56,155 bases of DNA from Bacillota bacterium (GTDB lineage Bacteria; Bacillota; Limnochordia; JAAZLZ01): contig JAAYLV010000019.1 in NCBI GenBank assembly GCA_012521755.1, positions 1 to 56,155 of the forward strand, written 5' to 3'. The notes beneath the pieces are model-generated. The model was given only the letters and a program-made list of their open reading frames with translations. It was not told the DNA's origin and did no database searches. Position 1 is the first letter of the stretch. Every line of letters begins with the position of its first letter. Shown piece after piece: positions 1 to 56,155 of the stretch. The position numbers and the translations under genes were made by a program.

Positions 1-390
1 GGAGAAGCGAAGAGCGGTGGACGGCACCGCTCCTCAACTCTTTGTGATGCCTTTGAAGCGGTGGTGGGGGCTCTCTACCTTGACGGAGGCCTTGATGTCG
101 CCCGCAGGTTCGTCCTCTCTAGCGTCGCTGAGGAGATCGGGCGAGTCATCGCGGGCGATGCGCTAGTCGATCCGAAGACGCAGCTGCAGGAGCTGGTGCA
201 GGCAAGACAGCAAGAAACCCCCATGTATCGGCTGGTGAAGACCGAGGGGCCGGACCACAACAAGACCTTCACGGTGGAAGTCTACTGGCAAGATCAGGTC
301 TGGGGGACGGGCCGCGGTCGATCGAAAAAAGCCGCCGAGCAAGCGGCGGCGAAAGAAGCCTTGGATCGAATCGCCGTCACAAATGCCTGA
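1..390 (+). CDS. rnc: Ribonuclease III, C-terminal part (5' end outside window)
   Basis: This is the 3' part of the double-strand-specific endoribonuclease that matures rRNA precursors and cuts structured mRNAs. The reading frame is open from base 1 to the TGA at 388-390, giving 129 visible residues; the start and the first catalytic signature lie upstream of the window. The visible part opens with the end of the nuclease domain, including the DAFEAVVGALYLDGG block that holds a catalytic Glu. A complete double-stranded RNA-binding domain follows, with its KKAAEQAAA helix near the end. The family places rnc directly before smc in many Bacillota; here about 2 kb of other genes intervene. Its last 14 bases overlap the convergent gene on the minus strand. 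Confidence 0.96.
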   Translation, partial: GEAKSGGRHRSSTLCDAFEAVVGALYLDGGLDVARRFVLSSVAEEIGRVIAGDALVDPKTQLQELVQARQQETPMYRLVKTEGPDHNKTFTVEVYWQDQVWGTGRGRSKKAAEQAAAKEALDRIAVTNA

Positions 391-946
391 CCATCCGGAC
401 TACTTTGCCCACTAGGGCGCGGCTTTTCTTTGATAGGCGAGCGTGTTTTGAACCCCGCAGGGGATGGATGATCAGATATTCATCACCGATATCATATAAC
501 CTGCGAAGCTGGAGCTGATCATTCTCCCCTGAAACAAGGAACAAATCGCCACTGACAAAATCGGCCCGAGGGTCGACAATGATCAGATCGTTTATGCCCA
601 CGAGGGGATAGTAATCATCTGTGGAGATGGCTAAGGCAAAGCTAGCCGAGCTTAGTTCACCCTCGCCCACCACGAGGGGAACGACCACTTCACCGCCGGG
701 AGCGCTGCCTTGCAATGGCAGTTCCTGCACAGTATAGCGGATGCCCGACTCCCCAACCTGGCTGTAAGGTCTCCTCTCCCAGCTGAGGACTTCGTCTTTG
801 AACTCCCGCAGCCCCTTGTAGCCCCACTTGTTCAGCCAGTAATAGATGGATTTCTCTTGGGCGTAACCGAGCTCGCGGGCAAGTTCCTTCCCCGTGATGC
901 TAGGGTTTTTTTGAATCAATAGGGCCATCTTCTCCAGATTGTCCAC
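377..946 (-). CDS. HTH regulator with degenerate S24/LexA-like domain
   Basis: A 189-residue protein. The N-terminal ~55 residues look like a winged or simple helix-turn-helix (ITGKELARELGYAQEKSIYYWL). The C-terminal half resembles the S24/LexA peptidase fold: a stretch ending in P, then LIIVDP, GDLFLVS and LRRLY, as in LexA and phage repressors. By eye, the catalytic GDSM segment is replaced by TDDYYP and the general-base Lys position by Arg, so self-cleavage is unlikely. I chose GTG at 946 over the in-frame TTG at 964 because AAGGGGG lies six bases before the GTG. It is convergent with rnc, overlapping it by 14 bases, and divergent from spoVS. The target is unknown; autoregulation or control of spoVS is only a guess. 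Confidence 0.75.
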   Translation of the reverse strand: MDNLEKMALLIQKNPSITGKELARELGYAQEKSIYYWLNKWGYKGLREFKDEVLSWERRPYSQVGESGIRYTVQELPLQGSAPGGEVVVPLVVGEGELSSASFALAISTDDYYPLVGINDLIIVDPRADFVSGDLFLVSGENDQLQLRRLYDIGDEYLIIHPLRGSKHARLSKKSRALVGKVVRMVRHL

Positions 947-1080
947 ATGAATCCCCCTTCTCAACAGGGAATCACTACATACAGATTATGGGATCGGACC
1001 CAAATACCTTTACCCGAAACGTGGCAATTTCCCGGGGCAGCTGTACTGCCGGCATGTATGGCACAAGACGGTGAACTAAA

Positions 1081-1107
1081 GAAGGATTTTTCAGTTAATT
1101 AGCGAAT
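1081..1107 (+). promoter_or_regulatory. SigH-type promoter of spoVS
   Basis: GAAGGATTT at 1081-1089 matches the -35 consensus RnAGGAwWW at every position. AGCGAAT at 1101-1107 matches the -10 consensus RnnGAAT at every position, and the spacer is 11 bases. In Bacillus subtilis spoVS is a known SigH target, so the match is where it is expected. Transcription would start near 1114. Confidence 0.85.
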
Positions 1108-1133
1108 AGGCTTTAGTAAGAAATTATGGGCGC

Positions 1134-1260
1134 CCTTGGGGAAACCATCAGAATACCCAAACGAGGTGATGAGACCAAGGAAAGGCTTCACTAACTAAAT
1201 CCACCCGTAATCCCAGCCAGAGGAAAGAGAGTTCCAAACGATAAGCCTGTGTTTGAAACA
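1134..1260 (+). promoter_or_regulatory. Structured 5' leader of spoVS
   Basis: The leader can fold into nested helices: CCTTGG 1134-1139 with CCAAGG 1175-1180, enclosing CATCA 1146-1150 with TGATG 1167-1171. A second helix pairs AGGCTT 1183-1188 with AAGCCT 1243-1248, enclosing GGAA 1222-1225 with TTCC 1232-1235. A short palindrome, TGTTT-G-AAACA at 1250-1260, sits just before the ribosome binding site. I do not recognise a known riboswitch class. No covariation can be checked here, so this is only a candidate regulatory RNA. Confidence 0.4.
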
Positions 1261-1274
1261 AAAGGAGGACTACC

Positions 1275-1535
1275 ATGGAGATACTCAAAGTAGCAGCAGA
1301 TTCCAAGCCAAAGTCGGTTGCAGGGGCTCTGGCCGCCGTGGTTCGGGAGATGGGGTCGGCGGAACTGCAAGCTGTCGGTGCAGGGGCCGTCAATCAGGCC
1401 ATTAAAGCCATTGCCATCAGCAGGGGATTCGTCGCCCCCAACGGCATCGACCTCATTTGCATACCTGCTTTCGCCGAAATCGAGATCGACGACCAGGAAA
1501 GAACGGCCATTCGCTTTTTGGTCGAACCCCGCTAA
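1275..1535 (+). CDS. spoVS: Stage V sporulation protein S
   Basis: An 86-residue protein that matches SpoVS almost along its full length: MEILKVAADSKPKSVAGAL at the start, then the GAGAVNQAIKAIAI and RGFVAP segments, LICIPAF, and an ERTAIRFLVEPR end. SpoVS is an Alba-fold, probably nucleic-acid-binding protein needed for normal spore coat formation and affecting septation in Bacillus. It is widespread in spore formers, with relatives in some non-sporulating thermophiles. The ATG is preceded by AAAGGAGG at 1260-1267. The gene is monocistronic by appearance: it has its own SigH-type promoter and a terminator hairpin after it. This is the clearest sporulation marker in the window. Confidence 0.96.
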   Translation: MEILKVAADSKPKSVAGALAAVVREMGSAELQAVGAGAVNQAIKAIAISRGFVAPNGIDLICIPAFAEIEIDDQERTAIRFLVEPR

Positions 1536-1567
1536 ACAAACCACGGGGTGGTAAACAGCACCAGTCC

Positions 1568-1600
1568 CTCCCCTCCCTCCAGGGAGGGGAGACCCTTTTT
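1568..1600 (+). terminator. Rho-independent terminator after spoVS
   Basis: CTCCCCTCCCT (1568-1578) pairs with AGGGAGGGGAG (1581-1591). The two-base gap means the innermost pairs must open to form a loop. A T-run follows at 1596-1600 after ACCC. Confidence 0.7.
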
Positions 1601-1673
1601 CCACCTCTTCCGGACATATTTGCCTTAGACAAGCAATATATATTAAACGCAGGTTAAGGGAAGGGGTGGACTT

Positions 1674-2375
1674 TTGGACATGGACAATCAGTCCCGCGAT
1701 TTGCAGCTGATTAGGCAAATCCGCAAAGGAGATGCCAGCGCCAAAGAAGAGCTGGTCCGCAAGTATCTGCCCATGATCAAGCACATTGTGCGGAATCACT
1801 ATGCTTCTTTCCTCGACTATGATGACCTAATCCAAGAAGGCATGATCGGCCTTTTGAGCGCCATCGACGAATACCGGCCGGAGAAGTTCGCCATTAAGTT
1901 CAGCTCCTTCGCCTACATTTGCATCATCCGTAAGATCTACAACGTCATCAAACATACTAACGGTAATAAGCACCGGGCCTTAAACGATGCTATTTCCCTT
2001 TACACCTTCGTCAATGCGGATGAGACCAGGACCATGCTGGATCACATCGCCAGCGGGCGCAGCCCCGAAGAACTAGTGGAAGAGCAGATCCTTGCCCAAA
2101 AGCTAGAAGAGGTCCTAAGGAATCACTTGTCCATCCTGGAATACACCGTCCTCATTTTCCTCCTCAGCGGCTACACGGCCCAAGAAATCGAACGGGAGCT
2201 GGGCGTGAGCAGCAAGGTCATCGACAATGCCCGCACGCGGGTCAAGTTGAAACTCAGCCGCATCCTGCACAAGTACGGTTCCCTCCTCAGCCCGCAAGTT
2301 CCCCTCAACGTGCGCAAACGGGAAGACCTTTATCGAAAGCTCCCCCTGATTACTCTCCCCATCAGCCTCAGCTAA
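1674..2375 (+). CDS. SigH-family sporulation sigma factor
   Basis: A 233-residue sigma-70 family protein with regions 2 to 4. Region 2 contains DYDDLIQEGMIGLLSAI followed by FSSFAYICIIRKI. The TMLDHIASGRSPEELVEEQ stretch and a region 4 helix-turn-helix (YTAQEIERELGVSSKVIDNA) follow. The linker TLLDxISG-like sequence and the overall spacing resemble Spo0H/SigH rather than SigF, SigG, SigE or SigD. The TTG start has AAGGGG seven bases upstream; an in-frame ATG at 1680 is a possible alternative. The classical sigH usually sits near rpoB/secE, so this may be a paralogue or a relocated copy. It lies between spoVS, which has a perfect SigH promoter, and smc. Confidence 0.85.
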   Translation: MDMDNQSRDLQLIRQIRKGDASAKEELVRKYLPMIKHIVRNHYASFLDYDDLIQEGMIGLLSAIDEYRPEKFAIKFSSFAYICIIRKIYNVIKHTNGNKHRALNDAISLYTFVNADETRTMLDHIASGRSPEELVEEQILAQKLEEVLRNHLSILEYTVLIFLLSGYTAQEIERELGVSSKVIDNARTRVKLKLSRILHKYGSLLSPQVPLNVRKREDLYRKLPLITLPISLS

Positions 2376-2385
2376 AGTCACTCCT

Positions 2386-2416
2386 GGGATTGGCGGAAAG
2401 ACACTCCACCAATCCC
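2386..2416 (+). terminator. Hairpin after the sigma gene, possible terminator
   Basis: GGGATTGG (2386-2393) pairs with CCAATCCC (2409-2416). One mismatch and two more G-C pairs extend the stem inward around a nine-base loop. There is no clear T-run, so termination is uncertain. Confidence 0.45.
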
Positions 2417-2422
2417 ATTCCG

Positions 2423-2431
2423 TGTTATAAT
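2423..2431 (+). promoter_or_regulatory. Extended -10 promoter of smc
   Basis: TGTTATAAT contains a perfect -10 TATAAT (2426-2431) with a TG extension. No good -35 lies 16-18 bases upstream, which is common for extended -10 promoters. It is 34 bases before the smc start. Confidence 0.6.
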
Positions 2432-2464
2432 CAATGATGAATGCCCTAAGGGGAGAGATTCTCA

Positions 2465-5400
2465 TTGCATCTTAAACGACTGGAACTCGTTGGCTTCAAG
2501 TCTTTTGCCCAACGCACCCGGATCGAGTTTGGGGCGGGCCTCAATGCGGTGGTCGGTCCCAACGGATGCGGGAAGAGCAACATTGCCGACGCCATCCGCT
2601 GGGTCCTTGGGGAGCAGAGCGTCCGGAGCCTCAGGGGAAGCAGGATGGAAGATGTGATTTTCGCCGGCACCGACAAGAGGCCGCCCCTTGGGTATGCAGA
2701 AGTGGCCTTAACCTTGGACAACAGTTCAGAAGCCTTGCCCCTGCCGTACAAAGAAGTGACTGTCACCCGCAAACTGTTCCGGTCGGGGGAGAGCCAGTTT
2801 GCCATCAATCAGACTGGCTGCCGCCTCCGGGATATCCACGAGCTTTTCATTGATACTGGTTTGAGCAAGGCATCCTACGCCCTGATCGGACAAGGGCAGC
2901 TAGACAGCATCCTCAGCGCCAACCCCATGGACCGGCGCATGCTCCTCGATGAAGCCGCGGGGATCAATAAATATAAGATCAAGAAAGAACAGGCCAATCA
3001 GCGTTTGGCCCAGACTAACGAGGATCTGGGGAAGATCGAGGCCTTGCTGACGGAGCTCAAGGAGCAGTTGGTCCCTCTCCAGGCCCGGGCCGAGCGGGCC
3101 CGCCGCTACTTGGAACTGCGCTCCCGGCTTCGCCGCGCGGAGGAGACTTTAGCCCTGTGGCGATGGCATAAGCTCAGGGAAAAAGAAGGAGAGCTCACAT
3201 CCCTCCTCGAGGTGCACCAGGGGCGCCTCGATGAAATCATCGCCGCTAGCGAAGAGATTGCGAGGGACAGGAAAGCCCTCCAGGAGGAGGCAGCGAAACT
3301 GGATGGGGCCCTTGCGGAAGGGGCAAGGAGCCTGGAGGAGCAACAAGCTGCCGCCAGTAATCTGCGGGCCCAAATCCAGCTGCTGAGGGGCGAGCTGGAA
3401 CTGTTGCAAAGGGAGTTTGCGGCAAGCAAGGCCGGCCAGGAAGAATTAGAGGGGAAGGAGCGGGATTTGGCCGCGGCCATCGGCCGGCAGCAAAGTCGAG
3501 TGGAGGAGGCCAGAATGGGCGCGGCTGACGCCCGCAGCCGCTTCCAAGACCTCGCCCAGCGAGACAGCGCCACCCGGGATGAATTGACCGCCGCCCGCGG
3601 CAAACTGGAAGAGATGCGGGGTCAGCTCCTCGATGTCCTGCAAGAAGAAGTCAACCAGAGAAACGAAGAGCAAAACTTGCATAAGGAAATCGCCAGGCTC
3701 CAAGAAGCGGCGGCAGACTTGGCCCGCGAGCTGGATAGCCTGGAGGAATATGCGAAGACCCTTGCCGACCAGAGGCGAAGGCTTGAGCAGTCAAGCGGGG
3801 AGGCCCGGGCCACTTTGGCGGACCTAGAGCACAAAAGGGAGGAAGTCCGCGGGACGCTTCTGTCTTTGCAATCGCGGGCTCGAGAGGGGCAAGGGGAGAT
3901 AGGGGCCTTAGAGCGGTCAATGCAAGAACGAAAGGCACGCCTTCGGGCCCTTCAGGAAATGGAGCGAACCTACCAAGGCTATTTCCTCGGCTCGCGGACG
4001 GTGCTGCAACACCAAGACCGCTGGCCGGGAGTCTACGGCCCAGTGGCCCGGCTGATCCAGGTCCCGGCCGACTATGAGAAGGCGATTGCTGTCGCATTGG
4101 GAAGCAGCCTGCAAAACATCATTACCTCTACCGAAGAGGTAGCCCTGACCGTTGTTCGCTTCTTGAAGGCAAGGAAGGGCGGACGGGCGACTTTTCTTCC
4201 CCTCGACACTATTCGACCACAACGACTTGCGCCGAATGATGCAAGGCACCTGTCTGCTCCCGGAGTGATCGGCGTGGCCTCTGAACTTGTGGACTTCGAT
4301 CCATTGTTTCGCCCCGCCGTCGAATACCTCCTCGGCCGCTGCATCTTGACTGTCGACCTGGAGTCGGCGACGGAGCTTGCTCACAAGATGCGTTCTTTTC
4401 ATCGGATTATCACCCTCGAGGGGGATTTCATCAGCCCTGGAGGCGCAATTACAGGGGGCAGCAGCCGCGGAGGCGATGCCTCGCTGCTGCAGCGAAGGCG
4501 GCAACTAGAGGAGCTGCGAACCCTCCTGGCCGGGGAGGAAGGGCAGTTGGAGGAAAAGCAAAAGGAACAGGCCCGGCTGCAAGAGCAGCAAGCAGCGTGT
4601 GAACGGGAGCTTCGGCATCTTGACGAAAGACGTCACCAACTGGAACTCGAGCTGGCGCGACAACTCAAGGAGCTAGACGGCTTGGAGCTGCAGCAAAACC
4701 GGCTGGTCGATCAGATCCAGGCTTTAGCTGCTCAGCAAGCCCAATTGGACAAGGCGGCTGGGCGAAATAAGGAGGAGCTCGCCTCCTTGCAGGCCAAGCA
4801 TGAGCAGTGCAAGGCCCGCCGGAGCCGTCTCGAAGAAGAAATCGAAGCGCTTCAAGGGACTATCCTGGAGCTGGAGCAAGCCTCCCGAACAGATGAACAA
4901 GACCTCAGGGCTGCAGAAGTGGCAGTGGCCAGTCGGCAGGCGGCCTTAGAGCGGGAAGAGGAGAGACTGCGGGAACTGCAGGACGCACTCTTTGAACTGG
5001 GGGAGCGGAAAAAAGCCCAGCAGACTCGCCAAATGGAGCTTCAGGACCGGGAGACGCAGGGACGGCAAGCTTTGCTCCAAGCTCAGGAAAAGCTTGAGGC
5101 GTTGGAGGGGACAATCAAGGCTCAAAGGGAACAGATGAGGAGCAGTAAGGGGAGGCTGGAGGAGACAAGCCGCCTTATCGACGAGCTAGGCCTTCGCTTG
5201 GAGGGACTCCGCAAAGAAGGGGGCATCCTCGAGAGCAAGGTGAACAGGTTGACCTTGGAGCTGGAGAGAACACTCTGGCGAAAAGATGAGGAAAGGAAGC
5301 TCCTTGCAAGTTTGGGCGTTGAGGATCCCCTCGCCTGTCCGGTGGAGGAGCCCCACCCAGGGCTGCAAGAGGAAGTTGCCGCCCTGCAAAGACAGCTGGA

Positions 5401-6013
5401 TGAGCTAGGGCCAGTCGATCCCCAGACAATCCCCGAAGCCGAGGCGTTGGCAGAGCGCTGCGAGTTTCTCAGTCGCCAGTTCCATGATCTGATCCTCGCC
5501 CGGGAGGACTTGGAGAAGCTGGTGGCCACCATCGATAGGGACTCGCGGGCCCGCTTCTTGGAAACCTTCGCGGAGGTGCGCCGGGAGTTTCGAGGGCTTT
5601 TCGAACAGCTTTTCGATGGCGGCAAAGCAGATCTGGAGCTTCTGGAACCGGATCAGCCCCTCGCATCGGGGATCGAAATCATTGCCCACCTGCCGGGGAA
5701 AAAAACGCAAAGCTTAGCCTTGCTGTCGGGGGGAGAGAGAGCTTTGACAGCCATTGGGCTCTTGTTTGCTTTGCTCAAGGTGCGGCCAAGCCCCTTTTGC
5801 TTGCTCGATGAGATCGATGCCGCCCTCGATGAAGCGAACCTCGATCGCTACATTGGCGTGCTGGTAGACTATGCCCGCAGCCATCAAGTGATCGTGATCT
5901 CCCATCGCCCTAAGGTGATGGAAGCAGCCGAGAGCCTTCTGGGAATAACTATGGCGGAAAAGGGAGTTTCTCAGGTAATATCGCTGCGCTTGGCAGCGCA
6001 GCAGGAGGGGTGA
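2465..6013 (+). CDS. smc: Chromosome segregation ATPase SMC
   Basis: A full-length 1182-residue SMC protein, the core of the bacterial condensin with ScpA and ScpB that compacts and separates sister chromosomes. The N-terminal head has Walker A GPNGCGKSN at residues 31-39. Two long coiled-coil arms, rich in Glu, Gln, Arg and Leu, flank a hinge at roughly residues 515-660 that contains VYGPVARLI and the Gly-rich SPGGAITGGSS segment. The C-terminal head has the ABC signature LLSGGERAL near residue 1087 and Walker B LLDEIDAALDEAN near 1112. The start is a TTG at 2465, with AAGGGGAG about nine bases upstream. It is followed by ftsY after seven bases, as in most Bacillota. Confidence 0.97.
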   Translation: MHLKRLELVGFKSFAQRTRIEFGAGLNAVVGPNGCGKSNIADAIRWVLGEQSVRSLRGSRMEDVIFAGTDKRPPLGYAEVALTLDNSSEALPLPYKEVTVTRKLFRSGESQFAINQTGCRLRDIHELFIDTGLSKASYALIGQGQLDSILSANPMDRRMLLDEAAGINKYKIKKEQANQRLAQTNEDLGKIEALLTELKEQLVPLQARAERARRYLELRSRLRRAEETLALWRWHKLREKEGELTSLLEVHQGRLDEIIAASEEIARDRKALQEEAAKLDGALAEGARSLEEQQAAASNLRAQIQLLRGELELLQREFAASKAGQEELEGKERDLAAAIGRQQSRVEEARMGAADARSRFQDLAQRDSATRDELTAARGKLEEMRGQLLDVLQEEVNQRNEEQNLHKEIARLQEAAADLARELDSLEEYAKTLADQRRRLEQSSGEARATLADLEHKREEVRGTLLSLQSRAREGQGEIGALERSMQERKARLRALQEMERTYQGYFLGSRTVLQHQDRWPGVYGPVARLIQVPADYEKAIAVALGSSLQNIITSTEEVALTVVRFLKARKGGRATFLPLDTIRPQRLAPNDARHLSAPGVIGVASELVDFDPLFRPAVEYLLGRCILTVDLESATELAHKMRSFHRIITLEGDFISPGGAITGGSSRGGDASLLQRRRQLEELRTLLAGEEGQLEEKQKEQARLQEQQAACERELRHLDERRHQLELELARQLKELDGLELQQNRLVDQIQALAAQQAQLDKAAGRNKEELASLQAKHEQCKARRSRLEEEIEALQGTILELEQASRTDEQDLRAAEVAVASRQAALEREEERLRELQDALFELGERKKAQQTRQMELQDRETQGRQALLQAQEKLEALEGTIKAQREQMRSSKGRLEETSRLIDELGLRLEGLRKEGGILESKVNRLTLELERTLWRKDEERKLLASLGVEDPLACPVEEPHPGLQEEVAALQRQLDELGPVDPQTIPEAEALAERCEFLSRQFHDLILAREDLEKLVATIDRDSRARFLETFAEVRREFRGLFEQLFDGGKADLELLEPDQPLASGIEIIAHLPGKKTQSLALLSGGERALTAIGLLFALLKVRPSPFCLLDEIDAALDEANLDRYIGVLVDYARSHQVIVISHRPKVMEAAESLLGITMAEKGVSQVISLRLAAQQEG

Positions 6014-6020
6014 ATACATA

Positions 6021-6992
6021 TTGGCTTGGCGTAATCTCTTTCGCCGCGGGGAGGGGAAAGCCCCCGATGAGCCGGGTATCCTCGACCGGCTGAAGGCTGG
6101 TCTGCAAAAAACGAGGACGATGTTGACCGACGGCTTAGACAATGTGCTCCGAGGTCATCGGCAGATTGAGGAGTCTCTCTTTGAAGAGCTGGAGGAACTC
6201 CTCATCCAGGCCGATGTGGGGATGAAGACTACCTTGGAGCTGGTTGATTGGCTGCGGGAGGAGTGTCGGCAGCAAAAGATGACCGACCCGCAAGGAGTCA
6301 AACCACTACTGGCCCAGCGAATGAAAGAAATCCTGGGCAGCTGCTCAGCCCCCCTGGCCGAAGGTCCGGACCAGCCCACAGTCTACTTAGTCGTTGGCGT
6401 CAACGGGACGGGCAAGACGACGACCGTGGGCAAACTGGCCGCCCGTTGTCAAAGGCGGGGACAAAAAGTCCTGTTGGGGGCTGCCGACACTTTTCGCGCC
6501 GCGGCAATTGAGCAATTGGAGACTTGGGCCGCGCGCAGCGGCGCCGAGATCGTCAAGCACCAGGCGGGGGCCGACCCGGCGGCAGTGGCCCACGATGCTG
6601 CCCAGGCCGCCAAGGCCAGAGGCGTCCATACCCTCATCATCGATACCGCCGGCCGGCTCCACACCAAATCGAACCTTATGGCGGAACTGGAGAAGATCGA
6701 GAAGGTCCTTGCCCGCTCTTTAGGCCGCCGTCCCGATGAGGTGCTACTGGTGGTAGATGCCACCACCGGCCAGAATGCCATCTCCCAAGCCAAGATGTTT
6801 AAGGGGGCAGTCGAACCGACGGGGGTGGTTCTGACCAAGCTCGATGGTACGGCCAAGGGCGGCATCGTCTTGGCCATCGCCGCGGAAGTTGGGTTGCCAG
6901 TCAAACTCATCGGTGTCGGCGAGGGCATCGATGACCTACGGGATTTTCACCCGGAGCTTTTTGTTGAGGCCATCTTGGCGGAAGGTAGTTGA
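6021..6992 (+). CDS. ftsY: Signal recognition particle receptor FtsY
   Basis: A 323-residue SRP receptor GTPase that docks SRP-ribosome complexes at the membrane. A short N-terminal segment and a helical N domain precede the G domain. The G domain shows G1 GVNGTGKTTT at about residues 125-134, then DTFRAAAIEQL, G3 DTAGR near 208 and G4 TKLDG near 271. The acidic A domain found in E. coli is absent, as is usual in Bacillota. The start is TTG with AGGAGGGG (6003-6010) overlapping the end of smc, so translation is probably coupled. The partner SRP protein Ffh is encoded about 450 bases downstream. Confidence 0.96.
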   Translation: MAWRNLFRRGEGKAPDEPGILDRLKAGLQKTRTMLTDGLDNVLRGHRQIEESLFEELEELLIQADVGMKTTLELVDWLREECRQQKMTDPQGVKPLLAQRMKEILGSCSAPLAEGPDQPTVYLVVGVNGTGKTTTVGKLAARCQRRGQKVLLGAADTFRAAAIEQLETWAARSGAEIVKHQAGADPAAVAHDAAQAAKARGVHTLIIDTAGRLHTKSNLMAELEKIEKVLARSLGRRPDEVLLVVDATTGQNAISQAKMFKGAVEPTGVVLTKLDGTAKGGIVLAIAAEVGLPVKLIGVGEGIDDLRDFHPELFVEAILAEGS

Positions 6993-7056
6993 CAAACCAG
7001 CCAGCTTTCACTATACTGGCACTGTAAAGGCGAAGACCTTGACAGGGGGGAAGTCA

Positions 7057-7431
7057 ATGGATGCTCCCGCCAAGACGGTGCACATGAATTTGCTGTTCGA
7101 TCACTACGGGCAGCTCCTAACGGACCGGCAGCGGGAGATCTTCCTGCTGTACTACCACGATGACCTTTCCTTAGGGGAAATCGCCGAGAACATCCAAATC
7201 AGTCGGCAAGGGGTTCATGATACTCTTCAGCGGGTCGAACAGGCCTTGCTCGATTTGGAAGGAAGCTTGGGCCTTCTGGCCAAGGAGCAGCGAAGGCAAA
7301 ACACGCTGCGATCTCTACAGGGCCTGCTTCAGGATATGCTGGGGCATGTGGAGGGCCGGGTGCCGGATGCGTTCTTGCTTCAGAGACTGCGGGAAGCGCT
7401 GGCTGCAGTTGAGGAGCTGATGACAGAATAG
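7057..7431 (+). CDS. ylxM: YlxM/p13-family SRP-associated HTH protein
   Basis: A 124-residue protein. The N-terminal ~70 residues match the YlxM family: FDHYGQLLTDRQREIFLLYYHDDLSLGEIAE, then a sigma-region-4-like helix-turn-helix NIQISRQGVHDTLQRVE. YlxM lies next to ffh in many Bacillota and its streptococcal homologue binds SRP components and modulates Ffh/FtsY GTPase activity. The ATG at 7057 has a GGGGGGAAG stretch just before it. Longer readings of the frame into ftsY have no ribosome binding site and were discarded. It lies between ftsY and ffh, the standard location. Confidence 0.92.
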   Translation: MDAPAKTVHMNLLFDHYGQLLTDRQREIFLLYYHDDLSLGEIAENIQISRQGVHDTLQRVEQALLDLEGSLGLLAKEQRRQNTLRSLQGLLQDMLGHVEGRVPDAFLLQRLREALAAVEELMTE

Positions 7432-7449
7432 CCCTAGAGGAGGGCCGTC

Positions 7450-8796
7450 ATGATTTTTGGAAATTTGAGTGAAAAACTCCAGGATGTCTTCGCTCGCCTG
7501 CGCGGCAGGGGAAAGCTGACGGAGAAAGATGTGGACGCGGCTTTGCGGGAAGTGCGCCTGGCCCTATTGGAAGCCGACGTTAACTTTCGCGTGGTCAAGG
7601 ATTTTATCGGCCGCGTCAAGTCCCGGGCGATGGGCCAGGAGGTCCTCGGCAGCCTCACGCCAGGCCACCAGGTGATCAAGATCGTCAATGATGAATTGAC
7701 CCAGCTCCTTGGCGGCAAAGCAATCCCGCTGACCATGGCCTCCACGCCTCCCACCAAGATCATGCTCGTTGGCTTGCAAGGCTCAGGCAAGACGACCACC
7801 GCGGCGAAACTCGCGGCAATGCTGGGGAAGCGAGGCAGGCGTCCGCTGTTGGTCGCCGCCGATGTCTACCGCCCGGCGGCCATCAAACAGCTGCAGGTTT
7901 TAGGCGAGACTGTGGGCATCCCAGTTTTCAACATGGGTCAAGGGCAAAGTCCGGTCAACATCTGTAAAGCAGCCGTTGAGCACGGCCGCTCCCACAACAA
8001 CGATGTGATCATCTTTGATACGGCCGGCCGACTGCATGTGGATGATGAGCTCATGGAGGAACTGGGAGAGATTAAGGAAGCTGTGGAGCCCCATGAGATC
8101 TTGTTAGTAGTCGATGCCATGACTGGTCAAGATGCCGTCAACGTAGCCGCCTCTTTCGACGAACGGCTAGATCTTGGCGGCGTCGTCCTGACAAAACTGG
8201 ACGGCGATGCCCGGGGCGGAGCGGCCTTGTCCATCGCCGCGGTGACGGGCAAGCCGATCAAGTTCGCGGCCATGGGGGAGAAACTGACTGATTTGGAGGT
8301 CTTTCATCCTGACCGGATGGCCTCCCGGATCCTCGGCATGGGCGATGTCCTCAGCCTCATCGAGAAGGCTGAGGAAGTGATGGATCAAGAAAAGGTCAAA
8401 GCCCTCGGACAGAAGCTGGCGGCCGCCCAGTTTACCTTTGAGGATTTCCTTGAGCAGCTGAACCAGGTGAGGCAGATGGGACCGTTGGACCAAATCATCG
8501 GCATGATCCCGGGACTTGCCGGGGCGAAGCAGCTGCAAGGCCTGCAAGTGGATGAAAGCCAACTGCGCAAAGTAGAGGCCATCATCAATTCCATGACTCC
8601 CCAGGAAAGGCGCAATCCATCTTTGCTCAACGGCAGCCGCCGCAAACGCATCGCCCGGGGAAGCGGCACGACGGTGCAGGATGTCAATCGGTTGGTGAAA
8701 CAGTTCAATCAAACCAGGGAGCTAATGAAAAAGCTCGGAACTTTCGACAAAGGCAAGAGGAGAATGTCCAAAGGTTTCTTGTCTTTCTTCCAGTGA
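7450..8796 (+). CDS. ffh: Signal recognition particle GTPase Ffh
   Basis: A 448-residue SRP54 protein that binds signal sequences of nascent membrane and secreted proteins. The N domain is followed by the G domain with G1 [10 protein letters not shown] near residues 107-116, [12 protein letters not shown]3 DTAGR and G4 [10 protein letters not shown]. The methionine-rich M domain starts near residue 300 ([28 protein letters not shown]) and includes [10 protein letters not shown], the SRP RNA-binding helix-turn-helix. AGAGGAGGG precedes the ATG. It ends shortly before rpsP, separated by a small GC hairpin. The SRP RNA gene is not in this window. Confidence 0.97.
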
Positions 8797-8804
8797 TGAC
8801 CATT

Positions 8805-8820
8805 CCCGCCTTCAGGCGGG
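8805..8820 (+). other. Small GC hairpin between ffh and rpsP
   Basis: CCCGCC (8805-8810) and GGCGGG (8815-8820) form a six-base-pair stem with a TTCA loop. There is no T-run after it. It may be a processing or stability element, or a weak attenuator ahead of the ribosomal protein gene. Confidence 0.4.
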
Positions 8821-8846
8821 TTGAGATATGTAAAGGAGGTGGAGCA

Positions 8847-9128
8847 ATGGCAGTTAGGATCCGTCTTCGGAGAATGGGAGCAAAAAAGAGGCCCTTTTAC
8901 CGCTTGGTGGTGGCCGACTCTCGCAGCCCGCGGGATGGCCGATTCATCGAAAGCCTAGGCTACTATAATCCCATCGGCGATCCAGTCGAGATTCAAATCG
9001 ATGAGGAAAAGGCCTTGGATTGGCTGCGCAAGGGGGCCCAGCCCTCCGACACCGCACGCAGGCTCCTTGAGCAGGCGGGCGTGATGGACAGGTTCCAGGG
9101 GGAAAAAAGCGGGCAGAAATTGGGTTGA
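8847..9128 (+). CDS. rpsP: 30S ribosomal protein S16
   Basis: A 93-residue S16 protein of the small subunit. It starts with [26 protein letters not shown]-type sequence in the family's usual order ([50 protein letters not shown]). The ATG has a very strong ribosome binding site, AAAGGAGGTGG at 8832-8842. An in-frame extension back into ffh is not needed. S16 heads the conserved rpsP-khpA-rimM-trmD-rplS operon that links ribosome assembly with rRNA and tRNA maturation. Confidence 0.97.
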
Positions 9129-9149
9129 GCCTCCGTGGAGGTGTAGTAA

Positions 9150-9380
9150 GTGAAAGAACTAGTTGAGTTCATCGCCAAGAGCCTGGTGGACGACCCGGAA
9201 GCGGTGAGCGTTGTTGAATGCCCCCGGGACCGGGGGACCGTCCTGGAGCTGCGGGTGGCCCCGGAAGATATGGGCAAAGTCATCGGCCGCCAGGGACGGA
9301 TCGCCAAAGCTATCCGCGCCGTGGTCAAAGCCGGCGGGACAAGGCAAGGCAAGAACTACTTTGTGGAGATTGTCGATTAA
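9150..9380 (+). CDS. khpA: KH-domain RNA-binding protein KhpA (YlqC)
   Basis: A 76-residue single KH-domain protein. The diagnostic GxxG loop is seen as VIGRQGRIAKAIRAVV. KhpA forms dimers or a complex with KhpB and binds many RNAs, affecting cell division and elongation in Gram-positive bacteria. The GTG start at 9150 has GGAGGTG about nine bases before it. It lies between rpsP and rimM, as in Bacillus (ylqC). Confidence 0.93.
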   Translation: MKELVEFIAKSLVDDPEAVSVVECPRDRGTVLELRVAPEDMGKVIGRQGRIAKAIRAVVKAGGTRQGKNYFVEIVD

Positions 9381-9385
9381 GTGCC

Positions 9386-9901
9386 ATGGCCGCTCTGATC
9401 AGCATCGGACAAATTCTAGCTCCCCAAGGGAACAAAGGCGAGGTGCGGGTCTGGCCCTTAACCGATCGTCCTGAACGATTCCAGGAGCTTAGGCAGGTTG
9501 TGCTGGCCGACAGGGAAGGGGATAGCGGCCAGCGGATGAACGTTGAAGGGGTCAGACTCCATGGTCAGTTTGTCGTCGTCAAGTTTGCCGGGGTAGACAC
9601 CATCGATGGGGCCGAAGCACTACGGGACTTGTACATCAAAATAGCCCGGGAGGAACTTGCGCCTCTGCCCCCAGGTCGGTATTATATCTTTGAAGTCTTA
9701 GGACTTGATGCTTACGATACCGAAGGCAACTATCTCGGGCAAGTAGTGGATTACTTGTTGACGGGAGTTAATGACTGCTTCATCATCAAGCATGGGGAGA
9801 CTGCCCGGGAGTTTCTGGTGCCTGCTGCCCGGGAGTTTGTCCGGGAGCTAGATTTGGAAGGGCGCAAAATGGTCATCAAGGTCATCCCCGGACTTGTGTA
9901 G
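9386..9901 (+). CDS. rimM: Ribosome maturation factor RimM
   Basis: A 171-residue 16S rRNA-processing protein that helps assemble the 30S head and interacts with S19. It has the N-terminal RimM domain ([26 protein letters not shown]) and a C-terminal PRC barrel ([22 protein letters not shown] and the [17 protein letters not shown] segments). I chose ATG 9386, five bases after the khpA stop. It has no obvious ribosome binding site, so it is probably translationally coupled. Longer readings of the frame overlap khpA and were discarded. Confidence 0.95.
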
Positions 9902-9915
9902 GAGGGGGCGAGAAG

Positions 9916-10659
9916 GTGCGCGTTGACATACTGACCCTGTTCCCGGGAATGTTCCGCGGACCTTTTGAACATAGCATCATCAAACGAGCCCGGGACAATG
10001 GACATGTGAAGCTGCGCATCTGGGACATTCGCCACTTCACCTTCGATCGGCACCGGGTCGTCGATGACGTCCCCTATGGCGGGGGACCGGGGATGGTTAT
10101 GAAGCCGGAACCGGTGTTTGCCGCGGTGGAAGCCATCACCAAGGGAGCTACGTCCCGGCCCCGGATGTTGCTCATGTGCCCCCAAGGTCAACCCTTTTCC
10201 CAAGCTTTGGCCAAGGAGCTGGCGGAGGAGGAGTGGCTCCTTTTCCTGTGCGGCCACTACGAAGGGATCGACGAACGGGTGTGCATTGGTCTTCCCTTTG
10301 AGCGAATCTCCATCGGAGATTACGTCCTGACGGGAGGAGAACTGCCGGCGATGGTGATCGTCGACGCCGTTGCCAGGCTGATTCCGGGAGTCTTGGGGGA
10401 GCCTAGGGCGGCCGCGCAAGATTCCTTTGCCGATGGACTGCTGGAGTATCCCCAGTACACCCGTCCCCAGGAGTTTCGCGGCATGGAAGTGCCGGAGGTG
10501 CTCCTCAGCGGCCATCATGAAAAGATACGGCGCTGGCGGCGCTGGCAGTCCCTGCTGCGCACCAGGGAGCATCGGCCGGATCTGCTCAGTCAGATCCAGC
10601 TAACTAGAGAAGACGAAGAATTGTTGGCGAAGGTAGTCGAAGATGAGGAATGGGGGTGA
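9916..10659 (+). CDS. trmD: tRNA (guanine-N1)-methyltransferase TrmD
   Basis: A 247-residue SPOUT-class enzyme that methylates G37 of tRNAs with S-adenosylmethionine, preventing +1 frameshifting. Visible motifs: the N-terminal [28 protein letters not shown], then [10 protein letters not shown] and the trefoil-knot segment [15 protein letters not shown], and YTRPQEFRG. The GTG start has AGGAGGGGG (9900 onward) before it. It ends just before rplS, whose ribosome binding site is inside the trmD 3' end. Confidence 0.97.
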
Positions 10660-10663
10660 AAGC

Positions 10664-11005
10664 ATGGACATCATTACCACCCTGGAACAAGAACAGCTAA
10701 AACCAGACAGGGGCGATTTCGCCGTTGGCGATACAGTCCGGGTGCACGTCACTGTCGTCGAAGGCGAACGCCGCCGCATTCAGGTGTTCGAAGGAGTCGT
10801 CATCGGGAAGGCAGGATCGGGCATTCGCGAGACCTTCACTGTTCGTAAGATTTCCCAAGGTGTGGGAGTTGAGCGGACCTTCCCGGTTCACTCACCCAAC
10901 ATCACCGAGATCCAGGTAGTCCGGCGGGCCAAGGTCCGACGAGCGAAGCTCTACTACCTGCGGCAGCGCAGGGGCAAGGCCGCCCGGCTGAAAGAAAGAC
11001 GCTAG
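10664..11005 (+). CDS. rplS: 50S ribosomal protein L19
   Basis: A 113-residue L19 protein at the interface of the two ribosomal subunits. It shows the family sequence order: [41 protein letters not shown], then the basic [17 protein letters not shown] 10664 was chosen with GGGGGTG seven bases upstream; an earlier in-frame ATG inside trmD gives an unusual extension. A perfect ten-base-pair hairpin follows the stop. Confidence 0.97.
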
Positions 11006-11014
11006 CAACTCTCA

Positions 11015-11038
11015 GGGTGACCGGCTCGCCGGTCACCC
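11015..11038 (+). terminator. Perfect GC hairpin after rplS
   Basis: GGGTGACCGG (11015-11024) and CCGGTCACCC (11029-11038) pair without mismatch around a CTCG loop. There is no T-run after it, so it may be a partial terminator or a 3'-end stabiliser between rplS and lepB. Confidence 0.5.
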
Positions 11039-11063
11039 ACTTGTCGCCATACAGGGAGGGAAC

Positions 11064-11612
11064 TTGCCATTGGATAAATCGATCCTGCGGGAATATGTTG
11101 AGTCCATCGTCACTGCCGTGGTCCTCGCCCTGATCATTATCACCTTCATCGCCCAGTCTTTCTTAGTTCAAGGCAACTCAATGGAACCTGGCCTGCACAA
11201 CGGACAGCGGCTCTTGGTGGAGAAGCTTTCTTACCGAGTTAGACCTCCCCAACGGGGTGAGATAGTCGTTTTCCGCTATCCCCTCGATCCACGCCGCAAA
11301 TTCATCAAACGGATCATCGGCATTCCCGGGGATGAGATCTTCATTAAGGACCGGCGGGTCTACGTGAATGGCCTGCCTTTAGAGGAAGACTACATCAACG
11401 GTCCAACTTACGGCGCCTACGGCCCCGCCGTCGTACCTCCCGACAGTTATTTTGTTTTGGGAGATAACAGGAACAACAGCGACGACAGTCGTTTCCCCGA
11501 TGTTGGCTTCGTTCCCCGCAAGAACATCGTTGGCAGGGCCTTGTTTATCTACTGGCCCGTCTGGCAAGCCCGTCTGATCCGTCAGCCGGCAATATTCGCC
11601 GAATTGAACTGA
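11064..11612 (+). CDS. lepB: Signal peptidase I
   Basis: A 182-residue type I signal peptidase, a membrane-anchored Ser-Lys protease that removes signal peptides from exported proteins. One N-terminal membrane segment (about residues 13-33) is followed by the catalytic Ser motif GNSMEPGL, the Lys motif KFIKRIIGIPGD, and the C-terminal GDNRNNSDDSR box. A TTG at 11064 or the second TTG at 11070 may be the start; GGGAGGG at 11054-11060 favours the second on spacing. It lies where Bacillus relatives carry lepB/sipS-type genes near rplS. No rbgA is found before rnhB. Confidence 0.94.
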   Translation: MPLDKSILREYVESIVTAVVLALIIITFIAQSFLVQGNSMEPGLHNGQRLLVEKLSYRVRPPQRGEIVVFRYPLDPRRKFIKRIIGIPGDEIFIKDRRVYVNGLPLEEDYINGPTYGAYGPAVVPPDSYFVLGDNRNNSDDSRFPDVGFVPRKNIVGRALFIYWPVWQARLIRQPAIFAELN

Positions 11613-11682
11613 GGACCAGGCAGGGAATGGCCCCTTGCCAAGCGAAACCAATAACGAGTTCCTTGTGTGGGAGATAGTCTAA

Positions 11683-12498
11683 TTGCAGCTGCGTCACATG
11701 ACAGTCGATCAGATCAAAGCCTGGATCGGCGAGGAACCCGATCTAACTGAAGAAATCATAGCAGAACTGGAGATGGACGCGCGGGTCTCCGTCAGGCGGC
11801 TGGCCGCGTCCTTGCGTCATCGTCGCGCTTGCCTGCAGCAAGAACAAGCCAGGATCCAAGAGCTGGCGCGGCACGAGGACGAGCTGCAACGACAAGGGAT
11901 CTTTCCCGTTGCGGGGATCGATGAGGCGGGCAGGGGGGCTTTGGCAGGGCCCTTAGTGGTAGCTGCCGTCATGTTTCCTCCCGGGGTGCGTCCCGCGGGG
12001 CTAGATGACTCAAAGCGGCTGACGGGCAAACAGCGGCAGCTTCTCTATGGAGAGATTCGGCAAAGGGCGGCCGATGTGGCGGTGGTGATCGTCGACAGGA
12101 CGGTCATCGACCGGCTGAATATCTTGCGGGCAACTTGGCAGGCCATGGCGGAGGCTGCCATGAAGCTGCGGCCCCGTCCTCAGCACTGCCTGGTGGATGG
12201 CACGCAGGTGCCTAGCCTTGGCGTGGACCAGACGGCCATCGTCGGCGGGGACGGGAAATGCCTGTCCATCGCGGCGGCATCCATTGTTGCTAAAGTTGTC
12301 CGGGACAATATCATGCTTGAGTTGGGCAGGCGCTATCCCCAATACGGTTTTGCGCGCCATAAAGGATACTGCACCCGGGAGCACCTAAGGGCCCTCAAGG
12401 CTTATGGACCATGTCCCGAACACCGTCGTTCCTTTCAGCCGGTCATCGACTCTATATCCACCCAGCTTACCTTGCCCTGGGATGGATGCTCGCCATAA
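11683..12498 (+). CDS. rnhB: Ribonuclease HII
   Basis: A 271-residue RNase HII that removes ribonucleotides from DNA and RNA primers. An N-terminal helical extension of about 70 residues is typical of Bacillota RnhB. The catalytic core starts with GIDEAGRGALAGPLV near residue 78. Next come DDSKRL, the catalytic Asp segments LVDG and SIAAASIVAKVVRD, and HKGYCTREH near the end. The start is TTG, with GGGAGA about eight bases upstream. It ends 21 bases before the HD-GYP gene. Confidence 0.95.
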   Translation: MQLRHMTVDQIKAWIGEEPDLTEEIIAELEMDARVSVRRLAASLRHRRACLQQEQARIQELARHEDELQRQGIFPVAGIDEAGRGALAGPLVVAAVMFPPGVRPAGLDDSKRLTGKQRQLLYGEIRQRAADVAVVIVDRTVIDRLNILRATWQAMAEAAMKLRPRPQHCLVDGTQVPSLGVDQTAIVGGDGKCLSIAAASIVAKVVRDNIMLELGRRYPQYGFARHKGYCTREHLRALKAYGPCPEHRRSFQPVIDSISTQLTLPWDGCSP

Positions 12499-12519
12499 CA
12501 GGAACAGGAGAGAAACCTC

Positions 12520-13623
12520 GTGCAACGCATTCGTCTTGAAGAACTAAAACCAGGCATGGTCGTTGCCAAGCCGATCTACGACCAAGACGGTCGTGTTTTG
12601 CTAAATCGGGGAGTAGTCCTGAGGGAGTCCCTCATCGACAGACTCAAGGAGATCGGCTGCCCCGCAGTCTATATCGAGGTGCCCCTGGCGGAAGGAATCG
12701 TCCTGCCCGATTTGGTGAAGGAGGAGACCCGGGCAAGAAGCATCTGTCAGGTCCGGAAGGCTTTTGACGATGTCCAGGCAGGCAGACCCTTCGATATAGA
12801 AGCCATCAGGGACACCGTGATCAACATCATCGATGAAGTGCTGGCCAATGCCAGGATTCTGGTCAACTTGACGGATATCCGCACCTATGACAGCTACACC
12901 TTCGGCCACTGCGTCAACGTTTGCGTCCTCTCTATCCTAACGGGCCACAAACTGCAGCTGAACGAGCTGGAAATGCGGGACCTAGCCGTTGGGGCCATCC
13001 TCCACGACATTGGGAAGGTGAGAATCCCCAAAGAAATCCTGCAAAAGCCTGGTCCCTTGACGGAAGCGGAGTTCGACTTGGTCAAGAAGCATACGGTCCA
13101 TGGTTTTGAAATCTTGCGCCAGGACTATGATCTCAGTATTCTCATCGCCCACATCGCCTACCAACACCATGAACGGCTCCAAGGACAAGGCTATCCCCGC
13201 GGACTGAAAGACGCCCAAATCCACCGATACGCCCAGATCGTCGCGGTCGCCGACAGTTTCGACGCGATGACCTCGGAGCGCGTTTACCGAGGAGCCATAC
13301 CACCGGTGAAGGCAGTGGCTACCCTGCGAGAGATGAGCGGCGAGTTTTTTGCCCCTGACGTAGTTGAAGGGCTAGTAAGTACTATCGCCATTTATCCCAT
13401 CGGCAGCTGGGTGCGGCTCACCAGCGGCCACATTGGCGTAGTAGTCGATGTCAACAACAAGCACCCCAATCTGCCCGTCGTGCGCCTAGTGCTCAATCCC
13501 AGGGGAGAGAGGATAGGGACCCTGACCGAGGTGGACCTAATCACGGTCAATGACTTGTTCATCGATTCCGTTTTTCTGCCCGAGGAAATGGAAGCCTTGG
13601 GTCTACTCAATGGTCAAGGATAG
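12520..13623 (+). CDS. HD-GYP domain protein, probable c-di-GMP phosphodiesterase
   Basis: A 367-residue cytoplasmic protein. An N-terminal domain (IRLEELKPGMVVAKPIYDQDGRVLL) of the type often fused to HD-GYP precedes the HD-GYP domain. The metal-binding LHDIGK motif has the HD pair at residues 162-163. A second HH pair (QHHERLQGQGYP) and the GYP signature at 224-226 are present. HD-GYP proteins hydrolyse cyclic di-GMP to pGpG or GMP. About 90 C-terminal residues form an unassigned domain. The GTG start has AGGAG nine bases upstream. The 3' end overlaps the convergent membrane-protein gene by 17 bases. It fits with the PilZ gene at 53801 as part of c-di-GMP control. Confidence 0.9.
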   Translation: MQRIRLEELKPGMVVAKPIYDQDGRVLLNRGVVLRESLIDRLKEIGCPAVYIEVPLAEGIVLPDLVKEETRARSICQVRKAFDDVQAGRPFDIEAIRDTVINIIDEVLANARILVNLTDIRTYDSYTFGHCVNVCVLSILTGHKLQLNELEMRDLAVGAILHDIGKVRIPKEILQKPGPLTEAEFDLVKKHTVHGFEILRQDYDLSILIAHIAYQHHERLQGQGYPRGLKDAQIHRYAQIVAVADSFDAMTSERVYRGAIPPVKAVATLREMSGEFFAPDVVEGLVSTIAIYPIGSWVRLTSGHIGVVVDVNNKHPNLPVVRLVLNPRGERIGTLTEVDLITVNDLFIDSVFLPEEMEALGLLNGQG

Positions 13624-15748
13624 CGAGGTAAAGAAGGGTGGGCACAACGGGAATCAACGCTGTGGCAGCCGCCACCACCCCCGAATCATTACAGACCAAC
13701 GCTGCCGCGCCGGCGATGATGGCGGCCCTAACCCCCAGGGCCAGATAAGGATGACGACCATCGATCCTTTGCACCCGGGCCGGCGGGTTGATGGATAGAA
13801 AAACCAGAACCCCCACGGAAGTGACCAGCGCCCTAGTCCAGTAGGTATAGCGCATCAGCCGCAGATTAAACATGATTTTCCGGCGAGCAATCTGAAGCAA
13901 GGCTCCCGGCCCCTGGCTAGAGATTAACCACGCCGTCCGTCCCAAATGGGAGGGACTCCCTTTTTCGCGAGAATCGATCCAGAAGGCAACCAAGAGGATC
14001 AGAATTAAGGAAACAAGGATGAGGAGTCCTCCTCGCCAGGTCAAAGGTTTCCCCCGCAGCTGCCACCAAAGCCAGCCAAGGCTGACTACTGCCGCCATAG
14101 TCCCGCCCACATTGGCCCCAAGGCGCGGGCTAGCTAGCAGGAAGATGGCGCCCGCACCCACGGCAAAGCCAATCATGTTCCTAGCTTTGCCCAAGGAGGG
14201 GAAAAGATCGAACAGGCCGGTTATCCCCACCAGCACCGAACTGATGAAAACCCCCATGTATTCATTGCCTATCCCATAGAACCTAGCGCCAACAATCGGA
14301 TCATACCCCAACAGGGAATTGCCGAGCCTCGTGCTCCCCGTTAGTAGATCCCATGCTATGGCGCCGGCGGTGAGGAGGCTCAAGAATACAAAGCCCTTCC
14401 CCCGGGACATCCTTGCCGCTAAAGCCCCAAGGCCAAGGGATCCGAGGACTAACACCGCGGCCGTGATTGTTAGTTCTTCTTGAACGGCCAGCAAAAGCAG
14501 GACTAACGGTACAGCCATCAGGGACAACAATAGTGTTTTGAAAACCAACACCGATGATGACGGAATCCTCTTCATCCAAAGGAGCAAGACCACGACCAAG
14601 TAGATGGGAATTTGGATGATCACATAGTTTTTCAGAATGGTTAATCGTTGATCATAGGTGGCCCTTATCCGGGTCCACATCTGACGCAGGACCTCCAAGG
14701 GTTCCCGGTGCGGGGTACTGATCATCGGGCCGCCGGGTATGAATGAAGGGACGGGGAGGCCAAACCAGTCTAGGACCGTTGGAGCAAAATCCATGTTCGT
14801 CACTAACCCTTCCCGACGGGTGGTTGGTGAGGAAAGTAGTCCCCGATGTTTAGGGGAATGGACGACGATGGGGGTTAACAGATGGTTTCGCCCCGCACTC
14901 TCTGCTGGGGGACTGGGAGCAAGGATCGTCACTAAGGCATCACGGTCTAGGGCCATCTCCCACAGTTCACTGAGGAAAGCGTCGATGTGGATCAGCGCGA
15001 GGCGGCGAAAGGCCGCGAGTCTTTCAGGGAGAAAAAGGTCCCGGTATGATTCCAGGCGCGCCAGGTCGCCCAAGTACACAACGATGAAGTCCGCCTCCGC
15101 CAAACCCTCCCGCAGCTTGCCGGCCAAGGCTTCGTAATCGGTTCGCCACCCGTAGGGCCAAGCAGGATCATCCCTGATCAACAGGGCCCGGCCAACATCA
15201 CCCCCGAGGACTAAGCCGCTTCCATCCATGGCCACGAGGACCCCGGGCCGCAGGTAAGATCCCGGCGTATCACCGTTCCCGATGGTCCATGTGCGAATGC
15301 CCCTCTCCCGCAAAGCCGCGCCAAGGAGCCCGACCTCCACCTCGTATCCTAGTCCTTGATTGGCGGTGATGGTCTGGCTGAGGGCCAAATGAATGATGGA
15401 CCCTGGTGGCGGGACAAGGCCCATTAGCTGACGGGCAAGCTCGCCCACCACTGCTCCCTCGGTGCGCTCCCCCTCGTTGAAAGACCAGCCTCCCAGGGTC
15501 CCCGTCCGGGCCCTTGCGCCAGTTCCTAAGCTCAAAGCGCCGTTTGTTGGGTTGCTGCGGCCGGCCGTTCGGCAGTTCATCAGTCCCACCGCGCCTTCTT
15601 CCAACCACTTGCCCAGTCCAGGCAGCTCGAGGGATGCCATCTCATCCAAATCCAGGGCGTCAATCAACACCGCGATCGCCTGGGCCGCAGCGGGAATGCT
15701 AAGGGCAAGTACTAGCATGAGGGCGAGGATGGTTCTAGGAGCGTTCAA
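13607..15748 (-). CDS. Membrane protein with secreted alkaline-phosphatase-like domain
   Basis: A 713-residue protein. A signal peptide (about 1-24) leads into an extracytoplasmic domain to about residue 365 that resembles the alkaline phosphatase/phosphoglyceromutase superfamily. This domain begins AVLIDALDLDE and has CRTAGRSNPTNGALSLGTGA at the place of the metal-ligand and nucleophile region. NMDFAPTVLDWFG near the end is a second superfamily-like metal site. About ten membrane segments follow, with a conserved-looking GYDPIVGARFYGIGNEYMG stretch. The substrate is unknown; a role in modifying surface glycans or lipids is inferred from the partner glycosyltransferase, whose 3' end overlaps the start by 14 bases. 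TTG start with GGGGAGGTAG upstream. Confidence 0.75.
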   Translation of the reverse strand: MNAPRTILALMLVLALSIPAAAQAIAVLIDALDLDEMASLELPGLGKWLEEGAVGLMNCRTAGRSNPTNGALSLGTGARARTGTLGGWSFNEGERTEGAVVGELARQLMGLVPPPGSIIHLALSQTITANQGLGYEVEVGLLGAALRERGIRTWTIGNGDTPGSYLRPGVLVAMDGSGLVLGGDVGRALLIRDDPAWPYGWRTDYEALAGKLREGLAEADFIVVYLGDLARLESYRDLFLPERLAAFRRLALIHIDAFLSELWEMALDRDALVTILAPSPPAESAGRNHLLTPIVVHSPKHRGLLSSPTTRREGLVTNMDFAPTVLDWFGLPVPSFIPGGPMISTPHREPLEVLRQMWTRIRATYDQRLTILKNYVIIQIPIYLVVVLLLWMKRIPSSSVLVFKTLLLSLMAVPLVLLLLAVQEELTITAAVLVLGSLGLGALAARMSRGKGFVFLSLLTAGAIAWDLLTGSTRLGNSLLGYDPIVGARFYGIGNEYMGVFISSVLVGITGLFDLFPSLGKARNMIGFAVGAGAIFLLASPRLGANVGGTMAAVVSLGWLWWQLRGKPLTWRGGLLILVSLILILLVAFWIDSREKGSPSHLGRTAWLISSQGPGALLQIARRKIMFNLRLMRYTYWTRALVTSVGVLVFLSINPPARVQRIDGRHPYLALGVRAAIIAGAAALVCNDSGVVAAATALIPVVPTLLYLAILDH

Positions 15749-16868
15749 GGGGGACTACCTCCCCAACAATCGGCAACCCTTCATATAACCTTCGCCAGCT
15801 GATGACCGTCTCATCGATGGAGAAGCGGCGGAGGATAGTCCCGCGGGCCCTCCTAGCCATCAGGAGGTAGTCTGGGCTGCTCCTGACAGCCCTTTGCAGG
15901 GTGGCGGCCAGCGCCCCCGCATTTCCCGGGGGAACGAGCCAACCAGTCTTGCCGTGCTCGATGACTTCCGGGATTCCCCCCACGCGGGTGGCAATGACCG
16001 GCTTGCCAAGGGCCATGGCCTCCAAGACAGACAAAGGCATCCCTTCGCTCAAGGAGGGTAGGACGAAGATGTCGGCAGCTTGGAGGAGGCTCAGGGCATC
16101 GGCCCGGAAGCCGGTGAAGATGACCCGCGATGACAGGCCGAGCTTGTCGGCCAACTCCTGGAGGATCCCCTTAAAAGGCCCATCGCCGCACACTACTAAT
16201 TTCAACGATGGCAAACTGCGGCCTAGCAGGGACATCGCTTGAAGAAGATACTGAACGCCCTTTGCGGGAATTAACCTGGCCAAGGTGATCAGGAAAAGGT
16301 CGGAAGGTCCAACGCCAACTTCGGAGCGAATGGCCAGTCTTGACCCTTGGGGAGGCAGCCTAGTGCTCCAGTCCAGGCCCGGGGGAATGACCTTGATTGG
16401 CTCGGCGGAAAGGCCCATCGCGCGGGCGTAGTGATGACGAATGGCTTCACAAACGGCCACTCGGGCAACGGGCCACGGCTCCATTACCCGCTCGAGTCCC
16501 CGATAGACGGTCCGCTGCCACCCCTGGGGCAGAAAGTTGTGGAAAGTGACGATGACTCGCACCCCCGCCATCGCCCCCGCGAGCCGCGCCAACAGGCCTG
16601 CCCGATAACCATGGGCGTGGCACAGCTCGATCCCCGCCCGTCGCATGAAACTGCTGAGCCGCCAAACCAGCCGGAGCTCCCCCCACTGGACCGATGAACC
16701 AATCTCCAAAGGGAAGAACTCAACTCCCTGGAGGCGGGATCGATCCCATCCTTCGACGGGGCCGGCCAAGTAGAGCTGATAGTCCCATTTGGCCAAAGCT
16801 TCCAGGAGGGTCATGATATATTCCCGCATCCCTCCCGCCGCCGGCCGGGTCAAATGCAATATCTTCAA
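15735..16868 (-). CDS. GT4-family glycosyltransferase
   Basis: A 377-residue GT-B fold glycosyltransferase. The N-terminal domain starts MKILHLTRPAAGGMREYI and has CHAHGYRAGLLAR. The C-terminal domain (Glycos_transf_1) has GRLIPAKGVQ-like sequence (LARLIPAKGVQYLL), VVCGDGP, and the GT4 E-x7-E signature in SEGMPLSVLEAM, which binds the sugar nucleotide. I chose the TTG at 16868 because GGGAGGTGG lies just upstream of it; an earlier in-frame ATG at 16889 would place that site inside the gene. It is the first gene of a two-gene minus-strand operon with the membrane protein. The acceptor is unknown. Confidence 0.88.
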   Translation of the reverse strand: MKILHLTRPAAGGMREYIMTLLEALAKWDYQLYLAGPVEGWDRSRLQGVEFFPLEIGSSVQWGELRLVWRLSSFMRRAGIELCHAHGYRAGLLARLAGAMAGVRVIVTFHNFLPQGWQRTVYRGLERVMEPWPVARVAVCEAIRHHYARAMGLSAEPIKVIPPGLDWSTRLPPQGSRLAIRSEVGVGPSDLFLITLARLIPAKGVQYLLQAMSLLGRSLPSLKLVVCGDGPFKGILQELADKLGLSSRVIFTGFRADALSLLQAADIFVLPSLSEGMPLSVLEAMALGKPVIATRVGGIPEVIEHGKTGWLVPPGNAGALAATLQRAVRSSPDYLLMARRARGTILRRFSIDETVISWRRLYEGLPIVGEVVPLERS

Positions 16869-16926
16869 GCTAGCCCACCTCCCTAACATGGGACCGTTTT
16901 AGTATGTCCAAGTCCGCCCCGGTTCT

Positions 16927-16954
16927 AAAGGAAAAACCTGCCTCCGGGGAGAAG
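16927..16954 (+). promoter_or_regulatory. Candidate SigH-like promoter before cheW
   Basis: AAAGGAAAA (16927-16935) fits the SigH -35 consensus, and GGAGAAG (16948-16954) fits the -10 at all but the last base, with a 12-base spacer. Purine-rich matches occur by chance, so this is weak. It overlaps a possible minus-strand promoter for the glycosyltransferase (TTTAGA at 16924-16929 and CATACT at 16901-16906, 17-base spacer). Confidence 0.35.
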
Positions 16955-16970
16955 CTACTAGCAGCCCCTT

Positions 16971-16998
16971 TTGGCCAGGTGGGAAAATATGCTATACT
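16971..16998 (+). promoter_or_regulatory. Candidate SigA-type promoter before cheW
   Basis: TTGGCC (16971-16976) and TATACT (16993-16998) are separated by 16 bases. TGC before the -10 makes it an extended -10. It lies about 90 bases before the cheW start and could drive the che module. Confidence 0.5.
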
Positions 16999-17090
16999 GG
17001 GTGAGACCGGTAACTCCTTAAGGAGCAGCACATATTGTTCGATTATAGTAAAGAAGCCCTATTATCTCCAGGGAGGGGAGGGTACGATCA

Positions 17091-17594
17091 TTGGCACAGG
17101 CGACCGGAAAAAAGCAGACTAGTGAAAAACAATTGGTCGTGTTTACGCTGGCGACTGAGGAGTTCGGCATCGAGATTAACCAAGTGAAAGAGATCATCAA
17201 GCCGAGGGAGATTACCCGTCTACCCCATACACCAGAGTTCATCCGGGGAGTCATCAACTTGCGCGGGGAGATTATCCCGGTATTGGATCTGCGCAAGCGT
17301 TTCAACGTAGATGCCAGCGAAATTGATCGCGACAGCAGAATCATCGTCGTTGAAATCGCCGGTACCGTCGCGGGGCTGCTGGTCGATTCGGTCACGGAGG
17401 TATTGCGGATCGACGGCTCCCAAATCGAAGAGGCTCCTCGCAGCATCGCCGGTTTGAAGGCGGAGTTCTTGCAGGGTGTCGGCAAGATCGATGAGCGGTT
17501 GCTGATTCTGCTGGAAGTGAACAAGATTCTCAGCTCCCAGGAAGAGATCCAGCTGCAAACCCAGGTGGAGCTCGCCGCCAGTGAAGAAGACTGA
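17091..17594 (+). CDS. cheW: Chemotaxis coupling protein CheW
   Basis: A 167-residue CheW that links chemoreceptors to the kinase CheA. It shows the CheW fold: QLVVFTLATEEFGIEI, VKEIIKPREITRLPHTP, FIRGVINLRGEIIPVLDLR, and the V-T-E-V segment DSVTEVLRI. A short C-terminal tail is rich in Glu and Gln. The TTG start is preceded by GGGAGGGGAGGG (17071-17082). It is the first gene of a tightly spaced run with fliM, fliY, cheA, cheY, cheC and cheD. No receptor, cheB or cheR gene is in this window. Confidence 0.95.
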   Translation: MAQATGKKQTSEKQLVVFTLATEEFGIEINQVKEIIKPREITRLPHTPEFIRGVINLRGEIIPVLDLRKRFNVDASEIDRDSRIIVVEIAGTVAGLLVDSVTEVLRIDGSQIEEAPRSIAGLKAEFLQGVGKIDERLLILLEVNKILSSQEEIQLQTQVELAASEED

Positions 17595-17613
17595 GCGCAT
17601 ATAGGTGAAGGTC

Positions 17614-18597
17614 ATGAGCGATATTCTCTCCCAAGATGAGATCGATCAGTTGCTTCTCCTTGCCAGGGCGCAGCCGAGCGAGGTGGAGGAGCCTGTCTAT
17701 GGCTTGGATGCAGCTCCCTCTGTTTATGATTTTAGGCAGCCGAGCAAGCTCTCCAGGGATCACTTAAGGTCCATCCAGCGGATTCATGAGCAATTCGCCC
17801 GGGCCTTTTCGGGGCTTACTTCGGCCCGGCTTCGCACCCGGGTCGATCTTTCCATCGTATCCATTGAAAGATTGAGCTTTGGTGAATTCGTCAATGCCCT
17901 GGCCAGCCCATCGGTGATCAGCGTCTATTCCATTCAACCGCGAGATGGATTTCTCATCTTGCAGATGAACACGGAAATGGCCTTTATTCTCTACGATCGG
18001 TTGTGTGGCGGCCCAGGTCGGGCCCCAGACCGGCCCCGGGAAATGACTGACATTGAGCTGGCTGTGCTCAGCCGTCAGATTTTGACGGATTTGATTCGCA
18101 CCCTGGAAGCTAGTTGGCAGGAAGTATCGGATCTGTCCTTCCAGCTTCAGTTCACCGAGAGCAACCCCCAGTTCCTCCAGATGATGGCCGAACGGGACGC
18201 GGTGATCCTGGTCACCTTGGTCATGGAGATAGACCACTCCCAAGAGATGATCAATCTTTGCATGTCGCAAAGTGCGTTGGAGCCAGTCCTGAAGGAGATC
18301 ACTGGTCGGCGGCTGTTCGAATCAAGGCGCTCGCCGCAGCAGGAGGAGCTGGTGCAGCTGCGGGAGCATCTACTCAAAGCCGAGCTGCCTGTCGAGGTGG
18401 AACTAGGCAGAGCGACCTTGACCATGGAGGACTTGCTGGAGCTGCGGATTGGCGATGTCATTACCTTGGACCGGAAACGAACCGAAAAGCTCGATGTGCG
18501 GGTGGGCCACTCGGTCAAGTTCTTGGCATCACCCGGCAAACTAGGGCAGAAGCTCGGAGCTGTAATTACCGACATGTGTCAACAAGAGGGGAGATAG
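17614..18597 (+). CDS. fliM: Flagellar motor switch protein FliM
   Basis: A 327-residue canonical FliM of the C-ring. The N-terminal CheY-P-binding motif is intact (ILSQDEIDQLL), followed by the YDFRQPSKLS start of the middle domain. The middle domain contains the GGxG-like LCGGPGRA motif that contacts FliG. The C-terminal SpoA/FliN-like domain (LTMEDLLELRIGDVITLD, then HSVKFLASPGKLG) is complete. ATG 17614 was chosen over an earlier GTG because AGGTGA lies five bases before it. It is placed in the che module rather than between fliL and fliO, where a divergent relative now sits (44638-45417). Confidence 0.95.
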   Translation: MSDILSQDEIDQLLLLARAQPSEVEEPVYGLDAAPSVYDFRQPSKLSRDHLRSIQRIHEQFARAFSGLTSARLRTRVDLSIVSIERLSFGEFVNALASPSVISVYSIQPRDGFLILQMNTEMAFILYDRLCGGPGRAPDRPREMTDIELAVLSRQILTDLIRTLEASWQEVSDLSFQLQFTESNPQFLQMMAERDAVILVTLVMEIDHSQEMINLCMSQSALEPVLKEITGRRLFESRRSPQQEELVQLREHLLKAELPVEVELGRATLTMEDLLELRIGDVITLDRKRTEKLDVRVGHSVKFLASPGKLGQKLGAVITDMCQQEGR

Positions 18598-18601
18598 TGG
18601 G

Positions 18602-19639
18602 ATGGTGGATGATTTGCTCAGCCAAGAAGAAATCGATCAACTGCTGGGCGGCGTCTCCGAAGGAGAAGAGCCGGTGGAGCTCAGTGATCTGGAACGGGAC
18701 ACCCTGGCGGAAATCGGCAACATTTCCATGGGTTCGGCTGCGACGGCCCTGTCCACTTTAGTTGGCAAGAGGGTTAGGATCACCGTTCCCAGCGTTGAAG
18801 TGACGACTACTGCCCAGGTACAGGCAGCCTTCCCGACTCCCTGCGTAATCGTGACCGTAGAGTACACCTCCGGGCTCCAGGGTACGAACATATTCATCCT
18901 CAACGAATCCGATGCCCTAGTGATTGCAGGGCTCATGATGGGGGAGGATCCGCCTGATCTTTCGGCCGGGCTCGATGAGCTTCGTCTCAGCGCTGTGGCT
19001 GAAGCGATGAACCAAATGATGGGTTCCGCGGCCACAGCCATGTCGGAGCTGTTTCGGGAGACCATCGATCTGACCCCGCCAACAACTAAACATCAGTTGC
19101 TTGCGGAAACCCAAAAGGAAGTGCCTCTAGATGAGTCGGTGGTGACTGTCTCTTTCCGGATCGAGGTCGAGGGGCTTGTAGACAGTGAAATGCTCCAGGT
19201 CATCGAGACCCGATTTGCCCAAGAGATTGCTCGCCGCCTGCTCACGCCGGCCCAGTCGATGGCTGAAAGCTTAGAGGCACCAAAGCCAGAACCGCAACCA
19301 CCGCCGCCTCCTCCCGTTGCCGCAGCAGCTCCCCAATGGGAGCCAATGCCGGTGGCCCAAGGAAAGGAGACGCATGACAACATCAATATCGATCTGATCA
19401 AGCACATTCCCGTCCAAATAAGGGCTGTGTTGGGGCGAACCCGCATATCCATCGCCAACATCTTGAAGCTCGGGCCGGGACATGTGCTCGAGCTAGACAC
19501 CCTCGATGGCGAACCCATTGAGATCCTGGTGAACAATACGCCGATTGCCCGGGGTGAAGTAGTTGTCGTGGGCGAGCAATTCGGGGTGCGCATCACGGAA
19601 ATAGCAAGCGCTACCGATCGCATCAAAACCCTTGAATGA
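18602..19639 (+). CDS. fliY: Flagellar switch phosphatase FliY
   Basis: A 345-residue FliY: a short N-terminal CheY-P-binding motif (LLSQEEIDQLLGG), a CheC-like phosphatase domain and a C-terminal FliN domain, joined by a proline-rich linker (about residues 225-245). Both phosphatase half-sites are intact by eye: E37/N40 in TLAEIGNISMG and E134/N137 in AVAEAMNQMMG. FliY removes phosphate from CheY-P at the switch and replaces FliN in many Bacillota. The FliN part (VLGRTRISIANILKLGPG, then IARGEVVVVGEQFGVRITEI) is canonical. It starts four bases after fliM. Confidence 0.94.
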   Translation: MVDDLLSQEEIDQLLGGVSEGEEPVELSDLERDTLAEIGNISMGSAATALSTLVGKRVRITVPSVEVTTTAQVQAAFPTPCVIVTVEYTSGLQGTNIFILNESDALVIAGLMMGEDPPDLSAGLDELRLSAVAEAMNQMMGSAATAMSELFRETIDLTPPTTKHQLLAETQKEVPLDESVVTVSFRIEVEGLVDSEMLQVIETRFAQEIARRLLTPAQSMAESLEAPKPEPQPPPPPPVAAAAPQWEPMPVAQGKETHDNINIDLIKHIPVQIRAVLGRTRISIANILKLGPGHVLELDTLDGEPIEILVNNTPIARGEVVVVGEQFGVRITEIASATDRIKTLE

Positions 19640-19657
19640 GAAAGGAGGGGGGACGGG

Positions 19658-21592
19658 TTGGACCTTAGCGAATACAAGGATGTATTTGCTGCTGAAGCAA
19701 GGGAGTATATCCAGACATTAAACGACGACCTCCTAGATTTGGAGCAGCATCCCCATGATATGGAAGTCCTGGACCGGATGTTTCGCGGAGCCCACAGCCT
19801 CAAAGGGATGGCTGGCACCATGGGCTACGAGGAGCTGCAGCAGTTCACCCATGAGATGGAAAACGTCTTGAACGCTTTGCGGCAAGGTCGACCCGTTGAC
19901 GTCGAGATCATCAATCAGCTGTTCACTGCCTTCGACCTCCTCGAAATCCTCCTTGAGGAAAGCTTAGAACACGGGGAAGCAAAGACGGATACGACGGAGG
20001 TCCTGGAGAACCTCAGAAGCTGGCTCAGTCAGGAAGCACCCTCTGTCCAGCCTGACTTTGCCTTAGGGGAGCTGGACAAGGAAGAGATCAGGCAGGCCAG
20101 CCAGCAGGGAGAGCAGGCATGGAACATCCGGGTCCTGCTGCGGTCCAACGTTTTGATGAAATCGGCCCGGGCCTACACAGTCATCCAGGCTTTATCCCGG
20201 GTGGGGACAATCGTCCAGACTTCGCCCCCCATGGCCGATCTGGAAGAAGAACGATTTGACAATGAGTTTTCTGTCCTCTTGTTATCCAAAGCTGCCGCGG
20301 AGGACATCAAGGACATCTTTGACAAGATTCCCGAAATCGACCATGTGACCGTTGCCGAACTGGACATGGAGGCGGCCAAATCCCCTACTCAAAGCCAGGC
20401 CGCAACGACCAAACGTCGCTCCGAACATTTCGTCAGGGTCGAAACAGACCGCTTGGACAAGCTGCTGAACCTGGTGGGGGAGCTGGTCATCAGCCGTACC
20501 CAAGTGCTCGAACTTGGCGCGATGCTAGATGACAATACGGCCCGCGGCGCCATCGTTCAGCTCGACCGGGTGACCACCGAACTGCAGTACGCGGCCATGA
20601 GCCTCAGGATGGTGCCCATCAGGCAAGTGTTTGACCGCTTTCCCCGCATGGTCAGAGACCTGGCCCAGGCCGGGGGCAAACAAGTGCAGCTCAGGATTAC
20701 CGGTCAGGAGACGGAGCTCGATCGCTCCCTGGTCAACGAACTGGGTGAACCCCTCGTCCACTTGCTCCGCAATGCCGTCGATCACGGCTTAGAAAGTCCC
20801 GAGGAGCGCTTGGCCGCGGGGAAGAGCGAAGTTGGCACCATTTCCATCGCGGCCCGCCACGAAGGAAGCCACGTGGTCATCGAGATCAGTGATGACGGCC
20901 GGGGAATGGATGTGGAAAAGATCAGACAAAAGGCCATGGAGAAGGGGCTAATCGCCCCAGAGGCAAGTCTGTCGCCCCGGGAATTGTTGGACTTGGTCTT
21001 CCAGCCCGGCTTTAGCACCGCGGACAATATAACGGATATCTCTGGCCGCGGAGTGGGGATGGACGCTGTTCGTTCCGCGATCCAGCTCTTGAATGGTTCA
21101 GTTGAACTAGCGACCGAACTAGGGAAGGGGACGACAGTCACCATTAAGCTGCCGTTGACCTTGGCGATTATTAAAGCTCTCATGGTTCGCGCCAGAAACG
21201 AGATTTATGCCATCCCTATTCAGTCGATCCAGGAAAACATCCTGGTGCCGCGGGAAAAGGTAAAGACCATTCAGGGAGAAAAGGTCATCACCTTGCGCAA
21301 CCAAGTTCTGCCCCTGCTGGACCTGGCCGCACAGCTGGATGCAGGAGCCTTGGAGGATAAGAACATGTTGTCGGTCATCGTGGCCAACGTCGGCCAGGAG
21401 ATGGTTGGCCTCGTGGTGGACGAACTGCTGGGTCAGCAGGAAGTGGTCATCAAAACCCTCGACAGCAACCTTGCGAGCAGCCCCGGCATCGCCGGCGCCA
21501 CCATCTTGGGCAACGGGCAAGTTGCCCTCATCTTAGATGTAGCTGGCCTGCTTCAGCAGGAAAAGACCCCATATCGAGCAAAGGCCCAATAA
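19658..21592 (+). CDS. cheA: Chemotaxis sensor kinase CheA
   Basis: A 644-residue class II histidine kinase. P1 carries the phosphorylated His at residue 46 (RGAHSLKGMAG). A P2-like CheY-binding domain spans about residues 140-240. P3 dimerises (LVGELVISRTQV). P4 shows the N box HLLRNAVDHGLES near 367-379, G1 DDGRGMD, and G2 GRGVGMDAV. P5 is CheW-like and ends the protein. The kinase phosphorylates CheY in response to receptor signals. The TTG start has AAAGGAGGGGGG just upstream. It sits between the switch genes and cheY. Confidence 0.96.
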   Translation: MDLSEYKDVFAAEAREYIQTLNDDLLDLEQHPHDMEVLDRMFRGAHSLKGMAGTMGYEELQQFTHEMENVLNALRQGRPVDVEIINQLFTAFDLLEILLEESLEHGEAKTDTTEVLENLRSWLSQEAPSVQPDFALGELDKEEIRQASQQGEQAWNIRVLLRSNVLMKSARAYTVIQALSRVGTIVQTSPPMADLEEERFDNEFSVLLLSKAAAEDIKDIFDKIPEIDHVTVAELDMEAAKSPTQSQAATTKRRSEHFVRVETDRLDKLLNLVGELVISRTQVLELGAMLDDNTARGAIVQLDRVTTELQYAAMSLRMVPIRQVFDRFPRMVRDLAQAGGKQVQLRITGQETELDRSLVNELGEPLVHLLRNAVDHGLESPEERLAAGKSEVGTISIAARHEGSHVVIEISDDGRGMDVEKIRQKAMEKGLIAPEASLSPRELLDLVFQPGFSTADNITDISGRGVGMDAVRSAIQLLNGSVELATELGKGTTVTIKLPLTLAIIKALMVRARNEIYAIPIQSIQENILVPREKVKTIQGEKVITLRNQVLPLLDLAAQLDAGALEDKNMLSVIVANVGQEMVGLVVDELLGQQEVVIKTLDSNLASSPGIAGATILGNGQVALILDVAGLLQQEKTPYRAKAQ

Positions 21593-21656
21593 CGTGCACG
21601 AGTACGAACGGGGAGGTGTTCACAGCCACGACCCCATGGGGAATGGCGCAATTGCT

Positions 21657-22019
21657 ATGGCTCATACCATCTTAGTAGTAGATGATACCGCCTTCATGCG
21701 CATGATGATCAAGAATGTGGTGCAAAAACACGGATATCAAGTCATCGGCGAGGCTGGTGACGGTGAGGAAGCCATCGCCAAATACAAAGAGCTCCGTCCC
21801 GACCTAGTCACCATGGATATTACCATGCCGAAGCTGGACGGGATAAGCGCCATCAAAGCTATTATGGAATTCGATCCTAACGCGAAGATCATCGTCTGCA
21901 GCGCGATGGGCCAAAAAGCCATGGTCATTGAAGCTTTAAAATCTGGAGCCAAGGACTTTCTTGTCAAGCCTTTTGAAGCCGACCGGGTCATCGAAGCTCT
22001 GCAAAAAGCCGTTGGCTAA
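21657..22019 (+). CDS. cheY: Chemotaxis response regulator CheY
   Basis: A 120-residue single receiver domain. The phospho-acceptor is D54 (TMDITMP). The acidic pair D9/D10 (VVDDTAF), the switch residue S82 (VCSAMGQ) and the conserved K104 (LVKPF) are all present. Phospho-CheY binds FliM and FliY and sets motor rotation. I chose ATG 21657 (MAHTILVVDD), the family start; longer readings have no better ribosome binding site. An unused-looking GGGAGGTG at 21611-21618 is too far upstream to serve it. Confidence 0.95.
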   Translation: MAHTILVVDDTAFMRMMIKNVVQKHGYQVIGEAGDGEEAIAKYKELRPDLVTMDITMPKLDGISAIKAIMEFDPNAKIIVCSAMGQKAMVIEALKSGAKDFLVKPFEADRVIEALQKAVG

Positions 22020-22034
22020 GGGCGGTGCTTTAAT

Positions 22035-22637
22035 TTGACATACGAGAGCGACTTCAAGCTGGATGTGCTCAAGGAGCTGGGCAACATCGGGGCGGGCCAC
22101 GCCACAACCGCGCTATCAACACTACTTGGCAACAAGAAGCTTACCCTCGTGGTGCCTGAGGCCATGATCGTCGGGATGCAAGAAAGCATGAGTCTTTGCG
22201 GCGGACCGGAATCCCTGGTTGGTGCAATCTACATCAGGGTTTCCGGGGGCCTGTGCGGCCATATGGCTTTACTTCTTCCCTACGAAAGCGTCCAAAGCCT
22301 TCTCGGCTATCTACTAGGAGCGGCACCCCAAGAGCTCAGGGATATGGAGCTATCAACCCTCCAGGAAGTTGGCAATATCGTTGTCACTTCCTACTTGAAT
22401 GCCTTAGCCGAAATGACTAATACGCAGCTTTTTCCGTCGGTCCCCGCGGTAGCCGTTGACATGGCTGCGGCGGTGTGGAGCTCCATCCTAGCAGGCGCAG
22501 AAGTGGCCGATTACATCACCATTGTGCAGACCGGCTTTCAAACCGATGCAGAAATCATCGACGGCACCATCGCCTTCATCCCTGATGAAGAAGACTTGGC
22601 GAAGCTTCTAGGTGCCTTGGGCATGGGAGAGCTTTAA
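22035..22637 (+). CDS. cheC: CheY-P phosphatase CheC
   Basis: A 200-residue CheC with two phosphatase half-sites: E14/N17 in LKELGNIGAGHATTA and E111/N114 in LQEVGNIVVTS. CheC dephosphorylates CheY-P and is stimulated by CheD, forming an adaptation loop. The start is TTG, with AAGGGCGGTG upstream. Its stop overlaps the cheD start in a TAATG arrangement, so the two proteins are coupled in translation, as fits their physical partnership. Confidence 0.95.
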   Translation: MTYESDFKLDVLKELGNIGAGHATTALSTLLGNKKLTLVVPEAMIVGMQESMSLCGGPESLVGAIYIRVSGGLCGHMALLLPYESVQSLLGYLLGAAPQELRDMELSTLQEVGNIVVTSYLNALAEMTNTQLFPSVPAVAVDMAAAVWSSILAGAEVADYITIVQTGFQTDAEIIDGTIAFIPDEEDLAKLLGALGMGEL

Positions 22638-23113
22638 TGGAGGAAGTTTTCGTCAATATTGGGGAAATCAAGGTCTTAGCACAAGAGGGACGCCTTGTTG
22701 CGATAGGACTGGGTTCCTGCGTAGGTTTGATCCTCTATGACGAGCTGGCCAAGATCGGAGGCATGGCCCATGTTTTCCTGCCCACCAACAGGAAGGGAGG
22801 GGCCAATCAGCACCCGGGCAAGTTCGCGGACACCGCGGTTTCCGCCATGGTCGAGCAAATGGCAGCCATGGGGGCCCAAAAGCGTCGTCTCAAGGCGAAG
22901 ATGGCGGGGGGGAGCCAGCTTTTCTCTTACGGTGCTTCCGTCATGGATGTCGGCAGACAAAACGTGGAGGCCTTGCAAAGGGAGCTGCAAGCGGCAGGCA
23001 TTCCCTTGGTGGCCAGTGATGTGTTAGGCTCCCGGGGACGCAAACTGATTTTTGATGTGGGGACAGGCCAAGTGTTGGTTTTCGTCATTGGCCAGGAACC
23101 GGTTGAACTGTGA
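22637..23113 (+). CDS. cheD: Chemoreceptor glutamine deamidase CheD
   Basis: A 158-residue CheD that deamidates Gln residues on chemoreceptors and activates CheC. The catalytic Cys is C28 (GLGSCVGL) and the catalytic His is H45 (GGMAHVFLP). The core LFSYGASVMDVGRQN and SDVLGSRGRKLIFDV segments are present. Its ATG overlaps the cheC stop. It is the last gene of the che module; a 75-base gap with a long inverted repeat follows. Confidence 0.95.
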   Translation: MEEVFVNIGEIKVLAQEGRLVAIGLGSCVGLILYDELAKIGGMAHVFLPTNRKGGANQHPGKFADTAVSAMVEQMAAMGAQKRRLKAKMAGGSQLFSYGASVMDVGRQNVEALQRELQAAGIPLVASDVLGSRGRKLIFDVGTGQVLVFVIGQEPVEL

Positions 23114-23121
23114 CCCTCCAG

Positions 23122-23174
23122 CTGCGGCATAGAATCCACCTTTAGTCGACATGATAAGGGGAGAGATGCCGCGG
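23122..23174 (+). repeat. Inverted repeat before the zinc-ribbon gene
   Basis: CTGCGGCAT (23122-23130) and ATGCCGCGG (23166-23174) can pair over nine positions including one G-T pair, with a 35-base loop. It ends just upstream of GGGGGAGG, the ribosome binding site of the next gene. It may be a leader hairpin or an operator. Confidence 0.4.
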
Positions 23175-23188
23175 AAGGGGGAGGACAG

Positions 23189-23425
23189 TTGGATCTGGAG
23201 CGTGGCACTACTCGCATTTACACTTGTCCCATCTGCCGGGTGGACACACCCCACACCGTTTGCAGCCGACGGGGCGGAGTCTATGCTATCGTGTGCAGTA
23301 GTTGTGCCAGCGGATCCCTAGTTCGGGAGGAAGACTTGCGATTGCACCAATTCCGCTGGGAGGAAGAGTTGCGTCAAATCCTGGAAAACCTTAGTATTCA
23401 TGAGGATTTTGATAGTGATTCTTGA
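23189..23425 (+). CDS. Small zinc-ribbon protein of unknown function
   Basis: A 78-residue protein I do not recognise. The N-terminal half has two Cys pairs, CPIC near residue 13 and CSSC near residue 36, spaced as in a zinc ribbon; a further Cys lies between them. The C-terminal half is a charged helix rich in Glu and Arg. The TTG start has GGGGGAGG five bases or so upstream. It sits between cheD and dprA and ends close to the dprA start. A regulatory or RNA-binding role is possible but not shown. Confidence 0.65.
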   Translation: MDLERGTTRIYTCPICRVDTPHTVCSRRGGVYAIVCSSCASGSLVREEDLRLHQFRWEEELRQILENLSIHEDFDSDS

Positions 23426-23436
23426 GGGGTGAACGC

Positions 23437-24339
23437 ATGTCCAAGGATGAGCGGCTGGGCTGGATCGGCTTGAATATGGTGCCGGGCCTCGGTCCACGGC
23501 GCATCCGCCACTTGGTCGACTGCTTTCAAGGTGCTCAGAAAGCTTGGCGGGCCCCCGAACATCTCTTGGCCCAAGCTCTAGGTCCCCGTCTAGCCCGGCA
23601 CGTAGCCCGCCACCGTTCCCAACTAGACCCGCCCAAGGAACTCGAGAAAGCCCTTAGCCGGGGGTTTCGCATCCTGACTCCCATCTGCCCTGACTACCCG
23701 CCCTTGCTCAAGACCATCGCCGATGCCCCCGCAGCTTTGTATTGTTGGGGCCAAATCCCCCAAGGCCCTGCTGTAGCCTTGGTGGGCACCCGGCAGCCAT
23801 CGCCGGCAGGGCAAGTCATGGCCCATCGACTAGGTTTTGAGCTGGCCGGGCACGTCGCCGTCGTCAGCGGCCTTGCCCGGGGCATTGATGGCCTTGCCCA
23901 TCGGGGCGCCATCAATGGAGGGGGGAGGACATGGGCCGTCCTCGGCTCGGCCCTCGATCGCCTCTATCCCCCGGAACATGCAAGTCTAGCCCAGGACATC
24001 GCAGCCCACGGAGGATCGGTTCTGAGCGAGTATCCCTTGGGCACCGGACCGCGCCGGGGCCATTTCCCGGCCCGCAACCGCATCATCAGCGGCCTTGCTT
24101 TGGCGGTGGTGGTAGTTGAGGCACCGATGCGAAGCGGAGCGATGATTACCGCGGATCTTGCTCTGCAGCAGGGCCGCGAAGTCCTGGCGGTCCCCGGCAG
24201 CCCGGCCAACCCTAAGTGCCAGGGAAGCAATCTCCTCATTCAGCAAGGAGCAAAACTAGTTCAGGAGGCCCGCGACATCCTCGAGGAACTCAGTCCTTTA
24301 CCCCCGCCTGCGTTGATGCGGATTGACTCCCTTTCCTGA
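23437..24339 (+). CDS. dprA: DNA processing protein DprA
   Basis: A 300-residue DprA/Smf, which loads RecA onto incoming single-stranded DNA during transformation and is widely kept even in bacteria not known to be competent. An N-terminal SAM-like region (VPGLGPRRIRHL) is followed by the Rossmann domain: VALVGTRQPSPAGQ, VVSGLARGIDGLAHRGAI, AVLGSALDRLYPPEH, FPARNRIISGL and GREVLAVPG. ATG 23437 has GAGGGGTGA close upstream; a TTG at 23422 overlapping the preceding stop is less likely. Its 3' end contains the -35 of the smg promoter. Confidence 0.94.
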   Translation: MSKDERLGWIGLNMVPGLGPRRIRHLVDCFQGAQKAWRAPEHLLAQALGPRLARHVARHRSQLDPPKELEKALSRGFRILTPICPDYPPLLKTIADAPAALYCWGQIPQGPAVALVGTRQPSPAGQVMAHRLGFELAGHVAVVSGLARGIDGLAHRGAINGGGRTWAVLGSALDRLYPPEHASLAQDIAAHGGSVLSEYPLGTGPRRGHFPARNRIISGLALAVVVVEAPMRSGAMITADLALQQGREVLAVPGSPANPKCQGSNLLIQQGAKLVQEARDILEELSPLPPPALMRIDSLS

Positions 24340-24351
24340 AAGTTATATGAT
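24323..24351 (+). promoter_or_regulatory. SigA-type promoter of smg-topA
   Basis: TTGACT (24323-24328) and TATGAT (24346-24351) have an ideal 17-base spacer. The -35 lies within the end of dprA. The predicted start, near 24357-24359, coincides with the 5' base of a perfect hairpin. Confidence 0.75.
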
Positions 24352-24356
24352 GGGCG

Positions 24357-24380
24357 CAGGGTTCAGGCATCTGAACCCTG
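24357..24380 (+). promoter_or_regulatory. 5'-terminal hairpin of the smg transcript
   Basis: CAGGGTTCAG (24357-24366) pairs perfectly with CTGAACCCTG (24371-24380) around a GCAT loop. There is no T-run. Its position at the predicted transcript start suggests 5'-end protection of the mRNA, though it could also end incoming dprA transcription. Confidence 0.55.
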
Positions 24381-24405
24381 ACAATGGTCACAAGAGGGGT
24401 GTGTC

Positions 24406-24900
24406 GTGTCTGACGATCGAATCATCACCGCAATTCAATGGTTGTTAAAGACCATCTTAGCCAATGGCCGCAACCCAATTCCAGTGCAGGATGCGGTCGA
24501 CGGACTGCTCGATGCTGGTTTTGAGCTGGAAGAGATCGACGCAGCCGTCGACTTGCTGGTTGCGCTGCCAAATTTGATCCAGCCCGAGGGGGGATTGTGC
24601 TGTGAGTTTGACCCTGACTCCCAAGGGATGCGGGTCCTCACCGCGGAGGAGAAGGTCAAGCTCCCCCTTGAAGCGCAAGAATGGCTTTGGCGGTTGCTGA
24701 GGGCCGGACTGATTAGCCGCGCGGAAGCCGAATATGTACTGCAGCACGCTATGGCTCTCGACATAGGCGAAGTGGGGGTCCCAGAGTTGAAATGGGTGAT
24801 TGCGCAGATTTTGGAAGACGAAGCCAGGGCTTTGCTTTTGGCCACCACCCCCACCAAAGCCGAACTGAAAAGAGCCTGGGAAGCCGGCCTAATCAACTAA
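24406..24900 (+). CDS. smg: Smg/DUF494 family protein
   Basis: A 164-residue protein that matches the DUF494 (Smg) family by eye. The match covers LLDAGFELEEIDAAVDLL, then MRVLTAEEKVKL, GLISRAEAEYVLQHAMALD and the ELKWVIAQIL block. The C-terminal end (TKAELKRAWEAGLIN) is charged. The molecular function is unknown. In E. coli and relatives smg sits between dprA (smf) and a topoisomerase-like gene; here it lies between dprA and topA, so the linkage is shared across phyla. GTG start with GAGGGGTG upstream, in a transcript with its own promoter. Confidence 0.8.
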   Translation: MSDDRIITAIQWLLKTILANGRNPIPVQDAVDGLLDAGFELEEIDAAVDLLVALPNLIQPEGGLCCEFDPDSQGMRVLTAEEKVKLPLEAQEWLWRLLRAGLISRAEAEYVLQHAMALDIGEVGVPELKWVIAQILEDEARALLLATTPTKAELKRAWEAGLIN

Positions 24901-24919
24901 GGCTGTTTGCGGAGGTGAC

Positions 24920-26998
24920 ATGGTGGCAAAGGCCCTAGTTATCGTCGAATCACCAGCTAAGGCAAGAACGATTACCAGATTTCTTGGCCGCGGTTTCATC
25001 GTCAAGGCCTCCATGGGCCATGTACGGGATCTGCCCCGCAGCCAATTCGGCATTGATATCAATAACGGCTTTCAACCTAAATACATTACCATCAGGGGCA
25101 AGGGGAAAATCCTGGCGGAACTGCGAAACGAGGCCAAGAAAGTTGATAAGGTCTATCTAGCCACTGACCCGGATCGAGAAGGAGAAGCTATCTCCTGGCA
25201 TCTAGCCCAGGCGTTGCAGCTAGATGAGAAGAGCAACTGCCGCATCGAGTTTAGCGAAATCACCAAGCCTGCCATCAAAAAGGCTTTGACCAAACCTCGC
25301 CCCATCAACGGCGATCTAGTCGATGCCCAGCAAGCTCGCCGGGTGCTAGACCGGGTTGTCGGCTATCAGCTGAGTCCTCTCCTGTGGAACAAGGTGAGGA
25401 AAGGACTGTCCGCCGGGCGGGTGCAGTCGGTGGCTTTGCGGCTCATCTGTGACCGGGAAGAGGAGATCAACGCCTTTGAGCCTGAAGAGTACTGGTCCAT
25501 TACGGCAAGGCTCAGACCGGAGGACAAGGAGGAGATCTTCCCGGCCAAGCTCCACCGCCAGGGCAAAGGGAAGATCGCTATCCCCAACAAGGAGGCGGCC
25601 GACAAGATCCTAGCCGATCTTGAGGGTCATGATTGGGTCGTAACCTCCGTCACCAGAAAAGAGCGTCGCCGCTATCCGGCGCCGCCCTTCACAACCAGCA
25701 GCCTGCAGCAGGAAGCGTCGAAACGGCTGCGGTTCAGCGCCCAAAAAACGATGCGAATTGCCCAACAGCTCTACGAAGGCCTCGACATCGGCCAGGGCAG
25801 CGTTGGTTTGATTACCTACTTGCGGACTGACTCCGTGCAGGTATCGGCTGAGGCCAGAGCCCAAGCACGCAAAATGATTAAGGACACTTTCGGGAGCGAC
25901 TTTGTGCCTGCTAGATCACCCCAGTACAAGAGCAAAGGGGGAGCCCAAGAGGCCCATGAAGCCATCAGGCCGACCGACGTGTATCTGCATCCCGACTCCC
26001 TCAAACCCTACTTGACGCGGGATCAACTGCGGCTCTACCGCCTTATCTGGGAGCGGTTCGTAGCCAGCCAAATGGCCCCGGCCATTGTAGATACAGTCGG
26101 CGTCGATATTCAGGTTGGGGAGTACATCTTCCGGGCAACGGGCTCGGTCATCAAATTCCCAGGCTTCATGACCCTGTACATCGAGCAGGAGGAGGAACCT
26201 TCAGAGAGCGAGGAGGGAGTCTTGCCAGATCTTCAAGAGGGAGAGAAAGTCAAGCTCCTGAAGATCATTCCGAAACAGCACTTCACCCAACCGCCGCCCC
26301 GCTACTCGGAGGCTTCACTAGTCAGGACGATGGAGGAGCTAGGGATCGGTCGACCCAGCACCTATGCCCCCACCATCGACACCCTCCAGAAGCGTGATTA
26401 CGTTTACATGGAGGACAGACGATTTCATCCAACGGAGCTAGGGAAAATAGTTGTCGCTCTGCTCAAGGAGCACTTCCCTAACATCATCGATACGGAGTTT
26501 ACTGCTCAGATGGAGCAGAAACTCGATGAAATCGAAGAAGGCAAGGAAGACTGGGTCCAGGTAGTGAAGGAGTTCTATGAACCCTTTGCCAAGCAGCTTG
26601 ATGCCGCTAAGGAGCATATGGAGGAAGTCTCCCTCCCCGATGAGGTTACCGAGGAGATTTGTGAGCTGTGCGGACAAAACATGGTGATCAAACATGGGCG
26701 CTTCGGCAAGTTCCTGGCCTGTCCAGGCTTTCCCGAGTGTAAGAACACCAAGCCCATCCTCAAGGAGATCGGCGTTGAATGCCCCGAGTGCAAGGGGCAG
26801 ATAGTGGAACGCCGGAGCAAACGGGGCCGCGTCTTTTACGGCTGCAGCAACTATCCCGAATGCCACTTTACCATGTGGAATCGGCCTACCGGACAGCGGT
26901 GCCCCGAGTGCGGCGGACTCCTGGTGGTTAAAGGCGGCAGGCGGGGTGAGGCCATCGTATGTTCCAACAAGGAATGCGACTACAAGACAAAAGGATAA
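24920..26998 (+). CDS. topA: DNA topoisomerase I
   Basis: A 692-residue type IA topoisomerase that relaxes negative supercoils. The TOPRIM domain has VIVESPAKARTI at the start and DPDREGEAISWHLA near residue 85. The catalytic Tyr is in GLITYLRTDS near residue 299. YSEASLVRTMEELGIGRPSTYA is also present. Three C-terminal four-Cys zinc fingers follow (first Cys near nt 26661, 26779 and 26901), each of the C-x2-C...C-x4-5-C type. The ATG has GGAGGTGAC just upstream. Its 3' end overlaps trmFO by 40 bases. Confidence 0.97.
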   Translation: MVAKALVIVESPAKARTITRFLGRGFIVKASMGHVRDLPRSQFGIDINNGFQPKYITIRGKGKILAELRNEAKKVDKVYLATDPDREGEAISWHLAQALQLDEKSNCRIEFSEITKPAIKKALTKPRPINGDLVDAQQARRVLDRVVGYQLSPLLWNKVRKGLSAGRVQSVALRLICDREEEINAFEPEEYWSITARLRPEDKEEIFPAKLHRQGKGKIAIPNKEAADKILADLEGHDWVVTSVTRKERRRYPAPPFTTSSLQQEASKRLRFSAQKTMRIAQQLYEGLDIGQGSVGLITYLRTDSVQVSAEARAQARKMIKDTFGSDFVPARSPQYKSKGGAQEAHEAIRPTDVYLHPDSLKPYLTRDQLRLYRLIWERFVASQMAPAIVDTVGVDIQVGEYIFRATGSVIKFPGFMTLYIEQEEEPSESEEGVLPDLQEGEKVKLLKIIPKQHFTQPPPRYSEASLVRTMEELGIGRPSTYAPTIDTLQKRDYVYMEDRRFHPTELGKIVVALLKEHFPNIIDTEFTAQMEQKLDEIEEGKEDWVQVVKEFYEPFAKQLDAAKEHMEEVSLPDEVTEEICELCGQNMVIKHGRFGKFLACPGFPECKNTKPILKEIGVECPECKGQIVERRSKRGRVFYGCSNYPECHFTMWNRPTGQRCPECGGLLVVKGGRRGEAIVCSNKECDYKTKG

Positions 26999-28305
26999 CG
27001 GTAGTGGGCGGAGGGCTGGCGGGCTGCGAGGCAGCCTGGGGGGCGGCCCGCCTGGGGGTGAACGTGGACCTTTGGGAAATGCGGCCCGTGAAGATGACTC
27101 CGGCCCACGAGACAGACAGACTAGCGGAGCTTGTCTGCTCCAATTCGCTGGGAGCAGAGCGGGTCGACAGCGCCCCAGGACTGCTCAAGGCGGAGATGGC
27201 CATGTTAGGTTCCCTGCTTTTGGAATGTGCCAGATCCTGCCAAGTTCCCGCAGGGGGAGCCCTTGCCGTCGACAGGGAAGCCTTTGCCGCGGCAGTGACG
27301 GAGCGCATCTTAGCCCACCCCTCGATCCGGATCCTCCGGGGGGAAATCGATGCTATCCCCCAAGGAATCGTCGTCATCGCCACCGGCCCCCTAACCTCGC
27401 CTCCCCTGGCCGCTGCCGTTGAAAAGCTAACAGGGGAAGAATCCCTTTATTTCTACGATGCCGCCGCCCCCATCGTCACCAGCAAATCCATCGACCTGGA
27501 AAAAGGGTTTTGGGCCTCCCGTTACGGACGGGGTCCGGCGGACTACTTCAATTGTCCCCTGACAGAGGAGGAGTACGCGCATTTCTGGGAAGAACTAGTC
27601 AACGCCCAAGTGGCCGCGGCTCACCTTCCCGGGGAGGAGACAAAGGTTTTCGAGGCCTGCATGCCCATTGAAGAGCTAGCCCGCCGGGGACCTCAGACAT
27701 TGCTCTTCGGTCCTCTAAAGCCCGTTGGCCTCATTGACCCCCGCACGGGCAAGAGGCCCTTCGCGGTAGTCCAACTCCGCCGGGAAAACAAGCTCGGAAC
27801 CTTGATGAACATGGTCGGGTTCCAAACACGGCTGCGCTGGGATGAGCAAAGGCGGGTCTTTTCCCTGATCCCAGCCCTTGCCCAGGCGGAATTCGTCCGG
27901 CTCGGAGTCATGCATCGCAATACTTTTATCCACAGTCCCAGGCTGCTGCGGCCTACTGGACAGCTGCGAAAGCTCCCCCGCGTCTTCTTCGCCGGGCAGC
28001 TAACCGGAGTGGAGGGATACATGGAATCGGCCGCTTCGGGCCTTTGGGCGGGCATCAACGCGGCCAGGCTGGCCATGGACCTTGAGCCATTGGTGCTGCC
28101 TCCCACAACCATGTTGGGGGCACTCCTGGACCATATCAGCAGCAGTCCATCGCAAGATTTCCAACCGATGAACGCCAATTACGGTTTGCTACCGCCCCTT
28201 GCTCAGAGAATTCGCAATCGGGCCCGGCGCAATCAAGCCTTATCGGAGCGGGCCCTCAACGACATGGAAGCATTCCTTAAAGAGAAGGGACTGGGACCCC
28301 AGTAG
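26959..28305 (+). CDS. trmFO: tRNA m5U54 methyltransferase TrmFO
   Basis: A 448-residue folate- and FAD-dependent enzyme that makes 5-methyluridine at position 54 of the tRNA T-loop. The FAD-binding motif VVGGGLAGCEAAW begins near residue 15. Family segments follow: WEMRP, LVCSNSLGA, LLKAEM, GGALAVDRE, and GLIDPRTGKRPFAVVQLR. The catalytic Cys is probably in the EACMPIEELA segment. C-terminal GVEGYMESAASGLWAG binds the cofactor. The ATG at 26959 has GGGGTGAGG about eight bases upstream; a second ATG at 26974 is possible. It overlaps the zinc-finger end of topA in another frame. Confidence 0.96.
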   Translation: MFQQGMRLQDKRITVVGGGLAGCEAAWGAARLGVNVDLWEMRPVKMTPAHETDRLAELVCSNSLGAERVDSAPGLLKAEMAMLGSLLLECARSCQVPAGGALAVDREAFAAAVTERILAHPSIRILRGEIDAIPQGIVVIATGPLTSPPLAAAVEKLTGEESLYFYDAAAPIVTSKSIDLEKGFWASRYGRGPADYFNCPLTEEEYAHFWEELVNAQVAAAHLPGEETKVFEACMPIEELARRGPQTLLFGPLKPVGLIDPRTGKRPFAVVQLRRENKLGTLMNMVGFQTRLRWDEQRRVFSLIPALAQAEFVRLGVMHRNTFIHSPRLLRPTGQLRKLPRVFFAGQLTGVEGYMESAASGLWAGINAARLAMDLEPLVLPPTTMLGALLDHISSSPSQDFQPMNANYGLLPPLAQRIRNRARRNQALSERALNDMEAFLKEKGLGPQ

Positions 28306-28309
28306 GCAG

Positions 28310-29197
28310 GTGAGACCAATCAGAGGTTATCTACCCGCTTTTCTCGGATACTTGCAAGGCGAGCGGGGTGCATCACCCCACACCATAGCAGCTTATGAGA
28401 GGGATCTAAACCAATTCTTCGATTTCATCGACCAGTGGTTTCCAGAGACCGACGGGATGGTCGATGTTCAGCTTTTGCGCTGGTATCTGGCCAGTCTTTG
28501 GCGCAAAGGCTTGGCCCGGGCCACCATCAGCCGCAAACTGGCAGCCCTGCGTTCTTTTTACCGTTATCTGGCCCGAATGGGGGCGGTCAGCTCCCCCGCA
28601 GCCCTGGACCTGGCTACACCGAAAAGGGACCGGCCCCTGCCCAAGTTTCTGGAAAAAGACGAAGCGGAGGCGCTGCTCAATGGGCCAAATGAGACCACGC
28701 CCCTTGGCATGCGGGATCGGGCCATCTTGGAAACCCTATACGGCGGGGGACTGCGAGTTGGGGAGCTGGTCGATCTAAACTTGACGGACCTTAACCTGGC
28801 AAGAGGCCAACTCCGGGTCATGGGCAAAGGTCGGCGGGAGCGCATCTGCCTGGTGGGAAGGCGGGCGGTCAATGCCTTGCAGCTTTATCTGACCGAAGGA
28901 AGGCCAAAGCTCAAGTCCCCCCGGTCAGGGGACGCCCTTTTTCTCAACTGCCAAGGGGGCCGGCTCACGGCCCGGGGGGTGCAAATGATTGTGAGGAAAT
29001 ACGGCGACGTGTCTCCCCATGCCTTGCGGCATTCCTTTGCCACCCACCTGTTGGAAGGGGGCGCTGATTTGCGGGCCGTCCAAGAACTGTTAGGGCATGC
29101 CAGCTTGTCGACTACCCAGATTTACACCCATGTGACTGCGGAACGGCTGCGCAGCGTCTATGAGCGTTGCCATCCGCGCGCGAAAAAGGGGGAGTGA
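28310..29197 (+). CDS. xerC: Tyrosine recombinase XerC
   Basis: A 295-residue site-specific recombinase that resolves chromosome dimers at dif. A SAM-like N-terminal domain ([20 protein letters not shown]) precedes the catalytic domain. Catalytic residues visible: R149 (GGLRVGEL), a Lys in [16 protein letters not shown] near 237, the [11 protein letters not shown] His, and nucleophile Y272 (IYTHV). GTG 28310, four bases after the trmFO stop, gives the standard length; a longer reading overlapping trmFO has no support. No ribosome binding site is obvious, so coupling is likely. Bacillus has codV at this place. Confidence 0.93.
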
Positions 29198-29199
29198 CT

Positions 29200-29727
29200 G
29201 TGTTTCGGGGAACGACTATCCTGGCCGTGAAAATCGACGATCGAGGGGCCATCGCCGGCGATGGCCAAGTCACCTTCGGGGAAAAAACCATCATCAAACA
29301 GTCGGCCGTCAAGGTCAGACGGCTCAAGTCCGATGTGCTGGCGGGCTTCGCGGGAGGGGCCGCGGATGCCCTCACCTTATTCGAAAAGTTCGAAGCCCGG
29401 CTGGAGCAGTTCCAGGGCAAACTGCTGCGGGCTGCCGTGGAGCTGGCGAAAGATTGGCGAACCGATAAGGCCCTGAGGCGTCTTGAGGCATTGATGATCG
29501 TCATGAACAAAGAGCATTTGCTCCTCCTCTCCGGCACGGGAGAAATCATCGAGCCCGATGACGGCCTGATCGCCATCGGTTCAGGAGGGCCATATGCTCT
29601 TGCGGCAGCGAGGGCCCTGCGGGCAAACACCCAGATGTCCCCCGCGGAAATTGCCCGGGAAGCCTTGCGCATTGCGTCTTCTATCTGTGTGTTTACAAAC
29701 GATCAGATTACCGTGGAGGAGCTCTGA
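29200..29727 (+). CDS. hslV: ATP-dependent protease peptidase subunit HslV
   Basis: A 175-residue proteasome-like peptidase that works with the HslU ATPase. The sequence starts [12 protein letters not shown]; aligned to E. coli HslV the first Thr of TTI is the usual N-terminal nucleophile, so four residues precede it. The related Bacillus CodW has a similar extended start and uses an N-terminal Ser. The rest ([47 protein letters not shown]) is canonical. GTG 29200 has AAGGGGGAG six bases upstream. Followed by hslU after 14 bases. Confidence 0.95.
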
Positions 29728-29741
29728 AAGGAGTCGACATC

Positions 29742-31136
29742 ATGTCGGAACTAACGCCCCGGGAGATCGTTGCTGAGCTGGATAAATATATCGTTGGGCA
29801 GCAGGAGGCTAAACGGGCGGTGGCTATTGCCCTGCGAACCCGCTACCGCCGATCGTTGATGCCGCCTGAACTGCGGGAAGAAGTGGTCCCGAAAAACATC
29901 TTGATGATCGGTCCCACCGGCGTGGGCAAGACGGAGATTGCCCGCCGCTTGGCCCGTCTAGTCAACGCTCCCTTCGCCAAAGTGGAGGCAACTAAGTTTA
30001 CCGAGGTCGGTTACGTCGGACGGGACGTGGAATCGATGGTTCGAGACCTGGTGGAGACAGCTATTCGCATGGCCAAAGATGCCAGAATGCAAGAGGTAGC
30101 CGACAGGGCGGAAAAGCTCGCCGAGGAGCGTCTCCTTGACATCCTCGCCCCGATGCCGAAACCAAAAAGGCCCCCTAATCCCTTTGCCGCGCTCCTGGGA
30201 ATGGGGGAGCCGGAAGAGGACGAAGGAGAGCTGGCCGAGACCCGCAGCTCCATCCAAGCCAAGCGGCGAGAACTAGCCCAGCGACTGCGCGCCGGTGAGT
30301 TGGAAAATGAAGTGATCGAGATCGAAGTGGAGGATACCACGCCCCATACTCTGCAGCTGTTCACCGGGATGGGGGTCGAGGAAATGGGAGTCAACCTGCA
30401 GGACATGTTCGGCGGCCTGTTGCCGAAGCGCAAGCGGCGGCGCCGGGTGACAGTGAGCGAAGGGAGAAAGATCCTCGCCCAGGAAGAAGCACAAAAGCTA
30501 ATTGACATGGACGAGGTGATCAGTGAGGCCATCGATCGGACAGAGCAATATGGCATCGTTTTCATTGATGAGATAGACAAGATCGCCGGTCGCGAAGGGG
30601 GCCACGGCCCGGACGTATCCCGGGAGGGCGTCCAGCGGGACATCCTCCCCATTGTTGAGGGCTCGACGGTCATGACCAAGTACGGCCCCGTCCGCACTGA
30701 CCATATCCTATTCATCGCGGCGGGGGCGTTCCATGTTTCTAAGCCGTCGGATTTGATCCCAGAGCTCCAGGGCCGCTTTCCCATCCGCGTCGAGCTGTCT
30801 AGCTTGACCATCGACGATTTCGAACGGATCCTAACGGAGCCGGAAAATGCCCTGCTGAAACAAAATACAGCCCTACTCGCGGTGGAGGGGCTGAATCTGA
30901 GATTCACGCCTGAGGCCATTCGGGCCATCTGTGAAATCGCCTACCTGGTCAATGAGCAGACGGAAAACATCGGCGCGCGGCGGCTCCATACAATCCTCGA
31001 GAAGATCCTCGAAGATGTGTCCTTTGATGCCGCGAACCTGGATGCTGCCGTCGACTACGTGATCACTAAGGAATACGTAGAGCAGCGCTTGCAGGGAATT
31101 GTCAAGGACAGGGAACTGACCAGGTACATCCTGTAA
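29742..31136 (+). CDS. hslU: ATP-dependent protease ATPase subunit HslU
   Basis: A 464-residue AAA+ unfoldase of the HslUV protease. Walker A GPTGVGKT lies at residues 57-64 and Walker B FIDEIDKI near 273. The intermediate I domain (about residues 110-240) contains the charged linker and [20 protein letters not shown]. The pore loop segment [18 protein letters not shown] and sensor regions ([25 protein letters not shown]) are present. It ends LTRYIL, the family's tail that activates HslV. AAAGGAG precedes the ATG. The downstream codY found in Bacillus is missing; flgB follows directly. Confidence 0.97.
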
Positions 31137-31171
31137 CTTATTCATCAATATCCAACTTTCCTTGAGAAAAA

Positions 31172-31198
31172 GCAGGAATTTGTTGGTTCGTGAAGAAA
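31172..31198 (+). promoter_or_regulatory. Candidate SigH-like promoter before flgB
   Basis: GCAGGAATT (31172-31180) fits the SigH -35 consensus exactly. GAAGAAA (31192-31198) fits the -10 except for the last base, with the same 11-base spacer as the spoVS promoter. It lies in the 150-base gap between hslU and flgB, about 90 bases from the flgB start. No SigD-type site was seen here. Confidence 0.45.
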
Positions 31199-31286
31199 GA
31201 TTTCCGGTAGACTCTGGGGAGAAAACCCTTTCCCTTAAGGCCAAGGGCCAACGGGTCGAAGATCTTACCGAGGGAGGGTGAGGGAA

Positions 31287-31676
31287 ATGGCCATGTTCAA
31301 TGCTACCGATGGTTTGCTGGTGCGGGCCATGGATTACGCCGCCGCCAGAAGCCGGGCCTTGACGGCCAATATCGCCAATGCTAATACCCCAGGGTATAAG
31401 CGGGTCGATGTTTCCTTTGCGACCCATCTAAGGGAGGCCGAACGGCTGCCTCTCGCTCGGTCTCACCAGGCCCATTTGCCAGGTCGCCGGGAGACGGCTG
31501 CGATTCAGTACGTTCAGGAAGGCGAAACGAGCATGCGCAATGACGGCAACAATGTCGACCTTGAGCGCGAAATGGCCTTCCTAGTGCAAACGTCCATGTT
31601 CTATGATGCTGTGCTTGACCAATACAATCGCCGGCTAGCCAGTCTGAGGGCTGCCATTAATGAAGGGAGGCGCTAG
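31287..31676 (+). CDS. flgB: Flagellar basal-body rod protein FlgB
   Basis: A 129-residue proximal rod protein exported by the flagellar type III system. It has the rod/hook N-terminal signature ALTANIANANTPGYKRVDV and the C-terminal coiled region. I chose ATG 31287, eight bases after GGGAGGG; an earlier GTG at 31278 overlaps the ribosome binding site. It is the first gene of a ~24.7 kb flagellar run. Its stop overlaps the flgC start. Confidence 0.95.
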   Translation: MAMFNATDGLLVRAMDYAAARSRALTANIANANTPGYKRVDVSFATHLREAERLPLARSHQAHLPGRRETAAIQYVQEGETSMRNDGNNVDLEREMAFLVQTSMFYDAVLDQYNRRLASLRAAINEGRR

Positions 31677-32074
31677 TGGTGTTTAGCGCCATCGACATTA
31701 GTGCATCGGGACTGACTGCGGAACGTCTTCGCCTCGATTCCATCAGCAGCAACATAGCTAACGCGAACACCAGCGCACCGCCGGGCCAGCAAGTTTATCG
31801 ACGGCTGGTGGCCGTTTTGGCGCCGGGGAGGGGCAAAGGACCCGTTGGGGTGCAGGTTTTGGGACTGCGGGAAGAAGATGCTCCTCCCAGGCTAGTCCAC
31901 GACCCTTACCATCCTGATGCTGATGAAGCGGGGTACGTAGCCTACGCCAACATCAATATCGTCACCGAGATGGTGGATATGATCACGGCCACTAGGGCTT
32001 ACGAAGCCAACATCACCGCAATCAACACTGCCAAGTCGATGTTCATCAAGACCTTAGAGATTGGGCGAGGTTGA
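31676..32074 (+). CDS. flgC: Flagellar basal-body rod protein FlgC
   Basis: A 132-residue proximal rod protein. The N-terminal rod motif ISASGLTAERLRLDSISSNIANANT and the C-terminal motif NINIVTEMVDMITATRAYEANITAINTAKSM are diagnostic. It is slightly shorter than the usual ~145 residues, with a compact middle. The GTG at 31676 overlaps the flgB stop; a second GTG three bases on is equally possible with AGGGAGG upstream. Confidence 0.95.
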   Translation: MVFSAIDISASGLTAERLRLDSISSNIANANTSAPPGQQVYRRLVAVLAPGRGKGPVGVQVLGLREEDAPPRLVHDPYHPDADEAGYVAYANINIVTEMVDMITATRAYEANITAINTAKSMFIKTLEIGRG

Positions 32075-32115
32075 TCCCGTTGGATTAGCCGCTCGGCCAA
32101 GGAGGTGCAGCTAAG

Positions 32116-32406
32116 GTGATCCGGATGCCAGTCGCCCTGCCATCGCCCCCGTCCCCCGGGAGCGCAACTGTTGCTCCCCAACAAGGGCAAGGTTTCGGCA
32201 AGACATTGCGGGAAGCATTGCATAAAGTCAATGAACTGCAGCTGGAAGCGGACGAGGCCGCTCGGAATGTTGCCGCGGGCAAAACCGATGAACTACATAG
32301 GGCCGTCATCGCCGCCGAAAAGGCCCACCTATCGCTTCAGTTGACTATCGCCATCCGCAACCGAGCACTAGAAGCGTACCAAGAGGTCATGCGCATGCAG
32401 GTGTAG
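32116..32406 (+). CDS. fliE: Flagellar hook-basal body protein FliE
   Basis: A 96-residue protein that joins the MS ring to the rod. The C-terminal half matches FliE: FGKTLREALHKVNELQLEADEAARNVAAGKTDELHRAVIAAEKA, then LTIAIRNRALEAYQEVMRMQV. The first 25 residues are rich in Pro and variable. GTG start with AAGGAGGTG upstream. Located between flgC and fliF, the standard order. Confidence 0.94.
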   Translation: MIRMPVALPSPPSPGSATVAPQQGQGFGKTLREALHKVNELQLEADEAARNVAAGKTDELHRAVIAAEKAHLSLQLTIAIRNRALEAYQEVMRMQV

Positions 32407-32448
32407 TCATGAAGATGATGGGCAACAGGCAAGGGTGGGGGTCTTATC

Positions 32449-33930
32449 GTGCAACCATGGCAAGCTACCATGCAGCAATTGCGTGGTCTATGGGCGAGAT
32501 TGAAATGGGGGCAGCGAGCTGCTGCTGTTGCGGTACTTATCGGTCTCATCGTCGCAATTATACTCCTGGTCAACCCCTGGACCACCTCCCGTTATGTTCC
32601 TCTTTTTACGCGGCTTCGCCCCTCTGACGCGGCTGAGGTAGTCGCGGTCCTGAAGGAACGGAACATACCCTACCGGTTGGAAGCCGATGGTACAGCTATT
32701 CTCGTGCCAGAAGACCAAGTCCACGAGACGCGGCTTGGGCTCACTAGCCAGGGGCTGCCCAGGGGCGGCGTAGTGGGGTTTGAAATCTTTCAAGAATCCC
32801 AATTGGGGGCAACGGAATTCGACCGGCGCCTTCGCTACAATTGGGCCCTGCAAGGGGAATTGACGCGGACGATCCGTGAGCTGGAGGAAGTGGAAGATGC
32901 CAGAGTCCACATCGTCCTGCCAGAACGGTCCCCTTTCTTCACTCAAGAAAAGCTGGCATCGGCTTCGGTGCTTCTGGTGCTGCGGCCGGGGGCCAGGCTG
33001 ACGGCCTCGCAAGTACGGGGCATCGCCCATTTGGTAGCCCGTAGTGTCGAAGGCTTGGCTCCAGAACAAGTCACCATCCTCGACAGCAATGGCAACATCT
33101 TGTCCGAGACCTTGGGTCCACAACAAGTCCTGCTGAACCGGATGGAGATCGAAAGGGCCTATGAGAAGGATGTAGAGATGCGCATCCAGTCCATGTTGGA
33201 GAAGGTGTTCGGCCTCGGCAACGCCATTGTCCGGGCAAGCGTCGAACTCAACTTGGACATCCAGGAAGAGAAGGCGGAGATTTTCGAGCCCAGCGTGCGG
33301 GACCGCGGCATAGTCCGCAGTGAACAACTCTACGAGGAGACGGGACAAGGAGCCCGAGCCGGGGGGCCGGCGGGAGTTGCCAGCAACGTCCCAGGCTACG
33401 CCGCGGCGGGAGAATACGCTGACAGTTTCGAGCGCAGGGAGTCCATCCGGAACTATGAGATTAACCGACGGGAGCAGCACCTCATCACGGCACCGGGACG
33501 GGTCGAACGATTATCCATCACCGTTTGGGTCAACGGGGCAGACCCGGGAGTCCTGCAAGGCATCCAGGACGCCGTCAGCTCCGCGGTAGGACTGGATCCA
33601 TCCCGGGGCGATCAGTTGATCGTGGAAAGCATGCCATTCCACCGGGAGACCCTGCCCGTTGCTGCTCCCCCGAGCCCGAAGGTGGCCAAACCACCGTGGC
33701 TCCTCATGTTAGGGGCAGCGGCGACAATCCTTTTGCTCATCATAGCTCGCAGACGACGACAACTCCAGCCAGGGGTCGATGTTACCCTGACCGAGCCGGC
33801 CATACCGGAGATTGCCGCCTCCGAGGAGGACAGGGAAAGCAGAGAGCTGCAGGATGAGATCCGCAGGATGGTCAGGGAACGGCCAGATGAAGTGGCCCAA
33901 GTACTACGCACCTGGTTGACGGAGGATTGA
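32449..33930 (+). CDS. fliF: Flagellar MS-ring protein FliF
   Basis: A 493-residue inner-membrane ring protein that starts flagellum assembly. Two membrane segments lie near residues 24-43 and 410-428 (WLLMLGAAATILLLIIA). Between them are the periplasmic ring-building motifs (RPSDAAEVVAVLKERNIPYRL, EVEDARVHIVLPE, VTILDSNGNILSE). The last ~30 residues (RRMVRERPDEVAQVLRTWL) bind FliG. The GTG start follows AAGGGTGGGGG by about seven bases. Confidence 0.96.
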   Translation: MQPWQATMQQLRGLWARLKWGQRAAAVAVLIGLIVAIILLVNPWTTSRYVPLFTRLRPSDAAEVVAVLKERNIPYRLEADGTAILVPEDQVHETRLGLTSQGLPRGGVVGFEIFQESQLGATEFDRRLRYNWALQGELTRTIRELEEVEDARVHIVLPERSPFFTQEKLASASVLLVLRPGARLTASQVRGIAHLVARSVEGLAPEQVTILDSNGNILSETLGPQQVLLNRMEIERAYEKDVEMRIQSMLEKVFGLGNAIVRASVELNLDIQEEKAEIFEPSVRDRGIVRSEQLYEETGQGARAGGPAGVASNVPGYAAAGEYADSFERRESIRNYEINRREQHLITAPGRVERLSITVWVNGADPGVLQGIQDAVSSAVGLDPSRGDQLIVESMPFHRETLPVAAPPSPKVAKPPWLLMLGAAATILLLIIARRRRQLQPGVDVTLTEPAIPEIAASEEDRESRELQDEIRRMVRERPDEVAQVLRTWLTED

Positions 33931-33940
33931 GGGGATAGTC

Positions 33941-34951
33941 GTGTTTCGCAAAGGGACTTTGACCGGTAAACAAAAGGCAGCGGTACTGCTAGTTTCTTTG
34001 GGACCAGAGCTCTCTTCCCTCGTGTTTAAACATTTGCGGGAAGAGGAGATTGAAGAGCTCACCTATGAGATCGCCAGCCTCGACAGAGTCATGCCCGAGA
34101 TCCGGGAGAAGGTGGCCGTCGAGTTTAGCCAATTGGCCCAAGCCCGGCGATACATCACCCAGGGAGGGATCGAGCAGGCCAAGGAAATCCTGGAAAAGGC
34201 CCTAGGGCCCCAAAAGGCCACGGAGATCATTCAGCGCCTCACTGCGTCGCTGCAGGTGCGGCCCTTTGACTTTGCCCGTAAGACCGACCCCGCCCAGCTT
34301 TTGAATTTCATTCAACATGAACATCCCCAGACCATCGCCCTAATCCTAGCCTATCTCCACCCGGAGCAAGCCGCGGTGATCCTCTCCGCGCTGCCTGGGG
34401 AAAGCCAAGTAGAAGTGGCCAAACGCTTGGCCATCCTCGACAGGACAAGTCCTGAAGTCCTGGAGGAGATTGAGGCGACACTGGAGAAGAAGCTGTCTTC
34501 CTTTGCCACCCAAGACTTCACCATGGCCGGCGGCCTGGAGACGGCAGTGAGCATCCTCAACAGGGTGGACCGCTCGACGGAAAAGACCATTATGGAAGCC
34601 TTGGAAGAGGATGATCCTGAGCTTGCCGAAGAGATCAAGAAGAGGATGTTCGTCTTCGAAGACATCGTCACCCTCGATGATCGGTCAATTCAGCGCGTAC
34701 TCCGCGAAGTTGACTCCCGCGAACTGGCCTTGGCTTTGAAGGCCGCCAGTGAAGAAGTGGCCGAGCGGATTTACAAGAACATGTCCAAACGAGCTGCGGA
34801 AATGATGAAGGAAGACATTGAATACATGGGACCCGTCCGCCTGCGGGACGTTGAGGAAGCCCAACAGAAGATAGTCAGCATCATCCGCAAGTTAGAGGAA
34901 GCTGGAGAGATCATCGTCGCACGGGGAGGGGAGGATGAGATAATTGTCTAG
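33941..34951 (+). CDS. fliG: Flagellar motor switch protein FliG
   Basis: A 336-residue rotor protein that converts stator force into rotation. The N-terminal domain (GKQKAAVLLVSLG) binds FliF. The middle domain has the EHPQTIALIL motif that contacts FliM. The C-terminal domain has the MFVFEDIVTLDDRSIQRVLREVDSRELALALK torque helix with its alternating charges. GTG start with GAGGGGAT upstream. Only one fliG is present, although FliM and FliY are duplicated in the window. Confidence 0.96.
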   Translation: MFRKGTLTGKQKAAVLLVSLGPELSSLVFKHLREEEIEELTYEIASLDRVMPEIREKVAVEFSQLAQARRYITQGGIEQAKEILEKALGPQKATEIIQRLTASLQVRPFDFARKTDPAQLLNFIQHEHPQTIALILAYLHPEQAAVILSALPGESQVEVAKRLAILDRTSPEVLEEIEATLEKKLSSFATQDFTMAGGLETAVSILNRVDRSTEKTIMEALEEDDPELAEEIKKRMFVFEDIVTLDDRSIQRVLREVDSRELALALKAASEEVAERIYKNMSKRAAEMMKEDIEYMGPVRLRDVEEAQQKIVSIIRKLEEAGEIIVARGGEDEIIV

Positions 34952-35657
34952 GGTCATCAAGGCCGAAGACATCCGCCTCCAATCAGATCCTCCCGAAACG
35001 CCCCAACCCCGTCGCCCCGCCCCCCAACGCCAAGCAATACTCGATGCCGCCCAAATCATCAAAGCCGCCCGCGAGCGAGCCCGGGCTCTCTTGGAGAGCG
35101 CCCAGGCCCGGGCCGTGGCGATTGTTGCCGAAGCTGCCGACAAGGCAGCAGAGAAGGAGGAGACGGCCTTTCGCCAAGGGTATCAACGGGGGCTTGCCGA
35201 GGGTAAGAAACAGTTCCTAGCGCAGATCGAAGGTCAACTAGAGAAACTGGAGATGATCTTGCAGGAGGCAGTAAGTGTTCGCCAGGCTGCTATGGAGCTT
35301 GCCGAAGAAGATTTGATTAAGCTTTCCCTCCTTATTGCCGAGAAGATTGTTAGGAAGGAAATTCAGTTGGACGCTGAGGTCACCAAACGGGTGTTGGCCG
35401 AGGCCATCTCCTACTTGGGGGGAGCAACGAAGATATTCGTCCGGGTCAACAGGCAGGATCTGCCCACGTTAGCAGAAGGCGAGGAAGAGATCCGGCGTCT
35501 GTTCCTTGAGGCCAAGACCATTACCTTTGTCGAAGACGAAAGCATCCAGCCTGGGGGCTGCATCATCGAGACGGACCTTGGCCGGATCGACGCCCGCCTG
35601 GAGACGCGCCTGGATTTAATGAAAAAAGAACTCCTGGAAGTGATGGAGGGTGACTGA
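34944..35657 (+). CDS. fliH: Flagellar export regulator FliH
   Basis: A 237-residue FliH that binds and restrains the FliI ATPase and links it to the C-ring. An N-terminal Pro-rich segment leads into an Ala/Glu-rich coiled coil (ARERARALLESAQARAVAIVAEAAD). GYQRGLAEGKKQFLAQIE follows, then the C-terminal domain with AEKIVRKEI and FVEDESIQPGGCIIETDLGRIDARLETRL. The TTG start overlaps the fliG end by eight bases, implying coupling. Confidence 0.92.
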   Translation: MSRVIKAEDIRLQSDPPETPQPRRPAPQRQAILDAAQIIKAARERARALLESAQARAVAIVAEAADKAAEKEETAFRQGYQRGLAEGKKQFLAQIEGQLEKLEMILQEAVSVRQAAMELAEEDLIKLSLLIAEKIVRKEIQLDAEVTKRVLAEAISYLGGATKIFVRVNRQDLPTLAEGEEEIRRLFLEAKTITFVEDESIQPGGCIIETDLGRIDARLETRLDLMKKELLEVMEGD

Positions 35658-36984
35658 CAAGACCTGGAACCTGGCCAAATACGTAGATGCAATAGACCGC
35701 GCCACCCTCATCGAGCAGTACGGTGTAGTCTCCCAGGTGGTAGGCTTGATTATCGAATCGGAAGGACCTGGAGTTGAACTAGGGGAGATCTGCCACATCT
35801 ATCCCAAAGGAGCAGGTCGGCCCATCGAGGCGGAAGTAGTTGGGTTCAGGCGTAAACAGATTCTGCTAATGCCCATGGGCGAGCTCCATGGGGTGAGCCC
35901 GGGGAGCCTAGTTAAACCAACCCGTCGTGCCATGCGAGTCAAAGTTGGGCCGGACCTTTTGGGCCGGGTGTTCGACGGCCTGGGACGTCCCTTAGACGGT
36001 AAAGGGTCGTTAGGGGGAAGCGGCTACTATCCGATCCATAATGAGCCTCCTAACCCACTCAGCCGGCGCCGCATCACCGAACCCTTGGCGGTGGGCGTCA
36101 AAGCCATCGACGCTTTGCTCAGTTGCGGTAAAGGACAAAGGCTCGGCATCTTCGCCGGAAGCGGCGTGGGCAAGAGCACTCTGCTCGGGATGATGGCCCG
36201 CTACACCTCCGCCGATGTCAATGTGATCGCCCTGGTTGGCGAGAGGGGGCGGGAAGTGCGGGACTTTTTGGAGGGAAGCTTGGGAGAAGAAGCCCTTAAG
36301 CGTTCCGTTGTGGTCATCGCAACTTCAGATCAAGCTCCCCTGATCAGGTTAAAGGCTGCCTTTGTCGCCACTGCCATCGCCGAATACTTCCGCGACCAAG
36401 GCAAAGATGTCTTGTTCATGATGGACTCAGTGACTCGGCTGGCCACCGCCCAGCGGGAAATAGGCCTGGCAGTGGGGGAGCCCCCTGCCACTAGGGGGTA
36501 TCCGCCATCGGTTTTTGCCATGCTGCCGAGGCTCTTGGAGCGGACGGGCACCGGTGACAAGGGGACCATCACCGGCTTGTACACCGTCCTGGTGGAAGGC
36601 GATGATATGAATGAACCGATTGCCGACACGGTGCGAGGCATCCTCGATGGCCATATCGTCCTTTCCCGCAAGCTTGCGGAGGCAAATCATTACCCATCGA
36701 TCGATGTCTTGGGCAGCGTCAGTCGCGTTATGCCAGAGGTGGTCAGCCAAGAACACCTCGAGGCGGCAAGTCAAATCCGGGAGATTCTAGCCGTTTACCG
36801 GGATGTGGAGGATTTGATCAACATCGGTGCGTATGTGCCAGGAAACAACCCCCGGGTCGACCGGGCGGTGCGCCATATTGATGATGTGCAAGCATTCCTG
36901 CGCCAAGGCATGGAAGAGCATTGCCCATGGGAGGAGACCATCGAGCATCTCCATCGCTTGGCAGCAGCTGCCGTGATTAGCTAG
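35650..36984 (+). CDS. fliI: Flagellum-specific ATPase FliI
   Basis: A 444-residue hexameric ATPase of the flagellar export apparatus, related to the F1 beta subunit. Walker A is AGSGVGKST near residues 170-178. Walker B-like MMDSVTRLA, the SEPPATRGYPPSVFAMLPRLLERTG-type region and TGLYTVLVEGDDMNEPI are present. The GTG overlaps the end of fliH by eight bases. GGAGG lies immediately before it, so the exact start is a little uncertain. Confidence 0.95.
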   Translation: MTDKTWNLAKYVDAIDRATLIEQYGVVSQVVGLIIESEGPGVELGEICHIYPKGAGRPIEAEVVGFRRKQILLMPMGELHGVSPGSLVKPTRRAMRVKVGPDLLGRVFDGLGRPLDGKGSLGGSGYYPIHNEPPNPLSRRRITEPLAVGVKAIDALLSCGKGQRLGIFAGSGVGKSTLLGMMARYTSADVNVIALVGERGREVRDFLEGSLGEEALKRSVVVIATSDQAPLIRLKAAFVATAIAEYFRDQGKDVLFMMDSVTRLATAQREIGLAVGEPPATRGYPPSVFAMLPRLLERTGTGDKGTITGLYTVLVEGDDMNEPIADTVRGILDGHIVLSRKLAEANHYPSIDVLGSVSRVMPEVVSQEHLEAASQIREILAVYRDVEDLINIGAYVPGNNPRVDRAVRHIDDVQAFLRQGMEEHCPWEETIEHLHRLAAAAVIS

Positions 36985-36998
36985 CGGAGGTAGATTAG

Positions 36999-37463
36999 GT
37001 GCAGACCTTTCGTTTTTCTTTAGAGAAGGTGCTCCAGTTCAAGACGCAACGGGAAAACGAGCAGAGCGCTCGCTTAGCCCAACTCCAAAGGGAGATCTAC
37101 GACCAGCGGCGCCAACTGACCCAGATCCTTAAGGAGCAGCAAGAGATCTTGGCCCAGTGGGAGCAGGTTCAGCGGGGCACCCTCTCGCCAAAGGTTATCG
37201 CCTTGTATCAACGGCATCTCGAGTATCTGCGCCGTCGCAGTTACGACCAGCGAGAGCTCATTGCCGTCTTGGACCGGGAATTGGAGGAGCAGCGCCGTCT
37301 ACTCCTGCGGATGAGCAAAGAAAGGCGCATCCTCGAACGCCTGAAGGAAAGACAACTGGAAGAATACCGGAGCGAACTGCTGAGCAAGGAGCAAGGATTC
37401 TTGGATGAGGTAGGAAACAACCTCTATGTGCGCAACAAAGCGAGGGGATCCTTCTCCATCTAG
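36999..37463 (+). CDS. fliJ: Flagellar export chaperone FliJ
   Basis: A 154-residue coiled-coil protein. The start FRFSLEKVLQFKTQRENEQSARLAQL is typical of FliJ. Nearly the whole protein is a two-helix coiled coil rich in Gln, Glu, Arg and Leu, comparable to the F1 gamma stalk. FliJ couples FliI to the FlhA export gate. GTG start with GCGGAGG nine bases upstream, 14 bases after fliI. Confidence 0.9.
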   Translation: MQTFRFSLEKVLQFKTQRENEQSARLAQLQREIYDQRRQLTQILKEQQEILAQWEQVQRGTLSPKVIALYQRHLEYLRRRSYDQRELIAVLDRELEEQRRLLLRMSKERRILERLKERQLEEYRSELLSKEQGFLDEVGNNLYVRNKARGSFSI

Positions 37464-37499
37464 GAAGGAGGCAAGCCTTGTCCTCAAGGCGGCAAACCG

Positions 37500-38063
37500 A
37501 TGAAGAAGTGGATTCTGCCCATTTTCGTTTTGCTACTTGCCATCATTGTCATCGGAACAGTACTGGAGGTCACTGGCATCATCCACCTTCGCGGCTTGCT
37601 GCTGAATAGTGCAGCTGCCAGCACGACCTTCGGCCCCCTCATCAGGACCTATCAGTTGGGGATTGAAAACTCCGAGGAGTTGGCCAACCGCTACCGGGAG
37701 CTTGAGGAACTCCAGGAGAGCCTCGCCCGCGAGGCGGACCTCCTTCGTTCCGAACGGGCGAGTCTGGAAAGAAGGAAGCAAGAGCTTGAACGGGAAGAGC
37801 GGCGGCTCCAACAGTTGATTCAGGCCTGGGATGAAAGGCAAGCCATCGATCAAGAAGAAAAGAAGAAGCAGGAGAGGCTGGAGAGAACCCAAGAGCTTTA
37901 TGCCCATATGCGTCCCCAGGATGCGGCCTCGATCCTCATCCAGATGGACGATGAACTGGTCAAGACCATTTTGGAAGGCATACCTCCAGAGCAGTTGGCG
38001 GAGATCTTCGCCGCCCTTGAACCCAAGCAAGCTGCTCGTCTCAGCGCATTGCTGACTAACTGA
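37500..38063 (+). CDS. ylxF: YlxF/MotE-like flagellar protein
   Basis: A 187-residue membrane protein: one N-terminal membrane segment (about residues 4-28), a long coiled coil (about 58-128), and a C-terminal MgtE-N-like domain (MRPQDAASILIQMDDELVKTILEGIPPEQLAEIFAALEP). Bacillus YlxF sits at the same place between fliJ and fliK; MotE in rhizobia has a similar build and chaperones MotC. The precise role in Bacillota is not known. ATG 37500 has AAGGCGG seven bases upstream. Confidence 0.85.
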   Translation: MKKWILPIFVLLLAIIVIGTVLEVTGIIHLRGLLLNSAAASTTFGPLIRTYQLGIENSEELANRYRELEELQESLAREADLLRSERASLERRKQELEREERRLQQLIQAWDERQAIDQEEKKKQERLERTQELYAHMRPQDAASILIQMDDELVKTILEGIPPEQLAEIFAALEPKQAARLSALLTN

Positions 38064-38105
38064 AGACGAGTTGCGAAATATCCCCGTTGAAAGGAGGTGA
38101 AATGG

Positions 38106-39839
38106 ATGCGACAGATAGCCGGGATTAGCCAAGGGCCCATCAAGCTTCCGGGGACAGGCCAGACAGATTCCGTGGACGAAGGCTTCGAGGATGGCTTATT
38201 CGCGGCCATGCTCCTTCAGCTCCTGGGGCAGTCCCCCCAGCAAGGGCAAGGAGTGCTAGCCGAGGGGAGCTCCCCCCATGGAACAGCAATCTCAACGGAA
38301 GGGGCGCCGGAAAGAGCTGAAGCTCCCTTGACGCTGCCAGTCCCCGACGTCGAGCCCGATGAGTCCCAAGGGACCAGGGTGGATGAGACGGTCCCTTCCT
38401 CCAAAGAGCTCAACGCACCAAAGCCGGAGTCGCTGCCTACCCAGCCAGGGACGGTGATCGTGCACGATCCGCCCATGGTCCTTAGCCCAGAGGCGCTGCT
38501 GTACAGGGGGCCAACCAGGGTGGCGACCCCATCCGCGGAGAAAGGGGAGCTTGATCAAGATAGGCCGACCATGCCAAGTCAGGCTCCGGTCATGACCAGG
38601 CAAAGATCCCACGCGGCCACCAAGGCCCAGGTCCAACAAACCTGGGAGCCCCTCAAAGTCCGGGCAGGGCCAGACCACAAACCCCGGCCGGTGCGGCTCG
38701 TCGAACGAGCTGAGCATGGTCCTCAGGAGGGGACAGTGAGGCCGGAAAAGGCCGTCCATCCGCCATTGATCGAGTCGCTGCCCGAAGAGGCGTGGCAAAG
38801 CTTGATTGGCCTTAAGGAGACTAGGGTCATCTTCCACGGGCCGGACTTGATTCAACAGGATAGGGCGGAGGCAATCCTTGATCCCCAGGTGCCGGCAGTC
38901 ACAACGGGTCCTGAGCAAGCTCCTTTGACCGACCACAGTCAAGGGAAGCCCCCAGACGTCCCTGTGGAGCAAGGAGCACCTGCATTCATCGTCGAGGAAG
39001 CTTCGCCCGAACCACAGGAGGACGTCCCGTTGGAGAGGATTCCCCTCGAGCCTGAAGCGAGCGCCCTGTCCGAGGATTGGGAAGTCCCGGATGGAGAAGA
39101 CCAAGGGGAGCCCAGGCTCAAGGAGCCAAGTACTCACCAAGCTGAGCCAAGGAAGATGCCGACTCTAGCGGCTGCCAAAGAGCCGCCGCGGACGGCCGAG
39201 CCAATCCAAGAGGCCAAGGGGCCTGAAAAGACTCTCTCCCAGGAGCCCGTCGGGGGCCGAAAGCCGGCTCCTCTCCCAGACGCCTTGCCTGATGCTAGGG
39301 AGGGGGAGGTGAAGTTCGATCAGCCGGAAGCCGCCTTCCGAATAGTGGAAGAAGCCCCGGCGCCTGAATTCGAAGGGACAAAGCCGGTGGAAGGAGCGCC
39401 CCGGGAGGTCCCTAGGGAGGCCCCCTCGGAAAAGGGGGTAGCCCAGCAGGTCCTCCGAAAGATGAGCTTGGACATCCGGCCTGGGGTCCAAGAGGTGCTG
39501 ATCAGGCTTGAGCCGCGGGAATTGGGCGATGTGAGGCTGCGAATTATCTCCCAAGGGGGAGAAATCACTGCCCGCATCGCGGTGGAGACCCAGAGCGTCA
39601 AGGCCATTATGGAAAGCGCCATGCCGGAGCTGCGGACAAACCTGCAGCAGCAAGGTCTCCAGCTGGTTGACTTCAGCGTCCAGGTGGGCACCAATGGCTT
39701 TTCCTTTGACCAGGCCAGCCCCCAGCATAGAGAACGACAGTGGACCCACGGGGGCAAGCGGGCAGCCGCCCGCGAAGAGCCCGCCTATGTCCAAACCGAC
39801 GGCGGCTGGCAGCTGGGGAGGGTAGACATCCGGGCTTAG
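38106..39839 (+). CDS. fliK: Flagellar hook-length control protein FliK
   Basis: A 577-residue protein. The first ~430 residues are low-complexity, rich in Pro, Glu, Ala and Gln, and probably act as the length-measuring part. The C-terminal Flg_hook domain (about 445-545) has VLIRLEPRELGDVRLRIISQGGEI and MRTNLQQQGLQL-like sequence (LRTNLQQQGLQLVDFSVQV). This domain switches the export gate from hook to filament substrates through FlhB. ATG 38106 was chosen because AAGGAGGTG lies seven bases before it; a GTG at 38097 is inside that site. Confidence 0.9.
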   Translation: MRQIAGISQGPIKLPGTGQTDSVDEGFEDGLFAAMLLQLLGQSPQQGQGVLAEGSSPHGTAISTEGAPERAEAPLTLPVPDVEPDESQGTRVDETVPSSKELNAPKPESLPTQPGTVIVHDPPMVLSPEALLYRGPTRVATPSAEKGELDQDRPTMPSQAPVMTRQRSHAATKAQVQQTWEPLKVRAGPDHKPRPVRLVERAEHGPQEGTVRPEKAVHPPLIESLPEEAWQSLIGLKETRVIFHGPDLIQQDRAEAILDPQVPAVTTGPEQAPLTDHSQGKPPDVPVEQGAPAFIVEEASPEPQEDVPLERIPLEPEASALSEDWEVPDGEDQGEPRLKEPSTHQAEPRKMPTLAAAKEPPRTAEPIQEAKGPEKTLSQEPVGGRKPAPLPDALPDAREGEVKFDQPEAAFRIVEEAPAPEFEGTKPVEGAPREVPREAPSEKGVAQQVLRKMSLDIRPGVQEVLIRLEPRELGDVRLRIISQGGEITARIAVETQSVKAIMESAMPELRTNLQQQGLQLVDFSVQVGTNGFSFDQASPQHRERQWTHGGKRAAAREEPAYVQTDGGWQLGRVDIRA

Positions 39840-39852
39840 AAAGGAGGACAAG

Positions 39853-40266
39853 ATGCAAGTCTACGGTGTATCAGGCCAAAGGACGGAAAGCACCCTAGTC
39901 TCCAATGAAGTTTTGGGGAAGGACGCTTTCTTGCGGCTGTTGCTTACCGAGTTGCGTTACCAAGATCCATTAAACCCGGTGAGCGACAAAGAGTTCGTGG
40001 CCCAACTGGCCCAGTTCTCGGCCTTGGAGCAGACACAGAACCTGAACGCCAACTTCGAGCGCTTTGCTAACCTGCAAATGCAGCTTTCCTTCATGAGCCA
40101 GGCAGCGTCCTTGCTGGGCCGAGAGGTAGAGGTATACGATGGTGAGTTGGGGCAAGTCATCCAAGGGAAGGTTTCGGCGGTAAAGCTGGACGATGACGGC
40201 GTCCCGTGGATAACCGTGGGCGATCTTCGCTATCCCCTCGGGAATCTGGTGGGAATAACCGGTTAG
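39853..40266 (+). CDS. flgD: Flagellar hook-capping protein FlgD
   Basis: A 137-residue hook scaffold protein. The diagnostic N-terminal part is LGKDAFLRLLLTELRYQDPLNPVSDKEFVAQLAQFSALEQTQNL. The C-terminal domain is short (GREVEVYDGELGQV to YPLGNLVGI), as in Bacillus FlgD, which lacks the long E. coli tail. ATG follows AAAGGAGGACAAG. Located between fliK and the small flagellar operon protein. Confidence 0.93.
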   Translation: MQVYGVSGQRTESTLVSNEVLGKDAFLRLLLTELRYQDPLNPVSDKEFVAQLAQFSALEQTQNLNANFERFANLQMQLSFMSQAASLLGREVEVYDGELGQVIQGKVSAVKLDDDGVPWITVGDLRYPLGNLVGITG

Positions 40267-40277
40267 GAGGATTAGGG

Positions 40278-40643
40278 TTGGTCGAGAAAATCAGAGGCAA
40301 AACTTTCATCCCCGTTGAACCCCCGCTGAAGCCCAGCCGGGGTCCTGGGAGCCCCTCTTTCAAGGACCTGCTCGATAAGGAGCTAACAGACGGGGTTCGC
40401 TTCTCAGCCCACGCCCAGGCCCGACTCCGATCCCGGGGATTGGAGCTCACTCAAGACCAGCTCAAGCAGCTTAATCAAGCGGTAGCCAAGGCGGCCGCCA
40501 AGGGAGCGCGGGAGTCTTTGGTGCTGGTGGGAGAACTCGCCTTCATCGTCAGCGTTCCCAACAGGACGGTGATCACCGCCATGGCTGAACCGCGCAAAGA
40601 GGGAGGAGTATTCACTAACATCGACAGTGCTGTCATCACCTAA
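40278..40643 (+). CDS. Flagellar operon protein, TIGR02530-like
   Basis: A 121-residue protein. It resembles the small conserved proteins placed between flgD and flgE in many Bacillota (TIGR02530-type). The resemblance is in FKDLLDKEL, VRFSAHAQARLRSRGLELTQDQLKQLNQAVAKAAAKGARESLVLVGELAFIVSVPNRTVITAM. The HAxxRLxxR element is typical. Its function is unknown; a hook-related role is inferred from position. TTG 40278 has AGGAGG seven bases upstream. Confidence 0.82.
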   Translation: MVEKIRGKTFIPVEPPLKPSRGPGSPSFKDLLDKELTDGVRFSAHAQARLRSRGLELTQDQLKQLNQAVAKAAAKGARESLVLVGELAFIVSVPNRTVITAMAEPRKEGGVFTNIDSAVIT

Positions 40644-40715
40644 GGGGCCGGACCTCACAGGAGGCCCTAGGGACCGCTGACCGACTGAGGCGGCCCAAGT
40701 CAAGGAGGGATTCTT

Positions 40716-42275
40716 ATGATGAGGTCGATGTTCGCCGGTGTATCCGCTTTGCGCAATCACCAGATCAAAATGGATGTCATCGGCAACAATATCGCCAACG
40801 TCAATACTATCGGCTTTAAGAGCAGCCGGGTTACTTTCAAGGATATGCTCAGCCAAACCATGAGGGGCGCCAGCAGTCCCACTGAGGATCGGGGAGGCAC
40901 CAACCCGGTTCAGGTAGGGTTGGGCATGGCTCTAGGCAGCATCGATACCCTTCACGGTCAAGGCAACGTGCAGCCGACGGGCAACAGCACCGATCTGGCC
41001 ATCGAAGGCGAAGGGTTCTTCGTCCTCAGTGACGGGCTTCGCAACTTCTACACCCGTGCGGGCGCCTTCGGGCTCGACGGCCTTGGCAACCTGGTCAACC
41101 CAACGGGACTGTTCGTCATGGGCTACCATGCCGATCCGATGGGCGAGATAGATTACCTAGGGGGCCTGAAAGCCTTAGCCATCGACTCCAGCCGGGCCAA
41201 AGACCCCATTGCCACCACTAAGATCACCTACGCGGGGAACCTGTCGGTCACGGCCAACGGCCAGTTGACCTATGAGCCAAATCCGGTGGTGGTAGCAGAT
41301 AGCGACGGCAATGAGGCTCGCCTGAACATTTATCTCGCCCCAACGGGAGCCTTCAACGAATGGCGGTGGGAGGTAACGGCCGTTGGGGGACAATTGCGGG
41401 ATGGATCCGGAGATATCGACAAAGTGACGGGGACAATCACGCTCAATCCCGATGGCAGTGTTGCCAGTATTACAGGTGATCCTTTCACGGTAGCTATCAA
41501 CGGTTCAGAAGTGCAAGTAAGACCTCCTCAGGGTCCGGGTAGTGATAACGTTTTTCAGTTCAGCACTGACGGTACGGGATGGCATGACTTGACCACCGCC
41601 AGCTTCACCCCGGCCCCGGTGCGAACGGCCCCCGTTGAAGTCTACGACTCCTTGGGGCGAAAGCACGAGGTCACCATCACCTTCCAGCGGCTAGGAGGAA
41701 ACCAGTGGGAGTGGAGCGCGGCGGGACCAGGCGGTGCGAGTGCTGCGGGGACCCTCACCTTCGATGTCCACGGCAACTTGATATCCGCATCGAACAACAC
41801 CATTACCATTAGTCCTCCCGATGCGGCTGCCCAGACCATCGAGCTGGACTTTAGCCAGGTCACCCAATACGCTGGGGCTTTTTCGGCGGAAGCCCAGAGT
41901 CAAAATGGCTTCCCTGAGGGTTCCTTTGAAACCTTCAGCATCGACACGAGGGGCGTGATCACCGCGCGGTTCTCCAACGGTCTGACCCAGACCCTGGGCC
42001 AGATTGCCCTTGCGGTGTTTTCCAACCCCATGGGCCTGGCCCGGATTGGCGACAGCCTCTTTGAGCAGACAAACAACTCCGGGATTGCCCAGATCGACGC
42101 TCCGGGAGTGGGTGCGAGGGGCCATATCTCCCCAAGCTCGGTGGAGATGTCCAACGTGGACCTGGCCCAGGAATTTACCAATATGATCGTTGCCCAGCGA
42201 GGCTTCCAAGCCAATTCACGGGTGATCAGCGCATCCGATGAGATGTTGCAGGAGCTCGTTAACCTGAAGCGCTAA
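40716..42275 (+). CDS. flgE: Flagellar hook protein FlgE
   Basis: A 519-residue hook protein. N-terminal rod/hook motif FAGVSALRNHQIKMDVIGNNIANVNTIGFKSSRVTF and C-terminal motif VDLAQEFTNMIVAQRGFQANSRVISASDEMLQELVNLKR are intact. The central variable domain (about residues 90-430) includes VYDSLGRKHEVTITF, a usual FlgE element. The ATG (two in tandem, 40716 and 40719) follows AAGGAGGG. A strong hairpin follows the stop. Confidence 0.95.
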   Translation: MMRSMFAGVSALRNHQIKMDVIGNNIANVNTIGFKSSRVTFKDMLSQTMRGASSPTEDRGGTNPVQVGLGMALGSIDTLHGQGNVQPTGNSTDLAIEGEGFFVLSDGLRNFYTRAGAFGLDGLGNLVNPTGLFVMGYHADPMGEIDYLGGLKALAIDSSRAKDPIATTKITYAGNLSVTANGQLTYEPNPVVVADSDGNEARLNIYLAPTGAFNEWRWEVTAVGGQLRDGSGDIDKVTGTITLNPDGSVASITGDPFTVAINGSEVQVRPPQGPGSDNVFQFSTDGTGWHDLTTASFTPAPVRTAPVEVYDSLGRKHEVTITFQRLGGNQWEWSAAGPGGASAAGTLTFDVHGNLISASNNTITISPPDAAAQTIELDFSQVTQYAGAFSAEAQSQNGFPEGSFETFSIDTRGVITARFSNGLTQTLGQIALAVFSNPMGLARIGDSLFEQTNNSGIAQIDAPGVGARGHISPSSVEMSNVDLAQEFTNMIVAQRGFQANSRVISASDEMLQELVNLKR

Positions 42276-42283
42276 GTGAGTGA

Positions 42284-42305
42284 GACCGGGGCTTTTGCCC
42301 CGGTC
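42284..42305 (+). terminator. Perfect GC hairpin after flgE
   Basis: GACCGGGGC (42284-42292) pairs fully with GCCCCGGTC (42297-42305) around a TTTT loop. There is no T-run after the stem. It may reduce read-through or protect the 3' end of abundant hook mRNA, keeping flgE expression above that of the motor genes. Confidence 0.5.
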
Positions 42306-42328
42306 CACCCCCGGAGGAGGTGCAGGCC

Positions 42329-42535
42329 ATGATCAGAGTCCACCGACTAGATGGCAAGGATTATTACCTAAATGCTAATCTCATCGAAACGGTGGAGGCC
42401 GTTCCCGATACCTTGATCACCTTGACTACCGGGAGGCGACTGTTCGTACAGGAATCGGTGGCCGAGGTGGTGAGGCTTGCCACCGACTTTTTCGCAAGGG
42501 TCGCCAATCATGAATGGATAGGGCGCGAGCCCTAG
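42329..42535 (+). CDS. flbD: FlbD/SwrD-family flagellar protein
   Basis: A 68-residue protein of the FlbD family (MIRVHRLDGKDYYLNANLIETVEAVPDTLITLTTGRRLFVQESV). The Bacillus homologue SwrD increases motor torque by supporting stator function and is also encoded between flgE and fliL. ATG 42329 has GGAGGAGGTG upstream. It immediately precedes motA, which fits a stator-related role. Confidence 0.88.
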   Translation: MIRVHRLDGKDYYLNANLIETVEAVPDTLITLTTGRRLFVQESVAEVVRLATDFFARVANHEWIGREP

Positions 42536-42557
42536 GATAGGAGGCCGAACACAGGCT

Positions 42558-43379
42558 ATGGATGTGGCAACTATAATAGGCATCATCATCGGAGTGGTTC
42601 TCCTGACAGCGGCCATTTTGGTGAACAGCACCCTGTCAGTCTATTGGGACTTACCATCGGTCTTGATCGTCTGCGGGGGGGTTTTGGCTGCCACCTTGAT
42701 CAACTATCCGCTGCATGAGGTCCTGGGGGTCTTCAAGGTCCTCAGAATCGCTTTTCGTCGCCAGGGGACCACTCCAGAAGAAATCATCCGGTCCCTCGTT
42801 GGCTTTGCTGAGAAAGCAAGACGGGAAGGACTTCTGGCCATGGAAGAAGAGGCGGAGAAGATCGATGACCCCTTCCTGCAAAAGGGGATCCAGCTGGTCG
42901 TGGACGGCACCGATCCGGAATTGGTTCGAGGCATCATGGAGATCGAACTGGCATTCCTGGAGGAAAGGCACCGCCGGGGACAGCAAATCTTTGAAACGAT
43001 GGGCGCCTTGGCCCCCGCCTTCGGCATGACGGGGACCTTGATCGGGCTGGTTCAAATGCTAGGCAGCCTAGATGACCCCGAGAGCGTCGGTCCCGCCATG
43101 GCCGTAGCTTTGATCACCACTTTGTATGGCGTGGTTCTCGCCAACTTGATCTTCCTGCCCATCGCCGGCAAACTGAAGGTGAAAAGCGAGGAGGAGGTGC
43201 TCCTCCGGGAGATCATGGTGGAGGGAATCCTTTCCATTCAGGCAGGGGAAAATCCGAGGATCGTCGAAGACAAGCTGAAAGCCTTCTTACCGCCCAACAA
43301 ACGGGATCTTGCCGAGCTTGATGGGGAGAGGGCCGGAGGTATCGAGAGGGTGGTACCTGATGGCACGCCGCCGGCGTAG
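42558..43379 (+). CDS. motA: Flagellar stator protein MotA
   Basis: A 273-residue proton-channel stator subunit with four membrane segments: near residues 4-22, 33-52, 150-172 and 183-205. The cytoplasmic loop between segments two and three is long and charged and contacts FliG. The conserved family region GGVLAATLINYPLHEV and GALAPAFGMTGTLIGLVQML with its channel Pro-type residues are present. Translation probably starts at the ATG with AGGAGG 16 bases or so upstream. The gene overlaps motB by 20 bases. Confidence 0.95.
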   Translation: MDVATIIGIIIGVVLLTAAILVNSTLSVYWDLPSVLIVCGGVLAATLINYPLHEVLGVFKVLRIAFRRQGTTPEEIIRSLVGFAEKARREGLLAMEEEAEKIDDPFLQKGIQLVVDGTDPELVRGIMEIELAFLEERHRRGQQIFETMGALAPAFGMTGTLIGLVQMLGSLDDPESVGPAMAVALITTLYGVVLANLIFLPIAGKLKVKSEEEVLLREIMVEGILSIQAGENPRIVEDKLKAFLPPNKRDLAELDGERAGGIERVVPDGTPPA

Positions 43380-44175
43380 GAGCGAGAGCAGTGAATCCGG
43401 TGGCGTCGCCCACTGGATGTTGACCTACAGCGACATGGTTACGTTGCTGCTCTGTTTTTTCGTATTGCTCTTCGCCTTTTCTACCATCGACATCCAGAAA
43501 TTCAGAGCAATCATGAGCGCCTTCCAAGGGTCCATCGGGGTGCTGGATAGCGGTCGGGCGCTGCATCAAGATGACCGGGTTGAGGATGCGGCCTTGGAGA
43601 TGGATTTGGAACAAGTCATCATGCAGCCTAGCATGCAGGAGATAAGGCAACTACAAGACATCTTCGATACTTTGCAGAATTGGGCGGCCCAACAGGACTT
43701 GGAAGGACTAGTGTACATGGTCATGGAGGAGCGGGGCATCGTCATCCGCTTTGCCGATCGAGTCCTCTTTGAGCTGGGCAAAGCGAACCTTACGGAAGAG
43801 GCCAAAGTGGTTCTCAGCCGGATAGGGGGCCTATTGGCCCGGCTGCCGAACCATGTGCGCGTCGAGGGGCATACGGACAATTTGCCCATCAGGACCGCGA
43901 TGTTCCCCTCCAACTGGGAGCTGTCAACGGCCCGCGCGACGAGCGTCATCAGGTATTTGATCGAGAATTGCGGCCTGAAGCCGAGCATGCTGTCGGCCGC
44001 CGGTTATGGGGAATACAGACCAATCCAGAGTAATAACACGGACGAAGGCAGAGCTGCCAATCGCCGGGTGGACATCGTCATCCTGCGCCAGGGCCTGAGT
44101 GAAGCTGAGCCATACTCCCCGCCCCTAGATAAGTCCGATGTAAAGGAGCGAGATGTCAATGGAGAGTGGACGTAG
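43360..44175 (+). CDS. motB: Flagellar stator protein MotB
   Basis: A 271-residue peptidoglycan-anchored stator subunit. A basic N-terminus leads into HWMLTYSDMVTLLLCFFVLLF, with the proton-carrying Asp at residue 25. The C-terminal OmpA-like domain shows VRVEGHTDNLP and NWELSTARATSVIRYLIE, then the NRRVDI end, which bind peptidoglycan. ATG 43360 has AGGGTGG about seven bases upstream. The longer reading starting at 43309 overlaps motA. Confidence 0.95.
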   Translation: MARRRRRSESSESGGVAHWMLTYSDMVTLLLCFFVLLFAFSTIDIQKFRAIMSAFQGSIGVLDSGRALHQDDRVEDAALEMDLEQVIMQPSMQEIRQLQDIFDTLQNWAAQQDLEGLVYMVMEERGIVIRFADRVLFELGKANLTEEAKVVLSRIGGLLARLPNHVRVEGHTDNLPIRTAMFPSNWELSTARATSVIRYLIENCGLKPSMLSAAGYGEYRPIQSNNTDEGRAANRRVDIVILRQGLSEAEPYSPPLDKSDVKERDVNGEWT

Positions 44176-44626
44176 TCTTCGGCTAATCATCATTTTCGTC
44201 GCCCTAACTATTTTGGCTGCCGCCGTCATCCTTTACACCGGGTTTGCCCTTTTTGGCAAGCATCAACAAAGCGAGGTCGTCGCGGGACAACCCCCAGTAA
44301 AGGAGCGCACCAGCATTGGCCCCACTTTCGATGCGGGGACATTCACCGTTAATCTGTTGCCAGGCCAAGGCAGGGTGACCTCCCGTTATTTGCGCACCCA
44401 ACTAGTCTTTGAAGTCAGTTCACCCAAGGCAATCCAGGAGCTGGAACAGCGAACGCCGCAGGTTAAGGATAAGATAATTAGCATCCTCCGCTCGAAGACT
44501 GTTGAAGAGATGATGGATCCCCAAGGGGATAATCGACTGCGGGAGGAAATCAAGGAAGGAATCAACCAACTGCTCCACCAAGGGGAAATCGTCGAGGTCT
44601 ACTTCATCGACCTTGTGATCCAATGA
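44153..44626 (+). CDS. fliL: Flagellar basal body-associated protein FliL
   Basis: A 157-residue single-pass membrane protein. One membrane segment lies at residues 10-32. The extracytoplasmic FliL domain shows FTVNLLPG, RYLRTQLVFEVSSPKAIQEL, and the end VYFIDLVIQ. FliL forms rings around stators and affects torque and stator assembly. The ATG follows AAAGGAG closely and overlaps motB by 23 bases. In most Bacillota fliM-fliY come next; here a divergent pair takes that place. Confidence 0.93.
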   Translation: MSMESGRSLRLIIIFVALTILAAAVILYTGFALFGKHQQSEVVAGQPPVKERTSIGPTFDAGTFTVNLLPGQGRVTSRYLRTQLVFEVSSPKAIQELEQRTPQVKDKIISILRSKTVEEMMDPQGDNRLREEIKEGINQLLHQGEIVEVYFIDLVIQ

Positions 44627-44637
44627 GGTGAAGCCCG

Positions 44638-45417
44638 ATGGAAGGGTCTTGCCAGGACAGACAACCCGCGAAATTCAGTTTTCGTCACCGACCCAAGGGC
44701 AGCCAGGTCGTTTACCAGTTTTATCGTGAGGGGTCGCAAAAGCTGGCAAGGCGTCTAGAAAGGCTGCTTAGCACCAGCGTCCAGGCCTGGCTTAGGGAGG
44801 TCCGGTTTGGCCTGCGGGCAGGATCATTCCCGGATGGTTACTTATTTGCCTTCCAGGAAAGAGAGTCTTGCGATCTGGGGTACATGCACCTGGAAGGACA
44901 TCTTGTCCGAGCTATCCTGCAGCGACTGTTAGGGGTCGATGGGCCTGACGCGGCATACAAGGAGCTCACCCTCCTGCAACGGGGAGTCCTCCTAGGGGTG
45001 GTCAAAGGTCAGCTGGAGAGTCTCGACTTGCCCGCCCAGGTTGATTTTGCAAAGGGCCAGGGACCTCACCCGTCGCCCGAGGCCATGCACATTGCCATTC
45101 GCTTGCGGATAGGCGGTGTGGCGGGGATGCTCCACCTTCATCTTCCGCCGTCAATGGTGGGGCCAAGACCATCATCGCCGCGCCTTGACGAGTATTCTTT
45201 GACGCTGACGGCTTGCTTGGGGGAGGAGGAGCTCACCCTCGAGGAATATCTTGAACTAGAATGTGGCGATGTGGTCTTGTTAGGTTCGACCAAGGACCCT
45301 TTGCCTGTTTACATCGGGCAAAGGCGCTGGCTGCGGGCCAAGCCGGGGATTTGCGGGACACGCATGGGGATTCAGATTACCGACATACTGCACGAAGGAG
45401 ATCGATCCTGTGAATAG
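44638..45417 (+). CDS. Divergent FliM-like switch protein lacking CheY-binding motif
   Basis: A 259-residue protein at the usual fliM position. It aligns by eye with FliM from the middle domain on: KFSFRHRPKGSQ matches YDFRQPSKLS, and ELTLLQRGVLL matches the segment before the second helix pair. The C-terminal SpoA-like end (LTLEEYLELECGDVVLLGS to GTRMGIQITDIL) matches FliM's. It lacks the N-terminal EIDQLL motif, and the GGxG loop is replaced by LLGVDGPDA. It is 68 residues shorter than the fliM at 17614. It probably forms part of the C-ring but could not take FliM's role in binding CheY-P. Its 3' end overlaps the FliY-like gene by eight bases. Confidence 0.75.
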   Translation: MEGSCQDRQPAKFSFRHRPKGSQVVYQFYREGSQKLARRLERLLSTSVQAWLREVRFGLRAGSFPDGYLFAFQERESCDLGYMHLEGHLVRAILQRLLGVDGPDAAYKELTLLQRGVLLGVVKGQLESLDLPAQVDFAKGQGPHPSPEAMHIAIRLRIGGVAGMLHLHLPPSMVGPRPSSPRLDEYSLTLTACLGEEELTLEEYLELECGDVVLLGSTKDPLPVYIGQRRWLRAKPGICGTRMGIQITDILHEGDRSCE

Positions 45418-46390
45418 GAATATTCTTTCCCAAGCAGAACTCGATGCCTTGTTGGGTAATGGCCTGCAAGATGGGTCCTCGATGCGGGACTTAGACATGG
45501 ACACCTTAACGGAACTAGTCCAAGTCTGCGTCCAAAGCACGGCCCAGACCCTCCAGCAGCATCTTACGCCGACTATCAGTCTCCATCCTCCCGAAGGATG
45601 GGAGTGTACCTGGGAGGAGTTTCGCGCTGCCTTATCAGAAGAAGACTACTTGGCCCTCCTTGCCGAGTATGGAGAACCTCTTCGCGGCGGTACACTGTCT
45701 TTGTTTACCTTTGATAATCTAGAGTCGGCGGCAGCTATTATCCCCGGGGGCGCCGCCACAGGCGAGGCTTTGCTTTACACGATTGTCGAACAGTTTGCCA
45801 ATACCCTCAACTCCCTATTGGATGAGTCCCTTGAAACCCGCCTAGGCATTGTTGAGCGGGTCGGTCCTGATGGGTTGAAAAGCCTGTTGCCCCTGCGCAA
45901 CGGCGAGGAGTTCATCGCCTTTCGGTTTGGCTTTTTTATCGAGAACGTGACTAGTCTCGAAGGTCATCTGCTCCTCCCTGTAAGTGTTGCGGAACAGCTG
46001 ATCAGCGCCTTGCACCATGCGCCGCCGCCTTCCCCAAGGCGGGGCCAACGGCGGGAGGCAAGAAGCGTCTATCCTGCCCAGTTCCCGCCTTTGCGTCCAG
46101 ATCCCGAGGAAGAGATCGGTCAAGACATACACCTGCTGGCCGATGTGGAACTGGACCTGTATGTCGAGCTGGGACAGACCCAAATGAAGGTTGAAGAAGT
46201 CCTGCAACTCGGCATCAGTGACTACATCACCTTGGATAAGACGGCGGGCGAGCAGGTAGAGGTTTACATCAACCAAAAGGCCTTTGCCAGGGGCGAGGTC
46301 ATTGTCATCGATGAACATCTGGCGGTGAAGCTCACCGATATCATCGAACCGGAAGAGAGGCTGGATCAGATTTCCATCGGGTCCGAATGA
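45410..46390 (+). CDS. Divergent FliY-like switch protein with inactive phosphatase sites
   Basis: A 326-residue protein at the usual fliY position. It has an N-terminal CheY-P-binding-like motif (ILSQAELDALLG), a middle domain weakly similar to CheC/FliY, and a canonical C-terminal FliN domain (YVELGQTQMKVEEVLQLGISDYITLDK to ARGEVIVIDEHLAVKLTDI). In the two phosphatase half-sites the Glu is kept but the Asn seems lost: E35 with Q38, and E127 with A130. So it is probably not a phosphatase. With the preceding FliM-like protein it may form a special C-ring unit. GTG start overlaps that gene by eight bases. Confidence 0.78.
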   Translation: MNRNILSQAELDALLGNGLQDGSSMRDLDMDTLTELVQVCVQSTAQTLQQHLTPTISLHPPEGWECTWEEFRAALSEEDYLALLAEYGEPLRGGTLSLFTFDNLESAAAIIPGGAATGEALLYTIVEQFANTLNSLLDESLETRLGIVERVGPDGLKSLLPLRNGEEFIAFRFGFFIENVTSLEGHLLLPVSVAEQLISALHHAPPPSPRRGQRREARSVYPAQFPPLRPDPEEEIGQDIHLLADVELDLYVELGQTQMKVEEVLQLGISDYITLDKTAGEQVEVYINQKAFARGEVIVIDEHLAVKLTDIIEPEERLDQISIGSE

Positions 46391-46445
46391 GAACTAGTCG
46401 GATGGGTCTTCCGGCTCAATCTTGCTCCGATCGGAGGCGATGCCC

Positions 46446-46817
46446 TTGACGGGCCCGGACCAGGCAAACCTTTTTTGGGAAGCCGCGAAGGTTTTTCTGA
46501 CCCTTCTTTTGTTCATCCCCTTCATCTACTTGGCCACTCGGTTTTACGCACAAAAAGGCCTGCGGGCCGTAGAGGGAAGAAGACGGCTGTCAGTTGCCGA
46601 AGTCTATTCCTTAGGGCCGCGCCAAAAACTAGTCCTCCTTGAAGTGGGACAGCGGCTTCTCTTGCTCGGGGTGACCGATGGGGCAATTAACGTGCTGCTG
46701 GAGATGGACCAAGAGGACCTGCCGGCCTTGCCCCTAGAGGAGGCGCCGGGGTTTGCAGGCAAATTGCGGAAGGCTCTAGGACAGCTGACGGATAGCAGGG
46801 AGGCGACGGACGATTGA
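46446..46817 (+). CDS. fliO: Flagellar biosynthesis protein FliO
   Basis: A 123-residue membrane protein with one N-terminal membrane segment (VFLTLLLFIPFIYLATRFY) and a cytoplasmic FliO domain (RRLSVAEVYSLGPRQKLVLLEVGQRLLLLGVTDGAINVLLEM). FliO is a chaperone for assembly of the FliP-FliR export gate. TTG 46446 fits GGAGG eight bases upstream; ATG 46440 and TTG 46422 are worse placed. It is directly followed by fliP, overlapping by four bases. Confidence 0.85.
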   Translation: MTGPDQANLFWEAAKVFLTLLLFIPFIYLATRFYAQKGLRAVEGRRRLSVAEVYSLGPRQKLVLLEVGQRLLLLGVTDGAINVLLEMDQEDLPALPLEEAPGFAGKLRKALGQLTDSREATDD

Positions 46818-47572
46818 ACAAGCGCTTCGTTGGACTGTTAGCAATACTGTTCGCACTTGCCGTCCTACTGCCCGGCAGTGCGTTAGCCCAGCCAATTCCC
46901 TTCCCCCGCGTCGAGATTGGCATCGGCGCCGCCGAAACACCGACGGAGGTAGCGCAAAGCCTGCAGATTCTGTTCTTGCTGACTGTCCTGGCCTTAGCGC
47001 CAGCTATCCTCGTATTGATGACTTCCTTCACCAGGGTCATCATCGTGTTGTCCTTTGTCCGCAACGCTCTGGCCACCCAACAGATGCCCCCCAATCAGGT
47101 GTTGATAGGGTTGGCCTTGTTCTTAACCTTCTTCATCATGGCGCCGACTTGGCAGGTCATCAACAATGAGGCAATTCAACCTTACTTGGCTGGGGAGCTT
47201 GCCCAAGATGAGGCCCTAGCCAGAGTCGATGCCCAGATGCGCACTTTCATGCTCCGGTACACCAGGGAAAAAGACTTGGAGCTTTTCGTTCAGTACGCCA
47301 GTGGGGCCCAACCCGCAACGATCGAAGATGTGCCGACTTACCAGCTTATTCCGGCATTCGTCATCAGTGAGCTGAAAACGGCATTTCAACTAGGTTTCAT
47401 CATTTTTATTCCCTTCATCGTCATCGACATGATCGTAGCCAGCGTGCTGATGTCCATGGGCATGCTCATGCTGCCGCCAGTGATGATCTCGCTGCCCTTT
47501 AAGATATTGCTCTTCGTGCTAGTTGACGGCTGGCACCTGATCACTCGTTCGTTGCTCATAAGCTTCCAATAG
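46814..47572 (+). CDS. fliP: Flagellar export gate protein FliP
   Basis: A 252-residue core component of the export gate. A cleavable signal peptide (about residues 1-25) precedes the family core: TVLALAPAILVLMTSFTRVIIVLSFVRNALATQQMPPNQVLIGLALFLTFFIM. Then come LFVQYA, the DVPTYQLIPAFVISELKTAFQLGF segment and MLPPVMISLPFKILLFVLVDGWHLI. TTG start overlapping the fliO stop. Five copies of FliP with FliQ and FliR form the pore. Confidence 0.95.
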   Translation: MNKRFVGLLAILFALAVLLPGSALAQPIPFPRVEIGIGAAETPTEVAQSLQILFLLTVLALAPAILVLMTSFTRVIIVLSFVRNALATQQMPPNQVLIGLALFLTFFIMAPTWQVINNEAIQPYLAGELAQDEALARVDAQMRTFMLRYTREKDLELFVQYASGAQPATIEDVPTYQLIPAFVISELKTAFQLGFIIFIPFIVIDMIVASVLMSMGMLMLPPVMISLPFKILLFVLVDGWHLITRSLLISFQ

Positions 47573-47585
47573 GAGGGTATGAACC

Positions 47586-47855
47586 TTGACGGAAATGACG
47601 GTCATTGAGCTGGGACGACAAGCCCTTTGGACGGTCCTGTTGGTGGCAGGGCCAATCTTGGGACTAGCCTTGATCACAGGCCTTTTGGTCAGTATTTTCC
47701 AGGCCACAACCCAAGTCCAAGAGCAGACCCTCACTTTTGTGCCGAAGCTATTTGCCGTCCTGGGGGCGACTATCCTCTTCGGACCTTGGATGGTCCAAAC
47801 GCTCTTGGAATTTGCCGGCGGGCTCTTGGCGAACATGCATTTATACATCGGTTGA
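47586..47855 (+). CDS. fliQ: Flagellar export gate protein FliQ
   Basis: An 89-residue two-segment membrane protein. It shows the family motif VAGPILGLALITGLLVSIFQATTQVQEQTLTFVPKL, then ILFGPWMVQTLLEFA. TTG start with AGGAGGG about eight bases upstream. Placed between fliP and fliR as is universal. Confidence 0.95.
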   Translation: MTEMTVIELGRQALWTVLLVAGPILGLALITGLLVSIFQATTQVQEQTLTFVPKLFAVLGATILFGPWMVQTLLEFAGGLLANMHLYIG

Positions 47856-47889
47856 TCAGGGAGGGAGCGGCCTTGAGGCCGCGCAAGTC

Positions 47890-48672
47890 TTGTGGGAAGG
47901 TTTTGCACAGCAGGCGCCAGGACTCTTCCTGGTTTTCACCCGTTTGAGCGGATTAATCGTGACCGCTCCTTTGTTTAGTTACCGCAACGTCCCCATCTTG
48001 CTGAAAATGGCCTTCGCCAGCCTGTTGGCGGCCATTCTGTTCCCCTATGCCATGCCCCCAAGTACGGCAGAGTTCTTGTCCCTATCTTATTTTCTCCAAG
48101 TCCTCGAAGAGCTGGCCCTGGGACTTGCCCTAGGCTTCGTCGCTAGTTTGAGCCTGCAGGCCATCTACTTGGCCGGCCAGCTCATGGACGTGCCTATGGG
48201 CTTTGGAATGGTCAACATCCTCGATCCCCAACTGGGAGTGCAAGTGCCCATTATGGCCCGTTTCTACAACATCGTTGCCATCTTAGTCTTCCTAGGCGTC
48301 AACGGCCACCACATGGTGCTGATGGCCCTGATGCGAAGCTTTGAACTTCTTCCCATCGGCCAGGTAAGCTGGGGACCGGGAGTAGTGATGGCGCTAGTCA
48401 GGGGCTTTGCTTGGATGTTTGTCTTGGGCGTTAAGATCGCCTTGCCCATCATGGGCGCCATTTTCCTGACAGATATCGCCCTGGGCGTCATTGCCCGGTC
48501 AGTTCCCCAAATGAACGTGTTTCTCGTCGGCTTCCCCGTCAAAATTGGCGTAGGTCTGTTTCTACTAGTTTTCGTAGTGCCGACTTACGTCCGGGTCATT
48601 GCCCAGCTCTTCAGTGAGGGCGGCGACATGCTCTCCCACTTGTGGGAATTCATCGGTTCCCTGAAAGGATGA
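47890..48672 (+). CDS. fliR: Flagellar export gate protein FliR
   Basis: A 260-residue membrane protein completing the FliPQR gate. Family features: VFTRLSGLIVTAPLFSYRNVPILLKMAFA, YLAGQLMDVPMGFGMVNILDPQ, VFLGVNGHHMVLMALMRSF and the QMNVFLVGFPVKI segment. I chose the TTG at 47890, the first start codon of this frame after the fliQ stop that gives the normal FliR length; only a poor GAGG lies 11 bases before it. A better ribosome binding site (GGGAGGG, 47860-47866) leads to a TTG at 47873 that is in the wrong frame. The true start, or a sequence error there, should be examined. Confidence 0.88.
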   Translation: MWEGFAQQAPGLFLVFTRLSGLIVTAPLFSYRNVPILLKMAFASLLAAILFPYAMPPSTAEFLSLSYFLQVLEELALGLALGFVASLSLQAIYLAGQLMDVPMGFGMVNILDPQLGVQVPIMARFYNIVAILVFLGVNGHHMVLMALMRSFELLPIGQVSWGPGVVMALVRGFAWMFVLGVKIALPIMGAIFLTDIALGVIARSVPQMNVFLVGFPVKIGVGLFLLVFVVPTYVRVIAQLFSEGGDMLSHLWEFIGSLKG

Positions 48673-49766
48673 GGGACTTGGCCGAGTTCATGAATCTGCA
48701 GCTTTTTGCCGGGGAAAAGACCGAGCCGGCAACTCCCCGTCATCGTCAGCGGGTTCGCCAGCGGGGGCAGGTGGCGGTCAGCAGGGAGCTGACTAGCGCC
48801 CTCATCCTCTTGGCGAGCATCCTGGCCTTGACCAGCTTCAGCGGGCACGCCTTCGAGCAGATCGGTCGACTAATTGAATACGCGTTCAGCGAGCCTTTCT
48901 ATGGGGTGGATTTGACGCCGGCTCATCTGCGGGAAATCGTCCCCGTTACCTTAGGTGCATACTTAAAAACGGCAAGTCCCATCATCCTCATCATTATGGT
49001 GACAGGGGCCTTGACCCAGATGGTCCAGGTGGGCCTTGTTTTCAGCGGCGAGCCCCTGTCGCCCAAACTAGAAAGGATCAATCCCGCCGAGGGCCTTAGG
49101 CGGATCTTTTCCAGGCAGTCTGTTGTTGAATGTGCCAAAGCCCTGCTGAAGGTGGCGCTAATCGGTTTTACCGCCTTTGATATGCTCCGCAAGGCATGGG
49201 CGAGATTCCCCGAACTTATTTCCCTCAATCCTCTGGAAAGCGCCCAGCTCATCGGCCAACTAGCCAGGACCATGGTCCTTCGCATAGGCATGCTGCTCCT
49301 TTGCCTTGCTGCCCTTGACTATCTGTATCAGCGATGGCAATTCGAGCGGAGCATCATGATGAGCGTCCAGGAAGTGCGCGATGAATACAAGGAGATGGAA
49401 GGAGACCCAACCATTAGGTCCAAGATCCGGCAGATGCAAAGGCAAATGGCGAGCCGGCGGATGATGCAAAGGATACCGGAGGCGGATGTGGTGATCACCA
49501 ACCCTGTTCATCTCGCGGTGGCCTTGCAGTATATTCCCGACAAGATGAACGCGCCCCAAGTAGTGGCCAAGGGGGCAGGTCCCCTAGCCGAGCGGATCAA
49601 AGCTATCGCCAAGGAACACAACGTCCACATCGTGGAGAATCCGCCCTTGGCCCAAGGGCTTTATGCTGCCGTCGAGGTGGGGGAGGAGATCCCGCCGGCT
49701 TTGTATCAGGCCGTTGCGGAGGTTTTGGCCCTGGTCTTTCGTTTGCGTCGGAAAGGCCCGGAATAG
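48669..49766 (+). CDS. flhB: Flagellar export specificity protein FlhB (NPVH variant)
   Basis: A 365-residue protein that switches export from hook to filament. It starts with LQLFAGEKTEPATPRHRQRVRQRGQVAVS, followed by four membrane segments and the cytoplasmic autocleavage domain. The cleavage site reads N278-P279-V280-H281 (VVITNPVHLAVAL) where NPTH is normal; the scissile Asn-Pro pair is kept. The ATG overlaps the fliR stop in an ATGA arrangement; an ATG at 48690 is also possible. Confidence 0.92.
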   Translation: MRDLAEFMNLQLFAGEKTEPATPRHRQRVRQRGQVAVSRELTSALILLASILALTSFSGHAFEQIGRLIEYAFSEPFYGVDLTPAHLREIVPVTLGAYLKTASPIILIIMVTGALTQMVQVGLVFSGEPLSPKLERINPAEGLRRIFSRQSVVECAKALLKVALIGFTAFDMLRKAWARFPELISLNPLESAQLIGQLARTMVLRIGMLLLCLAALDYLYQRWQFERSIMMSVQEVRDEYKEMEGDPTIRSKIRQMQRQMASRRMMQRIPEADVVITNPVHLAVALQYIPDKMNAPQVVAKGAGPLAERIKAIAKEHNVHIVENPPLAQGLYAAVEVGEEIPPALYQAVAEVLALVFRLRRKGPE

Positions 49767-49820
49767 AGGAGACCTGCCCCCAAGTGGCGAATCTTGGATC
49801 CCAAAAGGGGGGACGCAAAA

Positions 49821-51887
49821 GTGGCTGCACAGCCTTGGCAGCGCTGGTTCCATCACACTGATATCCTGGTCGTAGCGGCGGTGGTGCTGATCATTGTCAT
49901 GATGGTCATCCCGTTGCCGCCCATCTTGTTGGATATATTGCTGGCCACCAACATCTGCGCAGCCTTGTTGATCCTCCTGCTGACCATGAATGTCACGGAA
50001 CCTTTAGAGTTCTCCATTTTCCCCTCGCTGCTATTGCTTGCCACCTTGTTCCGGCTGGCTTTGAACGTGTCATCGACCCGGCTGATCCTGCTCCATGGCC
50101 ACGCCGGGAAAGTCATCGATGCCTTTGGCCAGTTCGTGGTCGGCGGCAACTACGTAGTTGGTTTTGTGATCTTTTTCATCCTCGTCATCGTGCAATTCGT
50201 GGTCATCACCAAGGGAGCTGAACGGGTCGCTGAGGTGGCCGCGCGGTTCACCCTCGATGCCATGCCCGGCAAACAGATGAGCATCGATGCTGATTTGAAT
50301 GCGGGCCTAATCAATGATGCTGAGGCCCGCCAGCGGCGCCGGGACATCGAGCGGGAAGCGGACTTTTACGGGGCGATGGACGGAGCCAGCAAGTTTGTCA
50401 AGGGCGATGCTATCGCCGGCATCATCATCCTCCTGATCGACATCCTCGGCGGCATAGTGATCGGCGTCGTCCAGAAGAACATGACCCTGCAGGGGGCATT
50501 GCAGCACTACTGTCTGCTGACTGTGGGCGATGGACTTGTCAGCCAGATCCCCGCCCTGCTTATTTCCACCGCAACGGGGATCATCATCACCCGAGCCGCC
50601 TCCGAGGCAAACCTAGGGCAAGACTTGACCGGGCAGCTCTTCCGCCAACCCCGGGTGCTAGCCAGCTCCGCTGGCGTGCTGCTCTTCTTCGCCCTGGTGC
50701 CGGGACTGCCGACCCTTCCCTTCTTGCTGCTCGCGGCAGGGATGGGCTCCCTAGCCTATGGCATCGATCGGGCCCAGCGGATCCAGGAGGAAAAAAGCTA
50801 CGCAGCCCAGCGGGCCGCGCAGGTCGAAGAAGGCAAGAAGCCGACCAGCGTCCTGCCCCTGCTCCAGATGGACATGATGGAGATCGAGATCGGCTACGGG
50901 CTGATTCCCCTGGTGGATGTGGAACAGGGAGGAGACCTCCTTGAGCGGGTGACCATGATCCGCCGGCAGTGCGCCCTGGAGCTGGGGATCGTCATCCCGG
51001 CCATACGCATCAGGGACAACATGCAGCTGTCGCCAAATACCTACTGCATCAAGATCAAGGGAGTGGAAATGGGCAGCGGGGAGCTGATGTGCCGATATTA
51101 CCTCGCCATGAAAGCCGGACCTGTCTCCGAAGAGATACCCGGCATTGCCACCACCGAACCGGCATTCGGTCTGCCGGCCCTGTGGATCACTGAAGACAAG
51201 CGCGAACAGGCAGAGTGGGCCGGCTACACCGTTGTGGATGCGCCGTCGGTGCTGGCCACCCACTTGACGGAAATCATTAAGTCCCACGCCCATGAACTGT
51301 TGGGACGCCAAGAGGTAAAAACCCTCCTCGATGCTCTGCGGGAACAGTATTCGGCCGTAGTCGAAGAGTTGGTGCCGGACCTGCTCACCCTGGGAGAAAT
51401 CCAGAAGGTTTTGCAAAATCTCCTGCGGGAAGGGGTTTCCATCCGCAACTTGGTCACTATCCTGGAGACATTGGCGGACAACGCCCGCCACACTAGAGAT
51501 CCAGAAGTCTTGACGGAACAGGTGCGCCAGAGTCTTGCCCGTCAAATCTCCAGCCAGTATGCCGTGGATGGGGTCATCCCGGTGATCACCTTAGAGCCCC
51601 GATTGGAGGAGGAGCTCCTCGAGCGATTGGAAGGGGAGGGAGCGACGCACTTGGTCCTCGAGCCCCACCGCGCCCAAGGTTTGATCGAGCAGCTGGCATC
51701 GCTCCTGGAGAAGGCCGCGGCCCAAGGGGTGCAGGCGGTGTGCCTGTGCTCAAGTCGATTGCGCCTTCCCTTGCGCAAACTGACGGAAAGGGTATTGCCT
51801 CGTTTGACTGTCTTGGCGTATAGCGAGATAGCCCATGAATTTGAGGTACAATCCTTCGGGATGGTGAATGTTTCCCATGAGGGTTAA
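49821..51887 (+). CDS. flhA: Flagellar export gate protein FlhA
   Basis: A 688-residue protein with about eight N-terminal membrane segments, a conserved cytoplasmic loop and a C-terminal export-docking domain. Family signatures: FRLALNVSSTRLIL, the FHIPEP loop with LDAMPGKQMSIDADLNAGLI (and DAEARQRRRDIEREADFYGAMDGASKFVKGDAIAG), and FGLPALWI in the C-terminal part. GTG 49821 is favoured over the TTG at 49794 by AAAGGGGGGA eight bases upstream. It is followed by flhF, overlapping by 11 bases. Confidence 0.95.
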   Translation: MAAQPWQRWFHHTDILVVAAVVLIIVMMVIPLPPILLDILLATNICAALLILLLTMNVTEPLEFSIFPSLLLLATLFRLALNVSSTRLILLHGHAGKVIDAFGQFVVGGNYVVGFVIFFILVIVQFVVITKGAERVAEVAARFTLDAMPGKQMSIDADLNAGLINDAEARQRRRDIEREADFYGAMDGASKFVKGDAIAGIIILLIDILGGIVIGVVQKNMTLQGALQHYCLLTVGDGLVSQIPALLISTATGIIITRAASEANLGQDLTGQLFRQPRVLASSAGVLLFFALVPGLPTLPFLLLAAGMGSLAYGIDRAQRIQEEKSYAAQRAAQVEEGKKPTSVLPLLQMDMMEIEIGYGLIPLVDVEQGGDLLERVTMIRRQCALELGIVIPAIRIRDNMQLSPNTYCIKIKGVEMGSGELMCRYYLAMKAGPVSEEIPGIATTEPAFGLPALWITEDKREQAEWAGYTVVDAPSVLATHLTEIIKSHAHELLGRQEVKTLLDALREQYSAVVEELVPDLLTLGEIQKVLQNLLREGVSIRNLVTILETLADNARHTRDPEVLTEQVRQSLARQISSQYAVDGVIPVITLEPRLEEELLERLEGEGATHLVLEPHRAQGLIEQLASLLEKAAAQGVQAVCLCSSRLRLPLRKLTERVLPRLTVLAYSEIAHEFEVQSFGMVNVSHEG

Positions 51888-52920
51888 GCGTTTTGTGGGC
51901 AAGTCCATGAAGGAAGCTGTTGCCCAGCTGAAGGCAACCTTCGGCGATGAGGCCGTTATACTGCATACGAAGCGCTCCCGGAGTGGGCCCTTCGGCCTTT
52001 TTGGCCGGCCTAGGGTGGAGATCATCGCCGCCTTGGATGTCGCGCCGAAGCCAACGTCCCCGCCGGTAAACTCCTCGGAATTGCAGCTTTTGCAGCAGGA
52101 ACTGCGGGAGGTTAAAGGGCTGTTAGCATCACAAAGCAAGGAGACCGGGCCTTGGCAATCCTTGTATGAGGAGCTGGTGGCTGGGGAGGTCGACCCGAAA
52201 AACGCCAAGGATCTGTTGGACAAGATGACCCAAGTCCTGCCCCCCCTTTCGCCGCCGGAGGAGGCCGCCGCAGTCCTGAAGGAGATCCTAGCCGAAGAAA
52301 TCCGGGTTGTGCCGCCCTGGAACCTGGCCGAGGGGACGCGGGTGGTGGCCTTAGTTGGTCCCACCGGCGTGGGGAAGACCACTACCATCGCCAAGATCGC
52401 GGCCAACTACGCTTTACTCGCCAAGCGACGAGTGAGCCTGTTGACGATGGATACTTATCGAATTGCGGCGGCTGAACAGCTTAAGACATACGCTGAGATC
52501 ATTGGCGTGCCCCTCGAGGTTGTGTTCACACCCCAGGCTCTGCGCGAAGCCTTAGAAAGACATAAACATAGCGATCTAATCCTGATCGATACGGCTGGGC
52601 GGAGCCAGCACAACAAGATGCATCTGGCGGAGTTGAAGGCTTTTCTCGATCAAGCCCAACCCGATGAGGTCCATCTGGTCCTGAGCGCGACGACGAAAAC
52701 AAGGGATGCAATGGAAATCATCGATGGCTTTGCGGCAGTTTTGCCTCTTAACCGTCTGATCATCACTAAGCTTGATGAAACAAGCAGCTACGGAATGATC
52801 CTGAATGCCTGTCGACACCTGGGCCAGCCGCTGGCATATGTTACCACTGGACAAAGCGTCCCCGAAGACATCGAGGTAGCCGATCCGAACAAGATCGCCG
52901 ATCTTATCTTGGGGGGATAG
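51877..52920 (+). CDS. flhF: Flagellar SRP-type GTPase FlhF
   Basis: A 347-residue GTPase that sets the place of flagellar assembly. The basic N-terminal B domain (MRVKRFVGKSMKEAVAQLKATFGDEAVILHTK) is followed by N and G domains. G1 [10 protein letters not shown] lies near residue 161, DTYRIAAAEQLKTYAEI follows, G3 DTAGR is near 238, and G4 TKLDE near 298. ATG 51877 gives the family start; an ATG at 51868 is an alternative. It overlaps the flhA end and precedes its regulator FlhG. Confidence 0.95.
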   Translation: MRVKRFVGKSMKEAVAQLKATFGDEAVILHTKRSRSGPFGLFGRPRVEIIAALDVAPKPTSPPVNSSELQLLQQELREVKGLLASQSKETGPWQSLYEELVAGEVDPKNAKDLLDKMTQVLPPLSPPEEAAAVLKEILAEEIRVVPPWNLAEGTRVVALVGPTGVGKTTTIAKIAANYALLAKRRVSLLTMDTYRIAAAEQLKTYAEIIGVPLEVVFTPQALREALERHKHSDLILIDTAGRSQHNKMHLAELKAFLDQAQPDEVHLVLSATTKTRDAMEIIDGFAAVLPLNRLIITKLDETSSYGMILNACRHLGQPLAYVTTGQSVPEDIEVADPNKIADLILGG

Positions 52921-52922
52921 GC

Positions 52923-53789
52923 ATGTACGATCAGGCAGAGACCCTCAGACAACTCAGCGCCCAGACAAACGTACCACCTCAATCGTCCCCGGCGCGGGTC
53001 ATTGCCATTACTAGTGGTAAAGGTGGAGTTGGAAAGACAAATCTGGCGGTCAATGTCGGTCTGGCCCTGGCCAGGATGGGTGTACGGACAGGGGTCCTCG
53101 ATGCCGATTTGGGCATGGGTAATGTGGATATTGTCCTGGGCGTCGTCCCCCAATTCAACCTGAGCCATGTCATCTATGGGCAGAAGAGGATGAAGGACAT
53201 CCTCGTGGAAGGCCCGGAATCAATGAAGATCCTAGCCGGGTGTTCGGGGCTGTATGAGCTGGCCAACTTGAGCCAATGGCGGCTGCAGCGGCTGACTAAT
53301 GCCCTGGGGGAGCTAGATGATCAGCTGGATATTCTCTTGATCGATACAGGCGCCGGCATTTCCCGCAATGTCCTCAGTTTTCTGCTCTCGGTCCAGGAGG
53401 TTATTGTCATAACCACAAATGAACCTACATCCATTACCGATACATATGGCCTGATCAAGGTGCTCAATCAAAGCAATCCCAACTGCAAAGTCTCACTGGT
53501 TGTGAACATGGTCCGCAATCAAAGGGAAGCTGAGGGCGTTTGCCGAAAGCTGAACATGGTGGTGGAAAAATTCCTCCACACACAGCTGGACTATTTGGGG
53601 TACATGCCCTTTGATGATGCTGTGGCAAGGTCAGTGCAACAGCAAAAACCAATCCTCCAAGCTTACCCCTACAGTCCGGCGGCCAGAGCAATTGCGCAAA
53701 TGGCGGCAGCCATTTGTGAGCGGCCCCGTCCCGCAAGCGGCGGGATTAGGGAAATTTTTGCTCGGATGGTTCAGCTTTTTTCCAGGTAG
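52923..53789 (+). CDS. flhG: Flagellar number regulator FlhG (YlxH/FleN)
   Basis: A 288-residue MinD/ParA-type ATPase. The N-terminal helix DQAETLRQL matches the FlhG motif that activates FlhF. The deviant Walker A is SGKGGVGKTN at residues 31-40, followed by LDADLGMGNVD and the LLIDTGAGIS Walker B. The amphipathic C-terminal helix (FARMVQLFSR) may bind the membrane. Together with FlhF it controls number and placement of flagella. The ATG lies two bases after flhF. Confidence 0.94.
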   Translation: MYDQAETLRQLSAQTNVPPQSSPARVIAITSGKGGVGKTNLAVNVGLALARMGVRTGVLDADLGMGNVDIVLGVVPQFNLSHVIYGQKRMKDILVEGPESMKILAGCSGLYELANLSQWRLQRLTNALGELDDQLDILLIDTGAGISRNVLSFLLSVQEVIVITTNEPTSITDTYGLIKVLNQSNPNCKVSLVVNMVRNQREAEGVCRKLNMVVEKFLHTQLDYLGYMPFDDAVARSVQQQKPILQAYPYSPAARAIAQMAAAICERPRPASGGIREIFARMVQLFSR

Positions 53790-53800
53790 GAGGGGGAGCA

Positions 53801-54424
53801 TTGCAGGGCAATTTGAGCATCGGTCAGTTGATGGCTATTCAAGTGGATCGGAAACGCTACAATACTCGCATCGAAGGTTTGACTGACGAGACGATCTACC
53901 TGGCTGCACCTACGGAGCGGCAATTACCAGTACACATAGAGCCCGGCACCGAGGTAGTCATCAGTTATGTGTCCAAGGATCCGATGCGAGGATGCCGATG
54001 GACGGCCAAGGCCCAAGTAAGAGGTGCAGCTCGGGGTCGCATTCCCCTCCTTGCTGTTAGTCGTCCCGACCGATGGATAAGGAAGCAAGACAGAAGATTC
54101 GTTCGGGTTCCTTGCACTTTCGAAATCCGCGTGGTTAGTGGTGACGTGACCTATTCAGGGCTCACCCAGGACATCAGCGGCGGCGGCATGCTCATTCTTC
54201 TGCCCGCCAAAGTAAAACCGGGCAGCACAGTTGTCCTTCAGTTTACCCTGCCACCAGATGAACCGATGGAACTTGCGGCCCAAGTCGTTCGACATCTGCC
54301 GGAGCAAGGGAAGATGATTCCGACGGCGGTGAAATTTGTCGATCTGGACGAGCGGGAAAGGGACAGGATCATCAAGTTCGTCTTCGCCAGGCAGAGGAGC
54401 TTGCGCCGTAAGGGATTGTTGTGA
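53801..54424 (+). CDS. PilZ-domain c-di-GMP receptor, YcgR/MotI-like
   Basis: A 207-residue protein with an N-terminal YcgR-type domain (about 1-95) and a C-terminal PilZ domain. The c-di-GMP-binding RxxxR motif is R98-R102 (RRFVR) and the second motif is DISGGGM at 124-130. This build matches Bacillus YpfA/MotI, which binds MotA and disengages the stator when c-di-GMP is high. Its place between flhG and sigD fits control of motility. TTG start with AGGAGGGGG upstream. Confidence 0.9.
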   Translation: MQGNLSIGQLMAIQVDRKRYNTRIEGLTDETIYLAAPTERQLPVHIEPGTEVVISYVSKDPMRGCRWTAKAQVRGAARGRIPLLAVSRPDRWIRKQDRRFVRVPCTFEIRVVSGDVTYSGLTQDISGGGMLILLPAKVKPGSTVVLQFTLPPDEPMELAAQVVRHLPEQGKMIPTAVKFVDLDERERDRIIKFVFARQRSLRRKGLL

Positions 54425-54439
54425 CAGGGAGGGCCTCCG

Positions 54440-55216
54440 TTGAGCGAGGATTACATCAACACCTTATGGAGGAAGTATAAAACTGAAAATGATGCTGCCG
54501 CCCAGCAGCAGCTGATCGTTGAGTATGCGCCGTTAGTCAAGTACGTCGCCGGCCGGGTCGCGATCAGTCTGCCCCCGACGGTGGAGCTAGACGATCTGAT
54601 CAGCTACGGCATCTTTGGCCTCATCGATTCCATCGAACGGTTTGATCCCGACCGCGGCGTCAAGTTTGAAACCTATGCCATCGTGCGCATCAGAGGGGCG
54701 ATCATCGATGGTCTGCGGAATTTCGATTGGGTGCCCCGGTCGGTGCGCACCAAGGCTAAGCGCCTCGAAGAGGCTTACAGCAGATTAGAAAAAGAGCTCA
54801 ACCGAACCCCTACCGACGAAGAACTCAGTGAATCACTAAACATGACGATGCAGCAGTTCCATGACGCCTTGCAGGAAGTAAGCGCTACTACCCTCACTTC
54901 CCTTGATGATTTGTGGTTCAGTGAAGGGAGCGAGGATTCCTTAAGGGTCATGGACACCATCGAGGACACAAAGAGCGTCGATCCCATCACTGAGGTGGAG
55001 ATAAGGGAAAAGAAGATGCTGCTAGCAGAGGCTATCGATCAGCTAGGGGAGAGGGAACGGCTAGTCATTACCTTATACTATTACGAAGGCTTGACCCTCA
55101 AAGAAATCGGCGCAGTCCTTGGCGTATCCGAGTCCCGCATTTGTCAAATCCACGGGCAAGCCATCATCCACCTGCGCAGTCGACTTAACCCCCATCGGGC
55201 TGCCATGGTGGACTGA
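54440..55216 (+). CDS. sigD: Flagellar/motility sigma factor SigD (FliA)
   Basis: A 258-residue sigma-28. Region 2 contains ELDDLISYGIFGLIDSIERFDPDRGVKFETYAIVRIRGAIIDGLR, followed by WVPRSVR, region 3 (LNRTPTDEEL) and region 4 (EGLTLKEIGAVLGVSESRICQIHGQAI). It would transcribe late flagellar genes such as flagellin. No anti-sigma flgM is in this window. No TAAA-N15-GCCGATAT-type site was found here. TTG start with AGGGAGGG upstream. Confidence 0.95.
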   Translation: MSEDYINTLWRKYKTENDAAAQQQLIVEYAPLVKYVAGRVAISLPPTVELDDLISYGIFGLIDSIERFDPDRGVKFETYAIVRIRGAIIDGLRNFDWVPRSVRTKAKRLEEAYSRLEKELNRTPTDEELSESLNMTMQQFHDALQEVSATTLTSLDDLWFSEGSEDSLRVMDTIEDTKSVDPITEVEIREKKMLLAEAIDQLGERERLVITLYYYEGLTLKEIGAVLGVSESRICQIHGQAIIHLRSRLNPHRAAMVD

Positions 55217-55232
55217 GAAGGGGGAATCAACG

Positions 55233-55544
55233 ATGAACATCAAGCCCCCCGACCTACAGGTCCTAGTGAGCCGAGCGGATGAAACTGGCCGTATTCAACG
55301 TATCCAGGATCAACACCAGCTGCAAGCCCAACTCCAGCAGCAAGCCCAAGAGCTCCAAGACGCAGCCAGGCGACAAAGCCAAGTAACCCAGGTTCCTCGG
55401 TCAGTGGCGGGAAACGTCGACCCCGACAGGCGCCGACGAGGGGAAGGAAGGGCCAGGCAAAGGTCCCCTCGCCCCAAAAAAGGGGAAGCCGCTTTGGAAG
55501 CTAGTGAACCGGGGAAGGGAAACCGCATCGACATCCGGGTTTGA
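55233..55544 (+). CDS. Small Gln/Arg-rich protein downstream of sigD
   Basis: A 103-residue protein of unknown function. Similar small proteins starting with IKPPDLQVLVSRADETGRIQRIQDQ-type sequence appear downstream of sigD in clostridial flagellar clusters; I recall this but cannot check it. The middle is a Gln-rich helix (about 28-55). The C-terminal half is strongly basic and disordered (RRRRGEGRARQRSPRPKKG). ATG 55233 has AAGGGGG eight bases upstream. The longer frame overlapping sigD has no support. Confidence 0.7.
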   Translation: MNIKPPDLQVLVSRADETGRIQRIQDQHQLQAQLQQQAQELQDAARRQSQVTQVPRSVAGNVDPDRRRRGEGRARQRSPRPKKGEAALEASEPGKGNRIDIRV

Positions 55545-55556
55545 GGTGGTGACGAA

Positions 55557-55961
55557 GTGTTTTATATCGGGGTGCTTTTGGGGGCAATCCTTTGCCTCCT
55601 TATTCTCCTTTGGCGCCAGCGCCCAGAGCCCCAAGGCCAATTCGGAGCGCTGGAGCTTACCCTTCATGAAATGCTTGAAGAGTTGGAAACCAAGTACCGG
55701 GAGCTTGAGAGCCGTCTCGACGGCAAGGCAGCGGAACTGGAAGCTCTCCTCGAGCAAGCACGACTGGTGCATCAGGCAGCCTCGTTGGATGGGGATAAGC
55801 AGCAAATCAAGGCCAGCGAGAAGACACTGGCTGTCCATCGCCTAGCTGACCAAGGCCTTGAACCTGTGGCCATCGCCCAAGAATTGGGATTGGGTACAGG
55901 GGAGGTAACGCTGATTCTAGGTTTGCAGGAGCTCATAGGGGAAGATCAAACCTCTACTTGA
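55557..55961 (+). CDS. ylxL: YlxL/SwrB-like flagellar assembly protein
   Basis: A 134-residue protein: an N-terminal membrane segment (residues 2-19), a coiled coil (about 30-68, LTLHEMLEELETKYRELESRL), and a C-terminal helix-turn-helix-like part (VHRLADQGLEPVAIAQELGLGTGEVTLIL). Bacillus SwrB (YlxL), encoded after sigD, has the same build and activates the flagellar export apparatus. GTG start with GAGGTGG about seven bases upstream. It is the last flagellar gene here; the next gene is probably rpsB. Confidence 0.78.
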   Translation: MFYIGVLLGAILCLLILLWRQRPEPQGQFGALELTLHEMLEELETKYRELESRLDGKAAELEALLEQARLVHQAASLDGDKQQIKASEKTLAVHRLADQGLEPVAIAQELGLGTGEVTLILGLQELIGEDQTST

Positions 55962-56044
55962 CTTAGTCAAGGGAGCGTCTTGCCGATGGCCATCAGTCAG
56001 GCCCTGACAATATCACAGACCAACAGCAAAACCGGCATATTCTG

Positions 56045-56073
56045 TTGATAAGGCCGATCCTTTGTGGTATACT
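56045..56073 (+). promoter_or_regulatory. SigA-type promoter of the next gene, probably rpsB
   Basis: TTGATA (56045-56050) and TATACT (56068-56073) are separated by 17 bases, with a TG before the -10 (TGG-TATACT). This is a near-consensus vegetative promoter. In Bacillus rpsB follows the sigD-ylxL end of the flagellar cluster, which suggests the identity of the downstream gene. Confidence 0.8.
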
Positions 56074-56079
56074 ACTTAG

Positions 56080-56155
56080 CGGTGCAACTACGCACGTCCT
56101 TGGATGGGGCTGAGGGTGCCTGCGGGTCTCAGTCGCAAAGGAAGAGGACGGAGGA
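56080..56155 (+). promoter_or_regulatory. Leader of the downstream gene, cut by the window end
   Basis: About 75 bases follow the promoter. CTGAG (56110-56114) can pair with CTCAG (56128-56132), and the window ends in GGACGGAGGA, a ribosome binding site. The start codon is just outside. A ribosomal-protein autoregulatory leader is possible but not shown. Confidence 0.5.

Follow-up and report, generated by a model that had tools for sequence, protein, structure and literature searches.

The question raised by this locus is why a bacterium with a canonical fliM–fliY pair in its chemotaxis cluster carries a second, divergent pair between fliL and fliO. The flagellar C-ring serves both rotation switching and export docking, and these functions are hard to separate by mutation in model species. 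The window, the whole stretch of DNA that was analysed, is one entire contig of 56,155 nucleotides from a Limnochordia genome of the phylum Bacillota; the assembly that was searched comprises 1.96 Mb in 140 contigs and is 93% complete. A first-pass annotation of the window had recognized both pairs and attributed the second, here termed FliM2 and FliY2, to a functional split rather than to decay. The possible roles named were a mixed C-ring, an export-docking platform and a switch unit that binds CheY without dephosphorylating it.

Two FliM–FliY pairs and one FliG

The second pair and its immediate neighbours are arranged as follows.

44153–44626, forward strand: fliL, upstream of fliM2–fliY2 (PF03748, 80.2 bits)
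44638–45417, forward strand: fliM2, 259 aa, ATG start; shortened FliM-like middle domain (about residues 19–170) and FliM-type SpoA domain (183–251)
45410–46390, forward strand: fliY2, 326 aa, GTG start; N-terminal peptide (5–16), middle domain and FliN-type SpoA domain (243–312)
46422–46817, forward strand: fliO, downstream of fliM2–fliY2 (PF04347, 61 bits)

Both reading frames are intact and overlap by 8 nt. A Shine-Dalgarno-like GAAGGAG precedes fliY2 within the 3' end of fliM2, and the two genes are probably co-translated. They belong to the closely packed run motA-motB-fliL-fliM2-fliY2-fliO-fliP-fliQ-fliR-flhB-flhA, and a search for a promoter-like site in front of fliM2 found none. In profile searches (FliM, SpoA, CheC), the SpoA domains of FliM2 and FliY2 scored 52.8 and 74.9 bits with PF01052, far over the cut-off of 23.8. 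These scores, the conserved presence of the pair in two other genomes of the genus and dN/dS below 1 exclude a match by chance and substantiate the first-pass assignment of a second FliM/FliY-type pair to the fliL–fliO slot.

The canonical pair lies in the chemotaxis cluster of the same contig, as the first-pass annotation had it.

17091–23113, forward strand: chemotaxis cluster cheW-fliM-fliY-cheA-cheY-cheC-cheD, which houses the canonical pair (matches to CheY PF00072, CheC PF04509 and CheD PF03975)
17605–18597, forward strand: canonical fliM, probable start ATG at 17614 (PF02154, 161 bits, and TIGR01397, 254.8 bits, over cut-off)
18602–19639, forward strand: canonical fliY (NF005995, 358 bits, over cut-off; CheC PF04509, 100 bits)
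33941–34951, forward strand: fliG, EHPQ motif present; the sole FliG_C match in the genome

Canonical FliM has the peptide ILSQDEIDQLL and the loop LCGGPG. Its partner FliY combines the peptide LLSQEEIDQLL with an active-type CheC domain, in which both ExxN motifs are present (DTLAEIGN and SAVAEAMN), and a FliN domain. These four are the SpoA genes over cut-off in the genome. Since there is a single FliG, the cell probably has one flagellar motor. Elsewhere in the window, directly 3' of flhG, a YcgR-like PilZ protein (PF12945 and PF07238; 53801–54424) is a likely c-di-GMP motor brake.

Domains and motifs of FliM2 and FliY2

The SpoA domain of FliM2 is FliM-type and aligns with the FliM-type end AKPGxxG...IQITDI. 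The middle domain falls below the FliM profile PF02154 (12.6 bits in the window genome, G000, and 16.2 and 23.4 bits in the relatives G001 and G002, vs a cut-off of 27), and the protein scores under the NCBIfam equivalog TIGR01397 (42.9 vs 219.6). About 18 alignment columns and the last helix of this domain are missing. Structure prediction with AlphaFold2 (pLDDT 75) nevertheless returned a FliM-like middle-domain fold, with Salmonella FliM as best Foldseek match (8umx_C, E 1.8e-15) and TMt values of up to 0.73 against FliM middle-domain crystal structures; FliM sequences were part of the input alignment and bias the outcome towards FliM, so that the model lends support without being independent evidence. 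The first-pass description of a FliM-like protein without a CheY-P-binding N-terminus and without a GGxG loop agrees with the alignment to canonical FliM. The EIDALL peptide is absent from the N-terminus in the window genome and G001, the two in which it was scored, as the G002 copy is cut by a contig end. In place of the FliG-binding GGxG loop, LCGGPG in canonical FliM, the three genomes have LLGVDG (window), LLGTDE (G001) and LLGMED (G002). Because this loop is lost, FliM2 on its own probably cannot form a switch bound to FliG.

FliY2 was said to keep ILSQAELDALLG and a canonical FliN domain, and both hold on motif and profile evidence. The peptide, of CheY-binding type, occupies residues 5–16; its EIDALL-type core, ILSQAELDALL, is conserved in the three genomes of the genus. 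The FliN-type SpoA domain matches Thermotoga maritima FliN (1o6a, E 4e-18). No match to the CheC profile PF04509 was found in FliY2, and the predicted structure of the middle domain (pLDDT mostly above 75 at residues 30–205) has a CheC fold, with T. maritima FliY as best single-domain match (4hyn, TMt 0.70–0.73; CheC 1xkr, 0.66). A motif scan detected none of the D/SxxxExxN catalytic motifs, two of which occur in the genome's canonical FliY, and FliY2 remains under the phosphatase FliY model NF005995 (114.6 vs 218). This loss of the CheC catalytic motifs adds to the differences listed in the first-pass annotation. With the ExxN motifs lost and the peptide kept, FliY2 is predicted to be a pseudo-phosphatase with a CheC fold and could still bind CheY through the peptide; CheY binding without dephosphorylation is plausible.

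Conservation, selection and distribution in the class

Each of the three genomes available for the genus has the fliM2–fliY2 pair, the 8-nt overlap included; identities to the window proteins are 73 and 65% for FliM2 and 89 and 82% for FliY2. Neither stops nor frameshifts were found in fliM2 of the three genomes, with the G002 copy cut by the contig end. G000 and G002 each have the canonical pair in full; in G001 a SpoA gene fragment of 93 bp lies at a contig end and is probably the canonical FliY. Within the genus, dN/dS (w, Nei–Gojobori) is 0.07–0.15 for FliY2 and 0.25–0.33 for FliM2 as a whole, compared with 0.03–0.2 for most other flagellar genes and up to 0.28–0.29 for fliO and the YcgR-like gene. 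FliM2 itself is heterogeneous: w is 0.10–0.19 in the SpoA domain and 0.37–0.42 in the remainder, including the middle domain. Its dN is much higher than in most operon neighbours, and for that reason its own contribution may be small. Intact frames and dN/dS rule out a pair of pseudogenes. The first-pass annotation had linked decay to frameshifts and relaxed selection in related genomes; the former are lacking and purifying selection is present, whereas part of FliM2 is indeed relaxed. FliM2 is eroded in part; what is being maintained is FliY2 and the SpoA domain of FliM2.

The survey of the class covered 73 genomes, from which 60 regions were fetched, the second locus being sometimes read from search tables. 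Four states of the fliL–fliO slot were distinguished. A degenerate FliM with FliY2, together with a che-cluster pair elsewhere, occurs in families f1 (the genus of the window), f13 and f15. A single fliM–fliY pair without a detected che-cluster pair characterizes f2, f3, f4 and f16. FliY2 alone (about 300–340 aa) accompanies a che-cluster fliM–fliY in f5, f6, f9, f10, f11 and one genome of f8 (G022). Finally, a bare FliN of 103–139 aa, with fliM–fliY elsewhere, is present in f7 and f14, and the short form also occurs in a second f8 genome (G023); the five loci with only this short FliN in the slot form the end point of the series. Two paired loci, for which a survey of related genomes had been proposed, were seen in f1, f13 and f15; in the other families one pair was detected, or the slot has FliY2 or FliN only. 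Every surveyed locus that spans fliL–fliO encodes a FliN-type protein; the FliM-type partner varies from intact through degenerate to absent. No fliL-slot FliM is found in f5, f6, f8–f11 and f14. By both the domain-wise w and these families, it is FliM2 that erodes and the FliN-type protein that is kept.

The distribution of motifs follows the locus. All 17 che-locus FliMs scored (17/17) have the CheY peptide, but of the fliL-slot FliMs only those of f3 and f4 do. Among fliL-slot FliYs the peptide occurs in f1, f3, f4, f9–f11, f13, f15 and f16 and is missing in f2, f5 and f6; none of them has the ExxN pair, whereas che-locus FliYs have the motifs, full or partial. Two FliM-type genes each were seen in f13 (five loci) and f15 (four loci), where the fliL-slot FliM has lost the CheY peptide and, unlike FliM2 of the window, kept a GGxG-like loop. 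In f16 (five loci) the sole pair found consists of a FliM without the CheY peptide and a FliY with it and without ExxN motifs, so that, judged from its motifs, FliY alone would dock CheY. As f16 has the same reciprocal pattern with only that pair found, the pattern need not reflect a split with a canonical pair; we read it as a trait of the fliL-slot lineage, not itself evidence of such a split. The claim of a functional split rather than decay does not stand as worded, in view of f16, of the loss of the fliL-slot FliM in related families and of a w of about 0.4 in the FliM2 middle domain.

In a FliM tree the che-locus FliMs found in the class group together as a clade (98/91), the fliL-slot FliMs fall outside it, and the branch leading to FliM2 has a length of about 3 changes per site; a recent duplication of the che pair is not supported by this topology and branch length. 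A clade uniting che-locus and single-pair FliMs was not rejected (AU test, p 0.456). A SpoA-domain tree of FliY/FliN proteins had too few alignment columns to place FliY2. The FlhA tree, a quick one based on a single gene, places the genus near FliY2-only families (support 90) and scatters the dual-pair families, with no single clade. This arrangement is consistent with the fliL-slot FliM having been lost several times while its FliN-type partner was retained, but is no proof of it.

The second pair: proposed role and comparison with known C-rings

The explanation we favour, to which we give an even chance, is that the fliL–fliO pair is an old FliM–FliY pair coexisting with the che-cluster pair in one motor, its SpoA module serving export docking and its peptide tethering CheY. 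It starts from what was observed of gene anatomy, lost motifs, conservation, selection per domain and the phylogeny of the loci, and from the single FliG; from these we infer heterodimer formation, membership of the same C-ring, FliH docking and CheY tethering. The che-cluster FliM and FliY would perform switching: they would bind FliG and CheY and dephosphorylate CheY-P. FliM2 most likely pairs with FliY2 through their FliM-type and FliN-type SpoA domains, and the resulting module may join the lower C-ring as extra FliN-like ring mass and offer a docking site for FliH of the export ATPase. The FliY2 peptide would tether CheY(-P), its CheC-fold domain presumably no longer dephosphorylating CheY-P. 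FliM2 would contact FliG no more and be heading slowly towards the loss seen in families with FliY2 or bare FliN only. The heterodimer is a candidate lower-ring and export-docking unit because binding of the FliH N-terminus to the FliM–FliN SpoA heterodimer is stronger than to the FliN homodimer (PMC4443714) and because the FliY SpoA domain alone restores the C-ring and export apparatus in Helicobacter pylori (PMC8809382). The export-docking and mixed C-ring roles suggested by the first-pass annotation fit, with heterodimerization and FliH binding predicted from homology. As the first 60 residues of the window FliH hold no tryptophan, the enterobacterial aromatic clamp is not transferable here.

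It is also conceivable, if rather unlikely, that only FliY2 matters, as the FliN of the ring, and that FliM2 is a decaying leftover kept mainly by translational coupling to fliY2. The loss of the CheY peptide and GGxG loop from FliM2, the shortening and relaxed w of its middle domain and the families with FliY2 alone or a short FliN in the slot all point this way, but the SpoA domain of FliM2 is strongly purified, its gene is free of stops and frameshifts in the genus, and a degenerate fliL-slot FliM is retained in f13 and f15 too. We regard as improbable that the pairs form alternative or mixed switches, in which rings or sectors of the second pair differ in their CheY response (binding without dephosphorylation) and tune the switching bias conditionally. 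Loss of the GGxG loop from FliM2 throughout the genus argues against it, as do the position inside the main fla operon and the lack of a detectable promoter-like site in front, even though FliY2 of all three genomes has the CheY peptide without the ExxN motifs and f16 indicates that docking of CheY on FliY only may suffice.

Least probable by far is that the second pair works in another machine, a second flagellum or a non-flagellar secretion system. Duplication of a full pair would suit a second system and is the only positive evidence, whereas the single FliG_C match in a 93% complete assembly argues against a second flagellar system, and both genes lie within the main flagellar operon. A type III secretion SctQ identity was rejected on one SpoA domain per chain, flagellar context and poor matches to TIGR02551 (14.1 and 45.3 bits vs 100.8).

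Beyond the preferred coexistence of an old pair with the che-cluster pair, a C-ring of two complete FliM–FliY pairs, a canonical switch and a FliG-uncoupled layer for export docking and CheY buffering, is unlikely. If true, switching and export docking, the work of one ring in model bacteria, would be partly split between paralogous SpoA modules. The proteins would be natural separation-of-function variants: a FliM predicted to lack FliG and CheY contacts but with SpoA, and a FliY predicted to lack catalysis but with the CheY peptide. Moreover, the graded series in the class, from a full second pair through FliY2 alone to bare FliN, makes the indispensable part of the C-ring testable by comparison.

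In a sample of 160 genomes of the phylum, 139 have SpoA genes, most of them two or three; Thermobrachium, Proteiniclasticum and Bacillus altitudinis have two each. Five other genomes (G082, G095, G128, G166 and G200) have four, read from frame lengths and spacing as FliM, FliN, FliY and a further FliN, which in their loci (L225–L250) stands separate. These Bacillota with an extra FliN, and likewise G085, resemble the window in combining FliM with several SpoA proteins, but the added genes are short and FliN-type, without a second FliM–FliY pair. A plasmid search with FliY2 gave no record over most of the query, the matches listed being FliN-domain matches, and the open-access papers searched yielded no report of one motor with a second FliM-type partner.

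The canonical pair is of the same type as the switch of Bacillus subtilis and T. maritima. FliY2 shares the peptide/CheC-fold/SpoA architecture of their FliY, and fliM2–fliY2 occupies the Bacillus-type position from fliL to fliO. Those bacteria have one pair each and the window genome two, FliY2 being devoid of both ExxN motifs, and FliM2 lacking the CheY peptide and the GGxG loop and having a shortened middle domain. In the SctQ/SpaO sorting platform a SpoA1–SpoA2 heterodimer docks the FliH/OrgB–ATPase complex, as proposed for FliM2–FliY2, but SctQ has two SpoA domains per chain, whereas FliM2 and FliY2 have one each and are encoded inside a flagellar operon. Earlier work describes multiple SpoA paralogues, EIDAL motifs that turn up sporadically in FliN/FliY, and phosphatase-dead FliY (PMC6946799), and Campylobacter and Helicobacter have several SpoA proteins per C-ring and a FliY without phosphatase sites (PMC6946799; PMC8809382). 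Their C-ring resembles the one proposed for the window genome in SpoA proteins beyond FliM and one FliN, a FliY without phosphatase active sites and duplication with division of labour. However, these bacteria multiply the FliN/FliY side only, whereas the window genome duplicates the FliM-type partner too and keeps a phosphatase-type FliY.
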